Part shown: piece by piece, positions 1-64,000 of the stretch
How positions within the stretch are numbered: the stretch's first letter is position 1
Layout: each line of letters opens with the position of its first letter
Assembly (NCBI GenBank): GCA_019358945.1
Contig: JAHHIE010000012.1
Coordinates: 58,959-122,958 of the forward strand
Direction: 5' to 3'
Length of the DNA: 64,000 nt
From: Stenomitos rutilans HA7619-LM2
Lineage (GTDB): Bacteria > Cyanobacteriota > Cyanobacteriia > Leptolyngbyales > Leptolyngbyaceae
Position numbers and translations under genes: made by a program
Notes under the pieces: generated by a model
The model's database searches: none
What the model was told of the DNA's origin: nothing
What the model saw: the letters and a program-made list of their open reading frames with translations, nothing else

Positions 1-573
1 GAGATAGAAGATATATTCCCAACCATAGTTATCGGTCAGCCAACCACCCACTGTGGGGCCGATCGACGGCGCAAACGTGGCTGTAATTGAGAACATTGCC
101 AGACCGATCGGCTGCTTTGACTTCGGTAACGTCATCAAAATGACGGTGAACGCCATTGGAATCAGCACACCACCCGTAAAGCCTTGTCCTGCGCGAAACG
201 CTACCATCATGCCCAGGTTGACTGAAAACGCACATGCCACCGAAAACATCAGGAACAGCGTGGCATTTACCAGCAGATAGCGCCGCACTGAAAACACCTG
301 CGATAACCATCCCGTCATGGGGATGACCACAATTTCAGCGACCAGATAGCCCGTTGAAATCCACGAACCCTCGTCGATCGTGGCACTCAAGGCACCCGTG
401 ATGTCATTCAATGACGCATTCGTGACCTGGATATCCAGCACCGCCATAAATGCGCCCAGCAAGGTTGCCATCACACCAACCCAATCTCGAAAAGAGATAG
501 TACGCTCTGTAGCGCCTTGGGGTGAAGCATTTGGAGGGAGGGTAGAAGAGCGATCGGTACGAGTGCTGGTCAT
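1..573 (-). CDS. MFS drug exporter, DHA2/EmrB family (3' part cut by window edge)
   Basis: The first 191 codons of a 14-TM-type major facilitator exporter run off the left edge; the C-terminal part is missing. The start is the ATG at 573. After a polar N-terminus the first membrane segment contains the DHA2-like LDIQVTNASLNDI motif. Further on comes the antiporter motif C pattern (GLAMFSITATFAPSIGPTVGGW). Family knowledge: EmrB-type carriers pair with an HlyD/EmrA membrane-fusion protein to expel hydrophobic compounds across both membranes by proton antiport. The next upstream gene on the same strand is exactly such a protein, 96 nt away, so the two probably form one transcript. The substrate cannot be inferred. 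Confidence 0.88.
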   Translation of the reverse strand, partial: MTSTRTDRSSTLPPNASPQGATERTISFRDWVGVMATLLGAFMAVLDIQVTNASLNDITGALSATIDEGSWISTGYLVAEIVVIPMTGWLSQVFSVRRYLLVNATLFLMFSVACAFSVNLGMMVAFRAGQGFTGGVLIPMAFTVILMTLPKSKQPIGLAMFSITATFAPSIGPTVGGWLTDNYGWEYIFYL

Positions 574-669
574 TGAGAATCGTTATTGATTGTTCGTTGT
601 TGGAGATGGTAGGAGTTGGTCTTTAAAGGCCATTTTCATCCCTCATCCCTCACCCCTCATCCCTTCCGT

Positions 670-2019
670 TCACGGCGTTTCAACAGTCGCTATAACAGAC
701 ATCCCAGGAGTAATACGAGTTTCATAGCCTCTGATACTGTCGGCATCAAAAACGATTTTGACGGGAATGCGCTGCACAATTTTAGTGAAATTGCCTGTGG
801 CGTTATCGGGTGGCAGGAGGGCAAATCTAGCACCGGATGCAGGTGAGAGGCTATCCACTTTGCCTCTAAACACGCGGCCTGGGAAGGCATCAATTTTAAT
901 TGCAACCGCTTGTCCAGATTGCATCTTTCCTAATTGGGTCTCTTTAAAGTTAGCCGTAATCCACGGCAGCGGCTGGACTAGAGACATTAACGTTTGTCCA
1001 GGCTGCACGCGTTGCCCTACCTGCACCGTGCGATTGCCAATGCGTCCCACAAGGGGAGCCGTGATCGACGTGTAGGCTAATTGCAGCCGAGCATTTCTGA
1101 GTTGAGCGTCTGACTGGGCAACAGTGGCTAGTGCGGCCTGATATTGTCGGCGATTGACTTCTGTTTGCTTGCCGCTCGCATTGGCCTGCTGCAAACCACC
1201 CTGGGTGGAATTAAGTTTTGCTTGAGCGTTGTCGAGGTTTTTCTGTGCCTGCACTACTCTGGCTTGAGCTTGCCTAATTTGTTCAGCGATCGCGTTGTAC
1301 TGTCCCTGCGTTGATTCATAGGTCGCTCTGGCTGTATCAAACTGCTCTTGAGCAACGGCACCCTCTCTAAGCAGCGTAGTGTAGCGCCTGTAGTCAAGCT
1401 CAGCCTTGACCAAATTGGCTTTCACTTGTGCCAGTTGGGCTTGAGCGGCTGGCACTCCTGCCTGTGCTTCTGCTAGCGACGCTTGTGATGTGGAGACGCT
1501 AGCAGCCGCTGCGTCAATGTTGCCCTGCGCCTGTGTGGTTAAGCCCTGCGCGTTGGTTGCGGTTACGCCAATATTCGCCTGCGCAACCTGCGCCTGCTGT
1601 TGAGCCACATCCAGGGCTGCTTTCGCTTGCTGCAAGGAAACATCGTAGTCACGGGGATCGAGCTTGACCAGCAATTGTCCTTGCTGCACCTGCTGGTTAT
1701 CATTAACAGCAACTTCGGTTACGGTGCCGTTGATGCGAGCATTAATGGGATGCACATCAGCCGTGATGTAAGCATCGTCAGTTTCAGCATGAGTAGCGGC
1801 AAAGCGCCACCAGCGATAGCCGAAAACACTACCGATAATCAGGCCAACACCCAAGGCACCAAAGAGAACCCACTTTCGACGCGGATGCCGCTTAGGCGCT
1901 TTGGCTTCTGGTTTCGGTTGATCAGCAGCCGGACTGGTCGGAGTGGCTTCCCGATCGAGGACGGCAGGCTTCTGACCATCGAGTTCTTGAGCCTGGTTAT
2001 CTGAGTTTATCGATTCCAT
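670..2019 (-). CDS. HlyD/EmrA-family membrane fusion protein
   Basis: This is the periplasmic adaptor of a tripartite efflux pump, about 449 residues from the ATG at 2019. The frame stays open up to 2109, but that extension has an untypical sequence, so the inner ATG is preferred; neither has a clear ribosome binding site. Visible parts: a Pro/Lys-rich cytoplasmic tail, one membrane segment at about residues 50-72, the biotinyl-lipoyl half motif (INARINGTVTEVAVNDNQQV), a long Ala/Gln-rich coiled-coil hairpin, and the closing beta-barrel section. It is transcribed ahead of the EmrB-like carrier. The outer-membrane partner (TolC type) is not in the window. Confidence 0.9.
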   Translation of the reverse strand: MESINSDNQAQELDGQKPAVLDREATPTSPAADQPKPEAKAPKRHPRRKWVLFGALGVGLIIGSVFGYRWWRFAATHAETDDAYITADVHPINARINGTVTEVAVNDNQQVQQGQLLVKLDPRDYDVSLQQAKAALDVAQQQAQVAQANIGVTATNAQGLTTQAQGNIDAAAASVSTSQASLAEAQAGVPAAQAQLAQVKANLVKAELDYRRYTTLLREGAVAQEQFDTARATYESTQGQYNAIAEQIRQAQARVVQAQKNLDNAQAKLNSTQGGLQQANASGKQTEVNRRQYQAALATVAQSDAQLRNARLQLAYTSITAPLVGRIGNRTVQVGQRVQPGQTLMSLVQPLPWITANFKETQLGKMQSGQAVAIKIDAFPGRVFRGKVDSLSPASGARFALLPPDNATGNFTKIVQRIPVKIVFDADSIRGYETRITPGMSVIATVETP

Positions 2020-2256
2020 ACTAAGGGCACCACAAAAGAGGTAATCATGGTTGATCGCATAAGGACAAGCCGTTGAGCCTGAAGGAATGAACTGAGTGAA
2101 TATCAGCAAAGCTGCGTTGAAGCGCTGACAATTGATTCAATTTCAGTCACCTCTCAAAGCCACTGTACTAGACACACTCTACTGTGATCATGACACTGAG
2201 GAGCGATCGTGCACATGTTGTGCAGGTTACACGGAACTGCAAGAGGCTTAGGGCAC

Positions 2257-2380
2257 GTCATCAATTAAGCTTGGAAGCCTTGCAGTATCAGCCTTACCGC
2301 GCCCGCCCTCACAAACCAGGCTAGGGGCTGTAACCCTTGCTGCAAGTCATTTATATGGGTAATTGATGACAGCCCCTAGC
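2257..2380. repeat. Nested inverted repeats, likely remnant of an IS/MITE end
   Basis: The 503-bp spacer between the efflux operon and hpnI holds two overlapping inverted repeats and no gene. GCTAGGGGCTGT (2320-2331) is the exact complement of ACAGCCCCTAGC (2369-2380). GTCATCAATTA (2257-2267) is the exact complement of TAATTGATGAC (2360-2370). The right-hand block therefore reads TAATTGATGACAGCCCCTAG, resembling a transposon terminal inverted repeat, with CTAG at the outer edge. No transposase fragment was seen. An alternative is an RNA with two mutually exclusive stems. Confidence 0.5.
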
Positions 2381-2612
2381 ACCTTAGCCATTCAAAATCG
2401 GTACATGTTGAACACCAATTACTTAGCACGCTAAGTATTAGTATAGTCTACACGCCTCCTGATCACCCATTACCTGGACAATACTGCTTCCTCAGAAAAT
2501 GATCACGATGCTTCGGTACGCCTGGGTTCCTGGTGATAAGCGACGTTGATACCTAGAAACCCAAAGCCTCTTGGTTTTTGTGGGCATGCAAAAGTATTTG
2601 GCGATCCTCTTT

Positions 2613-3887
2613 TCACCGTTGAGAGGGGAGAGCCGTTGCTTCTGTTTGCGCTGCACTGAGATATGGAGCAGTTACATCGGCAGCATCTGTTTGTGATGAA
2701 TCACTAGGCAGCGCTGAAGACCAACCAAGCAACTTGCCACTGGCGGTTAACGTCAGCGTATGCCCTCGCCACTCAATGCGATCGCCAGTGAAGCCATAGC
2801 ACCACAGCGCGAAACGAACCAGATCACTCAGCGGCACCAGCCACAATAGCTTTTGAGCCGTGGGGTCGCGCAACACCTTAACGCTTACCCCCCACGCCAT
2901 GAGCAGTCTGAATGCCAGGGTAAGACTTAACACCATCCAACTCAGTATGGAGCCGTGCATCGTCAGCAAGAAACAACCGCCAGCTACCGTGCCGAAGGTC
3001 AAAATTTGCCCCGCGTAGCCCCAGGGTTGAGAAAAGCGAATACCACGATTCCAGCGTGTTTGATGCTGCAAGAAGTCGGTTAACTGCGTGGCTGCTAACA
3101 TATGATCCACCACGTAACGGGACAACACAACCCGATACCCTAGATGCGTGGGTATGCGCCCCAAGTGAAAATCATCGTGCAGGTAGTTCGCAACGGCTGA
3201 AAACCCGCCGATCGCAGCCAGCACTGATTTTTGCAGCACAATGGTGGCACCAATGCCAAAGGTCATGCCCATCAACAGGCGAGAAACGAATACCGTTGGA
3301 ATCAGTTCTGTGGTAACGCCCAGAGCCTCAAGAGCTGCTATACGGCCTTGCGCTACCGAACGGTAGGTACAGGTGACGACTCCTACGGTCGGGTCGCGTA
3401 AGGGCTGCACCACTTGCATCAAATAATCGGAACCCACCTGAATGTCGCTATCGGCAATCAGCAAAAGGTCATGTTTAGCTTCTGTGACGGCATTTGCCAG
3501 GTTGCTAATTTTGCGGTTGAGGCCAATCGCACGATCGCTCACAACCAGACAAAGATCACAGGCAGGAAAGTCATGGATCAGTTGCTTGACGACAGCAATC
3601 ACAGGGTCGGTTGGGTCTTGGATGCCAAAAATGATCTGGTAAGTTGGATAGTCCTGGCGACAAAAGGAGGCAAGATTTTCGTAGGTGTTGCGATCAAGTC
3701 CACAAAGGGGTTTCAGAATGCTAACAGGCGGATGAAAATCAAGATCAGTATCCGTCGATTCAGTTAAAAAAGCGATCGCGGCATACAGTGCAAGACAGTA
3801 ATAAACGATGGCGCTTAAACAAAAGAGCAATGGTAAAAATGGAGCGTAATAGGTGATTCGCTCCATCTGCTTGAAGGCTGATAACAC
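2613..3887 (-). CDS. hpnI: Hopanoid glycosyltransferase HpnI (copy 1), GT21 family
   Basis: A 424-residue membrane glycosyltransferase of the ceramide-glucosyltransferase type. In hopanoid biosynthesis HpnI transfers N-acetylglucosamine to bacteriohopanetetrol. Signature parts: an N-terminal membrane segment, the PPVSILKPLCG start of the GT fold, the nucleotide-sugar ADSDIQV motif, a third acidic motif (DDFHLG), the QxxRW motif (QTRWNRG), and hydrophobic helices at the C-terminus. The GTG start at 3887 overlaps the TAG stop of hpnK by one base (TAGTG), indicating translational coupling; an ATG at 3866 is an alternative. A second full hpnI lies at 7652-8902 in the same cluster. Confidence 0.9.
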   Translation of the reverse strand: MLSAFKQMERITYYAPFLPLLFCLSAIVYYCLALYAAIAFLTESTDTDLDFHPPVSILKPLCGLDRNTYENLASFCRQDYPTYQIIFGIQDPTDPVIAVVKQLIHDFPACDLCLVVSDRAIGLNRKISNLANAVTEAKHDLLLIADSDIQVGSDYLMQVVQPLRDPTVGVVTCTYRSVAQGRIAALEALGVTTELIPTVFVSRLLMGMTFGIGATIVLQKSVLAAIGGFSAVANYLHDDFHLGRIPTHLGYRVVLSRYVVDHMLAATQLTDFLQHQTRWNRGIRFSQPWGYAGQILTFGTVAGGCFLLTMHGSILSWMVLSLTLAFRLLMAWGVSVKVLRDPTAQKLLWLVPLSDLVRFALWCYGFTGDRIEWRGHTLTLTASGKLLGWSSALPSDSSQTDAADVTAPYLSAAQTEATALPSQR

Positions 3888-4768
3888 TATCTGCTAGTGA
3901 CTCCTAAGTGGCGGTAATTAGTTAATTCAAAGCCCTGGTTGTGAATCACCGCGCGGACACGATCGCTCATGAGCGCGTCGCGTTCTGCCTGACCTAGCCC
4001 AAACGCTTCGTTCGCAGGTTCACCCGGTCTAGCAATGGCAGGATGGGCGTAGAGTTCCACCCGGTTGGCTTGAATTTGGGGAATAAGCTTCAGCAAATAG
4101 TCTTCTGTCATGCGACCGCTGTGCAACAAGCCATAGACGCGATCGACATATTGAATGCCGTGTGCCTGTAGCAATCGCTTTCCGTAAAGGCGCAGCCCCG
4201 CATAAACAAAGGACAATAGCCGTTTGATGACCCAATCTGAGGAGTCGGCGTTCAGCGCGATCGACGCTTCCTCATAGGGCAGGCGAATGAACCGAATCTT
4301 AAAGGCTTCTGCCAGATTCACGAGTTGGTGCAGTACCACTGGCTGAACGTGTACATGCACATGTCCATCTACATGAGAGAGCGGCAACCCAGTCTGATGG
4401 AACTTCTCTAGCTGTGCTTGAATTTCGAGCGGCAATTCTCGTCGGGCTGCACGGCTAAATTGGTAATACAGCCCTACTGTTTCTGGTTGGCTAGAAAAAC
4501 GGCCCTGAGCATCAACCAGATGGGGAATTTGAGTTGGTGGCAGCACCGATCGCCCACACGCCAGCACCAGATGTAGTCCTACCGCCAGGGTAGGATGAGC
4601 CTCTGCTAAAGCCACAGCCTCCTCAAAGGCATCCCCTGTCACCATCAAACTGGTGCTGGTTAAGACGCCCCGTAGATGAGCGTCGATAATGGCTTGATTA
4701 GCGCCCGAAGAAAAGCCAAAATCATCTCCATTAATGATCAGTTGTCGCTGCTGACTCTGTGTTTCCAT
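3887..4768 (-). CDS. hpnK: Hopanoid N-acetylglucosamine deacetylase HpnK (YdjC-like)
   Basis: A 293-residue protein of the YdjC/carbohydrate-deacetylase superfamily. HpnK removes the acetyl group from bacteriohopanetetrol-N-acetylglucosamine to give the free glucosamine. The metal-binding motifs are present: NGDDFG near the N-terminus (aspartate pair) and SHVDGHVHVHVQP about 130 residues in (histidine cluster). The start ATG at 4768 is preceded by a GAGGA ribosome binding site. It sits between hpnJ upstream and hpnI copy 1 downstream, with a 266-nt spacer before it and a one-base overlap after it. Confidence 0.9.
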   Translation of the reverse strand: METQSQQRQLIINGDDFGFSSGANQAIIDAHLRGVLTSTSLMVTGDAFEEAVALAEAHPTLAVGLHLVLACGRSVLPPTQIPHLVDAQGRFSSQPETVGLYYQFSRAARRELPLEIQAQLEKFHQTGLPLSHVDGHVHVHVQPVVLHQLVNLAEAFKIRFIRLPYEEASIALNADSSDWVIKRLLSFVYAGLRLYGKRLLQAHGIQYVDRVYGLLHSGRMTEDYLLKLIPQIQANRVELYAHPAIARPGEPANEAFGLGQAERDALMSDRVRAVIHNQGFELTNYRHLGVTSR

Positions 4769-5034
4769 CGTTTTCCTCAGTCAGGATCTCCGCTTTTCTG
4801 TATGATCTGGAGATCGAAGTAGTGCTCAGGCTAGGACGGCCTGTTCGCAAACGGTCTAGCAGTAACCGCGATCGCTTAACGTCTTCACAACTGGAAAAAA
4901 CACTGTGACACAGGTGTAGAACCGACAATAATATGGCCTCAATGCAAACGACTTCCGCTTCTAGTAGTCCGTCAAAATAGATTTGAGGGGTATACAAATG
5001 AAAACCCTCAAAACAGTAAAACAGTCTTGACACA

Positions 5035-6516
5035 CTAGTTAGATTCCCCAGCAAGTGGCGTTACTTGCCCCGTCTTCACTAAGTCTCGCCGTCTAGCGCG
5101 GGTGATTAAGAACTCTTTGGCTTCTTTATAGAGGCGCTTGCGCTCATTTCCTTTAAACATGGCGTTCTTGATGATGCGATAAATCGGCTTGGGTCGGAAG
5201 TAGTATTCATCGTAAAAACGATGCACCCACTCCAGCATTTCGGCACCAGACAGGTGTGGGAAGTTTGCCATCGGCAACTGCTGACCCAGTTCATCCGACA
5301 TCTTGGTGGTCATAATGATGCCTTGATCCTCGAACCATTCATACATCTCGGTGCCCGGATAGGCATGTGCAACGGACACTTGCAGAGTCTCAGGGTCCAT
5401 CTCCTTGGCGTATTCAATGGTTTCGCGAATAGTCTCGCGGGTCTCGCCTGGCAGACCAATGATGAAATCTGCGTGCACCTTGATCCCAACTTTGTGGCAG
5501 TCTTTGGCAAACTCCAGGGAACGTTTTGCGGTAATCCCTTTTTTGATATTTTTGAGAATCTGCTCATTACCGGATTCAAACCCAACGATAAACAGACGGC
5601 AACCAGAATCCGCCAGAATCTTCAAAGTGTCGTAATCTAGATGCGATCGCGACGTGGAAGACCATTGAAAGTTTAAAGGTTTGAACGCCTTTGCCATTTC
5701 GACCATGCGCTTGGGGCTGTAGGTAAACGTATCGTCATCAAAAAAGATTTCCTGCAAGCCTTCCGGTTTAAAGGCATCCAACGCCCACTCGACTTCATTG
5801 CGGACATCTTCGACCGATCGCGTGCGCCATCGATGTCCGTCGAACGTCTGGGGCCAGAGGCAGAAAGTGCAAAGTGCTGGACAGCCCCGCGTGGAGTACA
5901 TTGCCAGGTATGGATTCAGCAGGAACGGCACGTTGTATTTGGTAATATCCAGGTCGCGCTTCCAGATTTTGCTGACCCAGGGGAACCGATCGAGATCTTC
6001 TACGGGTGGTTCCGGTGCCGTTGAAACCATCTGATCGTCGCGTAGAAAATGCACACCCGGAATGGTATCCAGGGCTTCACCACTGGCAAAACGCGTCACC
6101 GCATAGTCAAATTCTTTGTGGGTGACGAAATCGATCGCGGTTGAGGCACGTAAGGCCACTTCAGGATGTGTGGTGACAGGCGGGCCGACAAAGGCAATCT
6201 TGAGGCTCGGCTTCAGTTCCTTCATCCGTTCCACAAGTGTGACGTCGTTTGTAAAGCCGACGTGTGAGGTGAACAGGATGACAAACTCGTAGTCGGCAGC
6301 AATGCGAACGGTCTCTTCTGGGCCAACGTGGTGAGGTGACGCATCCAACACTCGCGAATGGCCGCCAAGGTCGCGGATCATTCCCGCTGGATAGCCCAGC
6401 CAGACTGGATACCAGTAACTTTCGATCTCTCTCGTTGCAGGCCAGCGCGAACTGGCACCGCCGTCAAATTTTTCAAAGGATGGGGGATTGAGCAGCAGTG
6501 TTTTTAACAAGGTCAT
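5035..6516 (-). CDS. hpnJ: Hopanoid radical SAM protein HpnJ
   Basis: A 493-residue radical SAM enzyme. HpnJ is known to act on bacteriohopanetetrol glucosamine to form the cyclitol ether head group. An N-terminal B12-binding-like Rossmann domain (about residues 1-160) precedes the radical SAM domain, whose iron-sulfur motif CPALCTFC (CX3CX2C) lies near residues 212-219. Other strand motifs follow (EIFFDDDTF, FIVGFESGNEQ, HADFIIGLPGET). The start ATG at 6516 has a strong GAGGAGAGG site upstream. The order ferritin-like gene, hpnJ, hpnK, hpnI on one strand supports a single pathway. Confidence 0.93.
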   Translation of the reverse strand: MTLLKTLLLNPPSFEKFDGGASSRWPATREIESYWYPVWLGYPAGMIRDLGGHSRVLDASPHHVGPEETVRIAADYEFVILFTSHVGFTNDVTLVERMKELKPSLKIAFVGPPVTTHPEVALRASTAIDFVTHKEFDYAVTRFASGEALDTIPGVHFLRDDQMVSTAPEPPVEDLDRFPWVSKIWKRDLDITKYNVPFLLNPYLAMYSTRGCPALCTFCLWPQTFDGHRWRTRSVEDVRNEVEWALDAFKPEGLQEIFFDDDTFTYSPKRMVEMAKAFKPLNFQWSSTSRSHLDYDTLKILADSGCRLFIVGFESGNEQILKNIKKGITAKRSLEFAKDCHKVGIKVHADFIIGLPGETRETIRETIEYAKEMDPETLQVSVAHAYPGTEMYEWFEDQGIIMTTKMSDELGQQLPMANFPHLSGAEMLEWVHRFYDEYYFRPKPIYRIIKNAMFKGNERKRLYKEAKEFLITRARRRDLVKTGQVTPLAGESN

Positions 6517-6657
6517 TACCCTCTCCTCTTTAGGTGTAGATGTGCTTTAAGTGTGGATGTGCTTTGAAGCGTGGATGTGCTTGAAGCGTAATGCAGCCAT
6601 TAAAGATTGGCGGTGGTATTCAAGGCGTTTTTTGTTGGCACAAACAATCGATGTTGC

Positions 6658-7521
6658 TTAGGGCTTTGACGGACTCATTTGAGTGGTGTGCGTCGATCGC
6701 CGTTGGGGCAGTAGCTTTAGCACCTGTAGCGCGATCGCGGAGAGACGAGGAAAGAGTCGGGGTTGTAGCAGGCGATCGTCAAAGCGGCTCATCCGACGAG
6801 CATTCTCCTGCAAGCACATAGCAAACACTTTTTCAGGCGTCAGATTGTCGATAAAGTTGTTAGAAGACGCAGCTGTAAAACTCTCACCACTGCCACCCGC
6901 ACCACCAAACGATTTAGCCAGGTGCAAGAGGGCGCGGCTGTAATGCCACGACGCATGCATGCCTCTAAACAGATCGGCTCCCTGCCCTGACTGAATTTGC
7001 TGGTAAGTAATCCAATTCACAAAAAAGACGATGTGTCGCGCTTCTTCATCCAGAATTGGCTCAAAGACGGTGAAGATGGACTCTGGGAAATAGCCTGTTT
7101 GACGAGCTAGGCCAAACATCCCAAAGGCAAAGAACGAATCAAGGCATTCGCCGAACCCAAAGTCTACAAACTCTTGCTCAGGATGAGCCGGAATTCTGGT
7201 AGGCGCAGGTTCTGTGATTTCAACACCGTAATGGTTAATCAAGAATTCCAGCAGCCTACCGTGGCGGCTTTCTTCCTGCGCTTGCAAGGCCACCGCCTGC
7301 TGAATCAAAGGATCTTTCACCGTTTCAGCAAAGGCACCCACCATCACGCCTGCCTGCCGCTCCGTTTCTAGAGCAACCCGCCAAAAGGGAATCCCCCGCA
7401 AACGGGCCAAAGCATCCTCATCCAACTTGGGCCAGTCAATGGTTTCCGGCTCATAGGTGAGATGACTGTCTAAAAACGATCGCGAAAATAGCTCCTTGTG
7501 GGCATCCGTTCCAAGTCCCAT
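6658..7521 (-). CDS. Ferritin-like diiron protein in the hopanoid cluster
   Basis: A 287-residue all-helical protein with two carboxylate/histidine motifs, EESRHGR (about residue 85) and DEEARHIVFF (about residue 155), plus an isolated glutamate (ALETERQAG) in an earlier helix. This is the arrangement expected of a four-helix-bundle diiron site. The start is the ATG at 7521 because GGAGGAGG lies just before it; the longer frame to 7539 starts inside that site. It lies between hpnI copy 2 and hpnJ. The position suggests an oxidation in hopanoid tailoring or an iron/oxygen support role for HpnJ, but the reaction is unknown. Confidence 0.78.
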   Translation of the reverse strand: MGLGTDAHKELFSRSFLDSHLTYEPETIDWPKLDEDALARLRGIPFWRVALETERQAGVMVGAFAETVKDPLIQQAVALQAQEESRHGRLLEFLINHYGVEITEPAPTRIPAHPEQEFVDFGFGECLDSFFAFGMFGLARQTGYFPESIFTVFEPILDEEARHIVFFVNWITYQQIQSGQGADLFRGMHASWHYSRALLHLAKSFGGAGGSGESFTAASSNNFIDNLTPEKVFAMCLQENARRMSRFDDRLLQPRLFPRLSAIALQVLKLLPQRRSTHTTQMSPSKP

Positions 7522-7580
7522 ACGCCTCCTCCAAATCAATTAAACCCTGAGCAAAACGGTCAATTAAATCCTCAAGTCTG

Positions 7581-7648
7581 TTCTTTGCCTTTTATCTTTT
7601 ATCTTTTGCCTTTTACCTTCTGCCTTCTGCCCTCTGCCTTCTCCCCTG
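7581..7648. repeat. Pyrimidine-rich short tandem repeat tract
   Basis: A run of degenerate 6-7-mers (CTTTTATC, CTTTTGC, CTTCTGC) fills about half of the 130-bp spacer between hpnI copy 2 and the ferritin-like gene. The same CCTTCTG family recurs near 14735-14795, 41010-41090, 45945-45965, 47318-47350 and 59675-59705. Confidence 0.85.
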
Positions 7649-7651
7649 CAA

Positions 7652-8902
7652 TCAGCGAGGGCTAAGTTTAATGCTATTTGAGATACCAGAGGTCAGAACG
7701 ACCAGTTCTCCCTTCTTCGTTAACCGAAACAATTGACTGCGCCAGCGGAAGGTGTTGCCCAGAAAGCCATAGGCCCACAGGGTAAAACTCAGCAGATCTC
7801 TCAGTGGAGATAGCCAAAACCAGGCTCTGGCGACGGGATCGTTCAGGCAACGAACCCCAACGATCCAGGCCATTGCGATTCTGGTTAACAGGGTAAGGCC
7901 CCACAGGAGCCAACTCAAGAACGCGCCTCCGGTCATTAGCAACAACACAGTACTGCCAAGCGTACCATAGGTGAAAATGAGTCCGGCATACCCCCAAGGG
8001 CGCGACACCCGAATGCCCACTAACCAACGGATTTGGCGCTGTAAGGCATTAATCACCGTATCGTTGCTCGGTAGTACATGATCAACGACATAGGATGACA
8101 ACACGACCTGATAACCCGCTTGAGCCGGTAAATAACCTAACTGAAAATCATCTGCGAGGAAATTAGCGATCGCTTTAAATCCGCCAATTTCTTCTAAAAC
8201 AGAGCGACGAATGACGATCGTCTGCCCCATCGCAAACTTGGTACCCTCCAGTTGATTACTCACCAGCACCCCAGGGTGAAATTCTGTCGGAGTGCTAAGG
8301 GATTCCAACGTCGTCACCCAACCCTGGGTAATCGAACGGTAGAGACAGGTGATCACTCCAACATCGGGCTTTTTCAGCGGTTGCACTACCTGTTGCAGGT
8401 AATCTGGCCTTACCCGCACATCACTGTCAGCGAGCAGCAAAACATCGTAACTGGCTCTAGGCAAAGCGCTGGCGAGATTATTCACCTTGCGGTTAGTGCC
8501 CAAAATGCGCTCACTCACAATCAGTTGAATGTCTACCTCTGGAAAGTCCTGAATGATTTGCTTGACGACCTCCAAGCTGGAATCATGCAAATCTTGCACG
8601 CCAAAAATAATTTGGTATTCAGGATAATCCTGACGGCAAAAGGAGGCAAGGTTAGCATACGTTTTATCATCCGACCCACAGATGGGTTTCAGAATACTCA
8701 CTGGAGGATGAAAGCTGAGATCAACGTCAGTGTCCTGCTTTAAAAATTTGAAAGCAGCGTAGATAGCGTAGCCGTAGTAGCTAATGCCAGCTAAGCAGAG
8801 GCAGAATAAGGGCAAGAGTAAGTAAGGCGCGAATTCAACCCTGGCGATGGGAAATGCAGTTAGAAGCATTGAGAGAGACCAAAGAGAGTGTAGATACGCC
8901 AT
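7652..8902 (-). CDS. Hopanoid glycosyltransferase HpnI paralogue (copy 2), GT21 family
   Basis: A 416-residue protein clearly homologous along its whole length to the HpnI at 2613-3887. It keeps the PPVSILKPICG, ADSDVRV, ADDFQLG and QxxRW (QIRWLVG) motifs and the membrane helices at both ends, so it looks catalytically intact. The start ATG at 8902 was chosen; an inner ATG at 8869 is possible. As the first gene of the hopanoid cluster it may add a different sugar, use a different hopanoid acceptor, or be a redundant copy. Only divergence in the acceptor region could tell these apart. Confidence 0.85.
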   Translation of the reverse strand: MAYLHSLWSLSMLLTAFPIARVEFAPYLLLPLFCLCLAGISYYGYAIYAAFKFLKQDTDVDLSFHPPVSILKPICGSDDKTYANLASFCRQDYPEYQIIFGVQDLHDSSLEVVKQIIQDFPEVDIQLIVSERILGTNRKVNNLASALPRASYDVLLLADSDVRVRPDYLQQVVQPLKKPDVGVITCLYRSITQGWVTTLESLSTPTEFHPGVLVSNQLEGTKFAMGQTIVIRRSVLEEIGGFKAIANFLADDFQLGYLPAQAGYQVVLSSYVVDHVLPSNDTVINALQRQIRWLVGIRVSRPWGYAGLIFTYGTLGSTVLLLMTGGAFLSWLLWGLTLLTRIAMAWIVGVRCLNDPVARAWFWLSPLRDLLSFTLWAYGFLGNTFRWRSQLFRLTKKGELVVLTSGISNSIKLSPR

Positions 8903-9630
8903 ATGAAATGCAAGAAAGGAGAGAAAAGAAATGTTGACTGGCCTTCATCAGCTAAAACGGCTAAGCACTCGATCGATAGCCAGATAAGCGTATTCATTTA
9001 CCTCTCTAACAACAAGTAAAAAACCATTAAAAATTTAGTAAATTAAACCAGCATCTTGACTTAAGTATTAATTAGCACATGTAAGTTGCAACGCACATAG
9101 CACCTTGGCGCTTAGCAAGCGCACTCTCATCAATCCCTGCTTAGCTGACAGATTTTTTGTTGTAGGTTGGGTTAAACGGCGTGAAAACCAACGCCAAGCT
9201 TGCTTTGGTTGGGCTACGCTAACGTTGACCTGACGACGAGGCTGCAAGGGTTTCCAGGCGTTTTATCAGTCATTTAGCATCCATCCATCCATCAGCCAAT
9301 AAAGTACTTTTGATGACAGAAATGAGTGTTTCTAAGTACTTCAATGACACGCTCTATGAAGTATTTAGAGCCTCGATATGTCGCTACAACAAACTTTTTG
9401 TGGTGATTTTGTTACGGGCCTAAGCGGATCAGTAAAGCGTTTCTGTTGAGTTACCTCGCTAAAGCTGCCTCTGTTGAATCAGAGTTAAGGTTTTGAGCAA
9501 TGATGGATACTGTAAGCGAATGTACCGTGCGAGGTCAAACAGATATTGACCACTCGCCTTGGAGCAACCAAAGCGTTGCACTCCAGTTAACTCTGCTTTA
9601 CTGTCTCAAGTGTTCTTAGCGATCGAACTC
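8903..9630. other. Intergenic region between divergent hpnI and dapL
   Basis: About 730 bp with no convincing gene. It should hold the promoters of the leftward hopanoid cluster and the rightward dapL. Around 9162-9235 is a GGTTGGGTTaAAC.../...GGTTGGGCTACGC segment of a dispersed cyanobacterial repeat type, related in style to the spacer at 38895-38985. No transcription factor site could be assigned by eye. Confidence 0.5.
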
Positions 9631-10866
9631 ATGGCTACCATTAACGACAACTATCTCAAACTCAAAGCAGGCTATCTGTTTCCCGAAATTGCGCGACGGG
9701 TAACCACTTTTGTAGACGCAAATCCTGACGCGAAGGTGATTCGGTTAGGCATCGGCGATGTGACAGAACCCCTGCCCGAAGCCTGCCGTGCAGCTATGAT
9801 CCAGGCTGTAGAAGATATGGGCGATCGTGCCAACTTCAAAGGTTACGGCCCAGAGCAAGGTTATGCCTGGTTGCGAGAAAAAATTGTCGCCCAAGATTTT
9901 CAGTCACGGGGCTGCAATGTTGACGCTTCGGAGATCTTCATCTCGGATGGCTCCAAGTGCGATTGCGGTAACATTCTTGATATTTTTGGCAGTAACAACC
10001 GCATTGCCGTAACTGATCCGGTCTATCCTGTGTATGTCGATACCAACGTGATGGCAGGGCATACGGGCGATGCGATCGAAAAAGGTGAATACGGCGGTTT
10101 AGTGTATCTGCCCATTACCGCCGAAAATCACTTTACGGCTGAGATTCCCACTCAGAAGATTGATCTGATCTACCTTTGCTTCCCCAACAACCCAACGGGT
10201 GCCACCGCTAGCAAAGAGCATTTACAAGCCTGGGTAGACTACGCCCGATCGCACGGCTCCATCATTTTCTTTGATGCGGCCTACGAAGCGTTCATTACCG
10301 ATTCAGCGATTCCCCATTCGATCTACGAAATTGAAGGCGCACGGGAATGCGCGATCGAATTTCGCTCCTTCTCCAAAAATGCAGGCTTCACAGGCACCCG
10401 TTGTGCCCTCACGGTTGTTCCTAAAACCCTCACTGGCAAAGCAGCTGATGGCTCTGATGTTGAACTGTGGAAGCTGTGGAATCGCCGCCAGTCTACAAAG
10501 TTTAACGGCGTTTCGTACATCGTGCAGCGAGGAGCCGAAGCCGTCTACTCACCAGCAGGACAGACACAAACCAAAACGCTAGTCAACTTTTACATGGCAA
10601 ACGCCAGCATCATTCGCGAACAGCTCACTGCGGCGGGTCTGACCGTATATGGTGGTGTCAATGCACCCTACGTATGGGTGCAAACCCCCAATAGTCTTTC
10701 AAGCTGGGACTTTTTCGATAAGCTGCTGCACACCTGCCATGTGGTTGGTACACCCGGTTCAGGCTTTGGTGCAGCGGGCGAAGGCTACTTCCGCCTTTCA
10801 GCCTTTAATAGCCGCGAGAACGTAGAAGAAGCCATGAAGCGGATTACAGCAACGTTTAAGGACTAG
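9631..10866 (+). CDS. dapL: LL-diaminopimelate aminotransferase DapL
   Basis: A 411-residue fold-type I PLP aminotransferase. DapL converts tetrahydrodipicolinate and glutamate directly to LL-diaminopimelate, the lysine/peptidoglycan shortcut used by cyanobacteria, plants and chlamydiae. The protein begins [20 protein letters not shown], typical of the family, so the ATG at 9631 is chosen over an in-frame upstream ATG at 9559. The PLP lysine lies in [12 protein letters not shown] and the glycine-rich [13 protein letters not shown] stretch is near the N-terminus. It is monocistronic here, followed by a repeat-rich spacer. Confidence 0.96.
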
Positions 10867-10879
10867 TGTTCGAGTGGTC

Positions 10880-11160
10880 AGGAGGTTGGGGAAGCGGAGG
10901 AGGCTAGGGGAGCCGGGAAAGCGGAGGAGGCTAAGGGGAGCCGAGAAGGCTAGGGGAGGCTAGGGGAGAGGAGGAGAAAGGAGTTGTTACAAAGTCCTTC
11001 GGGCAACCAAGAAAGGTTTTTACCTTTAAAGCCTTTTGGCATCCAAGAAGAGAAGAAAGCGCTAGCTGACCGCTGACTGCTAATTGCTCAAGCAACTCAA
11101 AACGTTCCCTTAGCTTCCCCGGCCTCCTCCGCTCTCCTAGCTTCCCCGGCCTGCTCTCTG
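10880..11160. repeat. Purine-rich and complementary pyrimidine-rich repeat tracts between convergent genes
   Basis: Downstream of dapL, 10890-10980 is a run of GGAGGCTAGGGGAGCC-type units. At 11107-11155 the complementary CCGGCCTCCTCCGCTCTCCTAGCTTCC-type run appears. The two halves could pair as a long imperfect hairpin between the convergent dapL and ruvC genes and so act as a two-way terminator or RNA stabiliser. The middle carries CCTTCGGGCAACC.../...GGCATCC and a GCTGACCGCTGACTGCT tract. Confidence 0.7.
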
Positions 11161-11163
11161 GTC

Positions 11164-11655
11164 TTAATTCTGAAACCAGGCTGTCAGCGCAACGGCTAAT
11201 CCATCGGCGGCATCGTCTGGTTTCGGAATTTGGTCTAAATTAAGCTCGCGGGTAACAGCGGTTTGCACTTGATGCTTATCGGCATTGCCATATCCGGTCA
11301 GTGCTTGCTTGATTTGAGCCGGGGTGAACTCGATATACGTCGCGTTGTATTGTGCCAGCACCAGCATGACCACACCACGAGCTTGTGCCACCGCGATCGT
11401 GTTGCCCATGCGGTAGAAAAAAAGCTTCTCGATCGCCACCAGATCGGGTTGCCACTGCTTCATCAGCGTATGCAGATCGTCATGAATGATAATCAACCGT
11501 TGCCCAATTTCCTGACCTGCTGGAGTCTGTACCACACCATAATCTAGGACAGACACCGGAGCTTCAGTTTCACCCCTTGCCAGCCCTGAACACTCGATCG
11601 CGCCAAACCCCAACGTCGCCAGCCCTGGATCGAGTCCGAGAATCCGCTTTTGCAT
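11164..11655 (-). CDS. ruvC: Crossover junction endodeoxyribonuclease RuvC
   Basis: A 163-residue Holliday-junction resolvase of the RNase H fold. The acidic active-site residues are visible: Asp in LGLDPG at the N-terminus, Glu in LVAIEKLFF, and the C-terminal aspartates in [12 protein letters not shown]; the NADKHQV motif is also present. The open frame continues upstream to 11775, but family members start at M(Q)KRILGLDPG, so the ATG at 11655 is used. RuvA and RuvB are not adjacent, which is usual in cyanobacteria. Confidence 0.95.
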
Positions 11656-11878
11656 AGAGGTTTGAGTGTTACATGGAGAGAGCGATAAACATGCTGTGCA
11701 GCTTCGGTTTCTGTAGTAGCAGTCGTCTGAAGAGTAATTGCTGGCATTTACAACTAGGTAGATTGGAGGAAGCAATGAGGTAGCTGCCTGGAAGTTATTG
11801 GTGAAGCGATCTCAAAGTATCTTTAAGGTGAGTGTTAAGCTAGCCAACGGCAAGAAATTTGACCAGGTAAGCAAGCTT

Positions 11879-12352
11879 ATGGCTAAAGTTCATCTTCGCA
11901 AAATAACGCGAGAGAATTTCCACGCGTGCCTGAATCTTCAGGTGACTGAGGTGCAGAGGAGATTGGTTGCGACAGCCACCCAATCTCTCGCAGAAGCCTA
12001 TATTGATCCCAATCTTTTTCCTTTGGCTATCTACGATGCTGCGGCATGTGGCTATGAACAACCTGAAGTACCACTGATTGGGTTCACGATGTATGAAATT
12101 GTTGCGGGTGTAGGGTTTATTATGCGGTTAATGGTTGATCAAAAGTACCAGAGGCAAGGCTATGGACGAGCCACCATGATTGAGGTGATTCGTCGTCTCA
12201 AGCTACATCCTGAAGTTGAGATCATTGCGACCAGTTATCAAAAAGAGAATGAGATCGCTGCAAGGTTGTATCAGAGTTTGGGATTTTGGCAATGGAACAT
12301 TTCTTTCGCCATTTCTCACCCGACAGAAGTGTATGTAAAACTCGAAGACTGA
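11879..12352 (+). CDS. GNAT-family N-acetyltransferase
   Basis: A 157-residue acetyltransferase with the acetyl-CoA signature RLMVDQKYQRQGYGRATM, then the ENEIAARLYQSLGFWQW strand-helix block typical of small-molecule GNATs. The frame is open from a TTG at 11798, which would add 27 residues of poor similarity; the ATG at 11879 is preferred. The acceptor could be a polyamine, an amino acid or an antibiotic. It stands alone between ruvC (divergent) and chlI (convergent). Confidence 0.8.
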   Translation: MAKVHLRKITRENFHACLNLQVTEVQRRLVATATQSLAEAYIDPNLFPLAIYDAAACGYEQPEVPLIGFTMYEIVAGVGFIMRLMVDQKYQRQGYGRATMIEVIRRLKLHPEVEIIATSYQKENEIAARLYQSLGFWQWNISFAISHPTEVYVKLED

Positions 12353-12390
12353 GGATATTCGTGTTCAACTCCTCACTCCTCCCCTCTCAC

Positions 12391-13497
12391 TTATTCTCCC
12401 CCTTCCAGCCCAAACACCTGATTAAAGACCTTCTCCACCTTGTAGCCAGAGTCGATCGACTCCAAAGGGTCTTTCCGCAGGCGATGGCGCAGACAAAGGG
12501 TGACGACGCGGCGAATATCCTGCACTGTGACTTCATCGCGTCCTTCAAAAGCGGTTAAGGCTTTGGCCGCACGATTGGTCACAATGTCGCCTCGCAGACC
12601 ATCTACATCCAACTCAGAGCAAACCTGAGAGATTTTGACGCGCAGATCGTGGTCGATCGCCACGCTTTTGAGCCGCTCTTGAGCCACCACCAACTGCTGT
12701 TGCAATGCATCCTGCTGTGGCTGGCAGGCATCGAGGAAGGCTTGTGGATCTTGATCAAACTCGGTGCGCTGCTCCACAATTTGCACCCGAAGCGCGGGTT
12801 CTTTCACTGTACGAATTTCGGCGTGCATCCCAAAGCGATCGAGCAATTGGGGACGCAATTCGCCTTCTTCCGGGTTGCCAGAACCGACCAGCACAAACCG
12901 CGCGGGATGCCGTACCGAAATCCCTTCTCGCTCTACCGTGTTCCACCCAGAGGCAGCCGAATCCAGCAGCACGTCTACTAAATGGTCGTCCAGCAGGTTA
13001 ACCTCATCCACGTAGAGAATGCCCCGATTTGCCTTCGCCAGCAGTCCCGGTTCAAAGGCTTTCACCCCTTCCGAAAGCGCTTTTTCAATGTCAATGGTGC
13101 CGCAAACCCGATCTTCTGTTGCACCCAGCGGCAAATCCACCATCGTGATCTTTTTCTTCGTCACAGAAATCTCTGTGCCCTGTTCCATTTGCTGCCGTAC
13201 TGCATCGCCCATCATTTCAGGGTCGTGGGGATGGCTGTTAAACGGGTCATCTGTCACCACATCAATTTCTGGCAGCAAGTCCGCCAGTGCGCGAATGGTT
13301 GTGGATTTGCCCGTGCCCCGATCGCCCATAATCATGACTCCACCAATCTTTGGGTCAATGACATTGAGCAAGAGCGCTAACTTCATTTCCTCCTGCCCGA
13401 CGATCGCCGTAAACGGGAACACCGGACGACGACGGGTAAACGAGGATTGCACCGATCGACCATTCTCAGCAGTAACGGGATTCGCAATAAGACTCAC
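12391..13497 (-). CDS. chlI: Magnesium chelatase subunit ChlI
   Basis: A 368-residue AAA+ ATPase subunit of the chelatase that inserts Mg2+ into protoporphyrin IX, the committed step to chlorophyll. Visible parts: the N-terminal [17 protein letters not shown] motif, Walker [10 protein letters not shown] (about residues 58-66), Walker [15 protein letters not shown], and the [23 protein letters not shown] sensor region. The start is a GTG at 13497 with AGG about nine bases upstream. Length matches the family. The ChlD and ChlH genes are elsewhere. Confidence 0.96.
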
Positions 13498-13566
13498 GGA
13501 CTTACCTGATGTTTGTTAAAACGTATAGATCACTGGCTTTCATTGTGCCATAGAGGGGGAGACGAA

Positions 13567-13591
13567 GTTTTGAGTTTTGAGTTTTGAGTTG
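13567..13591. repeat. Short tandem heptamer repeat, GTTTTGA type
   Basis: Three to four head-to-tail copies of GTTTTGA lie in the spacer upstream of chlI. The same heptamer occurs at 14681-14710, 40211-40262 and 59623-59672. Confidence 0.85.
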
Positions 13592-13657
13592 GCAGAGAGG
13601 AGGTTAAGAGAGCTTTGAGTGGGCCTTTAGCCTTCCTTCATCCCTCTCTCCCACTCC

Positions 13658-14074
13658 CTACTCCCCATTCCTCACTCCCGGATCATCCCCAAACCGCGTA
13701 ATGTCGTCCTCACCCAAATATTCGCCGTTCTGCACCTCAATCATCACAAGCGGAATGACACCAGGATTTTCGACGCGATGGGGGGTACACATGGGTACGT
13801 AGGTTGATTGCTTTTGCATCAGGATCGTTTCTTGACCGTCGCAAATGACTTTTGCGGTGCCCGAAACGACGATCCAGTGTTCGCTGCGGTGGTAGTGCAT
13901 CTGGGTACTGATGTGCTGACTGGGTGCCAGTTCAATACGGTTGATGCGGTAGTGGTCGCTTTCTTCTAACAGCGTAACGGTGCCCCAGGGTCGTAGTCGA
14001 ATCGTGTCAGAGTCTACAGGTTGTGAGTGCGGGAGGTCGCGATCGTCAGGTTCGCCCATACTTCTTTCGCCCAT
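13658..14074 (-). CDS. Cupin, mannose-6-phosphate isomerase type II C-terminal-like
   Basis: A small single-domain cupin (about 138 residues from the ATG at 14074). It contains the metal-binding MHYHRSEHWIVVSGTAKV block and a second motif (PHRVENPG) of the mannose-6-phosphate isomerase C-terminal family. Known relatives are either isomerase domains of GDP-mannose enzymes or free-standing proteins of unsettled role. The frame is open to 14161, but the extra N-terminus is encoded by low-complexity repeat-like DNA. An ATG at 14059 is equally possible. Confidence 0.75.
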   Translation of the reverse strand: MGERSMGEPDDRDLPHSQPVDSDTIRLRPWGTVTLLEESDHYRINRIELAPSQHISTQMHYHRSEHWIVVSGTAKVICDGQETILMQKQSTYVPMCTPHRVENPGVIPLVMIEVQNGEYLGEDDITRFGDDPGVRNGE

Positions 14075-14174
14075 GCTTTTATCTACCAAAATCCACAAAT
14101 CCATCATGCCGGATCGTCGGCGTTTTTCCCCTATCTCCCAAACCCTGTACCCTACATCCACTGCTGATTAGCGC

Positions 14175-14669
14175 CTATTTTTGGTTTGTTTCGCGCTCTG
14201 AAGCAGGCGATCGGCCAAAGCTGGCAATCAACAGACAGACAATCCCGATGTTGATAAACGTATCTGCCACGTTAAAGACTGGAAAGCGAATCAGCCGAAA
14301 ATCCAGAAAGTCAATCACTTCGCCGACCAGAAAGCGATCGATGCCATTCCCCAACGCTCCTGACAAGATGAGACCATAGCCAACCTGCTCCCACCGATTG
14401 AGCGCAAATCTTTTTGACCATGCCAGCAGCATCAACCCAATGCTGACACCCAGCGAAAGCCAACGTAGCCAGATAGAACCACCCGGAAAGATGCTAAAGG
14501 CCGCACCGGGGTTTAACTCGTAAGTAAAGTGAAACACACCCGGTAGTACCGGAATCGAATAGTGCAGAATTGGCGGAAAAATATAGGTGACAAACAAGAT
14601 CTTGGTCAGGCGATCGAGCGCCAGACCCACAACAGCAGCTATCCAGAAAAAGCGATTCTTAAAAAACAT
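14175..14669 (-). CDS. lspA: Lipoprotein signal peptidase LspA
   Basis: A 164-residue integral membrane aspartic peptidase that cleaves prolipoprotein signal peptides. The catalytic aspartates lie in the two conserved blocks GNGIDRFLVGEVIDF and FNVADTFINIG, with four membrane segments. The frame is open to 14717, but those extra residues (NSKLRTQNSKL) are the translation of the GTTTTGA repeat tract, so MFFKNRFFWIAAV at 14669 is the likely start. No strong ribosome binding site is left there, which suggests that repeat insertion has altered the 5' region. Confidence 0.93.
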   Translation of the reverse strand: MFFKNRFFWIAAVVGLALDRLTKILFVTYIFPPILHYSIPVLPGVFHFTYELNPGAAFSIFPGGSIWLRWLSLGVSIGLMLLAWSKRFALNRWEQVGYGLILSGALGNGIDRFLVGEVIDFLDFRLIRFPVFNVADTFINIGIVCLLIASFGRSPASERETNQK

Positions 14670-14680
14670 GGGTGCAGGAA

Positions 14681-14795
14681 GTTTTGAGTTTTGAGTTCTA
14701 AGTTTTGAGTTAATCATTGATTTGTTGCGTCCTCTGCTCCCCCTGCTCCCTCTGCTTCCCCTGCTCCCTTTACCTTCTACCTTCTGTCTTCTCTT
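14681..14795. repeat. GTTTTGA repeats followed by CTGCTCCC/CTTCTGC pyrimidine tract
   Basis: Four degenerate GTTTTGA units (14681-14710), a short unique piece, then a 60-bp tract of CTCCCTCTGCTTCCCCTG-like units (14730-14795) fill the spacer between bioY and lspA. Confidence 0.85.
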
Positions 14796-14803
14796 TCAGG
14801 CTA

Positions 14804-15382
14804 TCAGTAAAACATCAAATGGCGCAGCGTGAAGGCAAGTACCGTCACGGCACAGACGATCGCAAATTGCCCTGGCAGCGGGTAGAGCGAATACTTCATC
14901 AATAGCTGCTCTAACGGTAAGCCAGCCGTATTGACGAGCTTGAGTCCATAGGTTGCCGTCATGTACAGCATGCCTGTTACATGAATGCTCAGTAGCCCAC
15001 ACAGGCAGCTAAACGCAAGGGATTCCAACTTCGGTGACGCTTTGAATGCTAGATAACCACACAGCCATGCACCAGGGATAAAGCCCAGAATGTAGCCAAA
15101 GCTAGGTTCCTTGAGGTAGCCAAAACCGCCCCCCTGCGAAAAGACTGGAAACCAGGTCAACCCCAGCATGATGTAGGCGATTTGGGAGAGTGCAGCAGCA
15201 TTCTTGCCGCCGAGACATCCCACCAGCAAAGCCGCCCCAAATTGGTACGTAACGCCTAGTGAGTGGGTCTGAATGTTGCCTGCTCCTAGCGTTGGGGTTG
15301 CCAGAAAGGCTTCCAGAAAGGTGCCCCCGATCGTCAGGATGAGACCAATGAGTGCCCACAGCAATTCAGTGGAAAAAGCCAT
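14804..15382 (-). CDS. bioY: BioY-type biotin transporter substrate-binding subunit
   Basis: About 192 residues from the ATG at 15382, with five to six hydrophobic helices. The GGGFGYLKEPSFGYILGFIPGAWLCGYLA block is a BioY hallmark. BioY is the S component of ECF-type biotin uptake systems; it works alone or with an AT-T module, which is not nearby. The frame is open to 15478 but then reads through a 25-bp tandem duplication, so the internal start MAFSTELLW is preferred. Confidence 0.85.
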   Translation of the reverse strand: MAFSTELLWALIGLILTIGGTFLEAFLATPTLGAGNIQTHSLGVTYQFGAALLVGCLGGKNAAALSQIAYIMLGLTWFPVFSQGGGFGYLKEPSFGYILGFIPGAWLCGYLAFKASPKLESLAFSCLCGLLSIHVTGMLYMTATYGLKLVNTAGLPLEQLLMKYSLYPLPGQFAIVCAVTVLAFTLRHLMFY

Positions 15383-15428
15383 GACGTCCAAAAGTAAAAG
15401 TGTAGAAGCAAACGGCAGCAGAGTCCAA

Positions 15429-15478
15429 TTATGAAAAAGCAGACCGTGTACATTTATGAAAAAGCAGACCGTGTACAT
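15429..15478. repeat. Perfect 25-bp tandem duplication between bioY and the FkbM gene
   Basis: The 25-mer beginning TTATGAAAAAGCAGACC and ending GTGTACAT occurs twice with no gap (15429-15453 and 15454-15478), in the spacer between divergently transcribed genes. Each unit ends with the palindrome TGTACA. It could be a duplicated operator or promoter part, or a recent replication-slippage event. Confidence 0.95.
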
Positions 15479-15527
15479 TAAGCGCGATCGCAGGGCAGAC
15501 TAGCAGGGTGAAACTGTTCTTACCCTC

Positions 15528-17105
15528 ATGAACACGTCCCCCTATACCAAGCTTTATTGGCAGTACCTTCAGGGCATCTGCCCGTCGATCGCACCTGCAT
15601 CATTGCCTACCATCCAGGTCGCCCTCGAAGCCACCAACTGGGAGGAGCCACAGTCCCCTCTAGAGTGGAACAACTATGGTGTGCTTGCCCTGATTGAAGC
15701 AGAGCAAGCAACTGATCTTGATTTGCGTAGGCTCTATGTAGAAACTGCGATCGATGCCTTTAATCAAGGTGCCAACGCCCATCCGCTCTGTGCAGCGCAT
15801 CTTGCCCTTACGTACAGTCTCGTAGGCGAAACCCAAATTTCTGGTCAGATTGCCCTTGCCAACTTTGTTCAGATCGTCCAGCCGCTCTATACTCGATCGG
15901 AGTCCCTAGCGCCTGGATTAATCTATCTACCATTGAGCCACTTTCATGAAACGCTGTCGCCGCGTCTTATACCAGTGGTGCAGCAAGAAGATGGCTTACA
16001 CCAAGCTCTTTTACTGTTGGGTGACGTGCTTAGCTACCAGTTGCAAACCGTATTTTATAACGAGGTTGGACAGCGATTTCTACACCTGGCTGTTCATATG
16101 ACACCAATGTCTGTCATAAACAATTTGCTGTTAGGAATCTCAGGTTGCATGAACGAGAAATGGGAAAGTTTGCTCCATCTCCATCGCGCCCAACAGCTAG
16201 CACCAGACCATCCGAAGATTCTGCAAGCGCTTTATCTGGCATACCGAGATCGCCAACAAGCAGCATCAGCAAACATGTGGCTGGAAACGGCTCAAACACG
16301 TTGCTTAGAAACTACTAATCCAGATCATGTGCAATGGACAACGCTAGCTAACGATTGTCCTTTTACCTACGTTGCTTTCGACACCATCCTGTTAGCCGTA
16401 AGAGCCAGCCTTTTGACGATTACAACTGGAGTTTTACTGGCAAAAGGGGATTGGTTTGAGGCAGAAATGGAGTTTTGGCGCAACCAAATACAGCCAGGAA
16501 TGACAGTGATTGATGTGGGCGCAAACGTGGGTGTTTATGCCTTCAGTGCAGCTCGACGAGTGGGTGAAACAGGCCGTGTCTTAGCAGTAGAACCATTCTT
16601 AGATTGCGTCCAATGTCTACAACAAACCTGCGCTATCAATCAGTTTCACTGGGTCAACGTGATTGCAGGGGCGGCGAGCGATCGCAACCATACGGCTCGT
16701 TTAGCAATCAATCCAGCCAGTGAATTAAATCGATTGATTGAAGCTGATGGAGATCTAGATATAGAGCAAACAGAAACTGTGTCTTGCTTTACCCTTGATT
16801 ATCTAGTTGAACAAGCAGCTATAACGCATGTAGATTTTCTCAAAATCGATGTTGAAGGCCATGAACTTCAGGTCTTAACAGGAAGCGAAAAAATTCTCAC
16901 TGAATATATGCCAACGATTCTTTACGAAAATATTGGCTTTGGTGAAGCTGCGAACTTAGATGCTGCCGAATTTTTACAGGCAAAAGGCTATCTACTCTTC
17001 TACTATGTTCCCTACGTTCAAACACTTTCTCGACTTGAGACTCTATCAACTTTGCAGAATAGCCTTAACATCATTGCCGTTCATGCCAGTAAGGCCGGAT
17101 TATAG
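15528..17105 (+). CDS. TPR-containing FkbM-family methyltransferase
   Basis: A 525-residue protein. The first 290 residues or so are alpha-helical and TPR-like (for example HLALTYSLVGETQ and HRAQQLAPDHPKILQALYLAYRD). The C-terminal 230 residues form an FkbM-type SAM-dependent methyltransferase with motif I VIDVGANVGVYAFSA, motif II GRVLAVEP, and the family segment VDFLKIDVEGHELQVLTGSEKIL. FkbM enzymes O-methylate sugars and polyketides. With a GT4 and two OGT-like genes next to it, methylation of a glycan is the reasonable guess. Confidence 0.87.
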   Translation: MNTSPYTKLYWQYLQGICPSIAPASLPTIQVALEATNWEEPQSPLEWNNYGVLALIEAEQATDLDLRRLYVETAIDAFNQGANAHPLCAAHLALTYSLVGETQISGQIALANFVQIVQPLYTRSESLAPGLIYLPLSHFHETLSPRLIPVVQQEDGLHQALLLLGDVLSYQLQTVFYNEVGQRFLHLAVHMTPMSVINNLLLGISGCMNEKWESLLHLHRAQQLAPDHPKILQALYLAYRDRQQAASANMWLETAQTRCLETTNPDHVQWTTLANDCPFTYVAFDTILLAVRASLLTITTGVLLAKGDWFEAEMEFWRNQIQPGMTVIDVGANVGVYAFSAARRVGETGRVLAVEPFLDCVQCLQQTCAINQFHWVNVIAGAASDRNHTARLAINPASELNRLIEADGDLDIEQTETVSCFTLDYLVEQAAITHVDFLKIDVEGHELQVLTGSEKILTEYMPTILYENIGFGEAANLDAAEFLQAKGYLLFYYVPYVQTLSRLETLSTLQNSLNIIAVHASKAGL

Positions 17106-17133
17106 TCGAAGCAAGAGAACGTTATTTTAGCTT

Positions 17134-18297
17134 TCAACTTGTTGCTACACCTGCCACCAATGCAGACAAAACAGATTCTAATTGTTCAACAGCTTGTGTC
17201 TGGCTAAATTGAGACATTGCTTTTTTCTGACCCGCTTGAGACAGCCTTTGCCAAAGCTCTGGTTGTGCGGATAAGGAGGATAAACACTCAGCTAGATCAA
17301 AGGGATTTTCTGCTTCAAAGATTAGCCCATCTTGCCCATGTTCAACAATCTCAGAAGCACCGCCTGTACCGCTTGTTACCAACGTTAAACCAGCCGCCAT
17401 CGCCTCAATTTGACTAATTCCAAAGGGTTCTTCAAACCGGGATGGAAATGCAAGGATGTTGCAATCTTTGTAGAGTTGGCTAAGTGCTTGCCGCGATAAA
17501 ACACCAGGAAGATGAACAAAAGCTTGCATGCCTTCGGTTTCTATCAACTGTTGCAACGCCTGCACAAATTCAGGCAGAAATGTTCCACCCGCGATCGTGG
17601 CGGTAAATTTCACCCCAGAAGCATGCAGCAAACAGAGCGCTTCTACCAGCGTATCGGCACCTTTATAGGGCATAACAAGGCTGGCATAGGCAATGCGTAA
17701 ACAATCGCGAGGTGGTAACGTGGCCTGATAAAACTGCTCAACAGCGGCACCAGGATAGACAACCTGCGCGGTTCCAACCGGGTAGCCAAGTTGATGCATA
17801 TGCTGGCGAACCCAATCGCTGCACGTGATGTATCGATGCAGGCGATCCGATGGCGACTCCTCTACGACATAGCCTGGATGGGCATTCATCACGTAGTGAG
17901 CAACGGGAATATCGTTCGTGAGAAACGAGCGCAAAACAGCAATGCCAAAAAAGGTGATGTTTCCTGCCAGACAAAGATCAGGCTGAAACTGTTGCACTAT
18001 CTGCTGTACCGCTTTGAGGTTACGCGCCTGAATTGAGGCCAGCCGATCGGTCGGCAACCACTCTGCCCCTTGTTCGCCCCAGGTGCCCCCAAGCATCAAG
18101 TGCCGATATACTATAGGATTGAAGGCTGGTTCGGGACAGTTCGTGGCAATCTCTGGTGCGTCGCTGGTCAGCACAACGACGTGATGCCCTCGCTGCTTGA
18201 GCAAACTGGCAAAGTCTGCGATCGCCCGTTCATACCCGCCAATCACCTGAGGCGGGTAGAGATTGGTCAGCACTAAGATTTTGAGCGGTTTAACCAT
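17134..18297 (-). CDS. Glycosyltransferase family 4 (GT-B fold)
   Basis: A 387-residue retaining glycosyltransferase. The N-terminal glycine loop reads NLYPPQVIGGYERA, and the nucleotide-sugar domain carries FPSRFEEPFGISQIEAMAAGL, the EX7E motif of GT4. The ATG at 18297 is preceded by a GAGG ribosome binding site; the longer start at 18315 would lie across that site. It is convergent with the FkbM gene and lies about 50 bp downstream of the OGT-like gene, probably in one transcript. Donor and acceptor are unknown. Confidence 0.9.
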   Translation of the reverse strand: MVKPLKILVLTNLYPPQVIGGYERAIADFASLLKQRGHHVVVLTSDAPEIATNCPEPAFNPIVYRHLMLGGTWGEQGAEWLPTDRLASIQARNLKAVQQIVQQFQPDLCLAGNITFFGIAVLRSFLTNDIPVAHYVMNAHPGYVVEESPSDRLHRYITCSDWVRQHMHQLGYPVGTAQVVYPGAAVEQFYQATLPPRDCLRIAYASLVMPYKGADTLVEALCLLHASGVKFTATIAGGTFLPEFVQALQQLIETEGMQAFVHLPGVLSRQALSQLYKDCNILAFPSRFEEPFGISQIEAMAAGLTLVTSGTGGASEIVEHGQDGLIFEAENPFDLAECLSSLSAQPELWQRLSQAGQKKAMSQFSQTQAVEQLESVLSALVAGVATS

Positions 18298-18347
18298 AGC
18301 CTCAAAAGTCAGCAACGTCGCAATAATGGGCTTGAAAAAGGTCTAAA

Positions 18348-20564
18348 TTACCTAACATACTGTGCCCACATTTGTTTGTAAGCCTGTTCCATTTCGCGGG
18401 TGAACTGTTTGGCATTCCAGAGCGGAGCCGTTTGGCGCGATCGCCAGAGCTTCCAGGCAACCTGCTGCCGTAAGGCCGGATCGGTGCCAAAGCGCACTCC
18501 CCATGCAACATACTCCTCATTTGTCCAGGCGATGCCTTCTTCAATGCCCGCATTCACCATCATGGTGTAGCTGTTGCGGCTGGCAAACTGTTCGCCTACT
18601 CGCGTCACCAGCGGAATGCCCATCCAAAGCGTTTCCATCGTAGTTGTCGCGCCATTGTAGGGATAGGTATCTAGCACTACGTCTGCGATCGCCAGATTGG
18701 CTCGATGCACGGCTTCCGCTGGTACTTCTGGCAAAAAGCGGAGTCGATCGGTCGATACCCCTTCTGCTTTTGCCACTTCGGTAAAGTAGGCTTGAATCGC
18801 TTTATCGTCGGTAATGCCTTTAATCAAAAAGTAGCTGTTGGGCACGGCAGCAATGATGCGTAGCTGCGATCGCACCGTTTCAGGATGGCGCTTGGAGGCA
18901 CTCTGTCCGCTCAGGTAAATCACGGCATCGGCTGGAATGCCCAAGTCTTTTCGTCGCAGCGTGGGTACACCGACTTCAAACCCATCCACGGCCAGGTAGG
19001 TTTGGGGCAAGCGCCAGATCTTTTCGGCGTAGTGATCCTCAGCGTCTTCCGAAAGGACGTATGGATCAGCGATAAAGTAGTCGATCGCGGGAAGGCCCGA
19101 AGCATCCCACCCTAACCACGTAGCTTGAATCGGTGCAGGCTTGAGCGCCATCACTTCCGAGCACACATCGGCGGTAATGCTATCCAGATCAATCAGAATA
19201 TCAATGTCGTCCTGATAGATTTGCTCGGCTATTTCTAGCCCATCGCGCCCCAGTTTCCGAGCCTGATCAACCTGTTCTACAAACCAATCTTGCAGCGTAT
19301 CGTTGCCGCGCTGATAGTTCCAAAAGTAGCCAAAGAGTTCAAACTGTTCCCGATCGTGGTGTTGCAACAACCAGCGGCATAGCCAACCTACCGAGTGTCG
19401 CCGCATGCAGTGCGAAAAGTAGCCCACCCGTAAACGTCGATGCTGTCGTGGGCGATCGCGCCGGGAAGCCAGTCCCTGCTGATATCGCTCGGCAGGTTCA
19501 GCCGCATACGCTCGAACGCTGGTCTGACACAGCTTAAACAGATGATTTTGGGCCAGACGATTGCGCTCCAGGTCATCTCGCACATAGGGCAAGAAGAACG
19601 TGGTGGTGACGAGCTTCAACGTGGTGTGCTGATCGAGCGGCTCGGTTTGCTCCTCAGCCAGCGACAGCAAGAGGGATTCTTGCAGGGTTGCTAACTCAAA
19701 AATTTCTTTCCAGTAGCCGCCAGCACGGGTTAAGGCTCGCAGCAGCAGAAAGGCACCAAACACCTGATCCGGCAGCGATCGTGCCAGAATACACCACTCC
19801 CGCGCGGTTTCGATGCCCTTTTCGTACTGTCCTGAATTTTGATAGAAGGTCGATAGATGGCTGAGAATCTCTAAGTCTTGCGGACAGGCGTTTAGGCACC
19901 GTTGGGCATACTCAGCCGCTAGTGAGGGTCGATTCCACTCGTAGGCAATGGCAACCGATGCCAGCATGAGCGTTTGCACGACAGGAAGCAGATCCTCTGC
20001 CCGATCGAGCGCCACTTCCGCAAAGTCCAATAGCGCTGGATCGGTAGGCGCGTGCTTCAAGACAGCTTTCAACGTGTCTACCAGTAATGCCTGGTCAACG
20101 TCAGCCGACGATCGCAGCACGTCGATCGTACCCCACTCCACCAAATCATCCCCTGCAAAGCGGTCGAGTTCAACCGATCGTTGTGCCAGGTATAACAGGT
20201 TCGCTAAATCTTGAGGTGCAATTTCCCGGAGGTGCTGACGCAAGACCCAGGCAAGCTTTGGGTTGGCGCTGGCTTCTTGCTGTTCTGCCTGCGATCGCAC
20301 AACCTGTGCCAGTTCTGCCGTCCATTGCTCAATCTGCTCGTCATCCCCCTCCATCATTGCCAGCATCCAGGTGGTCTGCGCTTCGGCTTCGTCACCCAGC
20401 AGCAGGGATGCTACCCCCAGATGCCAATAGTAGGCTTTGACATCGGGTTGCTCTTCAATGAGTTGCTGATAACGCTCGATCGCAGCACCATATTCACCAC
20501 GCGCCAAACAAGCGTCTGCCTGCTGTACCTGCGATCGCACTGCCAAACTGTCTTCAACCATCAT
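18348..20564 (-). CDS. SPINDLY/OGT-like TPR glycosyltransferase (GT41)
   Basis: A 738-residue protein: TPR-type helices over about the first 350 residues, then a GT41 catalytic region from about 370 (RLRVGYFSHCMRRHSVGWL, holding the expected His) to the end. The later motif YNGATTTMETLWMGIPLVT matches the donor-binding segment of O-GlcNAc transferases and SPINDLY. GT41 enzymes move GlcNAc or fucose from a nucleotide sugar to Ser/Thr of proteins. The start ATG is at 20564, with another three bases downstream. A second, divergent OGT-like gene and a pilin gene lie within 6.5 kb. Confidence 0.9.
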   Translation of the reverse strand: MMVEDSLAVRSQVQQADACLARGEYGAAIERYQQLIEEQPDVKAYYWHLGVASLLLGDEAEAQTTWMLAMMEGDDEQIEQWTAELAQVVRSQAEQQEASANPKLAWVLRQHLREIAPQDLANLLYLAQRSVELDRFAGDDLVEWGTIDVLRSSADVDQALLVDTLKAVLKHAPTDPALLDFAEVALDRAEDLLPVVQTLMLASVAIAYEWNRPSLAAEYAQRCLNACPQDLEILSHLSTFYQNSGQYEKGIETAREWCILARSLPDQVFGAFLLLRALTRAGGYWKEIFELATLQESLLLSLAEEQTEPLDQHTTLKLVTTTFFLPYVRDDLERNRLAQNHLFKLCQTSVRAYAAEPAERYQQGLASRRDRPRQHRRLRVGYFSHCMRRHSVGWLCRWLLQHHDREQFELFGYFWNYQRGNDTLQDWFVEQVDQARKLGRDGLEIAEQIYQDDIDILIDLDSITADVCSEVMALKPAPIQATWLGWDASGLPAIDYFIADPYVLSEDAEDHYAEKIWRLPQTYLAVDGFEVGVPTLRRKDLGIPADAVIYLSGQSASKRHPETVRSQLRIIAAVPNSYFLIKGITDDKAIQAYFTEVAKAEGVSTDRLRFLPEVPAEAVHRANLAIADVVLDTYPYNGATTTMETLWMGIPLVTRVGEQFASRNSYTMMVNAGIEEGIAWTNEEYVAWGVRFGTDPALRQQVAWKLWRSRQTAPLWNAKQFTREMEQAYKQMWAQYVR

Positions 20565-20712
20565 GTTGTCACCGCTGCCATCAGGGACGGGGGATGCCCT
20601 ACGGCTTCAGTATGCCCCAGTCGTATGGGCTTCGATCGGGTAGCGCGGGGAAATCAGTCGATCGCTGGGGAACTCTACTTGTGGTGCTTAGAGTAATTAT
20701 CGATCGTAGTGT

Positions 20713-21120
20713 ATGCCAATTAACAATCCTAACCCTAACGATTCCCACTGGCGTGGTCTTTTCTCAGAGCGAGTAAGTGGCGTAATCTTACTTATTGGCA
20801 GTTCAATAGAGGGCTATGGGTTTATCCTCACCCCATTGCTACAAGCAACGTATCATGTTCAAAGTATTAATTGCTGGTTCACATTTATTACATTCATATC
20901 CATTCTTTTTGGCTATGGATTGATTTTCACTATTTTCGGCAAGAGAGCTAGCAGAGCATTGTTTCGATCGCCAAAACAGCCTTCAAAGCTAGGTTCAATT
21001 GTCCTCTCAATACTTGTATGGTTTGGTATACAGGTAACTTTTTGGATGCGCTCGTTTTTAGAAGAGCATGGATACTCAATCTCCAGGCAGATTCCTCTGG
21101 TTGATACTTTTACGCGATGA
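20713..21120 (+). CDS. Hypothetical membrane protein
   Basis: A 135-residue protein that I do not recognise. It has three predicted membrane segments (about residues 21-45, 53-75 and 92-110) joined by a short basic loop (GKRASRALFRSPKQPSK). It is divergent from the OGT-like gene and has lower GC and far fewer HIP1 sites than its neighbours, which may point to separate ancestry. A hairpin directly after the stop probably ends the transcript. Confidence 0.65.
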   Translation: MPINNPNPNDSHWRGLFSERVSGVILLIGSSIEGYGFILTPLLQATYHVQSINCWFTFITFISILFGYGLIFTIFGKRASRALFRSPKQPSKLGSIVLSILVWFGIQVTFWMRSFLEEHGYSISRQIPLVDTFTR

Positions 21121-21156
21121 GGGCAAATTATTAGATTAACTGGTAATAATTCGCCC
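21121..21156 (+). terminator. Hairpin directly after the hypothetical membrane gene
   Basis: GGGCAAATTATTA (21121-21133) pairs with TAATAATTCGCCC (21144-21156), with one mismatch, right behind the TGA stop. There is no long T-run, so this is a likely but weak terminator or an RNA-stabilising hairpin. Confidence 0.5.
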
Positions 21157-21288
21157 TTGAAAGAATCTTAAAAGAAGCAGTAGCTGCGTAGGGTGCTGTT
21201 AGCTCCAGCGTAACGCACCGTTTCTTAGGGCTAACCTGATGAGTCGATACACCTAGAACCACTGTCGATCAGATTGATACTGGCAACC

Positions 21289-21320
21289 CTGTAGGGGCGT
21301 TACATGTAACGTCCCTACAG
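21289..21320. repeat. Dispersed palindrome between convergent genes
   Basis: CTGTAGGGGCGTTACA followed at once by TGTAACGTCCCTACAG: two 16-bp arms with one wobble pair. It lies 20 bp past the end of the NTRC gene. Related palindromes occur at 43714-43735 and 54256-54281. It may act as a two-way terminator. Confidence 0.75.
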
Positions 21321-21339
21321 ATGGCTACCGATGTTCGTT

Positions 21340-22707
21340 CTACACGTAAGACGCGATCGTCTCCCGGTATTGGCTCTTGGGCTTCACCCCTTTCAGTTCT
21401 GCGACCTTGTCTTTGTCTTTAAAGAACTGAATGGTGGGTGTGCCAACGACTCCAGCCGCTTCAGCGATGTCTGGATCTTGCTCAATGTCAATCTCAATGT
21501 AGTGAATCTTGCCGTCAAACTCATCCACCACCTTGTTAAGAATGGGCTTGAGCGTATGGCAGGGGCCACATTGGGGTGACGCATACTTGACCATGATCAG
21601 GCGATCGCTGTCGTGATACAGCTTCCGCAGAGCATAGCCCCCTTCATGGCGAGTCCGCTCCACATTAAACTCGGTTTCTTGCTCGGCGTCCGTTTTCTTG
21701 GCAGTCGGTTCAGCGGCTGGCTTTTCAGAATCCGTCTGGTGAAATTCTTGAATCAGGTCATGGGTTGAGAGCCAGCGTTCTGCCAGCATCGCCGCCTGAC
21801 AGCCTGTACCTGCTGCGGTGATGGCCTGACGAAACTCATGGTCTTGAACATCGCCTGCGGTGAACACGCCTTCGACGCTGGTTTCAACAGAACCAGGCTT
21901 GGTGACAATATAGCCCACGTCATCCAGGTCTAATTGCCCGGTGAAAAGGGAGGTGTTGGGGGTGTGCCCGATCGCATAGAACAACCCTCTGACGTGAAGT
22001 TCTCCTTCTTCGCCCGTTTTGGCATCTCGAATTTTGACCCCTTTCATGTGGTCGGCTTCACCAAACACATCCGAAATATCGGTATTCCAGTGAATGGTGA
22101 TTTTGGGATTGCTGAGCACCCGATCTTGCATCGCTTTGCTGGCACGCATCTTCTCAGTGCGTACCAGCATGTGGACATGAGAGCCATACTTCGTGAGATA
22201 AATCGATTCTTCGGCTGCCGAATCGCCGCCACCGACAACCGCGAGTTCTGCCGATCGAAAAATGGGGGTCGCACCATCACAAATCGCGCAGGCAGAAATG
22301 CCACGGCTCCAAAACTGGCTTTCACAGGGGAGTCCCAACCGCTTTGCAGTGGCACCTGTGGCAATCACCACACTGTGCGCCAGCACTTCCCGTTCCTCAG
22401 AACGAATCACAAAGGGACGCTGGCTAAAGTCAACCGAGGTGACATCTTCCGTCACTAACTCAGCGCCCCAGCGTATCGCCTGTGCTTTCATGCGATCCAT
22501 TAACTGTGGTCCCGTGATGCCCTCTGGAAAACCCGGAAAGTTCTCTACCTCAGTGGTTGTCATGAGTTGTCCACCAGGTAAACCGCCTGCCTGATAGCCT
22601 TCAAACATAAAGGGCTTCAAGTTGGCGCGAGCCGCATAAATTGCGGCGGTATACCCGGCTGGACCGGAGCCGATAATCACTACGTTTTCGATCGTTGGGG
22701 TGGTCAT
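21340..22707 (-). CDS. ntrC: NADPH-thioredoxin reductase C (TrxR-Trx fusion)
   Basis: A 455-residue fusion of a flavoprotein thioredoxin reductase and a thioredoxin, the NTRC architecture typical of cyanobacteria and chloroplasts, which reduces 2-Cys peroxiredoxins with NADPH. Visible parts: FAD motif [16 protein letters not shown], redox centre SACAICDG (CxxC), NADPH motif [11 protein letters not shown], an acidic linker, and a C-terminal thioredoxin with CGPC ([12 protein letters not shown]). The family start [13 protein letters not shown] at 22707 is chosen over the open upstream extension to 22773. The symbol follows plant usage and does not mean the nitrogen regulator. Confidence 0.96.
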
Positions 22708-22900
22708 TGGTCTATACAAACTCATAACGACTACGCATAGTATAGCGCAACATCTCTTAAAGAGAAACCCCACCTGCGCTAGAGAATCTGGCAGCGCTTA
22801 TGGGATGGGGCAGGAATTAGAGATTTAGCGACTAAAAGTGGTATCACCCATTGTCAACAGGCACATCCCCAAACCCTGTACCCCAAAAGACTCTCAACCC

Positions 22901-25900
22901 CTACTTGTAGCCCCGTTGCCAAAGGTTTAATTGATCTTTGTGGCTTTCAATGTTCTTGAACCCGGCCTGTTGTAACTTTTCCTGCAAGCTCTCAGCCGTA
23001 AAAGCAGTCCGGTGAGCCATAAAATGGTTGCCACCCGCGATCGCGGCTCTAAACCCATAGAGAATGTCGATCGCTGCGATCGGGCCTTCTGGTGACACAT
23101 AGAGGATTTCTTCTAACCTGCCCTGAGCAACGTATGCCGCCACAGCTTGAATGTCGGGCAGCGTAACGAGCGCAAAGCCACCCGGTTTCAGCACGCGATA
23201 AAACTCCGCCAGAGCAAGCGGCACGTCGTGAGCGTAGAGATGCTCCAGGTTGTGGGATGAAAATACTGCATCTACGGACTCGTCTGGCACCGCGCTCATG
23301 TCTGTCATGGAACCGATAATGTCCGGCTCCATAGCAGGATTAATGTCTAGCCGCACCTCTCGCCATTCTGAAGTCCGCAGCGCTTCCGGCAGCGCTTCAG
23401 GATCATAGGGGCCACACCCCACGTGCAGAATCAGCTTTGTGGCGATCGGCTGCGTCTCTTCTATGGGTTTGGCAACAGGATCGGCTGACTGCTGCATCAA
23501 CCTGTCAGCAACCACGTCCTGGTAAAACTGCTCCAGTCCTCTCACGCACTCTGTGTCGTCAAAAAGAAGCGCATGCCGCTCACTCATCCGCTGGACGATC
23601 GACCGTTTCCACTCCGGTTCTAGCCCCAATCGCGCTGCGATTTCAATGTATTCGGCTTCCGTTTGAGCGATCGTCTCCGGCACACCCAGCATGGTGAGCA
23701 TCCCGCTGGATTGGCGACCGCGCATAAATTCCCCGGCATGAGTCACAACAGGAAGATTGCAGGCGATCGCGTCAAAGGTGGTGTGCCCACCCGAAAAACC
23801 AGGCGTGTCGAGAAACGCGTCTGCATCGAGGAGTAGACTCGTGTAATCCTGCCAATTTTGACCCGGTAAAAAGACGCAGTAAGCTTCGCTCTTGAGTCCT
23901 GCTGCCGCAAACGATCGCTGGAGCCGCTCACGAAACTGTCGCTCTAAAGTTGGACTCGATCGATTCGTCATGGTCGATCGCACGATGAAGACGAACTGTG
24001 CTTGCGGCACTCGACGCGCAATTTCGACAAACAGGTAGTCGTGCTGAGGCAAATATTTGATGATTAACTGGCAGGAAACATAGAGTACCGCATCGGCTCT
24101 TAACCCAAAGGCAGTTCGTGTTTTCGTGGTTGTAGGAATCGATGGGTGAGGATAGCTAATCCCTAAACTGGGCAAGCGAACAAGTTGCTCAGTATAGTGT
24201 TCCTGAGCGTTTTCTGGCTCCATCAAAGCGCCTGACAGGAAATAGTCGATCGTGGGTAACCCAGAAGTAACAGGATGCCCCCAAGCCGCACACTGCACAG
24301 GCGCTAACCGAAAGCAACCCGCCATCGCAGTGGGTGTATGCACACCGATCGCCAGAAAGACCAGAAGATGCAGATCATCGGCCAGAATTTGCTGACAAAC
24401 CCCTTGCAGATCGTTTGGCATGTAGTGATAGACATCACTCAGGGCTTTGAATTGCTCAGTGCGACGATCGATCGCTGAACCCGTGTTGTAGCAATAGATT
24501 TCAAATTGGCTGCGATCGTGGTTTTTGAGCCATCCAAATGTCCACAGAGACATACTGTTGGTGCCAATAGAATCAGCCAGATAACCAATCCGAATTTTTC
24601 CGGCTTTGCTGACGGGTGGCATGGAAAGCGGCTGCATCCACTCAGGATGATGCTCACGCATGGCACGCTGAAGCAACCCTCCATATAGAGCTTGTGGCTT
24701 CCGCACATTGATTGCCTGACAGGCCAAGTAAAACAGTCTCAAACAAGAGATATTGCTAAAATCAACGGACTGTTGTTGGGTTGCGGCTAATTCGACCTGA
24801 TGGTTAATGCTCTTGAGTCCTTGCTCAAACCGTTGACGATACGCCGTCATTTCCTCTGTACTTTGGTAAAGCAGCGGCAAGAGCAGTTGCGGCAGACTTG
24901 CTAAGAACAGATCATCTGGTTTCAAATTCGCCGCTGCCTGAAGGCACTCGATCGCGGCTTCCATTCGCCCACAAAGCTGATAGCAGTCAGCCAATGTGAG
25001 ATAGTCTTGCACGTTGCCCGTTTGCCCCGTTGCAAAAAATGCTTGAAAGGCTTCGATCGCCGCTTCAGGATTACCATCCCGATTGTAAGAATAGGCAAAA
25101 AAGTTATGTGCAGTTGCAACATCATTTGCCGCAACATAGGCTTCACCCAGTTTCCACAGAATCGCAGGATCGCGCTGCTTTAGTTTCAGGGCTTGATGAT
25201 AGGCTGCGATCGCAGGTTGCGCTTGCTGCTGTGCCATCAACGCCTTGCCTAAGCCAAGGTGCCCCGTAAAATCTTTTGGCTGTAACGCGATCGCCCGTCG
25301 AAACAGGTCTTCTGCCTGCTGAGAAGCACCGTTCTGAACCAAAAGATTGCCTAAATGATTGAGCGTATCGACGTGATTTTCATCCAGTGCAATCGCCTCT
25401 TGAAAGGCCGCGATCGCCTCGTCAGGACGGGCCATTCGTTCTAACGCCAACCCCTTAATGTAGTGCGCCAATGGGGTGTGAGGGGCAAGCGCTACAGACT
25501 GCTGGATTGCTTCAATCACCGCTGCATCGTTCTCGGCCAAATAGTAGAGCATCCCTAAATTGAACCAAATCTCTGCATTTTGAGGCTCAACCTGTAGAAT
25601 CGTGCGGTACTTTTCCTCAGCACCAGAAAGCTGGCCTTTAACGTGCAGGTCAACCGCCTCTTGGCGTAACGTTGCCAAATCGATTTTGGGATACACGGGC
25701 AACTGATAAATCGCATCAATGACAGCGCGATCGCGACGGGCGTACCAGTCAAATGCTTGCGCCTCGGTTTGCTTCCCGGCCTTCCAACTGAGAACCAGAA
25801 AATGAGGGGCATCTCCGTCTACCACCGCCTCTTGTGCCAACCCATTAAGCTGTAAAGCCGCTTGAGCATAAGACGCTAAAAAGTCCCGCGTTGCCTGTTG

Positions 25901-26434
25901 CACCGTCTTAAGCTGCCCTTGATTGATTATGATCAATGCCTGCTCTGCCAGCAGCGGTGCCGCCAGCATTAGCCCCAAAATGACCGATCGATAATCAGCC
26001 TTACCGTTGTAGAAATAGACCCCAATCCGGTCTTCGGTTGCCAGTTGCCGCAGGTCGTGAAAAAACTCCTCAAAGGACTGGTTGCAAAGAAAAACTTGCT
26101 CATCCATGCCAGCCGCTGCTAACTGCTCGGTTAATTGCTCGATCGTCGCACGCTTGGCACCGAACCGATCATCCTCCTCTACGGCGTATGCCATGCAGTC
26201 AGGGTGATTCAGCAACGCTGCCATCAGGTTTTCTCCCGGCAAGCAGCCAACTTCGCAATACACCTCTCCTGGAACCATGTAGCCGATCGCCGTGTTTAAG
26301 AGTTGGGCAACTGGTGTTGCGGTAAGGCGATGAGGTGGCTTTAGCATGACGGTTGCCTGAGAAGAGCTTTCCTTCTGGTTCGGTACAGCGTCGTCATGGG
26401 AGGCAAAGCGGGCAGTGAACCGTTGAATGTCCAT
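22901..26434 (-). CDS. Large TPR-OGT-like protein with methyltransferase-type modules at both ends
   Basis: 1177 residues with at least four modules. About 35-240 resembles a SAM-methyltransferase-type Rossmann domain (GEVYCEVGCLPGENLMAALLNH) of uncertain activity. About 255-510 is a run of TPRs (NLGMLYYLAEN, HLGNLLVQNGASQQAEDLFRRAIALQP). About 610-985 is a GT41 catalytic region (KIRIGYLADS, APVQCAAWGHPVTSGLPTIDYFLSG, GGHTTFDAIACNLPVVT). About 1000-1177 is a class I methyltransferase (LILHVGCGPYDPEALP, AVFSSHNLEHLY, RVLKPGGFALVTLPD). The usual catalytic His after the first GT41 strand is replaced by a SIGTNSMS sequence. It is divergent from pilA by 346 bp. Start 26434; an ATG at 26347 is possible. 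Confidence 0.85.
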   Translation of the reverse strand: MDIQRFTARFASHDDAVPNQKESSSQATVMLKPPHRLTATPVAQLLNTAIGYMVPGEVYCEVGCLPGENLMAALLNHPDCMAYAVEEDDRFGAKRATIEQLTEQLAAAGMDEQVFLCNQSFEEFFHDLRQLATEDRIGVYFYNGKADYRSVILGLMLAAPLLAEQALIIINQGQLKTVQQATRDFLASYAQAALQLNGLAQEAVVDGDAPHFLVLSWKAGKQTEAQAFDWYARRDRAVIDAIYQLPVYPKIDLATLRQEAVDLHVKGQLSGAEEKYRTILQVEPQNAEIWFNLGMLYYLAENDAAVIEAIQQSVALAPHTPLAHYIKGLALERMARPDEAIAAFQEAIALDENHVDTLNHLGNLLVQNGASQQAEDLFRRAIALQPKDFTGHLGLGKALMAQQQAQPAIAAYHQALKLKQRDPAILWKLGEAYVAANDVATAHNFFAYSYNRDGNPEAAIEAFQAFFATGQTGNVQDYLTLADCYQLCGRMEAAIECLQAAANLKPDDLFLASLPQLLLPLLYQSTEEMTAYRQRFEQGLKSINHQVELAATQQQSVDFSNISCLRLFYLACQAINVRKPQALYGGLLQRAMREHHPEWMQPLSMPPVSKAGKIRIGYLADSIGTNSMSLWTFGWLKNHDRSQFEIYCYNTGSAIDRRTEQFKALSDVYHYMPNDLQGVCQQILADDLHLLVFLAIGVHTPTAMAGCFRLAPVQCAAWGHPVTSGLPTIDYFLSGALMEPENAQEHYTEQLVRLPSLGISYPHPSIPTTTKTRTAFGLRADAVLYVSCQLIIKYLPQHDYLFVEIARRVPQAQFVFIVRSTMTNRSSPTLERQFRERLQRSFAAAGLKSEAYCVFLPGQNWQDYTSLLLDADAFLDTPGFSGGHTTFDAIACNLPVVTHAGEFMRGRQSSGMLTMLGVPETIAQTEAEYIEIAARLGLEPEWKRSIVQRMSERHALLFDDTECVRGLEQFYQDVVADRLMQQSADPVAKPIEETQPIATKLILHVGCGPYDPEALPEALRTSEWREVRLDINPAMEPDIIGSMTDMSAVPDESVDAVFSSHNLEHLYAHDVPLALAEFYRVLKPGGFALVTLPDIQAVAAYVAQGRLEEILYVSPEGPIAAIDILYGFRAAIAGGNHFMAHRTAFTAESLQEKLQQAGFKNIESHKDQLNLWQRGYK

Positions 26435-26718
26435 ATGCGTCAGTCAGCGATGGAGGGGGCAAGAGGGGGCGATCATAGAAGCCGCACTGATAGAAAGGCA
26501 AACCGCTACGTTTCTATCTTGCCCAAACGGACAAGTTTGCACATAATTTCGCGAGAGAAAAAGCCTGCTAGCGCAAAGGCAACACCAAGATCAACGCATG
26601 TCGACAAATTTTTTATAAGCTCAAACGCTCACGCTGCCAGGGTCAGGCGCATTTTTACCGCAGCAAACAAACTCAACCGCCATTTTTTTTAGAGTGGAGT
26701 GATATGAAAGCAGGGAGA

Positions 26719-26760
26719 GCGGGGTACGTTACGTTCAGGAGTTAGAACCACATACCCCGC
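26719..26760 (+). promoter_or_regulatory. Inverted repeat in the pilA 5' region
   Basis: GCGGGGTA (26719-26726) pairs with TACCCCGC (26753-26760) around a 26-nt loop, five bases before the AAAAGGAG ribosome binding site of pilA. The position suits an mRNA stabiliser or a translational control hairpin for a highly expressed pilin. Confidence 0.5.
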
Positions 26761-26780
26761 ACCTAAAAGGAGACCCTCTC

Positions 26781-27323
26781 ATGAAGTCTGATTTCAAAGC
26801 TAAGTTCCTACACCACCTCATCGAGAAGAAGCAAGACAAGGGCTTCACCCTGATTGAACTGCTGGTTGTAATCATCATCATCGGTATTCTGTCTGCGATC
26901 GCACTGCCTTCCTTCCTGAACCAAGCGAACAAAGCAAAAGAGTCGGAGTCTAAGCAGTACGTTGGTTCGATGAACCGTTCACAGCAGGCTTACTACCTGG
27001 AGAAGAACACCTTCTCGTCTGATGTTTCTCTGTTGGGCCTCGGCATCAAAACCGACACCACCAACTACACCTACCAGATCGACTCTCCCACCAGCTCTGG
27101 TGTGAAGAACGTTTCCAACCCCAAATTCACCAACACCTTGAGAGCACACCTCGGTGGCGTGAGCACCGGTTTCACCACAGGTGCAACGTCGGGTGAAGCA
27201 ACGACCCTGGCTGTTCTTTGCCAATCTGCTAAGCCGGGTGCAACCACCCTGTCTGGCGTAACGCTGAACTCCTTGACCGGCCCTTCCTGCGACGGCACCA
27301 ACTACCAAGATCTGGGCAAGTAA
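26781..27323 (+). CDS. pilA: Type IV major pilin (PilA-like)
   Basis: A 180-residue prepilin. A basic leader ending in ...KQDKG is followed by FTLIELLVVIIIIGILSAIALPSF, so PilD should cleave after Gly21 to give a methylated Phe1 and Glu5. The C-terminal part has a Cys pair (VLCQSAKPG ... GPSCDGT), a likely disulfide, and many Ser/Thr residues that could be glycosylated. The strong ribosome binding site AAAAGGAG, codon use unlike the neighbours (few HIP1 sites, even codon preference), and a strong terminator all suggest high expression. It is divergent from the large OGT-like gene. Confidence 0.93.
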   Translation: MKSDFKAKFLHHLIEKKQDKGFTLIELLVVIIIIGILSAIALPSFLNQANKAKESESKQYVGSMNRSQQAYYLEKNTFSSDVSLLGLGIKTDTTNYTYQIDSPTSSGVKNVSNPKFTNTLRAHLGGVSTGFTTGATSGEATTLAVLCQSAKPGATTLSGVTLNSLTGPSCDGTNYQDLGK

Positions 27324-27380
27324 TTTGACTGCTAGCAAGTCTGCAATCGCAGCACTTGATCACGATCCTGTTTAGATACT

Positions 27381-27416
27381 AAAAGAGTGGGTAGATGCTC
27401 TACCCACTCTTTTTTG
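27381..27416 (+). terminator. Intrinsic terminator of pilA
   Basis: Perfect 15-bp stem AAAAGAGTGGGTAGA (27381-27395) / TCTACCCACTCTTTT (27399-27413) with a 3-nt loop, ending in a T-run (27410-27415), 57 bp past the pilA stop. Confidence 0.95.
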
Positions 27417-27717
27417 TGCTTACATTTTTGTGCTTATAGATGATCGCAGCATACCGCTTGACTGCTACAGCCGTTTTCGTTTGGGTTCACCACATCCGCT
27501 ATCCGACACCCTGCAACCGTGCTCAATTAGACTGTGGCTTACTCGATCGAGAACTGCTGTAAGTTTTTGGTTAATGTAGGGCGGCCGCTCATGGCAGTGT
27601 TCTCATGCCCCTTGCTGATGTGGAACGACCAGGTTAGTCTTTGCTTTAAGGCCATTTTTGCTTTATAAGGAAGCTTAATGAATGAGCGTATAGACGATCG
27701 TTGCGTGGGTGTAGCCG

Positions 27718-28389
27718 ATGAACCGTAGTGCGTCCGGTGCAGTAACTCAGACTTTTTTGGTGGTGGATGACCACGAGGCCATTTTGGAAGGAACGGTGCC
27801 TGCTTTGAAGCGAACGTATCCGACTGCCGAAATTTTTACAGCGCAAGATATTCAAACCGCTCAAACACAAATTGGTTACTATCACCCCACGCTGGTTGTC
27901 TTGGATTTGAGCGTACCGCAACAGCCTTATGCGATCGCCAGTGCCGAGGTCGGGATTCAGTTTCTCAAGACACTCATTGAGAGCCAGTTAGCGCCGAACA
28001 TTGTGGTGCTGAGTACTAACATTCGGCCATTGGTACAACTGAAGCCGATGATTAATGCCTATGAGGGCGGCTTTGCCGCAATGGACAAGTCGCTACCCAT
28101 TCGGGAGATGCTCCGGTTAGTGGATTTTGCGCTACGCGGCTCGATTTACTTGCCGCCAGAGTTGCGATCACGCTCAGAGTTTGACCGTAAGTGGCTGGAG
28201 GTGCTCACGCTGAAATTTCAGGAAGGGTTAACAGACAGAGCGATTGCAGACCGGATGCAAGTCAGCGATCGTACAGTCCGAAATTACTGGGTTAGATTGC
28301 AGGATGCGTTAGGTATCTACGATGAGCCGGACAAAGATCTGCGGATTCAAATTGCGATCGCGGCTCGTAAACTTGGCTTGCTGAGCTGA
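27718..28389 (+). CDS. Response regulator with LuxR/NarL-type HTH
   Basis: A 223-residue two-domain regulator. The receiver spans about residues 12-140 with acidic pocket VVDDHEA, phospho-acceptor Asp in TLVVLDLS, and a Lys near AAMDKSL. The C-terminal HTH (LTDRAIADRMQVSDRTVRNYWVRLQDALGI) is of the NarL/LuxR class. The CHASE2 histidine kinase 755 bp downstream on the same strand is the obvious partner. Targets are unknown. Confidence 0.85.
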   Translation: MNRSASGAVTQTFLVVDDHEAILEGTVPALKRTYPTAEIFTAQDIQTAQTQIGYYHPTLVVLDLSVPQQPYAIASAEVGIQFLKTLIESQLAPNIVVLSTNIRPLVQLKPMINAYEGGFAAMDKSLPIREMLRLVDFALRGSIYLPPELRSRSEFDRKWLEVLTLKFQEGLTDRAIADRMQVSDRTVRNYWVRLQDALGIYDEPDKDLRIQIAIAARKLGLLS

Positions 28390-29144
28390 TTTATCAGTTC
28401 TACAAAATTGCGCTGCAAAGTCAGTGCTGAGGACTGTAGACGCTTTAGCGGTTGCCAGCAGGGGGTGCTGAGCGCTGGTGTTGTATCTATAGCCATGATT
28501 CAGGGAAATAATCAGGGGCTGTTGTGGGTCAAAACATTCTCAGGCAGAAAACAGCTTAAAGGCAGAAAATAGAAACATCCTTTAGCCCAGCGCGAGTTCG
28601 GCGCGGCTTCTAAGGTCAAGGTGTGTAGGATAAGCGCTCTAAACTTTACGGCTTCTTCTTCATTTTGTCTTCATCCTTCACTTAAAAATCATCCAGTGGG
28701 GGGGAGATAGTCCTTGTGTGGTGGTGTGGTTTGCCGATAACGTTTATCACGTGCTGTCTTAACACACGGGCTGATGGCTGTTCATCTGAATCCTGATCGC
28801 GCTAATGAGAAGGAGGATAGTCGGGAAAGGCCACACGTCCATTTCAAAATGGCAACAAGTTAAATTGCTCTTTTTATCTACAGGACTTATGTGAAAGAGA
28901 TTCCTCACCCTCCTACTCTGCGGGAGGCAAGCTACAAAAGGGGGCTTGTAGAGTTCCCACTTTTGGAGGAAAGGTTAAGGTTCAAGCATTAAGGGCGTCA
29001 GTCCTAATCTATAGTTTTCACTTATTAAAGCAATCTAACCACGTTCCACTGACAGACCGTCAAGTAAGCAAGGCGAGCGCTTTTCCGCCAGCCATCTACC
29101 ATCCGCGACAGTACGTTGTTGAAGCATAGCCACTATTGACTGAA
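28390..29144. other. 755-bp spacer without recognisable genes
   Basis: No credible coding frame on either strand. Short hairpin-forming pieces are visible near 28909-28930 (CCTCC...GGAGG) and 28932-28952 (CTACAA...TTGTAG). The segment presumably holds the promoter of the CHASE2 kinase operon; no operator could be named. Confidence 0.5.
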
Positions 29145-31085
29145 ATGAAAATCAAGGTGAATGCTGAATTTTGGACGCAGCTTGAGCAGCAAGCGAAGGT
29201 TTGGCGAGTTGGAGTACTTCCAGGATTGGTCGTTGTTGGACTGGTCGTGATCGCACGCCTGACGGGTTCGCTGCAAAGTTTGGAGTGGAGCGCGTTTGAT
29301 CGCTTCCTGCGATCGCGCCCGGTAGAGTCACCCGATACGCGGATTGTGATTGTTGGCATTAATGAGGAAGACATCCGCCTGACAAAAAAGTATCCGATTC
29401 CCGATCGAGAACTGGCAGCGCTACTGAAAACACTACAGAGCTACCGTCCTACAGCGATCGGGCTTGATCTATTTCGTGACTTGACGACTGATCCAAATCG
29501 GGAAGCACTCGCGCAAGTGTTTAGAACCAGCCCCAATCTTATTGGTATTGAGGCAGATGTTGGTTCGACGGCAACGCTCAAGGTGAAACCACCGCCAGAA
29601 TTGCCTCCAGAGCAAGTGGGGCTGGCTAACATTTTCTTCGACTCTGACGGCAAACTGCGTCGCTGTATGTTGGCAAGCAAGGTTGACTCCGGTGAGGTGA
29701 AATATTCCTTATCCTTACTGCTTGCAGCACGCTATTTACAGACGCAAGGAATCCCTTTTGAACCGGGACGGCGTGCTAGCGATCCGATTCGCTTTGGCTC
29801 GCTGGTACTGCCGCGCTTTCGAGCCAACACAGGTGGCTATGTGCAAGCTCAAGCGGGAGGAAACCAGATCTTACTGAACTTCCGCAGCCATCCAAAGCCG
29901 TTTCCTGTGGTTTCAATGACTGATGTTATGCAGGGACGGGTGAAGCCGGAACAGATACGCGATCGCATCGTGCTGATTGGCGTAACGGCTTCCAACAGCC
30001 TGAATGATACCGTCATGACCGATGCTATTAAAGGCAGCCTACTTACCGATGCCACTGGCACGATGGATGAATATCGGTTACTTTACGGCGTTGAGAATCA
30101 TGCCCATGCCATTAGCCAAATCATCAGTGCTGTGTTGGATCATCGTCCACTGCTGCAAACCTGGGCGAAAGGTTGGGAGTATAGCTGGATTATCTTTTGG
30201 GGTTTATTGGGCATTACGCTGGGTTTGCTGCTGCAATCACCCTGGAAAACGCTTTTGGGGTTGGCTGTTGGCAGCACGTGCTTGATTAGCATCAGTTACG
30301 GGTTGATCACCTTAAGCTGGTGGATTCCAGTGATTCCAGCGCTGTTGGCCCTCGGTGCTGCTGGCTTAACGACAGCACTGTTCGATCGCGATTCGCGGCT
30401 CTTGCTTGAGCAACGTAGCTTGACACTTAAGCGAACATACGACGCAGTACATAATGGCCCCCTGCAAACGCTGGCCGCTATGTTGCGCAGCCTGGATGAT
30501 TTGCCACCAGAGAAATTGCGATCGCAGTTACAAAATCTTAACCAGGAGCTGCGATCGGTCTACGATTCCATGCATCAAGCCATTGTGACGGGTAATCAGC
30601 GCTATGCCCAGACTCCAATTCAGGAATTGCTCTATCAGATCTATGAAAAAACGCTAGAGCGAGAGCTGCCAGGGTTTACGTCTATTCTCACTTTTATTGC
30701 ACCCGACTTTACTGTGCTTAAAGACTGCCCGCTGTCGCCCGATCAAAAGCAGGCGCTGTGCCTGTTTTTGCAGGAAGCTTTGTGTAATGTTGGCAACCAC
30801 GCGATCAATGCAAGCTGTCTAGACGTTATCTGCCGACGGAACAAAAATTGGTATACTCTACAAGTGATTGATAATGGTGCATGCTATTTGGCTCAAGTCA
30901 ATGCCAGAGAAGGGCAGGGTACAGCTCAGGCCAGAGAACTGGCGCGATCGCTCCGAGGTAGCTTTCAGCGTCGTCCTAACGTGCCTCACGGTCTAGTGTG
31001 TGAGCTGACATGGCGTAGTCCAAGACTCTGGTGGCAGTTTTCTCACCCATTCCAGTCAACGCAGCACTTACTCAACAGGCTTTAA
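29145..31085 (+). CDS. CHASE2-domain sensor histidine kinase
   Basis: About 647 residues from the ATG at 29145; a TTG three codons earlier is the only other start. After one N-terminal membrane helix comes an extracytoplasmic CHASE2 domain (about 45-330, with TRIVIVGINEEDI and PTAIGLDLFRD). Three closely spaced membrane helices follow (about 345-415), then a kinase core with phospho-acceptor box YDAVHNGPLQTLAAMLR and an ATPase domain (EALCNVGNHAINA, VIDNGACYL). The N-box resembles the HisKA_3/NarX type, which fits the NarL-type regulator upstream. The DUF928 gene follows after 24 bp. Confidence 0.88.
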   Translation: MKIKVNAEFWTQLEQQAKVWRVGVLPGLVVVGLVVIARLTGSLQSLEWSAFDRFLRSRPVESPDTRIVIVGINEEDIRLTKKYPIPDRELAALLKTLQSYRPTAIGLDLFRDLTTDPNREALAQVFRTSPNLIGIEADVGSTATLKVKPPPELPPEQVGLANIFFDSDGKLRRCMLASKVDSGEVKYSLSLLLAARYLQTQGIPFEPGRRASDPIRFGSLVLPRFRANTGGYVQAQAGGNQILLNFRSHPKPFPVVSMTDVMQGRVKPEQIRDRIVLIGVTASNSLNDTVMTDAIKGSLLTDATGTMDEYRLLYGVENHAHAISQIISAVLDHRPLLQTWAKGWEYSWIIFWGLLGITLGLLLQSPWKTLLGLAVGSTCLISISYGLITLSWWIPVIPALLALGAAGLTTALFDRDSRLLLEQRSLTLKRTYDAVHNGPLQTLAAMLRSLDDLPPEKLRSQLQNLNQELRSVYDSMHQAIVTGNQRYAQTPIQELLYQIYEKTLERELPGFTSILTFIAPDFTVLKDCPLSPDQKQALCLFLQEALCNVGNHAINASCLDVICRRNKNWYTLQVIDNGACYLAQVNAREGQGTAQARELARSLRGSFQRRPNVPHGLVCELTWRSPRLWWQFSHPFQSTQHLLNRL

Positions 31086-31109
31086 TAGACTTAGCTTTTT
31101 CGGAGAGCC

Positions 31110-31850
31110 ATGAGTTATCCAGTTGCCTTTCGTCTCAAGCAACAAATCGTTACAAGGTTAGTCGCAGGAGTTATTTTAGGGCTGTGGCTTCTGCCCTCCA
31201 TCAGTTTGGCAGACGAAGATAGAGCGCCAACCAACGGTCGGTCTTCAGGCGGTCGAGGCTGCGGGACAAGTGCCCAACCTAATGCTTCGCAGGTACCTGC
31301 ACTCATCTTGCTGACACCCAGTGGGCAAGCAGGGCAAACGGTTTCGACGCGTCCCACTTTTGTGTGGTTTGTGCGTGATGCCGTGTCCTTTCCGATCGAG
31401 TTCAGGCTCTACGAACAGACAGCTAATCGGTTCAAGCTGGTGAAAGAGATCAAGGACGATCGCTTGAAAAGCACTCCCGGCATTATGGTAATGTCTTCTG
31501 CGGGAGCGATCCCCGAACTGACCGTAGGGAAGCGCTATCGCTGGCAGGTAGAGCTGGTTTGCAATCCCAGTCGTCCGTCTAGCAATCTTTTTGCTGAAGC
31601 GACGCTTGAGGTCATCCCCTTGCAAACTGGCTTGAAGAATCAGTTAGCGCAAACGCGCGATCGCCTGACTCAAGCTAAACTCTATGCCCAGGCAAATCTC
31701 TGGTATGACGTGCTAAAAACGGCCTTTAACCCTCCTACCAGTGCCACTCAATTGCAAGCACTACGGCAGTCTGTGTTCGATCGTGTGGCGATTGATCCGG
31801 CTGAGCGTCAATTGCTACAAGCTAGCTCCATTCACGCCATCCAGCGCTAG
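31110..31850 (+). CDS. DUF928 secreted protein
   Basis: A 246-residue protein with an N-terminal signal peptide (basic start, hydrophobic core about 15-33, cleavage near SLADED), a Ser/Gly-rich stretch with GRGCGT, then a beta-rich DUF928 domain (TVSTRPTFVWFVRDA, GKRYRWQVELVCNPSRPSSN). DUF928 genes often follow CHASE2 proteins in cyanobacteria, as here. The function is unknown; a periplasmic partner of the CHASE2 sensor is a plausible inference. Confidence 0.85.
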   Translation: MSYPVAFRLKQQIVTRLVAGVILGLWLLPSISLADEDRAPTNGRSSGGRGCGTSAQPNASQVPALILLTPSGQAGQTVSTRPTFVWFVRDAVSFPIEFRLYEQTANRFKLVKEIKDDRLKSTPGIMVMSSAGAIPELTVGKRYRWQVELVCNPSRPSSNLFAEATLEVIPLQTGLKNQLAQTRDRLTQAKLYAQANLWYDVLKTAFNPPTSATQLQALRQSVFDRVAIDPAERQLLQASSIHAIQR

Positions 31851-31867
31851 AGTTGCAGTAGGCAACA

Positions 31868-32383
31868 ATGCGGCATCGGGCTAACGCCGGGATGGGACAA
31901 TTGAACGAAGCACTACCAGAAGACTTTTGGCGCGGTGTTGCACAATTCAACCAGGGAGAATTCTATGCGTGTCACGACACGTTAGAGGCTTTGTGGATTG
32001 AAGCGACCGAACCCGATAAGAAGTTCTATCAAGGCATTTTGCAAGTAGCGGTGGCTCTCTATCACTTGAGCAATCAAAATTGGCGCGGAGCCGTTATTTT
32101 GATGGGTGAAGGAATGAATCGCTTGCGCGGTTACCAGCCTAGCTATGAGGGCATTGACACTGAGGCGTTTTTGGTGCAAACGGCTCTGGTCTTGAATGTG
32201 CTCCAGCAAACTGGCCCTGAGCAAGTTGCCAGCGTTGTTCAACAGCTTGGTTTATTACCGCCCTCAAAGGATTTTGTTGAGGATTCTGCCAACTCAAGTG
32301 CTGCCGATGCAGAGGTTTTAATGCCTGAAGGCTTTGAGAGTCTTGGCTTGCCAGTACTGCACACAGTGTCCTCCCAGGCTTAG
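31868..32383 (+). CDS. DUF309 domain protein
   Basis: A 171-residue helical protein with the DUF309 signature FNQGEFYACHDTLEALWIEA and QGILQVAVALYHLSNQNWRGAVILMGEGMNRL. An inner ATG at 31892 is equally possible. The family is widespread in cyanobacteria without a proven function. It lies 17 bp after DUF928 and may be the last gene of the kinase operon. The C-terminal 40 residues are a variable tail. Confidence 0.85.
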   Translation: MRHRANAGMGQLNEALPEDFWRGVAQFNQGEFYACHDTLEALWIEATEPDKKFYQGILQVAVALYHLSNQNWRGAVILMGEGMNRLRGYQPSYEGIDTEAFLVQTALVLNVLQQTGPEQVASVVQQLGLLPPSKDFVEDSANSSAADAEVLMPEGFESLGLPVLHTVSSQA

Positions 32384-33032
32384 CAACGTAGGTTTAGAAG
32401 GAAGCATCCCAGTTATGCAAAAACAGTCAAAACGCAAGTTGACCCTTGAGGGCTGCGCATCTCAATGGCAACATTGGGTTCACGGATGCCGGATTCCATT
32501 TTGCTCCTGACCTTTGTCAGCGACGATCCATTTTCTTCACTGCCGCTGCCACCGCACCAGAGCCCATCGAACATAGTTGTTCCGCTTGATCATGGACTTC
32601 GCTAACAAGCTACTCAAGCGGCTATGTGCTTTGAGGTTGAGTCGTTGTGCCTGGGCTTCATGCCTGGGCCAGCAACCAACCAGGCTTTTCACTGGGCTCA
32701 CGCTGCCTTGGGTTGTGCCAGTGCGAGTCACGATAAAAAAGGCAACCTCTGGGCTGACGTGCTCTAGCCCTGGTTGCCTGACACATCTATGTCAAACCCT
32801 TGATATCTCGTAAAACCCAAGTTTCTCCAGTACGGCAGGTCAAGGCTTTCAGCCAGTCAAGTCATGCTCAATCGAGCTTTTAGCGGTAGGTGACAGATTG
32901 CTTACAGAGCAAGGCTTTAAGGCACTTGTGTCAGGCAGTCAGGCTCTAGCCTCTGCCGACGCACCGTTTTCTCGATGCCATCCAGGTCGCTCAACTCGCT
33001 TGCAGAACTAGGAGCTAGGAGCAGATTCCGAA
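32384..33032. other. Hairpin-rich gene-free region
   Basis: About 650 bp without a believable gene. Structures: a stem ACATAG/CTATGT + CCGCTTGA/TCAAGCGG (32571-32627); a near-perfect inverted repeat CCTGGTTGCCTGACAC (32769-32784) / GTGTCAGGCAGTCAGG (32928-32943) bounding 175 bp; and a hairpin GTCAGGCAG.../...CTCTGCCGAC (32930-32960). The 175-bp unit may be a small non-autonomous element. GC-rich, with few HIP1 sites. Confidence 0.5.
32734..32779 (-). terminator. Intrinsic terminator reading on the minus strand
   Basis: On the minus strand, AGGCAACC...GGTTGCCT (32772-32779 with 32740-32747) encloses an inner GGGCT/AGCCC pair and is followed by six T residues (complement of 32735-32740). The only minus-strand gene upstream is the hicB/hicA remnant 250 bp away, so it ends that transcript or an unannotated small RNA. 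Confidence 0.7.
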
Positions 33033-33256
33033 TTATTCCAACAAATTGATTAATTCTTCTTTAGTCAAATCAGTATCTCGTAGAATCTTCAACAGTAAAC
33101 CTTTACCAATTGCCTTACGAGCATGAACGGGAATAGAAACAACGCGATTGTCTTCATGCTTTAGACGAACATGGCTACCTTTCTCACCACGTAGAAGCCA
33201 ATCTTTTGAAGCGCAGCAATTAGCTCGCCTCCACTTAGGTTAGGGAGTTTTGTCAC
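33033..33256 (-). pseudogene. hicA toxin gene disrupted by a frameshift
   Basis: From the GTG at 33256, which overlaps the hicB TAG by one base, the frame reads VTKLPNLSGGELIAALQKIGFYVVRK and then hits a stop within a few codons. From about 33184 a second frame continues exactly as HicA: GSHVRLKHEDNRVVSIPVH, then ARKAIGKGLLLKILRDTD..., to a TAA at 33033. The normal motif is GF..VRQKGSH with the catalytic His, so about four bases (or one) have been lost at 33178-33186. HicA is an mRNA interferase; this copy should be inactive unless the break is a sequencing error. Confidence 0.85.
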
Positions 33257-33465
33257 TAGAGCACCACTTTCTGAATGCCAATAAATTCAGTAGTTGATTC
33301 TTCCTCAATTTCCTCAAGGCACATTGCAATGACATCACGGATATTTTGCATTAGCTCATCAACGGTGTCTCCCTGGCTGTAGCAGGCTTTGAGCTGCGGA
33401 ACTTCACCAACATAAAGGCCATCTTCATCTCGTTCAATCACAACATAAAATTCTTTCTTTTTCAT
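33256..33465 (-). CDS. hicB: HicB-family antitoxin
   Basis: A 69-residue antitoxin with the partial RNase H-like HicB fold (EFYVVIERDEDGLYVGEVPQLKACYSQGDTVDELMQNIRDVIAMCLEE). It neutralises HicA and commonly represses its own operon. It is upstream of hicA with a one-base stop/start overlap, and a GAGGGT site precedes the ATG. It survives beside a broken toxin gene, as expected when selection on the toxin has gone. Confidence 0.9.
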   Translation of the reverse strand: MKKKEFYVVIERDEDGLYVGEVPQLKACYSQGDTVDELMQNIRDVIAMCLEEIEEESTTEFIGIQKVVL

Positions 33466-33574
33466 TGGTCTACCCTCTGGTTTGCCAGTTAAATTTCTAG
33501 TGCTTCAAGTTAGTATAGCTAGGTAGGGCGATCGCGCTTTTTTTGTAAGGTGCATTTGGTTTGCAGCAAATACT

Positions 33575-34009
33575 TTAGGAAATGAGCGATCGTGCTTGTG
33601 ATACGCGCTGATCAAAATCTTGATCCATACAATTCAACAAAAAGTCCGAAATAATTTGAGATATTTGATCAAATCGCTTAGGTGATAGACCTGTAGAGTT
33701 GGCTGCTAAAATACCATGAGCGAAAACATGACGTATGCATTTGGCAAGGCAGCTAACATTAATATCGTGCCCGTTTTTATTGTCTTTGAACTTACACACC
33801 ATCTCCTTTAGGTTCTTGCCAGTTAAATGTTGTATAAGAAACTTAGATACAGCATTTTCATGATCTAAATCGCGGATAGACTTAATGATTTTCTCCTGTG
33901 ATCGGGAATCTTGAAGCGATTTTACCTGTGATTCATCACTTGGATTCAGTCCGATGATGCAACAGTAAGTACTTGTGTTGTGCGGAAACTTTCTGTCTAG
34001 AATCTCAGA
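33575..34009 (-). pseudogene. 5'-truncated gene of unknown function
   Basis: An open frame of 145 codons runs from a TAA at 34012 to the stop at 33575 but has no ATG, GTG or TTG before codon 70 (ATG at 33802). Sensible protein sequence is present throughout: CCIIGLNPSDESQ, KIIKSIRDLDHENAVSKFLIQ, SCLAKCIRHVFAHGILAANS. The RHxFAHG.L.AN motif is reminiscent of HEPN-like or restriction-associated helical proteins, but I cannot assign a family. The upstream end coincides with an inverted repeat. AT-rich and without HIP1 sites compared with its neighbours. Confidence 0.6.
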
Positions 34010-34030
34010 TTAGATAGACAGAAAGCTTCC
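33984..34030. terminator. Large inverted repeat downstream of ycf23
   Basis: GGAAACTTTCTGTCTA (33984-33999) pairs with TAGACAGAAAGCTTCC (34015-34030) with one mismatch and a 15-nt loop. It lies 20 bp beyond the ycf23 stop, so it is a likely terminator for that gene; it also marks where the truncated gene begins. There is no T-run. Confidence 0.6.
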
Positions 34031-34049
34031 GACTAATGAATCGATCGCC

Positions 34050-34796
34050 CTACACGTAAAGCGGTGTTCGGCTGACAGTGGCTAATGCTTCGACCAGGCT
34101 ACGAACAGCGGCAATCATGGCGATTTCGCTGTTGAGTTGGTTAATAGCAGAGCCAACGCCGATACCGGAGGCACCAGCGGCGATCGCCAACGGAGCCGTC
34201 ACATTGGACAAACCAGATGCACACAAGACAGGAACCGTCACTGCTCGGGAGATTTCGTAGGCAGCAGCTAGAGTGGGAGCCGCTTTCTCGATCAGTCCCA
34301 AGGTGCCAGCGTGAATGGGTTTGCTGCTGGTGCCGCCCTCGGTTTGAACGATGTCAGCGCCTGCATTGACGAGGGCTTCTGCCAGTTGCACCTGCTGGTC
34401 AAGCGGCAGGATGTGAGGCACGGTGACAGAAAGGGTGATAGTGGGCAGCAACTCGCGTGTGGCACGGGTGAGCGCCAGCACTTCATCGGCTTCAAAGCGA
34501 CGACCTTGTGCGTAGAAGCTGTCGAAGTTGCCAATTTCAATCAAGTCGGCTCCAGCATCGACGGCAATGACGAACTTTTCTGGCTCTACCGTAGAGACGC
34601 AGATGGGGAGAGGGGTCAGTTGTTTGGCTAAGCGCACCAGGTTAGGGTCGGCAGCAATGTCTACAAAGGTTGCACCACCCCGATCGGCCGCCTTAACCGT
34701 TGCAGCTACGCGATCGGCATCGAAATTGTGCAGACCGCTAATAACTTTAAGGGCACGTCCGTTATCTAGAGCACTCTGTAGCGTGGGGATTGTCAT
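34050..34796 (-). CDS. ycf23: Ycf23 / DUF561 TIM-barrel-like protein
   Basis: A 248-residue protein conserved in cyanobacteria and plastids. The pattern is of a (beta/alpha)8 barrel: KVISGLHNFDADRV, GATFVDIAADPNLV, GADLIEIGNFDSFYAQG, GADIVQTEGGTSSKP, PVLCASGLSNVTAPLAIAAGASGIGVGSAI. The function is unproven; sequence resembles phosphate-binding barrels such as nicotinate or thiazole enzymes. The start MTIPTLQSALDNGRALKVI at 34796 fits the family better than the open extension to 34838. Confidence 0.88.
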   Translation of the reverse strand: MTIPTLQSALDNGRALKVISGLHNFDADRVAATVKAADRGGATFVDIAADPNLVRLAKQLTPLPICVSTVEPEKFVIAVDAGADLIEIGNFDSFYAQGRRFEADEVLALTRATRELLPTITLSVTVPHILPLDQQVQLAEALVNAGADIVQTEGGTSSKPIHAGTLGLIEKAAPTLAAAYEISRAVTVPVLCASGLSNVTAPLAIAAGASGIGVGSAINQLNSEIAMIAAVRSLVEALATVSRTPLYV

Positions 34797-34901
34797 GGTA
34801 TCTCTACTCAAATTCGTACCGTCCATTTTGACACCCAATGCCGGGAGATTCCAGCATTTTGTTGCAGAGGGAGTGGAGAGTAGGGGGTAGGGAGTGCAGT
34901 A

Positions 34902-36020
34902 TCAGCGTAACGCCTGCTCGATTTTGATGCCACGGCTCTGCATCGTTTGCTCAAATAAATCAGTAGGCAATGCGTCTTCGATCGCCCAAACACCCGGTTT
35001 TTTGAGTTCACCTGACAAAAGCAGTTGGACAACACTGCCTGTACCATAGCCAGCCGCGATCGCGGTATTGTCGTGTACCAGGGTGGCGTAGCTCTTAGCG
35101 GGCTTGTAATTCTTCTGCCCTGCCACTTCTACCCGAATGGCAACGCCAATGCCACTAAAGCGATCAGTGACATCCGTCATAAAGTGGCTCACGTAGGACA
35201 AAAACTCGATCACAGCGCGAGTTTGTAGCAGACGAGGATGCCACCAACGAGCCACGCTCCAAGTGAGAACGTTGTAGAAGTCAGGTATGGTGCCAAATTT
35301 GGTGATCACCGTTTTGACGGGAAACGCGCTGGGAATGGTGAAGGCTTCGGGCACGTCGAACCAGTACACCCCAACGCGGCCATAGGGCGGGGGAAAGTCT
35401 ACCACTTCGCGATCGCTATACGGTTTCACGGCTTGCCATTGACCATTCAGCCATGCCTGAAAGGGACGCTGTAAGCCCAGGAACGTTGTTCGCATGACCG
35501 TTACGCCTGCGCCACCTGAGCCAGCGACCACATAGCTAAGATGCACCGTATCAGCCGCATCAAGCTGCTCAATGCTCTGCCGTACCATGCTATTGGAGAT
35601 GCCAGGGAAGATGCCTGTATTGACGATCGCCGTGATGCCTGCTGCTGCTGCTGCCTCACGATAGGCGATCGCGGTACGCGTATAGGATGGATGATCGCTG
35701 ACATCCACGTAGTTCACCCCAGCGGCAATGCAGGCTTCTAACACTCTGCCATCGCGATGGTGGAAGGGTCCCGCACAGTGCACTACAACATTGCGACTGC
35801 TGTCATCCGATCTCAACGCTTGAATCGCCGTTGACAGTCGCTCCTGATCGTCTAAATCTAGTTCCAAATAGTGGAAAGGCGAACCCATCTCAGGAAGCTG
35901 TTTTACATGCTGACTTCGACCCGTAATGGTAATTTTGGTGTCGGTGTGGGCAGCAAGGTCAGTAGCGACTTGGCGACCGATCCGTCCTTGTCCACCTAAG
36001 ATCAAAACTTGCTTGGTCAT
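34902..36020 (-). CDS. Saccharopine dehydrogenase-like NAD(P)-binding protein
   Basis: A 372-residue oxidoreductase with an N-terminal Rossmann motif (VLILGGQGRIGRQVATDLA) and the saccharopine-reductase-like continuation VVVHCAGPFHHRDGRVLEACIAAGVNYVDVSDH. The C-terminal half has hydrophobic stretches seen in trans-acting enoyl-reductase or carotenoid-related relatives. The substrate is unknown. The ATG at 36020 is the first start. It lies 105 bp upstream of ycf23 on the same strand. Confidence 0.82.
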   Translation of the reverse strand: MTKQVLILGGQGRIGRQVATDLAAHTDTKITITGRSQHVKQLPEMGSPFHYLELDLDDQERLSTAIQALRSDDSSRNVVVHCAGPFHHRDGRVLEACIAAGVNYVDVSDHPSYTRTAIAYREAAAAAGITAIVNTGIFPGISNSMVRQSIEQLDAADTVHLSYVVAGSGGAGVTVMRTTFLGLQRPFQAWLNGQWQAVKPYSDREVVDFPPPYGRVGVYWFDVPEAFTIPSAFPVKTVITKFGTIPDFYNVLTWSVARWWHPRLLQTRAVIEFLSYVSHFMTDVTDRFSGIGVAIRVEVAGQKNYKPAKSYATLVHDNTAIAAGYGTGSVVQLLLSGELKKPGVWAIEDALPTDLFEQTMQSRGIKIEQALR

Positions 36021-36257
36021 TATCCTTTAAACAACGTCGTTTACTGTCACACAGAGTTTGTCTTATTGGAATATTAGAACTTACACGTTTCAGGCGAAAT
36101 CTCGTTTTGAAGCCGTTGATCGCGATCGTAACCAGATTGTGTAGATCTGCAAAGTGGCTCTAGAGGGAGGTGAACGTTCTTTTTATGCTCTAGCCTGTGG
36201 GCAGTTTAGTGGGGTGACTCGTGTCTAGAGTGAAACCAGAAAAAGAGGATTACAGTC

Positions 36258-36998
36258 ATGTCGATGGCAGGCATTATCAACGGGCTTAATGAGTTCCAGA
36301 ATACCTATTTCAGTACCCATCAGGAACTCTTTCAGCAACTGTCTCATGGGCAGACCCCAGAAGTTCTGTTTATTACCTGTTCTGACTCACGCATTGATCC
36401 ATTCCTGATCACGCAAGCTCAACCCGGAGACCTCTTTATCGTCCGCAATGTGGGCAATATTATCCCTACTTATGGAGCGGCCAATCATGCGGAAGGTGCC
36501 GCGATCGAGTATGCGGTGCATGCCCTTGGCATCAAAGACATCATTGTTTGTGGTCACTCGCATTGCGGTGCGATGAAAGGATTGCTGCAATTGGGTAGCC
36601 TCGCTGAAGAAATGCCGTTGGTTTACGATTGGCTCAAACATCACGCTGAACCCACTCGCCGTTTGATCGTCGATAACTGCAAAGACAAGGGCTATACGCC
36701 AGAAGAACTGCTGAAAATTGCTATCCAACAAAACGTCCTGAGCCAAATTGAAAACTTAAAGACGTATCCCATCATTCACTCAAAAATGTATGGGGGGAAG
36801 CTCAACCTCCACGCCTGGATTTATGCCATCGAGTTAGGTGCCATCTTTGCGTATCATTCCGGCACCGGGTTGTTTATTCCATTAGAGGAACGATCGTTCC
36901 CAGTGCCTGATCCTCTGCTCGAAAAGGATAGCCACGGTCGCTGGCTTTGGCTGCAAGCCATGATGGGAGCGATGAGTAGTGAGCGCCCGGATCGTTGA
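36258..36998 (+). CDS. Beta-class carbonic anhydrase
   Basis: A 246-residue enzyme interconverting CO2 and bicarbonate. Zinc ligands and the catalytic dyad are visible: FITCSDSRIDP (Cys, Asp-Arg) and VCGHSHCGAMKG (His, Cys). Overall it resembles cyanobacterial CcaA/IcfA-type sequences but lacks a long C-terminal extension. No signal peptide is evident. An AGAGG site precedes the ATG at 36258. Convergent with crtO; no carboxysome genes are adjacent, so its location (carboxysome, cytosol or membrane) is open. Confidence 0.93.
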   Translation: MSMAGIINGLNEFQNTYFSTHQELFQQLSHGQTPEVLFITCSDSRIDPFLITQAQPGDLFIVRNVGNIIPTYGAANHAEGAAIEYAVHALGIKDIIVCGHSHCGAMKGLLQLGSLAEEMPLVYDWLKHHAEPTRRLIVDNCKDKGYTPEELLKIAIQQNVLSQIENLKTYPIIHSKMYGGKLNLHAWIYAIELGAIFAYHSGTGLFIPLEERSFPVPDPLLEKDSHGRWLWLQAMMGAMSSERPDR

Positions 36999-37020
36999 CA
37001 AAAAAGACAGTTTCTAAAGC

Positions 37021-38712
37021 TCAAGATAGGCGAAAGACAGAATCTACCGTTGCTTTAAGCGATTCTTTCGCATCGCGGAAGGTCTGCGCGATCGGCTGCT
37101 GCGTGTGCAAGAAAACCCGTGCACAGTTGCGTCCTGGCATGCCTGAAATGGAACCACCGGGATGGGTTCCCGCTCCGGTGAGAAATAGCCCGTCGATCGG
37201 CGTTTTGTAGTTGGCGATTTCGGGTAAGGGACGAAAAAACACCATTTGATCGAGGGTCATATCGATATGGTAATAGTTGCCATTGACTGCTCCTAACCGC
37301 TCACCCAACTCAGCAGGGCTTTCCACTCGACGGGCGATCGTCGCTGTTTTCACATTGGGCGCGTAGTCTGCCAGCTTATCGATGACGCGATCGGCGACTT
37401 TGTTTTTCAGCTCGTCCGTCCAACCAGTACCATGCTGCCCTGTGCCTTCTAACCCAGCAATTTTGTAGGGCGCAAAGAACTCAATCCAGACAGTGTGTTT
37501 GCCAGCCGGAGCCATTGTGGGATCTAGCATGGTGGGTTGCACCAGATAGAACGATGGGTCAGCATCAGGAATGTTACCGATCGCCGGATCGCTATGGGCA
37601 ATTTCGACCTGACGCACCGAGTCGGCGATCAGCACCGAGCCAATGAGATACTCATCTCGATGATTGTGATGCTCAAAGCGCAACGGTTCATCTATTGCCA
37701 GGTCAATCTTGAGAATGGTTTCATTATTGTTTACAATGCGCCGCTGTAATCGTTCGCGCAGATCAGGATCAGCCGCATTCAGATCGGCAGGATCGATCAT
37801 ATGCACCATTAAGCGCTGTGCATCGATGTTAGAAATTACACCTTTAGTGGCACGATACTCCGTCCCGTTTGCCACCCGCACACCGACCGCCCGACCGTCA
37901 TCCACTAAAATTTTTGCAACGTGCTGTTCTGTTAAAATATCGCCGCCAAGCGCTTTGACCAGACGGAGTAACGCGTCAACTAATGCACCTGTGCCACCTT
38001 TGGGTCTTGCCATGCCGGGGTTATGCCGCATTGCCATCATAATGGCTCCAATACCCAGCATTTTTTGAGACGGTGGTGCGCCCAATTCCGAGGACAAGCG
38101 AGCCAGAGGCGCTTTGAGAAACTCCGAGTCAAACCATTCGTTGAGAATGTCTTCCGCACTGGTTAGCATCGTGCGAATGAAATCTAACGTTTTATCAGTC
38201 GAACCAATGACAGAGAATAAATCCTTAATCTTGGCAATGTCGTAATTGCCTGCAATATCAATCAATGACTTGGGCGGCGCATTAAACATCGGAATCATCG
38301 CCCCGATCGCCCGCTGCCAGTAATCTGTAAACTCCGCATACTTTCTAGCATCCCGTGGGCTGAACTGCTCAATCTCGGCACAGGTTTGCTCGATCGATCG
38401 ATGAGCCAAGAAGTATTTACCGTCGGGATGAGGGCAAAAGACGACTGGATCGCAAAACAAGTATTCCAAACCGTATTTTGTGAGTTCCAGTTCCTCAACC
38501 ACGGGGCCAAGATGAATGAACTCATGATCGATCGCGCACAAGTTGAATTTAAAGTCGGGTAGGTCTGGAATCACGGCTTCCGTTGTAGCTGCCCCACCGG
38601 GAACTGAGCGCTTTTCTAGCAACAGCACACGGTAGCCAGCTTTCAGCAAATAAGCCGCACAGACCAGCCCGTTGTGCCCCGCACCAATGATGACAACATC
38701 GTATTCCTGCAT
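37021..38712 (-). CDS. crtO: Beta-carotene ketolase CrtO-type FAD oxidoreductase
   Basis: A 563-residue member of the phytoene-desaturase-like flavoprotein family. The dinucleotide motif is VVIIGAGHNGLVCAAYLLKAGYRVLLLEKR, followed by VPGGAA. The C-terminal FAD/substrate block reads GLFLTGAGTHPGGSISGMPGRNCA. Length and the PKGGTGALVDALLRLVKALGG segment fit CrtO, which adds 4-keto groups to beta-carotene to give echinenone or canthaxanthin in cyanobacteria; other family members isomerise or desaturate carotenoids. Single gene, convergent with the carbonic anhydrase 22 bp away. Confidence 0.85.
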   Translation of the reverse strand: MQEYDVVIIGAGHNGLVCAAYLLKAGYRVLLLEKRSVPGGAATTEAVIPDLPDFKFNLCAIDHEFIHLGPVVEELELTKYGLEYLFCDPVVFCPHPDGKYFLAHRSIEQTCAEIEQFSPRDARKYAEFTDYWQRAIGAMIPMFNAPPKSLIDIAGNYDIAKIKDLFSVIGSTDKTLDFIRTMLTSAEDILNEWFDSEFLKAPLARLSSELGAPPSQKMLGIGAIMMAMRHNPGMARPKGGTGALVDALLRLVKALGGDILTEQHVAKILVDDGRAVGVRVANGTEYRATKGVISNIDAQRLMVHMIDPADLNAADPDLRERLQRRIVNNNETILKIDLAIDEPLRFEHHNHRDEYLIGSVLIADSVRQVEIAHSDPAIGNIPDADPSFYLVQPTMLDPTMAPAGKHTVWIEFFAPYKIAGLEGTGQHGTGWTDELKNKVADRVIDKLADYAPNVKTATIARRVESPAELGERLGAVNGNYYHIDMTLDQMVFFRPLPEIANYKTPIDGLFLTGAGTHPGGSISGMPGRNCARVFLHTQQPIAQTFRDAKESLKATVDSVFRLS

Positions 38713-39088
38713 CCAAATGTCTCCAGCCTATGTATCTCTTAGCTTAAGGTAGAGTAATCACACTGAGCACTTCATCAATCTAAACGGAGATTTTAAGTCA
38801 GCGATCGTGGTTTCTGCATTCTGAGCGCGGTTAACCAGTAATAGCCCTTGATTGACTGACAAAACGCTTGAAAACCTGATTCTGCTGTTGATTGGTTGGG
38901 TAAAGCCGTTTCGACGTACCAGAAAAGCGTTACTGTAACCCAACAAACCCCTCTTGGCGTTGGGCTTCACAGAGTTCAACCCAACCTAAAAAAAGATTTG
39001 TCAGTCAATCAGGTAACAGTCCTTGCGAGATTACCGTTTGACCGCTCACAGCCACTCACATCCAACGAGCTTTCAAGTTGTTTATCAC

Positions 39089-39200
39089 TAGGACTTACGC
39101 AAAAGCGGTCATCTTTCGCCCCCTAGCCCCCATCTTTGGGGGAACCGTCTCAATCAAAGCCCCCAAGATTGGGGGTTTGGGGGCAAATGCGTAAGTCCTA
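39089..39200. mobile_element. 112-bp MITE, copy 1, with 5-bp target duplication
   Basis: TAGGACTTACGCA at the left end and TGCGTAAGTCCTA at the right are perfect terminal inverted repeats. Inside are CCCCCxxxGGGGG hairpin arms. The direct repeat ATCAC flanks both ends (39084-39088 and 39201-39205). No coding capacity. A second 112-bp copy, in opposite orientation, lies at 52856-52967. It sits in the 571-bp spacer between crtO and the kinase gene; the rest of that spacer (38895-38985) holds GTTGGGTT-type dispersed repeats. Confidence 0.93.
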
Positions 39201-39283
39201 ATCACTAGTAGACTTTGGCTAAAGTGGAGCTACCATTTAGGGAAGGTTGAGCAATGGGCATAAGACAGCCAGTGGGCGATCGC

Positions 39284-41251
39284 TTACCCCACAGTTTGCC
39301 AGACGCGGATTGTTTTATCACTGCTGCCGCTGATGAGGGTTTTGCCATCGGTGCTGAGGACGATCGCGTTTACCGAGTCGCTATGCCCAGTGAGAACAAT
39401 TGCTGACTCCGATCGCTCATTGGTTAAGTCCCACAGTTTCAGCGTGCCGTCCCAACTGGCGCTGATGAGTGTTGAACCGTCAGGTGTGAATTTGAGCGCA
39501 CTGACTGTCCATGAGTGCCCTGGTAGGGTTCGTAGCAAGCGTCCGGTTTGCGTACTCCAAAGCTTAATGGTGCGATCGTCTCCGCCAGTTGCTAGCAACT
39601 GGCTGTCTAAACTGAACGCAACCGCTTGCACAGTGCCTATATGGTCGGTAAAGGTATAGCGCATCTGGATGTTGAGATTTGCTTCAGTCGTCCAGAGGGA
39701 GACTGTGTGATCGGCGCTGGCACTGGCGAGAAACTGTCCGTTGGGGCTGAAGGCGATCGCGGTGACGTTCAGCCGATGGCCTTTGAGTGTGCAAATTTCT
39801 GCTTTTGTGGCGAGATTCCAAAGCTTGATGGTCTTGTCGCGGCTAGCACTGGCAAGCAGTTGTCCACTAGGCGCAAAGGCGATCGACGTAACCGCCTGCG
39901 TATGCTGACCCAAAATTTCGCTCCGTCCCGCAATATCTAAATACCATTTGCGGGTGAGTACGACCGTCCGATCTTGCCCGCCAGAGGCAACTGTCTCACC
40001 ATCGGGATTAAAGGCGATCGCACGCACCGCCAGCACATGATCCAGAACAGCCATTGTCACACTGCCCGTTTGCAAATCCCAAAAGCGAATCGTTTTATCT
40101 TCGCTGCTACTCGCCACGATCGCACGATTGGGACTGAGTGCAACAGCATTAACGCAAGCTGTGTGTCCGGTGAAGGTGTGGGCGCAATGCCAAGAGGGGA
40201 GTAGGGGAGAGTTTTGAGTTTTGAGTAGCGCTATGCGCCGCGTTGCTAGAGAGTTTTGAGTTGAAGCTGATGGCTGATCGCTGAAAGCTGATCGGTTGAT
40301 CGCCTCTATAGCTGCATCAACCGATTGAAACCGTCTGCTCAATGCATTTTGAAGCAGCCGATCAAGTATGGCGGCAAGACGATCGCTCACTGGCTCGGTG
40401 ACATATTGCTGCCAGGCCCAGCGATCGTTTACGGTATCAAACAGGTCAAACGGCGAGAGGTTGGTGAGTAAGTGAATGCAGGTTACACCAAGGCTGTAAA
40501 GGTCGCTGGCGAAGACTGCTTTACCACGTGCTTGCTCTGGGGCAACATATTCTGCACTGCCAACGCAGGTGCCTGTTTGCAGGCGATCGCTTGGTTGCAC
40601 CAGTTTTGCTGCCCCAAAATCGACCAAAACCAGACGAGAATATTCACCGTGTCGTTGCCAAATCAGGTTGGCAGGTTTGATGTCACGGTGGATGACGTGG
40701 CGATCGTGGATGAATTTTAGAATGGGCAACACCTGATTCAGCAGGTACCAGATAGCACTTTCCGTAAAGCTCCCCTGCTCTGCCAGGACTTGTTCCAGAT
40801 TTTGCCCCTCGATAAATTCCTGCACTAGGTAAAGCTGCCCATCGCCCTCAAAGGTACCTAGTAAAGTCGGAATTTGCGGATGATCGCCCAGCTCCTTAAG
40901 CCGTTGAGCTTCTTTATGAAAAAGCGCGATCGCCTCTGCCCCTACCACCTGTCGTGGCAAACAATGCTTGAGCACACAGAGAGTTGTTTGTGATCCGTAC
41001 TCATCCCCCCCTGCTTCCCCTGCTTCCCCTGCCCCCTCCGCTTCCCCTGCTCCTTCTGCCTTCTGCCCTCCGCCTTCTGCCTCCCCACCCTCATCAATCG
41101 CCAAAAACGTTCGCCCAAACCCTCCCTGCCCAATCAACGCGATCGCACGATAACGATTCCATAAACGCAAGGAAGAGCCACAAGCTCGACAGCATTCGGC
41201 GCTATCAAGATTCTGCGGCTCTTTACAGATTGGATTAAAGCAGTAGCTCAT
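39284..41251 (-). CDS. Ser/Thr protein kinase with WD40 propeller
   Basis: A 655-residue cyanobacterial hybrid kinase. An N-terminal four-Cys motif (CFNPICKEP ... CCRACG) precedes the kinase domain (about 35-320) with GQGGFGRTF, the Lys in LCVLKHCLP, HRDIKPANLIW and VDFGAAK. From about 355 come seven WD40 repeats (for example ASSSEDKTIRFWDLQTG, ASASRDKTIKLWNLATK). Two repeat-derived inserts are visible: a Gly/Ala/Glu-rich loop of about 28 residues just after the glycine loop (40985-41095), and a TQNSLATRR...KTQNSP linker between kinase and propeller (40211-40262). Substrates are unknown. Confidence 0.93.
   Translation of the reverse strand: MSYCFNPICKEPQNLDSAECCRACGSSLRLWNRYRAIALIGQGGFGRTFLAIDEGGEAEGGGQKAEGAGEAEGAGEAGEAGGDEYGSQTTLCVLKHCLPRQVVGAEAIALFHKEAQRLKELGDHPQIPTLLGTFEGDGQLYLVQEFIEGQNLEQVLAEQGSFTESAIWYLLNQVLPILKFIHDRHVIHRDIKPANLIWQRHGEYSRLVLVDFGAAKLVQPSDRLQTGTCVGSAEYVAPEQARGKAVFASDLYSLGVTCIHLLTNLSPFDLFDTVNDRWAWQQYVTEPVSDRLAAILDRLLQNALSRRFQSVDAAIEAINRSAFSDQPSASTQNSLATRRIALLKTQNSPLLPSWHCAHTFTGHTACVNAVALSPNRAIVASSSEDKTIRFWDLQTGSVTMAVLDHVLAVRAIAFNPDGETVASGGQDRTVVLTRKWYLDIAGRSEILGQHTQAVTSIAFAPSGQLLASASRDKTIKLWNLATKAEICTLKGHRLNVTAIAFSPNGQFLASASADHTVSLWTTEANLNIQMRYTFTDHIGTVQAVAFSLDSQLLATGGDDRTIKLWSTQTGRLLRTLPGHSWTVSALKFTPDGSTLISASWDGTLKLWDLTNERSESAIVLTGHSDSVNAIVLSTDGKTLISGSSDKTIRVWQTVG
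40218..40262. repeat. 45-bp dispersed repeat inside the kinase-WD40 gene
   Basis: GTTTTGAGTAGCGC, a short GC-rich core and GAGAGTTTTGAGTT. Near-identical to 59623-59667, which lies inside another gene. Both copies are read through in frame on the minus strand. Confidence 0.9.
40985..41095. repeat. Pyrimidine short-repeat tract within the kinase coding region
   Basis: A CTGCTTCCCCTGCTTCCCCTG...CCTTCTGCC tract like those in spacers, here read on the minus strand as the G/A/E-rich loop of the kinase N-lobe. Confidence 0.9.
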
Positions 41252-41322
41252 AGAGCGATCAGTGAGTAATCAGGCATCAGACCAAGAGCCTTTAGCTCAT
41301 TCTGACACCTGACTCTCTATCC

Positions 41323-43512
41323 CTACCGCTTGTCGGCGTTGAAGATGGCTTCAATCTCAGCACCAAGCGCAGGATCAAAGGATGGTACTGCTTGAGGGGA
41401 AGCCGTTCCATTAGTCAGGGTGCTTTCAGGTTGTTCCGCCTCTAATGATACGGCTGGCTTGGCAGAATTAACTTTGCCGTTGGTTTGCTGGTTCCACAGA
41501 ATCATGGAGAGTAAGCCATCAACTAAACCGTTGCCGTTGCCGTTTGCGCCCACCAACACATCGGGAATGAGCCGGACGCGGCGATCGCCAATAATTTGCA
41601 TTAACTGCATAGCGGTGTAGCTTTGAGACCCCAGTGCTTCCACACCCGCACGGTAGGTTTCGGCACGAGCTGTACCTGTGGCCCGAATCGCATCGGCATC
41701 ACCAACTGCCCGCAACTTGGTGGCTTCGGCTTCACCGTTAGCACGCTGAATATCAGCCCTGGCTTGCAGTTCGGCAATGTTGACGTTTTGCTCAGACTTC
41801 ACCATTTCTTGCTGGATGTCTGCTAGCGCGGTTTCACGCACCAACTGTTGCCGTTGGGTTTGTGCCATCTGCTGCACTTCGTAGGTTTTGCGCTGCTCTT
41901 CAGCAATTTTGCGATCGGTCTGCGTTTGCATCAGGGTCTCTGGTGGTTGAATGTCACCAATCAGCGTGTCGATCGCCTGAACGTCGTAGCTTCGGAGTGC
42001 GACTTTGATATATTCTGCCGCTTCGGACTGGCGATCGCTGCGGGCGCTGAGGAAATCCAGCACGGTACATTCCTGCGCCGAGTTGCGGAAGTAGTTGCCG
42101 ATTGTCGGCTCCAGGACGTGATCCACCAGATTTTGCATGGAACCGACGCGGGAAATGACCTTTGGCGCATCCAAGGCACCGACGTGGATGATTTGGGCAA
42201 TTTCCAGGTCAAAGGCGAACCCATCGCGCGATCGTACTGTCAGCGATGCCAGGTTGGAGTCGTAATTGTGGCGTTCTGTCCGTCCTGACCAGTTCAACAC
42301 AATGTTCGTTGTGGGTACCAGTTCCACTTTCATCACGCGAGTATTCAGCGGATGCTTACCGGGATAGAGCGGCTCTGTCCACACGCCCTTGTGTCCGGGT
42401 AGTACGAGATTGCCGTGGGTAAAGGAGGCACCACTCACATCTTCGTGGGCTTTACCGACATAGGCGATGACCACACCCACGTAGCCGATCGGAATCTCGG
42501 TCATAGGCACCTGTTCGACCTGCACAAACCAGGGATTGAGGTTCCAGGAACCGGATAGTAGAATTTGCTCCTGCAAGCCACGTCGTCCGCCTGCGTGGAT
42601 GAATTTCTCACCGTTCTGGAAGTTGTTGTGCCCAGGAACGGTTGATCCCGCCATTTCACCCGCATCGATTGGTTGACCATCCAGCGTGGTGACAATGCCC
42701 ACCTTATCCGATTGCACGGTGTAAACCCGTAGTTTCTCGCCAGCCATACCGTGCTGATTCGCATTCGCAGACGTAATCACCTTAAACAAGGCGGTGTTGA
42801 TGCGGTACGTCCCTGCGGTCAAAAAGCCCATCTGCCGACCTTTTTCGCCGCTGTTGGTCAAAAACTTACGCGCATCCTGATAGTTGTCACAGGGTACAAC
42901 TTTTGCCAAAATGCGCTCGGCTGGAACAGGGGCACCATCGTTGGCAACCAGTAGCGCGATTTCGCCCTGCGGCACAACAATCATCGGCTGCTTTTGCACA
43001 TTGTACTGCCAGGGAAATAGCCCCCAATGCCAGCCCGGAGCGAGGGTATCGGCCTGATAGCCGGCTTCACCGTTGAGGGCAATTAATCGTCCCGCAGGCA
43101 GGCGACCCCCAAATTTTTTGACGACGACGCCAACTTCTTGCTCACTGATAATGACCAGTCCTGTAATTGATGAGAAGAAGATTAAGCCGCCAACCACAAC
43201 GATGCTGCCCACCATTAAGGGACCAAATAAATCAAAGATGCTCATCTGCTGCACCGTGGGGAACGATCGTCCCGGTTGCGCTTGAGCTAATGGTTGCGTA
43301 GTCAGTTCAATGAATTGTGGCGTTGAGGCTGCGATCGTATCCGCAACGGCCGATCGCAGTTGGCCCAGATTGGTACTATCAGCACGGGCAGGTGAAAGCG
43401 TGGCGATCGAACCTGCCGTTAACAGCGAAACAGCGACTGACGAAACCAAGCGAACCGCTTTGCGAGACTGACGTAGCGATTGCAGTCTAGAAAGCAAAGA
43501 GTGAGTGTTCAT
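41323..43512 (-). CDS. SPFH / band 7 (flotillin-like) protein
   Basis: About 729 residues from the ATG at 43512; the open frame to 43575 adds poor sequence. A basic N-terminus and a hydrophobic segment (about 22-44) are followed by a second membrane segment (about 95-125, GPLMVGSIVVVGGLIFFSSITG). Then comes a long SPFH region (VISEQEVGVVVKKFGG, IPIGYVGVVIAYVG) and a helical part rich in Ala/Glu/Arg (ADIQRANGEAEATKLRAVGDADAIRATGTARAETYRAGVEALG) as in flotillins. Likely a membrane scaffold. Convergent to nothing; egtD lies upstream on the same strand. Confidence 0.85.
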   Translation of the reverse strand: MNTHSLLSRLQSLRQSRKAVRLVSSVAVSLLTAGSIATLSPARADSTNLGQLRSAVADTIAASTPQFIELTTQPLAQAQPGRSFPTVQQMSIFDLFGPLMVGSIVVVGGLIFFSSITGLVIISEQEVGVVVKKFGGRLPAGRLIALNGEAGYQADTLAPGWHWGLFPWQYNVQKQPMIVVPQGEIALLVANDGAPVPAERILAKVVPCDNYQDARKFLTNSGEKGRQMGFLTAGTYRINTALFKVITSANANQHGMAGEKLRVYTVQSDKVGIVTTLDGQPIDAGEMAGSTVPGHNNFQNGEKFIHAGGRRGLQEQILLSGSWNLNPWFVQVEQVPMTEIPIGYVGVVIAYVGKAHEDVSGASFTHGNLVLPGHKGVWTEPLYPGKHPLNTRVMKVELVPTTNIVLNWSGRTERHNYDSNLASLTVRSRDGFAFDLEIAQIIHVGALDAPKVISRVGSMQNLVDHVLEPTIGNYFRNSAQECTVLDFLSARSDRQSEAAEYIKVALRSYDVQAIDTLIGDIQPPETLMQTQTDRKIAEEQRKTYEVQQMAQTQRQQLVRETALADIQQEMVKSEQNVNIAELQARADIQRANGEAEATKLRAVGDADAIRATGTARAETYRAGVEALGSQSYTAMQLMQIIGDRRVRLIPDVLVGANGNGNGLVDGLLSMILWNQQTNGKVNSAKPAVSLEAEQPESTLTNGTASPQAVPSFDPALGAEIEAIFNADKR

Positions 43513-43713
43513 AGTGATAAGGCGTTGCCTTATATGTAGAGGTTTGTCCAACCTAGCATTCCCATCTGCTCGCACTCCAAAGATCTAAACTCGTCGTAAT
43601 CTATGCCAGTGCAATGAAGAAGTATTGCGCCGTTGGGGTAGCAAGTAGATACGCAAGGAGGCGATCGGATTTCGGAAGGAGTGCGATCGCCTCCATCAAG
43701 ACAAAAACGTTCA

Positions 43714-43735
43714 GGGACATTGCATGTAATGTCCC
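43714..43735. repeat. Dispersed palindrome downstream of egtD
   Basis: GGGACATTGCATGTAATGTCCC, an almost perfect 22-bp palindrome about 50 bp beyond the egtD stop; same family as 21289-21320 and 54256-54281. A likely terminator or RNA-stabilising hairpin. Confidence 0.7.
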
Positions 43736-43785
43736 GACGAAAGAACAGCCCTTTGAATACCTTGCTTTGAATTAGGAGTTTTGCA

Positions 43786-44799
43786 TTAAGGACATTCGTT
43801 GCTCGTGCACTGGCGCTGACAAAGTAGTAAGCCAAACCAATGGTTTGGATCAGTCCAAACTTGCAGCGGTTGAAACGCAAAGGTCTCCAATGTTTCAACC
43901 AGGGTGGGCAAATGGAATTTGCGCGAAATCTCGGTGTGGATGCTTTCACCTGCTTGTAATGTCGTGTCGAAGCCAAGCATTTTGAGCGCCACAGTCTGCG
44001 TTTCTAAACTGCGAAGATGCATCTCAACTTGATGGTCTATCGGGTTGTAAAATGCCCAGTGCCTGAATTGATCGAGGTCAAAATTGCTCTGAAACCGCCA
44101 GTTGAGATGACGCAAGATATTGAGGTTAAACGCGGCAGTCACGCCCTGAGCATCGTTGTATGCCGCTTCGAGGATGGCAGGATCTTTCTGCAAATCAACG
44201 CCAAGCAGAAAAAATTCTCCTGGTTTGAGTGCCTTTTGCACTCGCTCAAGAAAGCGATCGCACTCCTGTTGATTGAGATTCCCGATCGTGCTGCCCAGAA
44301 AGATCAGCATCCGGTTTTCCATTTCAGCAGGCGGCAGTTGATCGAGCGCCTGTTCGTAGGTTCCTGCCAATCCGCAAAGCTTGAGCTTAGGATATTGACG
44401 CAGGAGTTCCAGTGCAGTGGTTTTGAGAATACCCGCGCTGACGTCGATTGGGCAGTATTGCAGTTGGTCGTTCGCTTGACTATACGCTTCCAGCAATAAG
44501 CGGGTTTTGCGAGAGCTACCGCTACCTAGTTCGACTAATTCACAGGAGCCAGTCAGTTGGGCAATTTCGGTGGCGTAGGTTTCTAGAATGGCTTGCTCAG
44601 TGCGGGTGGGGTAGTATTCTGGCAAGTCGCAAATCTGCTCGAACAACTGGGAACCGCGATCGTCGTAAAAATATTGGCATGGCAGGGTCTTTGGTGTTTG
44701 TTGGAGACCCTGAATAATGGCAGTTCCTTCATCGACAGTCGCTTCTGAAGCGTTTAGCGTAATCCAGCGGAGGCGAGCATTTTCTTGTGCAATGTTCAA
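43786..44799 (-). CDS. egtD: L-histidine N-alpha-methyltransferase EgtD
   Basis: A 337-residue SAM-dependent enzyme that trimethylates histidine to hercynine, the first step of ergothioneine synthesis. Typical sequences: LPCQYFYDDRGSQLFEQICDLPEYYPTRTE, ELVELGSGSSRKTRLLLEA (SAM motif), YCPIDVSAGIL, LIFLGSTIGNLNQQE, LLGVDLQKDPAILEAAYND, HTEISRKF. ATG at 44799 with GGAG upstream. Its usual partner EgtB (sulfoxide synthase) is not adjacent in this window. Confidence 0.92.
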   Translation of the reverse strand: MNIAQENARLRWITLNASEATVDEGTAIIQGLQQTPKTLPCQYFYDDRGSQLFEQICDLPEYYPTRTEQAILETYATEIAQLTGSCELVELGSGSSRKTRLLLEAYSQANDQLQYCPIDVSAGILKTTALELLRQYPKLKLCGLAGTYEQALDQLPPAEMENRMLIFLGSTIGNLNQQECDRFLERVQKALKPGEFFLLGVDLQKDPAILEAAYNDAQGVTAAFNLNILRHLNWRFQSNFDLDQFRHWAFYNPIDHQVEMHLRSLETQTVALKMLGFDTTLQAGESIHTEISRKFHLPTLVETLETFAFQPLQVWTDPNHWFGLLLCQRQCTSNECP

Positions 44800-45379
44800 A
44801 ATTGGTCTCCTTTCACGAGGTCTGCATTCGTTCAGTCGTAAGGTTCTTCACCTTAACCTGCGCTATAGCATGAGCTTTTGAAGCAGTTTGAAAGCAAAGT
44901 CTAGGCTATCAGGATTAGCCGCTCCATAAAGATTAAACAGTGCTTACAGCCGCATTTGCATCCACCTCTCAGTGGAAGAGGATCAGCGCTTACGGCATTG
45001 GGATAATTGCCAAACAATCTCTCACGGCATTACAAACGCAATTGCCATTGTCTGCTGGCAACTCGATCGCCCGTTGAGAGTGGGTTTAAAAAATGATGAG
45101 AATCGTTGGTAGCTAGAGGTATAGCTTACAGCCGTTATTAGATTCAGTAGACGACAGCCGAATTAAGACGGGTGTGAAGTGTGGGGTGTGATGGATGCAA
45201 CTGCAAACCGCTGTAGAACCAGACGGATTAAAAGGCTGTTTTCGTTTACTGCTTTGCCAAAACCCAACGCTCCCTAGTTGTACGTTGTGATGAATGTCAT
45301 TAAATTTTCCAATAGGTTTTGGCTTTACTGATAAATTTAACTGAACTTAAATAGAATAACTCTTTCAGGCAATATTTGT
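44800..45379. other. Divergent promoter region of egtD and psiE
   Basis: 580 bp without a gene. Low-level repeats around 45170-45260 (GTGTGAAGTGTGGGGTGTGATGG). The only candidate signal is the Pho-box-like repeat listed separately. Confidence 0.5.
45336..45361 (+). promoter_or_regulatory. Possible Pho box upstream of psiE
   Basis: Three half-site-like words, TTTAACT, CTTAAAT and AATAACT, are spaced about 10 bp apart and end 19 bp before the psiE ATG. Cyanobacterial PhoB/SphR boxes are direct repeats of CTTAACC-like octamers at about 11-bp period. The match is loose; gene identity gives it weight. Confidence 0.35.
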
Positions 45380-45868
45380 ATGCAATCACCTTCTCAACTG
45401 TTACTAAAACGCTGGCACGAACCATTCACCCGCAAGCACGTCGTCCGCGCACTTGAAATGGTGCAAGATTTGATTGTGGTATCCCTTTGTATGGGACTGT
45501 TTTGCGTGATGGTCATTCAGCTTAGAGCGATGTTTCTTTCGCTGCTGCCACCGCTCAACTTCCGGGCTGTCACAGCGGACATTTTATTCTTGTTGATTTT
45601 GGTGGAGTTGTTTCGGCTGCTCATCATTTACTTGCAGGAACAACGGGTGTCGATCGGCGTGGCAGTTGAAGTGGCGATCGTCTCAGTACTGCGTGAGGTC
45701 ATCGTTCGAGGTGTACTCGAAGTCCATTGGAGCCAAATTCTAGCAGCGTGTGCCTTCTTAATCGTCATGGCACTCTTGTTAGTCGTCCGCGTTTGGCTAC
45801 CTCCCACCTTTGTTGGCATCGATCCAGAACGTCGATTCGCCAAGCGACAGCAAGAAGCTGAGGGATGA
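45380..45868 (+). CDS. psiE: PsiE-family phosphate-starvation membrane protein
   Basis: A 162-residue protein with four hydrophobic helices (about 28-52, 66-86, 95-110, 120-142) and the PsiE-type segment LLIIYLQEQRVSIGVAVEVAIVSVLREVIVRG. Members are induced in phosphate starvation in enterobacteria; the biochemical role is unknown. The last codons merge into a GGATGAAA repeat tract. Confidence 0.8.
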   Translation: MQSPSQLLLKRWHEPFTRKHVVRALEMVQDLIVVSLCMGLFCVMVIQLRAMFLSLLPPLNFRAVTADILFLLILVELFRLLIIYLQEQRVSIGVAVEVAIVSVLREVIVRGVLEVHWSQILAACAFLIVMALLLVVRVWLPPTFVGIDPERRFAKRQQEAEG

Positions 45869-45965
45869 AAGGATGAGGGATGAAAGGATGAGGGATGAAA
45901 GGCTAAAGGATGAGGGATGAAAGCTAAAGGATGAAAGGATGCCTCCTGCCTTCTGCCTTCTGCCT
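45861..45965. repeat. GGATGAAAGGATGA tandem repeat tract plus CTTCTGC tract
   Basis: About seven units of GAGGGATGAAAG / CTAAAGGATGAAAG fill the whole space between the stop of psiE and the stop of the convergent pilin-G/H-like gene, ending with CCTTCTGCCTTCTGCC. Confidence 0.9.
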
Positions 45966-47065
45966 CACGGCGCTTTAGCAGATTCCACCGGGCATTGAAC
46001 TTTGCCCTCTGGTGATTGAAAGACGAGCGGCGGCACTTTTGCGGCTTGCTGCGAGGTGCAAATGGTTGCGATTGCCTGATTCGTTGTTTTTGCGATCGAG
46101 ACAGCAGCAGTATAGCTCTTTAAGCCATTAGCTTTAGGGACGGCAGCTAGCTGAGATTGAGTCCGGCTAGGAACAGTCAGCTTATAAATATAATCGCTAC
46201 GAGAGGCAATTGGCACGGCAGCAAAGCGCTCCAGTTCTTCTAGCGTTGAAGCAAAGCGGCCATTTTGGCTATAGAACGTCTTTTGCGCCTGATTCATCGT
46301 TTCTAGATATTTTCTGGTCGTTGCCTGTTGCTGTTCTCGATTACGTTCTGCCTCAGATTTGATGCTCTGCTGACTGTTTGAGGCGATCGTAGCGGTCTGA
46401 GAACCTGTCTTGCGATCGCGAATGGTATAGGAATTTGCGATGAGCGCGACGGCTCCCCCTGTGACAAAAGCGATCAGCGTTACCAGCACTGAGAGCTTGA
46501 GATAGGAGTTTGCAGCGGGTTTGGAGCGCGCAACCCCAAACGTTGTCTCCGCATTCTTCTGGCGATCGTGCCGTTGTGTCACCCGTTGTTTTGATGACGT
46601 TAAAGCATTGCTTAAGAATGATTGCACTTGCCGTATTGGGCTTAACCAGCGCTGCTTCCACTCATCCAACAGCGTTGGTGTGGGTGGTGCTGGAATGGGC
46701 ATGGTTTCGGGGTACCCAGCACTTGCGCTGGATGGGTGAGACAACGCTTCCAGGGCTTCAGCCACGGGCGATCGAGGCAGCATAAACGTTTCGACCCAGT
46801 CAGGTTGATCATTCTCCAGACGTTGCCCATACACGAGCACACGTTGGATGGAAGCAATATCTAACCGTTGGATACCTCGTTGAATGAATGCGACCAGTGT
46901 TTGGGCGTTTAAGGCACGAGTGGCGCTGAGAAAGACATGCAAGCATTGATCTTCAAGGACCGCTTTGGCGACGACACCCTCTGGCTCCAGCGTCAGGTTC
47001 ATGAGGGCAGCAATGGCCTGCGGGTCACCCTGTTGGGCACGTTCAAGTAGGTTCGGCTGAGTCAT
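45965..47065 (-). CDS. Type IV pilin-like G/H family protein with N-terminal cytoplasmic domain
   Basis: A 366-residue cyanobacterial protein. The first 110 residues (MTQPNLLERAQQGDPQAIAALMN...) form a small conserved domain also found in other cyanobacterial proteins. A Pro/Ser-rich stretch follows, then one membrane helix (about 190-215, LKLSVLVTLIAFVTGGAVALIA). The extracytoplasmic C-terminus resembles the part of minor pilins after the helix (YLETMNQAQKTFYSQNGRFASTLEELERF). There is no prepilin cleavage site. Role unknown; perhaps linked to pilus or surface functions. Confidence 0.8.
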   Translation of the reverse strand: MTQPNLLERAQQGDPQAIAALMNLTLEPEGVVAKAVLEDQCLHVFLSATRALNAQTLVAFIQRGIQRLDIASIQRVLVYGQRLENDQPDWVETFMLPRSPVAEALEALSHPSSASAGYPETMPIPAPPTPTLLDEWKQRWLSPIRQVQSFLSNALTSSKQRVTQRHDRQKNAETTFGVARSKPAANSYLKLSVLVTLIAFVTGGAVALIANSYTIRDRKTGSQTATIASNSQQSIKSEAERNREQQQATTRKYLETMNQAQKTFYSQNGRFASTLEELERFAAVPIASRSDYIYKLTVPSRTQSQLAAVPKANGLKSYTAAVSIAKTTNQAIATICTSQQAAKVPPLVFQSPEGKVQCPVESAKAP

Positions 47066-47235
47066 GGCAGGGCACCGATCGGAAGAAATTGACTCGACAA
47101 AGCATTTAGCATTCAGGATACTCGTAAATGAGCGATCGGGCTAAAAGTCAATCAAAGCCCGTATGAGGCTTGTAGATAGCGATCTTATTGAATTTGTAAA
47201 CATGCTTCTGGATTAGCTATCAGCGGTGAGCCGTC

Positions 47236-47281
47236 AGTGGTCAGCTATCAGCGTTCTTCTAAAGAACAACAACTGACCACT
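47236..47281. repeat. Hairpin of the GCTGATAGCTGA repeat type
   Basis: AGTGGTCAG (47236-47244) pairs with CTGACCACT (47273-47281), with an inner TTCTT/AAGAA pair. It lies in the 431-bp spacer between the pilin-G/H-like gene and the GH57 gene, together with a CTTCTGCC tract (47318-47350). Confidence 0.6.
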
Positions 47282-47496
47282 CTAGCGAAGTCATGCCAAA
47301 GGCTTTACAACTTCTCTTGCCTTCTGCCCTCTAACCCCTGCCCCCTGTCTATCTAGCTTGCGTAAGATAAAGACTATAGAAGCAGCCGATCAACCCGTCT
47401 TTCGATTGCCATTTCGCTTTACAATGCTTGGCAAATACAATGCTTGGCAAAGCCGATGCACCGTAGCCCGCCCAACCCCTCTAAATCGACGTTCTT

Positions 47497-49086
47497 ATGA
47501 GTATTGGATACCTCGCCCTTGTTCTGCATGCCCACTTGCCCTTCGTCCGCCATCCCGAAAGCGACTATGTGCTGGAGGAGGAGTGGCTCTATGAGGCGAT
47601 TACAGAGACCTACATTCCTCTGCTACAGGTCTTTGAGGGGTTAAAGCGAGACGGCGTTGATTTCAAAATTACGATGAGCATGACACCACCATTGGTGTCG
47701 ATGTTGCTCGATCCACTGCTGCAAGAGCGGTATGACGAGCATCTTGCTCAGCTTGAAGAACTGGCAGAGATGGAAGTTGAGCGCCACGCGCAGAGTGGTC
47801 ACCTCAAATATTTGGCTGAATATTATGCCAAAGAATTTAATCAGGTGCGGCAAGTTTGGGAGAAGTACGATCGCAACCTCATCAAAGCGTTCAATCAGTT
47901 CGCTGAATCCAATAACCTCGAAATCATCACTTGCGGCGCAACGCACGGCTACTTCCCCTTAATGAAGATGTATCCACAAGCGGTGTGGGCGCAGATTAAG
48001 GTTGCCTGTGAACACTACGAAGAAACGTTTGGTCGTCCAGCTAAAGGCATCTGGTTGCCTGAATGCGCCTACTACGAAGGCGTAGAGCGCATGCTGGCGG
48101 ATGCTGGGTTGCGTTACTTTTTGACGGATGGGCACGGCATTCTTTACGCCCGCCCTCGTCCCCGTTTTGGCACCTACGCGCCGATTTTTACCACAACAGG
48201 GGTGGCTGCTTTTGGGCGCGATCACGAATCGTCCCAACAAGTATGGTCATCGGAAGTGGGCTACCCTGGCGCAACGGAGTACCGCGAGTTTTACCGCGAT
48301 TTGGGCTGGGATGCAGAATACGAGTATATCAAGCCCTATGTCATGCCCAATGGTCAACGTAAGAATGTGGGCATCAAGTATCACAAGATTACGGGCAAAG
48401 GTCTGGGATTAGGTGATAAGCAGCTTTACGACCCTTACTGGGCACGGGAAAAAGCAGCCGAACACGCTGGAAACTTTACCTATAACCGGGAACGTCAGGT
48501 GGAGCACCTATACGGCATGATGCAGCGCAAGCCCATCATTGTGTCGCCCTACGATGCAGAGCTGTTTGGTCACTGGTGGTATGAAGGCCCCTGGTTTATC
48601 GATTACCTATTCCGCAAAGCGTGGTTTGACCAGGGTACGTTTGAGATGACGCACTTGGCGGACTACCTGCGGATTAATCAAACGCAGCAAGTGTGCAATC
48701 CATCACAATCAAGCTGGGGTTACAAAGGCTTCCACGAATATTGGTTGAATGAAACGAACGCCTGGATTTATCCGCACTTGCACAAGGCCACGGAGCGGAT
48801 GATTGAACTGGCTAAGCATGAGCCAGAGGACGACTTGACGTGGCGATCACTCAACCAGGCCGCACGAGAGCTACTGCTGGCGCAATCTTCCGACTGGGCG
48901 TTCATTATGCGGACGGGGACGATGGTGCCCTATGCGGTACGACGCACTCGATCGCACCTCATGCGCTTCCACAAGCTGTATGAGGAAATTAAGCAAGGCA
49001 AAATTGATTCGGGTTGGCTGGAAAAGGTGGAAGCGATCGACAACATCTTCCCCAACCTCAACTATCGCGTGTACCGACCGTTGTAG
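47497..49086 (+). CDS. GH57 family 1,4-alpha-glucan branching enzyme-like protein
   Basis: A 529-residue glycoside hydrolase family 57 enzyme (DUF1957 type). Starts MSIGYLALVLHAHLPFVRHPE, the usual GH57 N-terminus. The nucleophile Glu lies in GIWLPECAYYEGVERML and the acid/base Asp in IVSPYDAELFGHWWYEGP; the C-terminal three-helix domain (SDWAFIMRTGTMVPYAVRRTRSHLMRF) matches characterised branching enzymes. Probable role: glycogen branching. Monocistronic. Confidence 0.92.
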   Translation: MSIGYLALVLHAHLPFVRHPESDYVLEEEWLYEAITETYIPLLQVFEGLKRDGVDFKITMSMTPPLVSMLLDPLLQERYDEHLAQLEELAEMEVERHAQSGHLKYLAEYYAKEFNQVRQVWEKYDRNLIKAFNQFAESNNLEIITCGATHGYFPLMKMYPQAVWAQIKVACEHYEETFGRPAKGIWLPECAYYEGVERMLADAGLRYFLTDGHGILYARPRPRFGTYAPIFTTTGVAAFGRDHESSQQVWSSEVGYPGATEYREFYRDLGWDAEYEYIKPYVMPNGQRKNVGIKYHKITGKGLGLGDKQLYDPYWAREKAAEHAGNFTYNRERQVEHLYGMMQRKPIIVSPYDAELFGHWWYEGPWFIDYLFRKAWFDQGTFEMTHLADYLRINQTQQVCNPSQSSWGYKGFHEYWLNETNAWIYPHLHKATERMIELAKHEPEDDLTWRSLNQAARELLLAQSSDWAFIMRTGTMVPYAVRRTRSHLMRFHKLYEEIKQGKIDSGWLEKVEAIDNIFPNLNYRVYRPL

Positions 49087-49180
49087 AACTGTTTTTAAGC
49101 ACTGGAGCCGTTTTGAGTTAATTTAGGCGGCTTCTAATCAGCCAGGCGATTAATTTGAAACGGTTCTTTATGACTCAGTC

Positions 49181-49462
49181 CTACTGCAAGCGGGTTCCTG
49201 AACCGCCTGATTTGCCTGGGCCACCGTTATCAGGTGGTTGATAGTCGCCTACAGTCGTTTTATTAAGGGTATGGGTTGAGGAGAGTGGGTTTGCCGCAAG
49301 GGTGGCCGTAACGGCAATAGAGCCTGTTGTGTCGAAGCTTGCTGAACAAAGCGCTACGTTCGCTGCACCGAGAGATGCGATCGGTACGCAGATCCACGGC
49401 ATCATACGTCTCATTAAGAGAGACGCTTTTCTAAACTCAAGTGACTTGCTAGGAGGCTCCAT
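49181..49462 (-). CDS. Small secreted protein with C-terminal DNGGP..GGSGTR motif
   Basis: 93 residues; an ATG at 49414 or 49405 may be the true start. A signal-peptide-like hydrophobic stretch (WICVPIASLGAANVALCSA) precedes a Ser/Thr-rich spacer and the end YQPPDNGGPGKSGGSGTRLQ. Short secreted cyanobacterial proteins with a similar PPDNGGP..G.GTR tail are common and of unknown function. Confidence 0.65.
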   Translation of the reverse strand: MEPPSKSLEFRKASLLMRRMMPWICVPIASLGAANVALCSASFDTTGSIAVTATLAANPLSSTHTLNKTTVGDYQPPDNGGPGKSGGSGTRLQ

Positions 49463-49908
49463 GATCTTTACTTGAACTTTAGATAACTGGAATTTTAATG
49501 AGTTCTACTGAGGTGCTCTCTTTGCGGGTAAGAAAGATCGATGCATGGGAAGAACTTACGATACCGAAATCTACAGAAGATGCCAGATCGATGCTTAGGA
49601 TAAAGGTGATTGTCTCAGTATTTCAAGCAGACATTAGTGTTCGACTGTTTTTGATAGTCCTTCGCGTTGTGGAGCCAACTTCGCTTCGCTTCTTGTGAAT
49701 CCTTGTATAAATTCAGCCATTTATAGTATTTCTAACAGCTAAAACCACTAACTTCACCAAAACTTTCAATAAATGTTCATAATTATGTACGCATGTATAA
49801 AAAATAACATCTACCATAATATTATTCTGCTAGGAAAATTCCGGATTTTGCAAATTAGCATCCGGAGAGGTACTTGACGGTCTCTCGACCCTCTGCTAGC
49901 TTCAGATC

Positions 49909-49998
49909 ATGCACCTGTCTCATCCTCTTCTGGTTCCGCAAATGTCGAGCAGCGTTTTTCACTTCTATTTCTGGCGTTCGTCGGTTCACCTGGAGTGA
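49909..49998 (+). CDS. Aromatic-rich leader peptide 1 upstream of aroF
   Basis: A 29-codon ORF (ATG 49909, TGA 49996-49998) too short for ordinary gene calls. Near its end it has VFHFYFW, five aromatic residues in six codons. An inner ATG at 49942 would give 18 residues with the same aromatic run. Neither start has a clear ribosome binding site. The stop lies inside the left arm of the downstream helix, as expected for a ribosome-sensing attenuator. Confidence 0.6.
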   Translation: MHLSHPLLVPQMSSSVFHFYFWRSSVHLE

Positions 49999-50063
49999 CT
50001 ACCGTTCGAGACGAACGTGTCCAGGTGAACCGCAGAGTCAACTCTGCGGTTTTTTAGTTTTTT
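49975..50063 (+). promoter_or_regulatory. Attenuator 1: competing helix and intrinsic terminator
   Basis: GGTTCACCTGGA (49983-49994) pairs perfectly with TCCAGGTGAACC (50020-50031). The latter overlaps the 5' arm of a terminator, AACCGCAGAG/CTCTGCGGTT (50028-50037 with 50042-50051), followed by TTTTTTAGTTTTTT. A further exclusive pair is CGTTCGTC (49975-49982) with GACGAACG (50010-50017), against the local hairpin CGTTCG/CGAACG (50003-50017). A ribosome that finishes leader 1 would cover the left arm and let the terminator form. Confidence 0.8.
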
Positions 50064-50094
50064 ACGTTGTTGTTATCGGCTGTAGGAAAGAGCA

Positions 50095-50157
50095 ATGGCT
50101 GCGGTTATGAGTTGGTTTTACAGCTTTTACTTCTGGTTCGGAAAGTGTTCCGGGTAA
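50095..50157 (+). CDS. Aromatic-rich leader peptide 2 upstream of aroF
   Basis: A 20-codon ORF with an excellent ribosome binding site (AGGAAAGAG, ending three bases before the ATG at 50095) and a TAA at 50155-50157. The core WFYSFYFWF has eight aromatic residues in nine codons (2 Trp, 4 Phe, 2 Tyr), far beyond chance. Family knowledge: such leaders (trpL, pheL) sense charged tRNA by ribosome stalling. Here all three aromatic amino acids are sampled, matching the enzyme that feeds all three. Confidence 0.88.
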   Translation: MAAVMSWFYSFYFWFGKCSG

Positions 50158-50217
50158 AGTCTGTTGCGCCTTCGTTCGTACAGCCCGGAACCCAAAAGGT
50201 TTCGGGCTTTTTGTTTG
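50147..50217 (+). promoter_or_regulatory. Attenuator 2: antiterminator and intrinsic terminator
   Basis: The terminator stem AGCCCGGAACC (50182-50192) / GGTTTCGGGCT (50198-50208), with one G-U pair and a CAAAA loop, is followed by TTTTTG. Its 5' arm contains CCCGGAAC (50184-50191), the perfect complement of GTTCCGGG (50147-50154), which overlaps the last codons of leader 2. Ribosome stalled on the aromatic codons: the antiterminator can form. Ribosome at the TAA: its left half is hidden and the terminator forms. Confidence 0.88.
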
Positions 50218-50249
50218 CAATCACATCACCCAAATTAGGAGCAAATCTC

Positions 50250-51113
50250 ATGTTGGATGCCCGGTTAGTTATCAAGTCTCACCCCAGCCACCGCACCGTT
50301 GTACAGCTTTCTGAGCAAGTCGCGATCGGTAGCAATAACGTCATCGTTATCGGTGGTCCTTGTACAGTAGAAAGCGCTGACCAAATGGAGCAGGTTGCCA
50401 GCCAGCTTTCTGGTGCCCCCATTCATGCCCTAAGAGGCGGAGTATACAAACCCCGCACCTCTCCGTACTCGTTTCAGGGGATGGGTGTGGACGGGCTGCG
50501 CCTTCTAGCAGACGTACGATCGCGCTACGGCATGCCTGTGGTGACAGAAGTGATGTCGATCGCCCAGATTGAACCCGTTGCGGCCTACGCTGACATGCTC
50601 CAGATTGGCAGTCGCAATATGCAAAACTTCGAGTTGTTGAAGGCGTTGGGGCAAGCAGGTAAACCCGTGTTGCTGAAGCGAGGGCTGTCAGCCACCATTG
50701 AAGAATTTGTCATGGCAGCAGAGTATATCATGGCGCATGGCAATCCCGGTGTGGTGCTATGCGAGCGTGGCATTCGTAGCTTCGACACCTACACCCGCAA
50801 TGTGCTGGATTTAGGCGCAGTAGTAGCATTACGTCAATTGACCCATTTGCCCGTCATCGTAGATCCTAGCCACGCAGCGGGTAAGCGGGAACTGATCGCC
50901 GACCTCGCCAGAGCCGCCGTTGCCTGTGGAGCCGATGGCTTGATTGTTGAATGCCACCCTGATCCTGACCAATCTGTATCGGATGCTCGTCAGGCTCTTT
51001 CGTTGGAAGCAATGGTGGAACTAGTGCATAGCCTGGAACCGATCGCCCGTGCCGTTGGACGCACTTTAAGTAAGCCCAGCGTTGCAGAGCCAAAGCAACT
51101 GGTTGCTGTTTGA
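50250..51113 (+). CDS. aroF: 3-deoxy-7-phosphoheptulonate synthase (DAHP synthase), AroF/class I-beta
   Basis: A 287-residue enzyme joining phosphoenolpyruvate and erythrose 4-phosphate, the entry to the shikimate pathway. Core motifs: GGPCTVES, HALRGGVYKPRTSPYSFQGMG, QIGSRNMQNFELLKALG, PVLLKRGLSATIEEF, VDPSHAAGKRELI, VECHPDPDQSVSDARQAL. It is the short KDO8P/AroF-like type with no ACT or chorismate-mutase regulatory domain. The ATG at 50250 has AGGAG eight bases upstream. Control probably resides in the tandem attenuators just before it. Confidence 0.95.
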   Translation: MLDARLVIKSHPSHRTVVQLSEQVAIGSNNVIVIGGPCTVESADQMEQVASQLSGAPIHALRGGVYKPRTSPYSFQGMGVDGLRLLADVRSRYGMPVVTEVMSIAQIEPVAAYADMLQIGSRNMQNFELLKALGQAGKPVLLKRGLSATIEEFVMAAEYIMAHGNPGVVLCERGIRSFDTYTRNVLDLGAVVALRQLTHLPVIVDPSHAAGKRELIADLARAAVACGADGLIVECHPDPDQSVSDARQALSLEAMVELVHSLEPIARAVGRTLSKPSVAEPKQLVAV

Positions 51114-51167
51114 CGTGCGTCATTGCTTCTGCATAGCTGATCCGTCAATCTGCGTATCGAAGGGAAA

Positions 51168-52631
51168 CTACTTTGACTCAACGCGCTGACCGTCGCGCCA
51201 GGTTTGCAGACGAGGATAGAGCGATCGATACCGTTCCCATGCGTCGGTGAGGTCAGCGTTGCTTGTCGGTACGACTGGATGGGCATTGCTCAACAGTGAG
51301 GGAAGGGCTTGCACGTTGGCGTAAGCTCCACTCCCCAAACCGGCTAGAAGGGCTGCGCCTCTTGCGGATGCTGCTGACACGGTTACGCTCCGAAGTGGCA
51401 GTTGCAGGACATCTGCAAGTAGTTGTCTCCACACTGGCTCCAACGTGCCGCCGCCAGCTAAACGGAGTTCTGCAACAGTCATACCTGTGGCTGTGATCGT
51501 CTCTAATCCTTGCTTGATGGCAAACGCAACGCCTTCCAGGGCTGACCGCATAAGGTGCGATCGAGTGTGGTTGAGTCCCAATCCAACCCAGGCTCCACGC
51601 ACATTGGGGTCAAGGTGAGGTGTACGTTCGCCCGTGAAATAGGGCAAAAAAGTGAGCCCCTCGCAGCCAGAAGCCACGGTAAAGGCTTCGGCGTACACCT
51701 GCTGCCAGTTGAAGCCGAGGAGATTGCGAACCCATTCCAGCGCCAGTCCAGCATTTTGCATCGCGGCGAGGGTGTACCACTGGTTTGGTAGGGCAGTGCG
51801 ATAAAGGTGCGTCCGAACTTGCGGATCGGCGATCGCAGTCGATCGAGGCGTGACAATTTGCGCGCCTGAACCCACCGTTAACTGCATCAGTCCTGGTTCT
51901 AAGAGACCGCTACCCAGCATTGCAGATGCTGTGTCAGCCGCACCTGCAATGACAGGCAAGCCAGATGGTAAGCCGAGAGCTGCCGCCGCAGTGGTCGTTA
52001 ACGTGCCTACCATACTGGTGGATGGCGTCAGATTTGGGAGCCAATCGGTACGGAGATGTAGTGCATCGAGAACGTCGATCGCCCAGGTATCCCCACCGAG
52101 ATCGTATAACAAGGTTCCAGACGCATCCGAAGGCTCAGAGGCAGCTTCTCCGGTCAGACGAAAGCGCAGCCAATCTTTGGGCTGAAGCACCCAACGAGCA
52201 TTCGTGTAAAGGTTGGGTTCGTGCGTTTGTAACCAGAGCAACGTTGCGCCTGCCATCCCGGTTGTAATGGGATTAGCAAGCTGTTTGTGCAAGTGAGGAG
52301 CGAGCATTCGGTACCGATCGAGTTCCTGGCTCGATCGCGTGTCTGCCCAAAGGATGGCAGGACGCAATGGCTCTCCAGCGCGATCGGTCAGCACGACGCC
52401 ATGCATCTGCCCCGACAGCCCGATCGCCTGAATCGATGCCTCATTGTCTTTAACGACAGTTCTCACGACATTTCCAACCGCGTCCCACCACTCAGTTGGG
52501 TCGGTTTCTGCCCAGCCTGGTTTGGGCGATCGCACTGGGTAGGAATGGGATGCTTCCGCAATGACGGTGCCATCGATTGCAAGTAGCAATGCTTTCACTG
52601 AGCCAGTGCCTAAATCGATGCCGAGAAACAT
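51168..52631 (-). CDS. xylB: Xylulokinase-like FGGY carbohydrate kinase
   Basis: A 487-residue sugar kinase. N-terminal phosphate loop GIDLGTGSVKALLLAIDG, substrate motifs AIGLSGQMHGVVL and ILWADTRS, catalytic Asp in GAADTASAMLGSG, and FGGY region LRLAGGGTLEPVWRQLLADVL. XylB type is the best match (D-xylulose to xylulose 5-phosphate), though FGGY specificity is hard to fix from sequence. Convergent with aroF; no xylose isomerase gene is adjacent. Confidence 0.85.
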   Translation of the reverse strand: MFLGIDLGTGSVKALLLAIDGTVIAEASHSYPVRSPKPGWAETDPTEWWDAVGNVVRTVVKDNEASIQAIGLSGQMHGVVLTDRAGEPLRPAILWADTRSSQELDRYRMLAPHLHKQLANPITTGMAGATLLWLQTHEPNLYTNARWVLQPKDWLRFRLTGEAASEPSDASGTLLYDLGGDTWAIDVLDALHLRTDWLPNLTPSTSMVGTLTTTAAAALGLPSGLPVIAGAADTASAMLGSGLLEPGLMQLTVGSGAQIVTPRSTAIADPQVRTHLYRTALPNQWYTLAAMQNAGLALEWVRNLLGFNWQQVYAEAFTVASGCEGLTFLPYFTGERTPHLDPNVRGAWVGLGLNHTRSHLMRSALEGVAFAIKQGLETITATGMTVAELRLAGGGTLEPVWRQLLADVLQLPLRSVTVSAASARGAALLAGLGSGAYANVQALPSLLSNAHPVVPTSNADLTDAWERYRSLYPRLQTWRDGQRVESK

Positions 52632-52726
52632 AACTGTACAGTAGGACGCAAAAGCTTCAAGCGTAACAACTAAGGTAGAACGTTCTCAACAGTTTCTATT
52701 CTTTTCCTAATCAGGTATGCTGTGTT

Positions 52727-53045
52727 CACGATTCGGCTCTGACGGGAAACCACCGCCAGAGAAAACAGGGAAAGTGTAGTGAAACTCTACCGCTGTCCCG
52801 CAACTGTGAGAGAAGTTAGAAGTTTTGCATGATGAGTTTTAAGTTACTAATTCAATAGGCCTTGCGCATTTGCTCCCAAACCCCCAATGCTGGGGGCTTT
52901 AATTGGCTCGGTTCCCCCAGCATTGGGGGCTAGGGGGCGAAAGATGACCGTTTTTGCGTAAGTCCTATTCAACTCAACACTCATCACTCGACACTCAACA
53001 CTCTTTAAGTCAGAACACCTGCCGTATCGTTCTACAACATCGTCT
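52727..53045 (+). promoter_or_regulatory. Cobalamin riboswitch interrupted by a MITE
   Basis: Upstream of cbiM are the conserved blocks of a cobalamin riboswitch: ACAGGGAAAGTGTAGTGAAACTCTACCGCTGTCCCGC-type core (from about 52765), then CAACTGTGA (52801-52809), and the B12 box AAGTCAGAACACCTGCC (53007-53023). Between the last two, normally a short variable arm, lies a complementary repeat pair (GATGAGTTTTAAGTTA with CAACTCAACACTCATC) capped by the 112-bp MITE. The downstream genes encode cobalt uptake, consistent with repression by B12. Confidence 0.9.
52856..52967. mobile_element. 112-bp MITE, copy 2, inside the cobalamin riboswitch
   Basis: Same length as and strongly similar to copy 1 (39089-39200), in opposite orientation: ends TAGGCCTTGCGCA and TGCGTAAGTCCTA (three mismatches between the two ends) with CCCCCAATGCTGGGGG-type inner hairpins. 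The 5-bp direct repeat TTCAA flanks it (52851-52855 and 52968-52972). Confidence 0.93.
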
Positions 53046-53062
53046 TATCTGCGAGGTACAGG

Positions 53063-53821
53063 ATGAAGACACGCTACCGGAAATGGGTCAGCCTGGGATT
53101 AATGGCTGGCTTGAGTTGTTATTTGTTGCTTGGTTCTGCCAATCCTGCTTATGCAATGCATATTGCAGAAGGCTTTTTGCCTGTGCAGTGGGCAGCCTTT
53201 TGGTGGGCCGTATCGTTACCGTTCTTTCTCGTAGGCTTGCGATCACTCACCCGCATCACCCGGCAAAACCCTGAACTAAAATTGCTGTTGGCATTGGCAG
53301 GCGCGTTTACCTTTGTCCTTTCTGCTTTAAAGATTCCCTCTGTCACCGGAAGTTGCTCCCACCCTACAGGCACTGGGCTAGGCACCATTCTGTTTGGCCC
53401 CTTAACAATGACGGTGCTGGGTACTTTGGTGCTTGTGTTTCAGGCGGTTTTACTTGCGCATGGTGGTGTGACAACGTTGGGCGCAAATGTGTTTTCGATG
53501 GCGATCGTGGGGCCACTGGTTGCCTACGTAGTCTACAACACGGTTATGAAAACGGGTAAACAGAAGCTTGCCGTTTTCCTGGCTGCCACCCTGGAAGATC
53601 TGCTCACTTACATGACGACGGCTGTACAGCTTGCACTAGCGTTTCCAGCAGTGCAAGGTGGGTTTATCGCTTCGTTTATTAAATTTGCGGGCATTTTTGC
53701 GATTACTCAAGTCCCGTTAGCGATTAGTGAAGGACTGCTAACCGTATTGGTTTGGGGGTGGTTGCAGCAGTATGGCAAACAGGAGCTACAAACCCTCAAA
53801 CTTTTAGAGCAGGAGTCTTAA
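53063..53821 (+). CDS. cbiM: Cobalt ECF transporter substrate-binding component CbiM
   Basis: A 252-residue membrane protein with a signal peptide (about 1-31, ending NPAYA). Processing would expose the Met-His-Ile N-terminus (MHIAEGFLP) whose His coordinates Co2+/Ni2+. Typical blocks: [27 protein letters not shown] and [21 protein letters not shown]. It begins a cbiM-cbiN-cbiQ-cbiO unit under a cobalamin riboswitch, so cobalt rather than nickel is the likely substrate. GAGGTACAGG precedes the ATG. Confidence 0.96.
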
Positions 53822-53824
53822 GCG

Positions 53825-54118
53825 ATGAATAAGCTATCAAGTCATTGGTTGTTAGTCATTGGGGTTTTAGTTCTCGCTTTTGGCCCCCTGCTAGTACTCC
53901 AGGGTAGAGAGTTTGGTGCAACGGATGGCAACTTTGTCGCTGCGATCGAAAAAGATCACCCAAACTATAAACCCTGGTTTGAACCGATTATTAAAGACTC
54001 TGGCCCTGAAGTGCAAACGTTTTTGTTTGCGTCTCAAGCAGGGATTGGCGCAGGCATTACTGGCTATGTCTTAGGGCTGTACAAAGGGCGATCGGAGACA
54101 CGCAAAAAAGACGAGTAA
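53825..54118 (+). CDS. cbiN: Cobalt transporter accessory protein CbiN
   Basis: A 97-residue protein with two membrane helices around an extracytoplasmic loop (GREFGATDGNFVAAIEKDHPNYKPWFEP), the CbiN signature. It assists metal loading of CbiM. It starts three bases after the cbiM stop. Confidence 0.95.
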   Translation: MNKLSSHWLLVIGVLVLAFGPLLVLQGREFGATDGNFVAAIEKDHPNYKPWFEPIIKDSGPEVQTFLFASQAGIGAGITGYVLGLYKGRSETRKKDE

Positions 54119-54255
54119 GGTTGACGATGAGGCAACACGTTCTGTTTGTGGCTGTACAAGCTGTGAACGTGCCCCGAACTACTGAAAAAACGAGTCCTGG
54201 CAAAGATTCTGCCCCTACCAGGAAGCATGATCGGTTCCCAAAATTAGAGCCTTTA

Positions 54256-54281
54256 TAGAGACATTCCTTGGAATGTCTCTA
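54256..54281. repeat. Perfect 12-bp-arm palindrome between cbiN and cbiQ
   Basis: TAGAGACATTCC, a two-base loop, and GGAATGTCTCTA. Third member of the dispersed GACATT...AATGTC palindrome family. It lies 18 bp before the cbiQ ATG in a 181-bp spacer, unusually long for this operon type. Confidence 0.85.
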
Positions 54282-54299
54282 CAATCAATCCAATCGTTC

Positions 54300-55103
54300 A
54301 TGGCTTTACAGATCGATACCCTGGCATACACCAATCAGTTGCGGCAACTGCCACCGGAACATAAGCTGCTGTTTGCGATCGCCCTCCTTTTAATCACTTA
54401 CTGTACTCATGCGCCGATTCAACTTGCGATCGCCCTCTGGCTGAGCATGTGGATCGTCATTTATGCCAAAATTCCGGCAGCCACATATGTGCGCCTGCTT
54501 CTCATCCCGATCGGCTTTTGGTTTACTAGCTTACCTGCCTTTGTCATCAATGGCGTGGGTCTAGACACCCTGGCATCCGTGCAGGCAGACGCTTGGCAGG
54601 GCGTTAGCTGGGGGCATTACTACCTCTATTTAAGTCTTCATGGCATCCAACAAGCTGGGGAACTGGCGGCACGGACGATCGCCTCTACTGCCTGTATCTA
54701 CTTCATCATGCTCACCATACCCTTCACTGAATTGCTAGACATTCTGCGCCGTGTTGGTTGTCCTGCCTTGCTCACCGAACTGCTGCTGCTGATGTACCGC
54801 TTTATCTTTGTGTTGTTGCGAACGGCCAGCGAAGTTTGGACGGCGCAACAGTTACGTGGTGGCTACCGTACCTGGCGAGTGTGGATGAAAAGCCTGAGCC
54901 TGTTAGTGGGGCAACTTCTTCGACGCACGCTCGAAAACTATCGTCAGGTATCTCAAACTTTAGATTCTCGCGGCTTTACAGGCGATATTCGCGTCTGGCA
55001 CTCCCGTCGCTACAAACCCTCCAAACGCTATAGCCTGGAAGCCTGCTTCGGTTGCACAGTTTTGGTTACGCTCGCAGGATGGCAGTATGCTGTTGGAGTT
55101 TGA
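54300..55103 (+). CDS. cbiQ: Cobalt ECF transporter transmembrane component CbiQ
   Basis: A 267-residue T component with about five membrane helices and the coupling helices ELLLLMYRFIFVLLRTASEVWTAQQLRGG and RQVSQTLDSRGFTG that contact the ATPase. The ATG at 54300 (MALQIDTLAYTNQL) is preferred; the in-frame ATG at 54273 lies within the palindrome. It overlaps cbiO by 17 bases. Confidence 0.93.
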   Translation: MALQIDTLAYTNQLRQLPPEHKLLFAIALLLITYCTHAPIQLAIALWLSMWIVIYAKIPAATYVRLLLIPIGFWFTSLPAFVINGVGLDTLASVQADAWQGVSWGHYYLYLSLHGIQQAGELAARTIASTACIYFIMLTIPFTELLDILRRVGCPALLTELLLLMYRFIFVLLRTASEVWTAQQLRGGYRTWRVWMKSLSLLVGQLLRRTLENYRQVSQTLDSRGFTGDIRVWHSRRYKPSKRYSLEACFGCTVLVTLAGWQYAVGV

Positions 55104-55926
55104 GCACGTTAGTTATACCTATACAGGGAGCTTTCAGCCTGCCCTTCAGGGTTTAACGCTTCGCATTCCAGCAGGCAAACGCTGTGCGCTGATTGGTCAA
55201 AATGGGTGTGGTAAAACAACGCTGTTTTTGTTAGCAAATGGTTTGTATAAACCACAGCAGGGTGTGGTGCGCTGGCAGGGAAACCCATTGCAGTACGATC
55301 GCACTTCCCTGATGGCGCTCCGACAGCAAATCGGGCTGGTATTTCAAGACCCTGAACAGCAGCTAGTCGCTTCGACGGTTGAAGAAGATATTTCCTACGG
55401 GTTGTGCAATTTGGGTTTGCCAGAAGCAGAGATTGCGCAACGGGTCAGAGAGGCGATCGCAGCATTTGGGCTGACCGAACTGGTGAATCGTCCCGTGCAT
55501 CATCTCAGCCTGGGACAGAAGAAGCGCGTCTCATTGGCAGATGTGATGGTGATGCAGCCAGAATTGCTGTTGCTGGATGAACCAACCGCCTATCTTGATC
55601 GTCTTCATACCCGCGATTTGATGGTGAAGCTCAAGCAGATTTGGTCAACCGGAACGACGATTCTTATGGCAACCCATGATTTGGATCTCGTTTACAGTTG
55701 GGCAGATTGGGTGTTTGTGGTCGATCGCGGGCAACTGGTCTTAGAAGGCACGCCCCAAGATGTATTTGCCCACCGCGAGTTATTGGAGAAGCTGCATTTA
55801 GGCGTGCCCCAGGTCTTTGAAGTGCTCGATCGAGTCGCAGATGCGTTAGCTGACGACACTCATTTCCAGGCGATGGCCTTTCAACCTCTGCAACAACGCA
55901 TTCTAAATGCCTTCCGCCGCGACTGA
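55087..55926 (+). CDS. cbiO: Cobalt ECF transporter ATP-binding protein CbiO
   Basis: A 279-residue ABC ATPase with Walker A IGQNGCGKTT, Q-loop GLVFQDPEQQ, signature LSLGQKKRVSLA, Walker B LLLLDEPTAYLD and switch ATHDLD. It energises CbiMNQ. The start lies within the end of cbiQ (17-base overlap). Confidence 0.95.
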   Translation: MLLEFEHVSYTYTGSFQPALQGLTLRIPAGKRCALIGQNGCGKTTLFLLANGLYKPQQGVVRWQGNPLQYDRTSLMALRQQIGLVFQDPEQQLVASTVEEDISYGLCNLGLPEAEIAQRVREAIAAFGLTELVNRPVHHLSLGQKKRVSLADVMVMQPELLLLDEPTAYLDRLHTRDLMVKLKQIWSTGTTILMATHDLDLVYSWADWVFVVDRGQLVLEGTPQDVFAHRELLEKLHLGVPQVFEVLDRVADALADDTHFQAMAFQPLQQRILNAFRRD

Positions 55927-55955
55927 CAGTGGCTTTGCACACCAGGCACGATCGC

Positions 55956-57182
55956 TCACTGTTTGTCTGTCAGTTCCGCCTGCGGGGCAGTGAGTGACTG
56001 AAAGCGTTGATCCTCTCGCATAGCATCGAAAGAGGTATCCGTTTTAGCGGCTTCTTTCGCTTTCTCTGGGTTGAGATGGATTGCCTGCTGCAAGCTTTTG
56101 AGCGTTGCTTCTATGTTGCCTTGCAGCGCATAACTACGCGCTTTGCCAAACCAAGCCAGAAAGAAATCGGGTTTAAGCTGAATGGCCGTTTCATAGGCCG
56201 CGATCGCGTCTGCCAGTTTTGCCAACTTTGCCAATCCAGTGCCTTTGCCGAACCAGGCTTCCGCAAAATCGGGCTTGAACTGTATGGCAATTTCATAGGC
56301 TGCGATCGCCTCGTCTGTTTTTTGCAATTTGACTAAAACTGCGCCTTTGCCAAACCAGGCCCTGAAGTTTTCTGGCTCTAGTTGAATGGCCTTTTCGTAG
56401 AAGGTAAAGGCATCTTCAAATTGATTTTCAAAATAAAGGGCTTTCCCCTGCTCAACGTAGTCGCCTGCTGTAAAAGAGAGCTGATTATTGACAGATTTCA
56501 ATCGTGCAAGCTGTTTTGTGAGCGCTTGAATTTTTTGTTGGGTTTCGGGTGGAGCCGACTCACGGATGGGGGATGGCGTAATTTGAGAAAGCTCTTGAAT
56601 AATCTGATCTTTCTCCTTTTGTGCATCGACAAAAAGGCTTTTTAGTTGTGAAAGCTGGTCGATAAATTCTGCTCTCAGCTTATCAAGCTCTTGCTTAAAA
56701 GCTTCAGTTTGCTCTTTAAATTCAGCGGCAACGTCTTGCTCAAACTGCTTTTCGACTTCTGCTTTTAGCTGTTGTTTCGTTTCGCCAATAATTTGATTAA
56801 TCACACTACGACGAATGAACCAGACGCTAACAGCCGCCAGAATTGGCAGAAAGGTCAAAATGCCCAACATCACGTTGATCAGCGTTGTGGTGTGGCTGAA
56901 GGTGCGATCAACTTCTACCTGCACTAACGCCCGAATCGCAAGACTCTTCTCCAGATCTTCTTCAACCAGTTCTTGAAGCTGCCTGTCGTCGCGCAGTTGC
57001 TCTAGCTTATCCCAAAATGACCGAGCCGCTGGCGGTGAGGGTGTTACATTGGGCGACAGCGGTACTTCACTTTCAACCGCCGCGGCTGCACCGCTAACCA
57101 GCATAAACGACAGCAGGACAGTCAACACTGCTGTAAATAACGCTTTCGGCAAGATTGCCATAAGTAGAGAGGCGAATTGCAT
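55956..57182 (-). CDS. Membrane TPR protein with coiled coil
   Basis: 408 residues; an ATG at 57161 is an alternative start. Signal peptide or first helix (about 10-35, ending SGAAAA), a second membrane helix (about 103-125), a Glu/Lys/Gln-rich coiled coil (about 130-215), then four to five TPR units from about 245 (for example AFTFYEKAIQLEPENFRAWFGKGAVLVKLQKTDEAIAAYEIAIQFKPD). A scaffolding role is likely, partner unknown. Convergent with cbiO. Confidence 0.8.
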   Translation of the reverse strand: MQFASLLMAILPKALFTAVLTVLLSFMLVSGAAAAVESEVPLSPNVTPSPPAARSFWDKLEQLRDDRQLQELVEEDLEKSLAIRALVQVEVDRTFSHTTTLINVMLGILTFLPILAAVSVWFIRRSVINQIIGETKQQLKAEVEKQFEQDVAAEFKEQTEAFKQELDKLRAEFIDQLSQLKSLFVDAQKEKDQIIQELSQITPSPIRESAPPETQQKIQALTKQLARLKSVNNQLSFTAGDYVEQGKALYFENQFEDAFTFYEKAIQLEPENFRAWFGKGAVLVKLQKTDEAIAAYEIAIQFKPDFAEAWFGKGTGLAKLAKLADAIAAYETAIQLKPDFFLAWFGKARSYALQGNIEATLKSLQQAIHLNPEKAKEAAKTDTSFDAMREDQRFQSLTAPQAELTDKQ

Positions 57183-57469
57183 GAAACAATTTAGTAGACA
57201 AAACGCAGGCTTGCGAATACGTCATGTCTAGCACATTCATACAGTATCATTCAGCGGGCAAGGGGCAGTATAGAATTAGAGGCTGGCTATGGCTATGCTT
57301 TTTTTTACTCCTACCGTTTCCCTTGCCTGTGAAGGAGAACGATCGTTGCAGCGATAAAAATCACATCTTTGACGACTAACTGTTAGAAACGAGACATCTT
57401 TAACCGTAAGCTATGGCTCAGCACTGTGATTATCTAGCGCATTGAGTAGTGCTTCTGGCACGAGGGCAA

Positions 57470-58777
57470 TTAACCGAAACTTTCAACTACATAATAAGAA
57501 TTTACACCATAGCTATCAACAAAAATGAGACTACTATCGTCAGTACCTAATTCTCGACTTCCAGCAATACCACGATTGAGAATGTGGATGAGTTGCTGTG
57601 GTGTAAATGACTCTAGCTCAACACAATTGCCTGCTTCTAACCAGGCTAGTTCTTCTGTTGATAAGCTCGATCGCACCTCAGTTGGCATTTGTTTAGCCGT
57701 TCTAGCTGCATCGGCTGCATTTTGCACAAACATTGATTGACTCGCAAAAACTTGGCGTGGCAGTAAGCCGACATCAAAAATTTCGACGGTGCTATCTTGA
57801 AACCATTGAGCGCTAGTCCGAAGCTGATGAATCAACCCGACGCCTCTAGGGGCGCAGTCATGAAAGGCATAGACTTTTAAGTCGGGATTGCGACGTAGCA
57901 TGGTCATAGTGGTATCAAAAATACCTTTGGGATAGCCTGTAATACTCAGAATGGCGCAGTTATTTTCAAAGTGAAAATTATTGGCAATGAGGAGTTGCGC
58001 GATCGTAGACGTATCACAAACCACCAGGCGATCGAAGCTATAAGCCGTCACATCAGGATTAACGGTTGTTGGAGTTCGCTCTTCACGCGTCGGCGGCAGC
58101 ATATTTTGCGCTGAACCATTGATTTGCTGCCAGCGATCGAGCCAACCTTGAAGTTGATCCGCACCAACGGTGAATTCTTGATGTTTGAGCATTGGGTTGC
58201 GGCGTTGTTGAGTGCCCAGATAAATTGAGCTAACGCCTAACAGTACACTGATAACGAAGAGTAGAAAGGAGTTGCCAACAAGGCTGGCGATGATGCCTGC
58301 GATGAGAATCAGTCCGCCGATCGCCTGTAGCGACTTGGCGCTACTCTGGCGTGCTTTAGGGCTAGATTGCGCAGAACTGCTCACACTTGAAAGGATGAAT
58401 CCTGTAAGGAGGCTGAGAGCAATTGCAGGTGCAAAAAGTGCCAAGACACTAGTTGTGATTTCAAGAAGAAATCCTCCAGCGGTAACTGTTGCGATCACTA
58501 CCACAATGAGATAGAGGAAAAAACAGCCGAATGTTGGTATTGATCCCTTATTTTTAAAGCGCTTATCGAGAAAATAAAGTAACTGTTTGGAGGTAAAAAA
58601 GAGCGTATTGTTTGCAGAAAGATCCGCGATCGCTTTTGCAAACATAGGGTCTGTTACCTTAACCTTTTTCATTGCAGTCGGCTCAAAGACAAACGGATGC
58701 TGACAGTTTTTACAGCGACCTTGATTGTCAGTTCGATCTTTTAAGGTGTTATCGGTATGACAGCGGATACATTTCAT
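57470..58777 (-). CDS. Unknown membrane protein with zinc ribbon and Rossmann/Toprim-like C-terminus
   Basis: A 435-residue protein that I do not recognise. An N-terminal zinc ribbon (CIRCHTDN ... CKNCQHPF), three to four hydrophobic segments (about 82-128 and 150-190), then a soluble C-terminal domain from about 235. That domain has FDRLVVCDTSTIAQLLIANNFHFEN and NPDLKVYAFHDCAPRGVGLIHQL, which look like alternating strands and helices of a Toprim- or Rossmann-like fold. It starts 20 bp after the decarboxylase-like gene, same strand. Confidence 0.6.
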   Translation of the reverse strand: MKCIRCHTDNTLKDRTDNQGRCKNCQHPFVFEPTAMKKVKVTDPMFAKAIADLSANNTLFFTSKQLLYFLDKRFKNKGSIPTFGCFFLYLIVVVIATVTAGGFLLEITTSVLALFAPAIALSLLTGFILSSVSSSAQSSPKARQSSAKSLQAIGGLILIAGIIASLVGNSFLLFVISVLLGVSSIYLGTQQRRNPMLKHQEFTVGADQLQGWLDRWQQINGSAQNMLPPTREERTPTTVNPDVTAYSFDRLVVCDTSTIAQLLIANNFHFENNCAILSITGYPKGIFDTTMTMLRRNPDLKVYAFHDCAPRGVGLIHQLRTSAQWFQDSTVEIFDVGLLPRQVFASQSMFVQNAADAARTAKQMPTEVRSSLSTEELAWLEAGNCVELESFTPQQLIHILNRGIAGSRELGTDDSSLIFVDSYGVNSYYVVESFG

Positions 58778-58797
58778 AGCATCTCCGGTGAATGACG

Positions 58798-60120
58798 TTA
58801 AAATACTTGATATGCCATCAGCGTTTGATACGTTTCGCGCTGCCGGATGAGACGGTGATTACCGTTTTCGAGTAGCACTTCAGCAGGACGAGGACGGTGC
58901 AAAAAATGAGAAGACATGGCATAACCATAGGCTCCCACATCTAGAATGGCGAGAAGGTCACCGTTCTTTAAGGTTGGCAACTGACAATTTCTGCCTAGAT
59001 AATCACGCGAATAGGTTGTATTTCCACACACATCTGTCAGATGTAAGCCTTCGCCTGTTTCGGCGTTATTGAGTGCTGTCTCGTCATGTGGCAAGGCGAC
59101 GATTTCACGATAGCCACCATGCACAGACGGCACCGAAAGATTGGCAACGGTCGTATCGACGCCCACAAGCTGTTTGTCGTGCTGCCATTTTGTCGAAACC
59201 ACACGAGTTAGCAAGGTTGCGCAGCCCGCGATCGCGGCTCGTCCCGGTTCAATCACCAAAGCAATGGGTCGATCGAGTTGAGACAAGCGATCGCTCAACG
59301 CCGCACCGAACTGATGCCAATCAAACGCCACACCATCGTGATGATAGGGATAACCAAAGCCACCGCCAAAGTCGAGATACGCCCAGTCGGGTAGTTGACT
59401 AGCAGTGGCGATAACGGTGTCGATCGCCTCTGTGAACGCCGTTGTCGCATTTGTGCCTGTGCCTCGATAAAAGTGCAGTCCACTGATGGACAGCCCAGCC
59501 TGTTGTGCCAGCCTCACCGCCGCCGAAAAGTCATCTGGATGTACGCCAATACGATTATCTCCAGTGAGCGCAGGGAGGTTGAGGCGAAGCCCAAGGCGTG
59601 GGAGTGGGGAGTGGGGAAGAAAGTTTTGAGTAGCGCTTTGCGCCGCTACGCTAGAGAGTTTTGAGTTTTGAGTTCTGCCTTCTGCCTTCTGACTCCCCTT
59701 CTGCCAAACCTCACAGCACAACTCTAACTGTGCAAGGCTATCCAGATTCAATGTTGTAATGCCCCAGTGGAAAAGCTGCTCCATTTCAGCATGACTCAGG
59801 TTGCTACCGCTGTAGACAATTTGTGTGGGATGAAAGCCTGCCTGAAGTCCCAGATAAATATCCCCAGGGGTATTGGCGTGGAGTCCCCACCCAGCTTTGC
59901 GGAAGATCTGCAGGAGGGCAATGTTGCCGTTGGTGACGCTGGCAAAGTGGAAGCGGGTGTGTGGATAGGCGATCGAGTTTGTAATGTGCTGAATGGTTTG
60001 ACGCAGGCGATCGCCGTTGTAGACGTAGAGAGGGGAACCGTAGGTTGCGAGTAGTGCTTCTGCTAGAGCAAGCGTTAACGGCGGTGGGGTGCCGGGTGTC
60101 GGGTGTGGGATGGCTACCAT
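58798..60120 (-). CDS. Diaminopimelate-decarboxylase-like protein lacking the PLP lysine
   Basis: A 440-residue homologue of fold-type III PLP decarboxylases (LysA/ornithine-decarboxylase type). Barrel and C-terminal motifs are clear: TLNLDSLAQLELC, LRLNLP, LDFGGGFGYPY, VIEPGRAAIAG, DVGAYGYAMSSHF, RPRPAEVLLENG. At the position of the PLP lysine (YAxKAN) it reads FASVTN (residues 59-64), with no Lys, and the catalytic CESGD block is CGNTTYSRD. A repeat-derived insert (QKAEGRTQNSKLSS...) follows the DS.xEL helix. The ATG at 60120 overlaps the stop of the asparagine-synthetase-like gene (ATGGTAG). Confidence 0.82.
   Translation of the reverse strand: MVAIPHPTPGTPPPLTLALAEALLATYGSPLYVYNGDRLRQTIQHITNSIAYPHTRFHFASVTNGNIALLQIFRKAGWGLHANTPGDIYLGLQAGFHPTQIVYSGSNLSHAEMEQLFHWGITTLNLDSLAQLELCCEVWQKGSQKAEGRTQNSKLSSVAAQSATQNFLPHSPLPRLGLRLNLPALTGDNRIGVHPDDFSAAVRLAQQAGLSISGLHFYRGTGTNATTAFTEAIDTVIATASQLPDWAYLDFGGGFGYPYHHDGVAFDWHQFGAALSDRLSQLDRPIALVIEPGRAAIAGCATLLTRVVSTKWQHDKQLVGVDTTVANLSVPSVHGGYREIVALPHDETALNNAETGEGLHLTDVCGNTTYSRDYLGRNCQLPTLKNGDLLAILDVGAYGYAMSSHFLHRPRPAEVLLENGNHRLIRQRETYQTLMAYQVF
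59623..59667. repeat. 45-bp dispersed repeat inside the decarboxylase-like gene
   Basis: Nearly identical to 40218-40262. Continues into GTTTTGAGTT and a CTTCTGCC tract to about 59705. The whole tract is read in frame on the minus strand as an extra loop of about 30 residues. Confidence 0.9.
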
Positions 60121-61943
60121 TGCGTTGTCTCCCGTTGCTGTTGAAGGTAGAAGCGTCCTAGCCAGGAGGGTAGCCAAAAGGGATGGTTGAGTGAGAATGC
60201 TGGCGCTGTGCCGAGAGCCGTGTGTTGCCACAGTTGCCACATCAGCAAGAGCCAGAGGCTTTCACCAATGCGACGCCCCTGGAGTGTGCCAAATTTACCA
60301 GCCGCCAGGTGAGTCGCAAGGTGGGGCTGCCAAACGCCTTGAGCGCTTAAGGCAGCAGGATTCAACCATACACCCAGCGATCGCCATAGCTCATTGAAGC
60401 ACCAGGAGGTTAAGGGCACACCCATGCCCCGCTTTTCTCGCCAGACAATTTCGGGAGGCAGCCACGCTTCAACAGCACGTTTCAGAATGTATTTCTCGCA
60501 GGCGGCGTGTAGATGTAATGTTCCCGAAAGCTGAAAAGTCCATTGAGCGAGAGCGATATCGCAGAAGGGCGATCGCACCTGCAACCCGTGAGCGATCGCT
60601 AAATGGGTGGCACGAGGATGAATATTTTGTGCGCCTTTGAGCATCAGCGTGGCACGACGCAACCGATGAAGCAACGTGGTTGAGAAGGTTGGATTGAGGG
60701 CTTCCTCTAGCCAGCATTGAGGCGTGTTGGCTGTGAGTTGAGGAAAAAGCTCTGGCTGAAACAAGTCTTGTTCATACCCCCAGAGTCGATGAAAGGTGCG
60801 GAGATATTGGCGATCGAAGGTAGCTTCTGTCTGATGCGCCGTTTGGTACAGACCTGCTGCAATTAGAGGTTTATTTGTCCAGCCTGCAAACAGTTGATCA
60901 CCCCCTTCACCATTAAATACCACCTGTACATCCTGGCTAGCTGCCCGCATCAGTAGAAAGAGCGGAACGGTGACGCCATCACCAAACGGCGTATCCAACG
61001 CTCGTGCAGTAGGCACCAAAGCTTGGCGCACTCGTTTGGGGCTGGCATCCACTTTAACTAAGGGGATGTGGAGAAATTCGGCAACCTGTTCGGCATAGGG
61101 GCATTCTGAAAAGCCCTCTGTGCCAAAATCTAACGTGTAGGCGCGAACTTTGACGCCCGCTTCAACCAATAGCGCCGCGACGATCGACGAATCCAACCCA
61201 CCCGACAGCAAAACTCCAACAGGTTCATCACCCAGATCAGCGCTTTGACGAGCAATTGTATCCTTGAGCAATGAGCGCAATTGGGCAACGGCGATGGCCT
61301 CGTCCTGAATCTGGTCAGGTGCTTCTTGCCATTCGAGTGATCGCCTTGTCTCTGGTGCTGATAGCCTCTTGGAGGCAGCATCGGCAAACCAGGTCTGCTC
61401 TGTCCCCGCCGCGATCGAGGCAATGTGAGCGATCGGGGTGAGGGGCGTTGGCACATAAGAGAAGCAGCTATAGCCATACGCCGCAGGTAGGCTAATCTGA
61501 GGCGTTTTGATCAGCGGCAGCAATAAACTCAGCCGCGACGCAAACCAGACAATCTCTCCTACCTGCATCCAGTAGAGCGGCACGTGACCAAACGGCTCTC
61601 GTCCCAGACAAAGACGATCGTCGTGGTGAGTAATCCAGGCATCCGCAGGCGAGTGCTCCAAACGACAAGGCATCCCGGAGGCAGAGAGGGCTGCAAGCAG
61701 ATGCGCTGGTAAATCACTACAGGCTGCCTGCTGCAAGCCGAGATACGCTACCTCCCAGCATCTAGCGGCACGTTCTGATAAAGAGGTTTCTGATGACGAT
61801 CGACCGCTACGTTTGGCTGGTGTCTCATCGCAGTGATGCAGGATACTCGACAAACAACCTTCCAGAGCAGTTCGATCGCCATAGCCCCAGTAGCCGACAA
61901 TTTGATGCGGTTTGAGCGTCTGCAACGGGATAGTTTGCCCCAT
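60114..61943 (-). CDS. Asparagine-synthetase-like protein without glutaminase cysteine
   Basis: 609 residues. The C-terminal half is an Asn-synthetase/beta-lactam-synthetase domain with the ATP pyrophosphatase loop LLSGGLDSSIVAALL (247-253), FNGEGGDQLFAGW, and the RSPFCDIALAQWTF and REKRGMGVPL blocks. The N-terminal half resembles the Ntn glutaminase fold (LCLGREPFGHVPLYW) but starts MGQTIPLQ instead of MCGI, so the nucleophile Cys2 is missing. It probably uses ammonia or another amine, or closes an amide within its substrate. Coupled by overlap to the decarboxylase-like gene. Confidence 0.82.
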   Translation of the reverse strand: MGQTIPLQTLKPHQIVGYWGYGDRTALEGCLSSILHHCDETPAKRSGRSSSETSLSERAARCWEVAYLGLQQAACSDLPAHLLAALSASGMPCRLEHSPADAWITHHDDRLCLGREPFGHVPLYWMQVGEIVWFASRLSLLLPLIKTPQISLPAAYGYSCFSYVPTPLTPIAHIASIAAGTEQTWFADAASKRLSAPETRRSLEWQEAPDQIQDEAIAVAQLRSLLKDTIARQSADLGDEPVGVLLSGGLDSSIVAALLVEAGVKVRAYTLDFGTEGFSECPYAEQVAEFLHIPLVKVDASPKRVRQALVPTARALDTPFGDGVTVPLFLLMRAASQDVQVVFNGEGGDQLFAGWTNKPLIAAGLYQTAHQTEATFDRQYLRTFHRLWGYEQDLFQPELFPQLTANTPQCWLEEALNPTFSTTLLHRLRRATLMLKGAQNIHPRATHLAIAHGLQVRSPFCDIALAQWTFQLSGTLHLHAACEKYILKRAVEAWLPPEIVWREKRGMGVPLTSWCFNELWRSLGVWLNPAALSAQGVWQPHLATHLAAGKFGTLQGRRIGESLWLLLMWQLWQHTALGTAPAFSLNHPFWLPSWLGRFYLQQQRETTQW

Positions 61944-61966
61944 AGAGATTCAACCGTCCCTTCCCA

Positions 61967-62587
61967 CTACTGCACGTCAAAGGGGGTATTGCTCAATTGA
62001 CGATCGCCTAACCGCAATCGCACTTCCCAGCTTCCTACAGGAGCCTTAGAGTTAAGTGGAAATTTGCAGTGGGTATTCCAGAGCGGTGTCTCAATCTGAC
62101 GCGTCTCATAGCGATTTTGCTTCACGACCTGCCCATCAGGAGTCACCCAGTCGCAGGTGAGGGAAAGCGTTTTGCCGACAGGTGCATCTTTCAATGTGAC
62201 GTTGTAGAACAGCTCAGGGCTAGTTTGGCGCGAGATAGGAGCTTCGCTACAACTGTCTTGTACCCGTGCCACACAGCCTTGTTGTGTCGAAATGCGATTT
62301 AGCGCCTGATTTTGCTGCTGCACAAAAACAACTACACCCGCAACGATAACCACCAGGCTGGCGATCGCACCACCAACAAGCCATCGCTGCCGTTGCTGCT
62401 GTACCACCAGGGCATCCTTTCGCTGTAGCTGGATCATGGCTTCATCCAGCAAGTCGGGCGATAGATTCAGTTCCCGCAGAATGTCTTCTACCTGCCCGCG
62501 ATCGAGTTCATCCTGCTGCCGTTGCGAGAGCCGTTCTACTTCGCCAACTAGTTTTGTTAACTGTTGGGGTGTCAATCGATTTTCCAT
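61967..62587 (-). CDS. Hypothetical single-span membrane protein
   Basis: 206 residues from the ATG at 62587, which has an AGAGGT site; the open frame to 62635 is not used. A helical N-terminus (RLTPQQLTKLVGEVERLSQRQQDELDRGQVEDILRELNL) precedes one membrane helix (about 68-92). An extracytoplasmic beta-rich domain follows with four Cys (GCVARVQDSC, LTCDW, THCKF) and ends GSWEVRLRLGDRQLSNTPFDVQ. I do not know the family. It lies 24 bp upstream of the asparagine-synthetase-like gene, probably in the same operon. Confidence 0.7.
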   Translation of the reverse strand: MENRLTPQQLTKLVGEVERLSQRQQDELDRGQVEDILRELNLSPDLLDEAMIQLQRKDALVVQQQRQRWLVGGAIASLVVIVAGVVVFVQQQNQALNRISTQQGCVARVQDSCSEAPISRQTSPELFYNVTLKDAPVGKTLSLTCDWVTPDGQVVKQNRYETRQIETPLWNTHCKFPLNSKAPVGSWEVRLRLGDRQLSNTPFDVQ

Positions 62588-62714
62588 CGGTCTACCTCTT
62601 GTCGGTGAATGCTGTGCCTGAACGAGGGACATCAAACGTGGGTAGCGTTCTCATCACCCATCAGCCTAGCATCGAGTCTTAGGGCTGTCTGCTTTAACGA
62701 CCATCGCATGAGAT

Positions 62715-62755
62715 GAGAAAAGCCTCAGAAGCAACGAGGCTCTGAGGCTTTTCTC
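62715..62755 (-). terminator. Terminator downstream of ftsH
   Basis: GAGAAAAGCCTCAGA (62715-62729) and TCTGAGGCTTTTCTC (62741-62755) form a perfect 15-bp stem with an 11-nt loop, 86 bp beyond the ftsH stop. It can work on either strand. Confidence 0.85.
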
Positions 62756-62840
62756 CGTTAACCCTAAACGCTTTGGGCTGAGCTACGCGATCGAAGCTCT
62801 AAAGGGCTGATGGCTTTTATGAGTGCCAACGTGTCAATTG

Positions 62841-64000
62841 CTATGAGACTTGGGCTACTGCTGCAACTGGCTGTCCCGTGACCTCTGTGACAATGCGACG
62901 AAAATCATCGCCTTCGATCGTTTCTTCTTCAAGCAGCATCTCAACCAAGCGGTCAACCAGCACACGATTTTCTCGAATGATCTTGCGAGCTTCTTCGTAG
63001 CATTTGACAGCAATACCGCGTACTTGCTGGTCAATCTGGGTGGATACATCTTCTGAATATTCCGTGCGAGGTGACAGTCCACGGCCCAAAAAGACTTCGC
63101 TGCCTGCACTTTCGAGCGCAACCAGTCCCAAATCAGACATCCCGTAGCGAGTCACCATTTCGCGCGCCAAGTCGGCAACTGCTTTGATATCGCTGCTTGC
63201 ACCTGCTGTCACTTCAGCATCACCAAACACTTCCACCTCGGCAGCTCGTCCACCTAACGCGATCGTAATGCGATCGGTCAACCAGGCGCGGGTGTAGAGG
63301 CCGCTATCAATCATCTCTTCGTTGAACGCTTGTTGGGCAAAGCCACCAATGCCGCCCGATCGCGGAATAATGGTCACTTTGTTGAGCGGGTCGGAGTTTT
63401 TCAGCAGGGTCATCAGCAGCGCATGACCAATTTCATGATAGGCAATCAGCCGCTTTTTCTTGCTGTCCAGCAGGGGCGTGAGCGTGAGACCGATCGTGAC
63501 ACGATCGATCGCATCGTCAATTTCCAGCATCGTCACCGCGTCTTTACGACGACGGGCCGTGAGAATGGCCGCTTCGTTGAGCAGGTTTGCCAGTTCTGCA
63601 CCCGAAAAGCCAGGAGTACGACGGGCGATCGCTTCTAACGAAATATCGGTATCCAGCTTCTTGTTACGGGCGTGAACTTCTAGAATGCCCAAACGCCCTT
63701 TGTAACTGGGCAGATCCACCATGACCTGACGGTCAAAGCGACCAGGACGCAGCAGGGCAGAATCCAACACATCAGGACGGTTCGTAGCCGCGATGATGAT
63801 AATCCCCGTATTGCCCTCAAACCCATCCATCTCGGTTAGCAACTGGTTGAGGGTTTGCTCCCGCTCGTCGTTACCGCCACCAATGCCCGCACCCCGCTGC
63901 CGCCCCACCGCATCAATCTCATCAATAAAGATGATGCAGGGCGCGTTCTCTTTCGCTTTCTTGAACAAATCGCGCACCCGTGAGGCACCCACACCCACAA
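62841..64000 (-). CDS. ftsH: ATP-dependent zinc metalloprotease FtsH (5' part beyond window)
   Basis: The C-terminal 386 residues of FtsH, entering from the right edge. Visible: [12 protein letters not shown], Walker [13 protein letters not shown], second region of homology [22 protein letters not shown], zinc motif HEIGHA (HExxH), [11 protein letters not shown], and the late [24 protein letters not shown] block. Only the Walker A and N-terminal membrane part lie outside. Cyanobacteria have four FtsH paralogues for membrane protein quality control, including D1 turnover; the [21 protein letters not shown] segment may tell which one this is. Confidence 0.95.

What the first reader, a model, noticed from the sequence alone, without database searches (positions are those of the whole stretch)
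49909..50249. Tandem aromatic-sensing attenuators ahead of DAHP synthase in a cyanobacterium
Two short ORFs with dense aromatic codons (VFHFYFW; WFYSFYFWF) lie in series before aroF. Each is followed by a perfect intrinsic terminator whose 5' arm can instead pair with a segment overlapping the leader's end (12-bp helix in unit 1, 8-bp helix GTTCCGGG/CCCGGAAC in unit 2). In both, a ribosome at the leader stop codon hides the left arm and favours termination, while a ribosome stalled on aromatic codons leaves it free and favours read-through. Ribosome-mediated attenuation is established for trp and phe operons of enterobacteria. I know of no described double version for aroF in cyanobacteria, but I cannot search. 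It would explain control of an enzyme that lacks an ACT domain.
Basis: partly seen in the sequence, partly recalled or inferred. Interest (0 to 1): 0.93.

Follow-up and report, generated by a model that had tools for sequence, protein, structure and literature searches.

The report
Tandem aromatic attenuators before cyanobacterial aroF
In a cyanobacterium and many relatives, two short reading frames packed with phenylalanine, tyrosine and tryptophan codons, each followed by its own terminator-like hairpin, lie in series before the predicted gene for the first enzyme of aromatic amino acid synthesis, and they likely let the gene be transcribed only when those amino acids run short.

Summary
Both units precede orthologous aroF genes in many Cyanobacteriia and in Obscuribacterales-type "Melainabacteria": a strict detector finds both in 94 of 117 upstream regions. 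Among 386 genomes of the phylum, 38 hold this aroF; models of units 1 and 2 hit strongly in 37 and 37 of them, and elsewhere once, at an aroF remnant. All four helices are conserved; covariation is clear for three and weaker for antiterminator 2. A promoter-like site precedes leader 1 in 92 of 103 regions, against 0 of 94 and 1 of 105 in the gaps behind. This aroF lacks the ferredoxin-like domain of the genome's other DAHP synthase. In the four genomes found with two leader-bearing copies, both leaders of one copy are tyrosine-rich (36 of 38 aromatic codons), both of the other phenylalanine/tryptophan-rich (42 of 43). Best reading: two ribosome-mediated attenuators in series. A tandem precedent with different signals exists (mgtCBR); ten paper searches found no cyanobacterial case. 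No expression data.

The parts
49874..49902 (+). predicted promoter TTGACG-N17-TAGCTT (TGC before the -10) of the leader transcript
   Evidence: read directly; TTGAC-N15..19-TANNNT upstream of leader 1 in 92 of 103 regions, 1.0 expected in mononucleotide shuffles
49957..49974 (+). aromatic codon run of leader 1 (F H F Y F W)
   Evidence: codon table over 85 distinct relatives
49982..49994 (+). left arm A1 of antiterminator 1 (overlaps the last leader codons)
50020..50032 (+). right arm B1 of antiterminator 1 (its 3' end overlaps the 5' arm of terminator 1)
50027..50055 (+). intrinsic terminator 1 with U tract
50095..50157 (+). leader ORF 2, MAAVMSWFYSFYFWFGKCSG
50113..50139 (+). aromatic codon run of leader 2 (W F Y S F Y F W F)
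50147..50155 (+). left arm A2 of antiterminator 2
50183..50191 (+). right arm B2 of antiterminator 2 (inside the 5' arm of terminator 2)
50182..50212 (+). intrinsic terminator 2 with U tract
50250..51113 (+). aroF: predicted type I DAHP synthase, 287 aa, no match to the ferredoxin-like domain PF18152
   Evidence: Pfam PF00793 and NCBIfam TIGR01361

Best explanation
The leader of aroF carries two attenuator-like units in series, each an aromatic-codon ORF whose last codons can pair with the 5' arm region of the terminator behind it, and they likely stop transcription twice over when charged tRNA-Phe, -Tyr and -Trp are plentiful. Predicted steps: RNA polymerase starts upstream of leader 1; a ribosome that reaches the stop codon covers arm A, so arm B stays free and the intrinsic terminator forms; a ribosome stalled on the F/Y/W codons leaves A free, A pairs with B before the 3' terminator arm is made, and polymerase reads on. 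The same choice would be made again at unit 2, so full aroF mRNA would need read-through at both, giving a steeper or wider response than one unit. Shown here: the ORFs, terminators, alternative helices and their conservation and covariation, promoter-like sites ahead of leader 1 and almost none in the gaps behind, the link to one kind of aroF, and the paired difference in codon content of both leaders between paralogues. Inferred: translation of the leaders, stalling, termination, and the amino acid response.
For: Conservation: both units in 94 of 117 upstream regions by a strict detector. Genome-wide: R1 strong in 37 and R2 strong in 37 of the 38 genomes with this aroF among 386 of the phylum; 36 have both, all 38 have at least one. 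Covariation: unit-1 antiterminator 88.3% of cells paired, 8 of 13 pairs changed on both sides, score 0.301 vs 0.169 in shuffles, at most 46.8% paired when slid; terminator 1 93.5%; terminator 2 90.7% on 53 rows, 88.1% on 60; unit-2 antiterminator 91.6% on 53 rows, 87.3% on 60. Folding before the 3' terminator arm is made: on average 0.92-0.93 of unit-1 A:B pairs form with a ribosome 9 to 14 codons before the stop at footprint 12; at the stop none can, because the arm is masked. Promoter-like sites ahead of leader 1 in 92 of 103 regions. Paralogues: Tyr 36 of 38 vs Phe/Trp 42 of 43 aromatic codons, in both leaders, in the four genomes found with two leader-bearing copies. No aromatic leader in 11 of 11 upstream stretches of more distant DAHP synthases (L121-L131). 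Chance scan.
Against: No transcript, ribosome or reporter data. In unit 1 the antiterminator and terminator overlap by only about 6 nt, and at equilibrium the terminator base stays closed with mean probability 0.49-0.61 for stalls at codons -10 to -13; it drops by more than 0.3 in 39 of 103 sequences. In unit 2 equilibrium favours the terminator: it weakens in 55 of 105 sequences, by more than 0.3 in 35, so the switch would have to be kinetic. Unit-2 antiterminator: the number of pairs changed on both sides is no better than in shuffles (2 vs mean 2.4 on 53 rows; 3 vs 3.0 on 60). The synonymous-change test favours the leader frame in unit 2 (0.51 vs 0.11, 0.27) but not in unit 1 (0.38 vs 0.15, 0.38). 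Stalls at the last aromatic codons (-7, -8; mostly Trp at -8 of unit 1) leave A partly covered, so Trp may be sensed weakly there. Most genomes of the phylum sample lack this aroF (348 of 386).
Confidence: 0.9

Rival explanations
1. The leaders act as arrest peptides: the nascent aromatic peptide stalls the ribosome by binding a free metabolite in the exit tunnel (as recalled for TnaC), rather than by waiting for charged tRNA.
For: Dense aromatic peptides and a fairly constant C-terminus (VHLE, SG) in many relatives.
Against: Order and identity of the aromatic residues drift (FYFYFW, YYYYY, FGFFFWF) while the density is kept, and the last residues vary as the pairing arm does (H/R at -3, L/R/P/Q at -2 of unit 1). 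Between paralogues both leaders differ together, Tyr-rich or Phe/Trp-rich, as codon sensing predicts.
Confidence: 0.05
2. Only one unit is a working attenuator; the other is a relic or serves for basal termination.
For: Some genomes keep only one: unit 1 alone in L118, unit 2 alone in L061 and L116. Unit 2 switches poorly at equilibrium in about half of the sequences.
Against: Both units keep paired helices and aromatic codons, and both differ together between paralogues.
Confidence: 0.12
3. A riboswitch or RNA-binding protein controls the terminators and the ORFs are incidental.
For: The A-B loop of unit 1 holds a small hairpin more stable than mononucleotide shuffles (median z -1.57).
Against: No Rfam match above a gathering score in this stretch; below it, only trpB (RF04312, E 0.3) and, on the other strand, STnc310 (E 0.6); neither reached E 1 in 17 relatives searched together, a stricter bar in bits. 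Left arms lie inside the ORF ends, and codon content differs by amino acid between paralogues in both leaders.
Confidence: 0.04

Closest known systems
Amino-acid operon attenuators of enterobacteria (trp, phe, his leaders; recalled)
   Same: short ORF with codons of the pathway's end products, terminator, competing antiterminator, masking of the left arm by a ribosome at the stop
   Different: two complete units in series before one gene; each mixes Phe, Tyr and Trp codons in most relatives; cyanobacteria; no 1:2 protector hairpin shown
Salmonella mgtCBR tandem attenuators (PMC3641672; abstract and passages read)
   Same: two short ORFs in series in one leader, one of them (mgtP) responding to proline-charged tRNA-Pro
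   Different: there the two sense different signals (ATP, proline), which the authors call a singular example; here both hold the same kind of codons, each has its own terminator, and the gene is biosynthetic
uORFC-13-1 motif before aroF in Acholeplasma (PMC8632094; passages read)
   Same: proposed Phe-codon uORF plus terminator ahead of aroF
   Different: one uORF described, 24 representatives, Acholeplasma and environmental sequences only; at least one Phe codon versus runs of F/Y/W
trpB motif RF04312 (PMC11109978; passages read)
   Same: hairpin followed by a terminator with a possible antiterminator; the window's unit 2 aligns over the whole model at 24.9 bits
   Different: far below the gathering score of 59; no genome of 146 in the phylum over the cut-off (two of one genus below it at 38.2 and 44.5 bits, not read); reported from Firmicutes and Fusobacteria

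Membership tests
ribosome-mediated transcription attenuators of amino-acid genes | leader ORF rich in codons of the regulated pathway's products | tested here: met
ribosome-mediated transcription attenuators of amino-acid genes | intrinsic terminator between leader and gene | tested here: met
   sequence and covariation; termination itself not tested
ribosome-mediated transcription attenuators of amino-acid genes | antiterminator that competes with the terminator and starts in the end of the leader ORF | tested here: met
   pairing conserved, (pairs changed on both sides not above shuffles for unit 2); competition modelled (weak at equilibrium for unit 2)
ribosome-mediated transcription attenuators of amino-acid genes | promoter upstream of the leader and none after the terminator | tested here: met
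   promoter-like pattern in 92 of 103 ahead of leader 1; 0 of 94 and 1 of 105 behind; no start-site data
ribosome-mediated transcription attenuators of amino-acid genes | protector/pause hairpin (1:2) | tested here: inconclusive
   no 1:2 hairpin was tested by covariation; a hairpin inside the A-B loop has median z -1.57 (unit 1) and -0.88 (unit 2)
ribosome-mediated transcription attenuators of amino-acid genes | leader is translated and read-through rises on limitation | not testable with these tools
   no expression data
tandem attenuators of the mgtCBR kind | two ORFs in series responding to different signals | tested here: not met
   judged from codons only: both leaders carry the same kind of codons and differ together between paralogues
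Rfam families (release 15) | match above a curated gathering score at 49909-50249 | tested here: not met
uORFC-13-1 (Acholeplasma aroF) | match to its consensus model | not tested
   compared by description only

The most novel reading that the evidence does not exclude
A double, in-series, codon-reading attenuator is the ancestral and specific control of a DAHP synthase without ferredoxin-like regulatory domain, kept from Cyanobacteriia to Obscuribacterales; when the gene is duplicated, both leaders of one copy become tyrosine sensors and both of the other phenylalanine/tryptophan sensors, so isozymes are divided by leader codons as E. coli's AroF, AroG and AroH (recalled) are by allostery. 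It would also mean that transcription and translation are tightly coupled in cyanobacteria.
Probability: 0.7. Interest if true: 0.88.

Novelty: new variant of a known kind. Interest (0 to 1): 0.82.

Why it matters
[quoted passage not shown] Here is a candidate with comparative support in two classes of the phylum. It gives a testable way in which cyanobacteria would control entry into the shikimate pathway, makes transcription-translation coupling there testable, and the Tyr-rich versus Phe/Trp-rich paralogues are a natural codon-swap experiment. It also matters for engineering aromatic products in cyanobacteria.

Tried and rejected
Rfam trpB motif (RF04312): a sub-threshold match to unit 2 (24.9 bits, cut-off 59); none at E 1 in 17 relatives searched together (there the bar in bits is higher, so a match as weak as the window's would not show); 0 of 146 phylum genomes over the cut-off, 2 below it; treated as chance. 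Same units before other genes: 16 of the weak R1/R2 places were fetched (13 of R2, 3 of R1). They end in terminator-like hairpins in most cases; short ORFs with 4 or 5 aromatic residues in nine lie near four of them (L188, L194, L197, L199), but there the ORF is the end of a longer gene (L194), or no co-oriented ORF of 90 aa or more follows within some 250 bases; the other weak hits were not read. Other F/Y/W runs in the own genome: two patterns gave 3 and 1 places, the one being leader 2 itself; the three were not followed. Independent origins of the Tyr-rich state: not claimed, one origin is not rejected (AU p 0.227 for the Tyr rows, 0.288 for the Phe/Trp rows). Synonymous-change test: not frame-specific for unit 1. 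Orientation error: loci of the genome search on the minus strand are not turned; 14 loci read in the wrong orientation at first were turned and re-read, L110 with a new offset. Rows left out: for the unit-2 alignment A2 I left out 7 of 59 dereplicated rows as divergent (L042, L046, L050, L052, L056, L057, L060) and added the window; a recount with them (A3, 60 rows) lowers the paired share from 91.6 to 87.3% (antiterminator) and from 90.7 to 88.1% (terminator), and terminator pairs changed on both sides then reach 7 against 5.7 in shuffles; model R2 was built without these rows. Four AroF rows with short loci and two duplicates were dropped from the tree.

Papers: ten searches in an open-access library found no cyanobacterial aroF attenuator; subscription papers are mostly not held, among them the 2010 survey by Lopatovskaya et al..

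Full report
Sequence. The stretch 49874-50250 reads, in order: promoter-like TTGACG-N17-TAGCTT (49874-49902), leader 1 (likely 49942-49998, MSSSVFHFYFWRSSVHLE), terminator 1 (50027-50052), leader 2 (50095-50157, MAAVMSWFYSFYFWFGKCSG), terminator 2 (50182-50208), aroF ATG at 50250. In each unit the end of the leader (A1 49982-49994; A2 50147-50155) is complementary to a stretch that overlaps or lies inside the 5' arm of the terminator (B1 50020-50032; B2 50183-50191). A scan of the window for this combination finds only these two places on both strands and none in 768,000 shuffled bases (criteria set after the fact).

Relatives. Eighty AroF loci (the best 80 of 208) came from genome contigs, 29 further from a phylum-wide protein search (L083-L111) and seven from region fetches (L112-L118); with the window, 117 upstream regions. 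Some repeat the same species from two collections. A strict detector (aromatic ORF, terminator, helix) calls both units in 94, unit 1 alone in 9, unit 2 alone in 11, neither in 3; a few of its single calls are themselves spurious (in L023 and L080 the second unit that it names is not the real one). Reading the 23 others: twelve have both leader ORFs and were missed by the thresholds (L023, L025, L030, L036, L037, L039, L041, L048, L060, L080, L090, L112); L021 is cut by the contig end inside unit 1; L020 keeps unit 2 but its upstream part is different; L077 has unit 2 and a degenerate unit 1; L061 and L116 show unit 2 only; L118, L064, L070, L075 and L082 show unit 1 only; L078 has neither and belongs to a clade of extra copies without leader.

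Genome-wide specificity. Covariance models R1 (56 sequences) and R2 (53 sequences) were built and run on 386 genomes of the phylum, with the tool's stricter filters. The aroF of the window's kind (match E at most 4.4e-107) is present in 38 of these 386, all of the window's class; the next-best genome lies at 3.0e-94. R1 hits 37 of the 38 with E at most 8.9e-14 and, outside them, only G030 (E 1.5e-8) plus three matches with E above 0.002. R2 hits 37 of the 38 with E at most 3.6e-9; all further R2 matches have E of 2.5e-5 or worse. G143 lacks unit 1 and G116 lacks unit 2. G030's hit runs into an aroF fragment, a decayed gene. Sixteen of the weak R1/R2 places were read and none looks like a second attenuated aromatic gene. 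Since the models contain sequences of some of these genomes, the sensitivity is partly by construction; the specificity is not. The Obscuribacterales-type relatives come from genome contigs alone; no genome of another class in the 386 had this aroF.

Helices. Unit-1 antiterminator (56 rows): 88.3% of 728 cells paired, 8 of 13 pairs changed on both sides (7 of 500 shuffles reach this), 58 such cells against 20.9 in shuffles, score 0.301 against 0.169; slid versions reach 46.8% at most. Unit-1 terminator: 93.5%, 5 of 10 pairs changed on both sides. Unit-2 antiterminator: 91.6% of 474 cells, 24 cells changed on both sides against 7.1, score 0.246 against 0.168, but only 2 pairs of 9 with such a change, no more than shuffles (53 rows). 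Unit-2 terminator: 90.7%, 7 of 11 pairs. Seven divergent rows had been left out of the unit-2 set; with them (60 rows) the antiterminator has 87.3% paired, score 0.236 against 0.180, 3 of 9 pairs changed on both sides (shuffles 3.0), and the terminator 88.1%, score 0.334 against 0.196, 7 of 11 pairs (shuffles 5.7). Slid versions reach 60.1% and 58.8% at most. Shuffles do not keep relatedness, so the slides and the pair types (UA, GC, AU and CG at one unit-1 pair) are the better guide.

Does the ribosome switch it? Equilibrium folding at 30 C with a 15-nt footprint: terminator base closed with median probability 1.00 with the ribosome at the stop in both units; with the ribosome stalled on an aromatic codon the median of medians is 0.76 in unit 1 (lower in 93 of 103, by more than 0.3 in 39, higher in 1) and 0.97 in unit 2 (lower in 55 of 105, by more than 0.3 in 35, higher in 0); untranslated RNA gives medians of 0.48 and 1.00. 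Before the 3' terminator arm exists, A:B forms almost fully when the stall is 9 to 14 codons before the stop (mean 0.92-0.93 of pairs in unit 1 and 0.89-0.93 in unit 2 at footprint 12), and cannot form with the ribosome at the stop because the arm is masked by construction. So the direction is right, the unit-1 overlap is short, and unit 2 would depend on kinetics.

Codons. Over 85 distinct unit-1 and 89 distinct unit-2 leaders, codons -12 to -7 (unit 1) and -13, -12, -10 to -7 (unit 2) are mostly F, Y or W. The synonymous share of single-base codon differences is highest in the leader frame for unit 2 (0.51 against 0.11 and 0.27) but tied with one other frame for unit 1 (0.38, 0.15, 0.38). 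Stronger evidence comes from paralogues. The 27 genomes behind 28 loci were searched for AroF; the upstream regions of the copies at 60% identity or more were read, except a piece at a contig end in G396; those of the more distant copies were not. Four genomes (G399, G405, G407, G409) hold two leader-bearing copies. In these four, copy a has 36 Tyr among 38 aromatic codons of its two leaders, copy b has 42 Phe or Trp among 43. A single origin of this split is not rejected (AU p 0.227, 0.288), so it counts as one or two events, but both leaders differ together. In G391, G394, G395 and G407 a further copy has no aromatic leader of this kind (L166/L177, L165/L176, L078/L161, L163/L175).

Promoter. 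TTGAC-N15..19-TANNNT occurs in the 130 nt ahead of the leader-1 core in 92 of 103 regions (1.0 expected), in 0 of 94 gaps between terminator 1 and unit 2 (0.7 expected), and in 1 of 105 gaps between terminator 2 and aroF (0.5 expected). In two unit-2-only loci a site lies further upstream.

Enzyme. The window protein matches DAHP_synth_1 (PF00793) and TIGR01361 and has no PF18152; the second DAHP synthase of the same genome has PF18152 at its N-terminus and no aromatic leader in the stretch read. The aligned AroF segments of six relatives and of G343 also match PF00793 without PF18152 (segments, not whole frames), and with terminator 2 a median of 44 nt before aroF there is no room for such a domain upstream. 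Eleven of 11 upstream stretches of more distant DAHP synthases (L121-L131) show no aromatic leader. That the missing domain means no feedback control is inference from known relatives (recalled).

Literature. Tandem attenuators with two ORFs are known from Salmonella mgtCBR, responding to ATP and proline (PMC3641672, abstract and passages). A Phe-codon uORF ahead of aroF was proposed for Acholeplasma (PMC8632094, passages). [quoted passage not shown] My ten searches found nothing later for cyanobacteria; the library holds open-access papers only.

Verdict. Two ribosome-mediated attenuators in series, a new variant of a known kind, with strong comparative support and no direct experiment.

Noticed in passing
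window 52717-53040: Cobalamin riboswitch (RF00174, 39.1 bits) directly upstream of a CbiM cobalt uptake gene (53063-53821).
   Followed up: partly
L171 (G382:C1:3950300-3958200): In one genome of the class the leader-type aroF is interrupted inside its coding region by an element of about 6 kb with a phage-type integrase gene (PF00589); both leader units lie upstream. It resembles the interruption elements of heterocyst formers (recalled).
   Followed up: partly
L170 (G030:C48:71500-74600): A decayed remnant: unit 1 runs into a short aroF fragment without the terminator's U tract.
   Followed up: partly
L078/L161, L175, L176, L177: A clade (SH-aLRT 100) of extra DAHP synthase copies in Obscuribacterales-type genomes, 62-65% identical to the window's, without an aromatic leader.
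   Followed up: partly
L120/L184 (G343): A distant DAHP synthase (55% identity) has a single, different aromatic leader (MMKRFYYFSFYPNALRC) with a terminator-like hairpin behind it; possibly an independent or very diverged one-unit version.
   Followed up: no
L064, L073: Two loci titled Actinobacteria and Chloroflexi MAGs carry the same unit 1 (L073 both units) and group with Obscuribacterales-type sequences in the trees; mislabelled bins or transfer, not resolved.
   Followed up: no
L020, 1-394: Unit 2 is kept, but the sequence upstream, where unit 1 would lie, is unlike that of the relatives.
   Followed up: no
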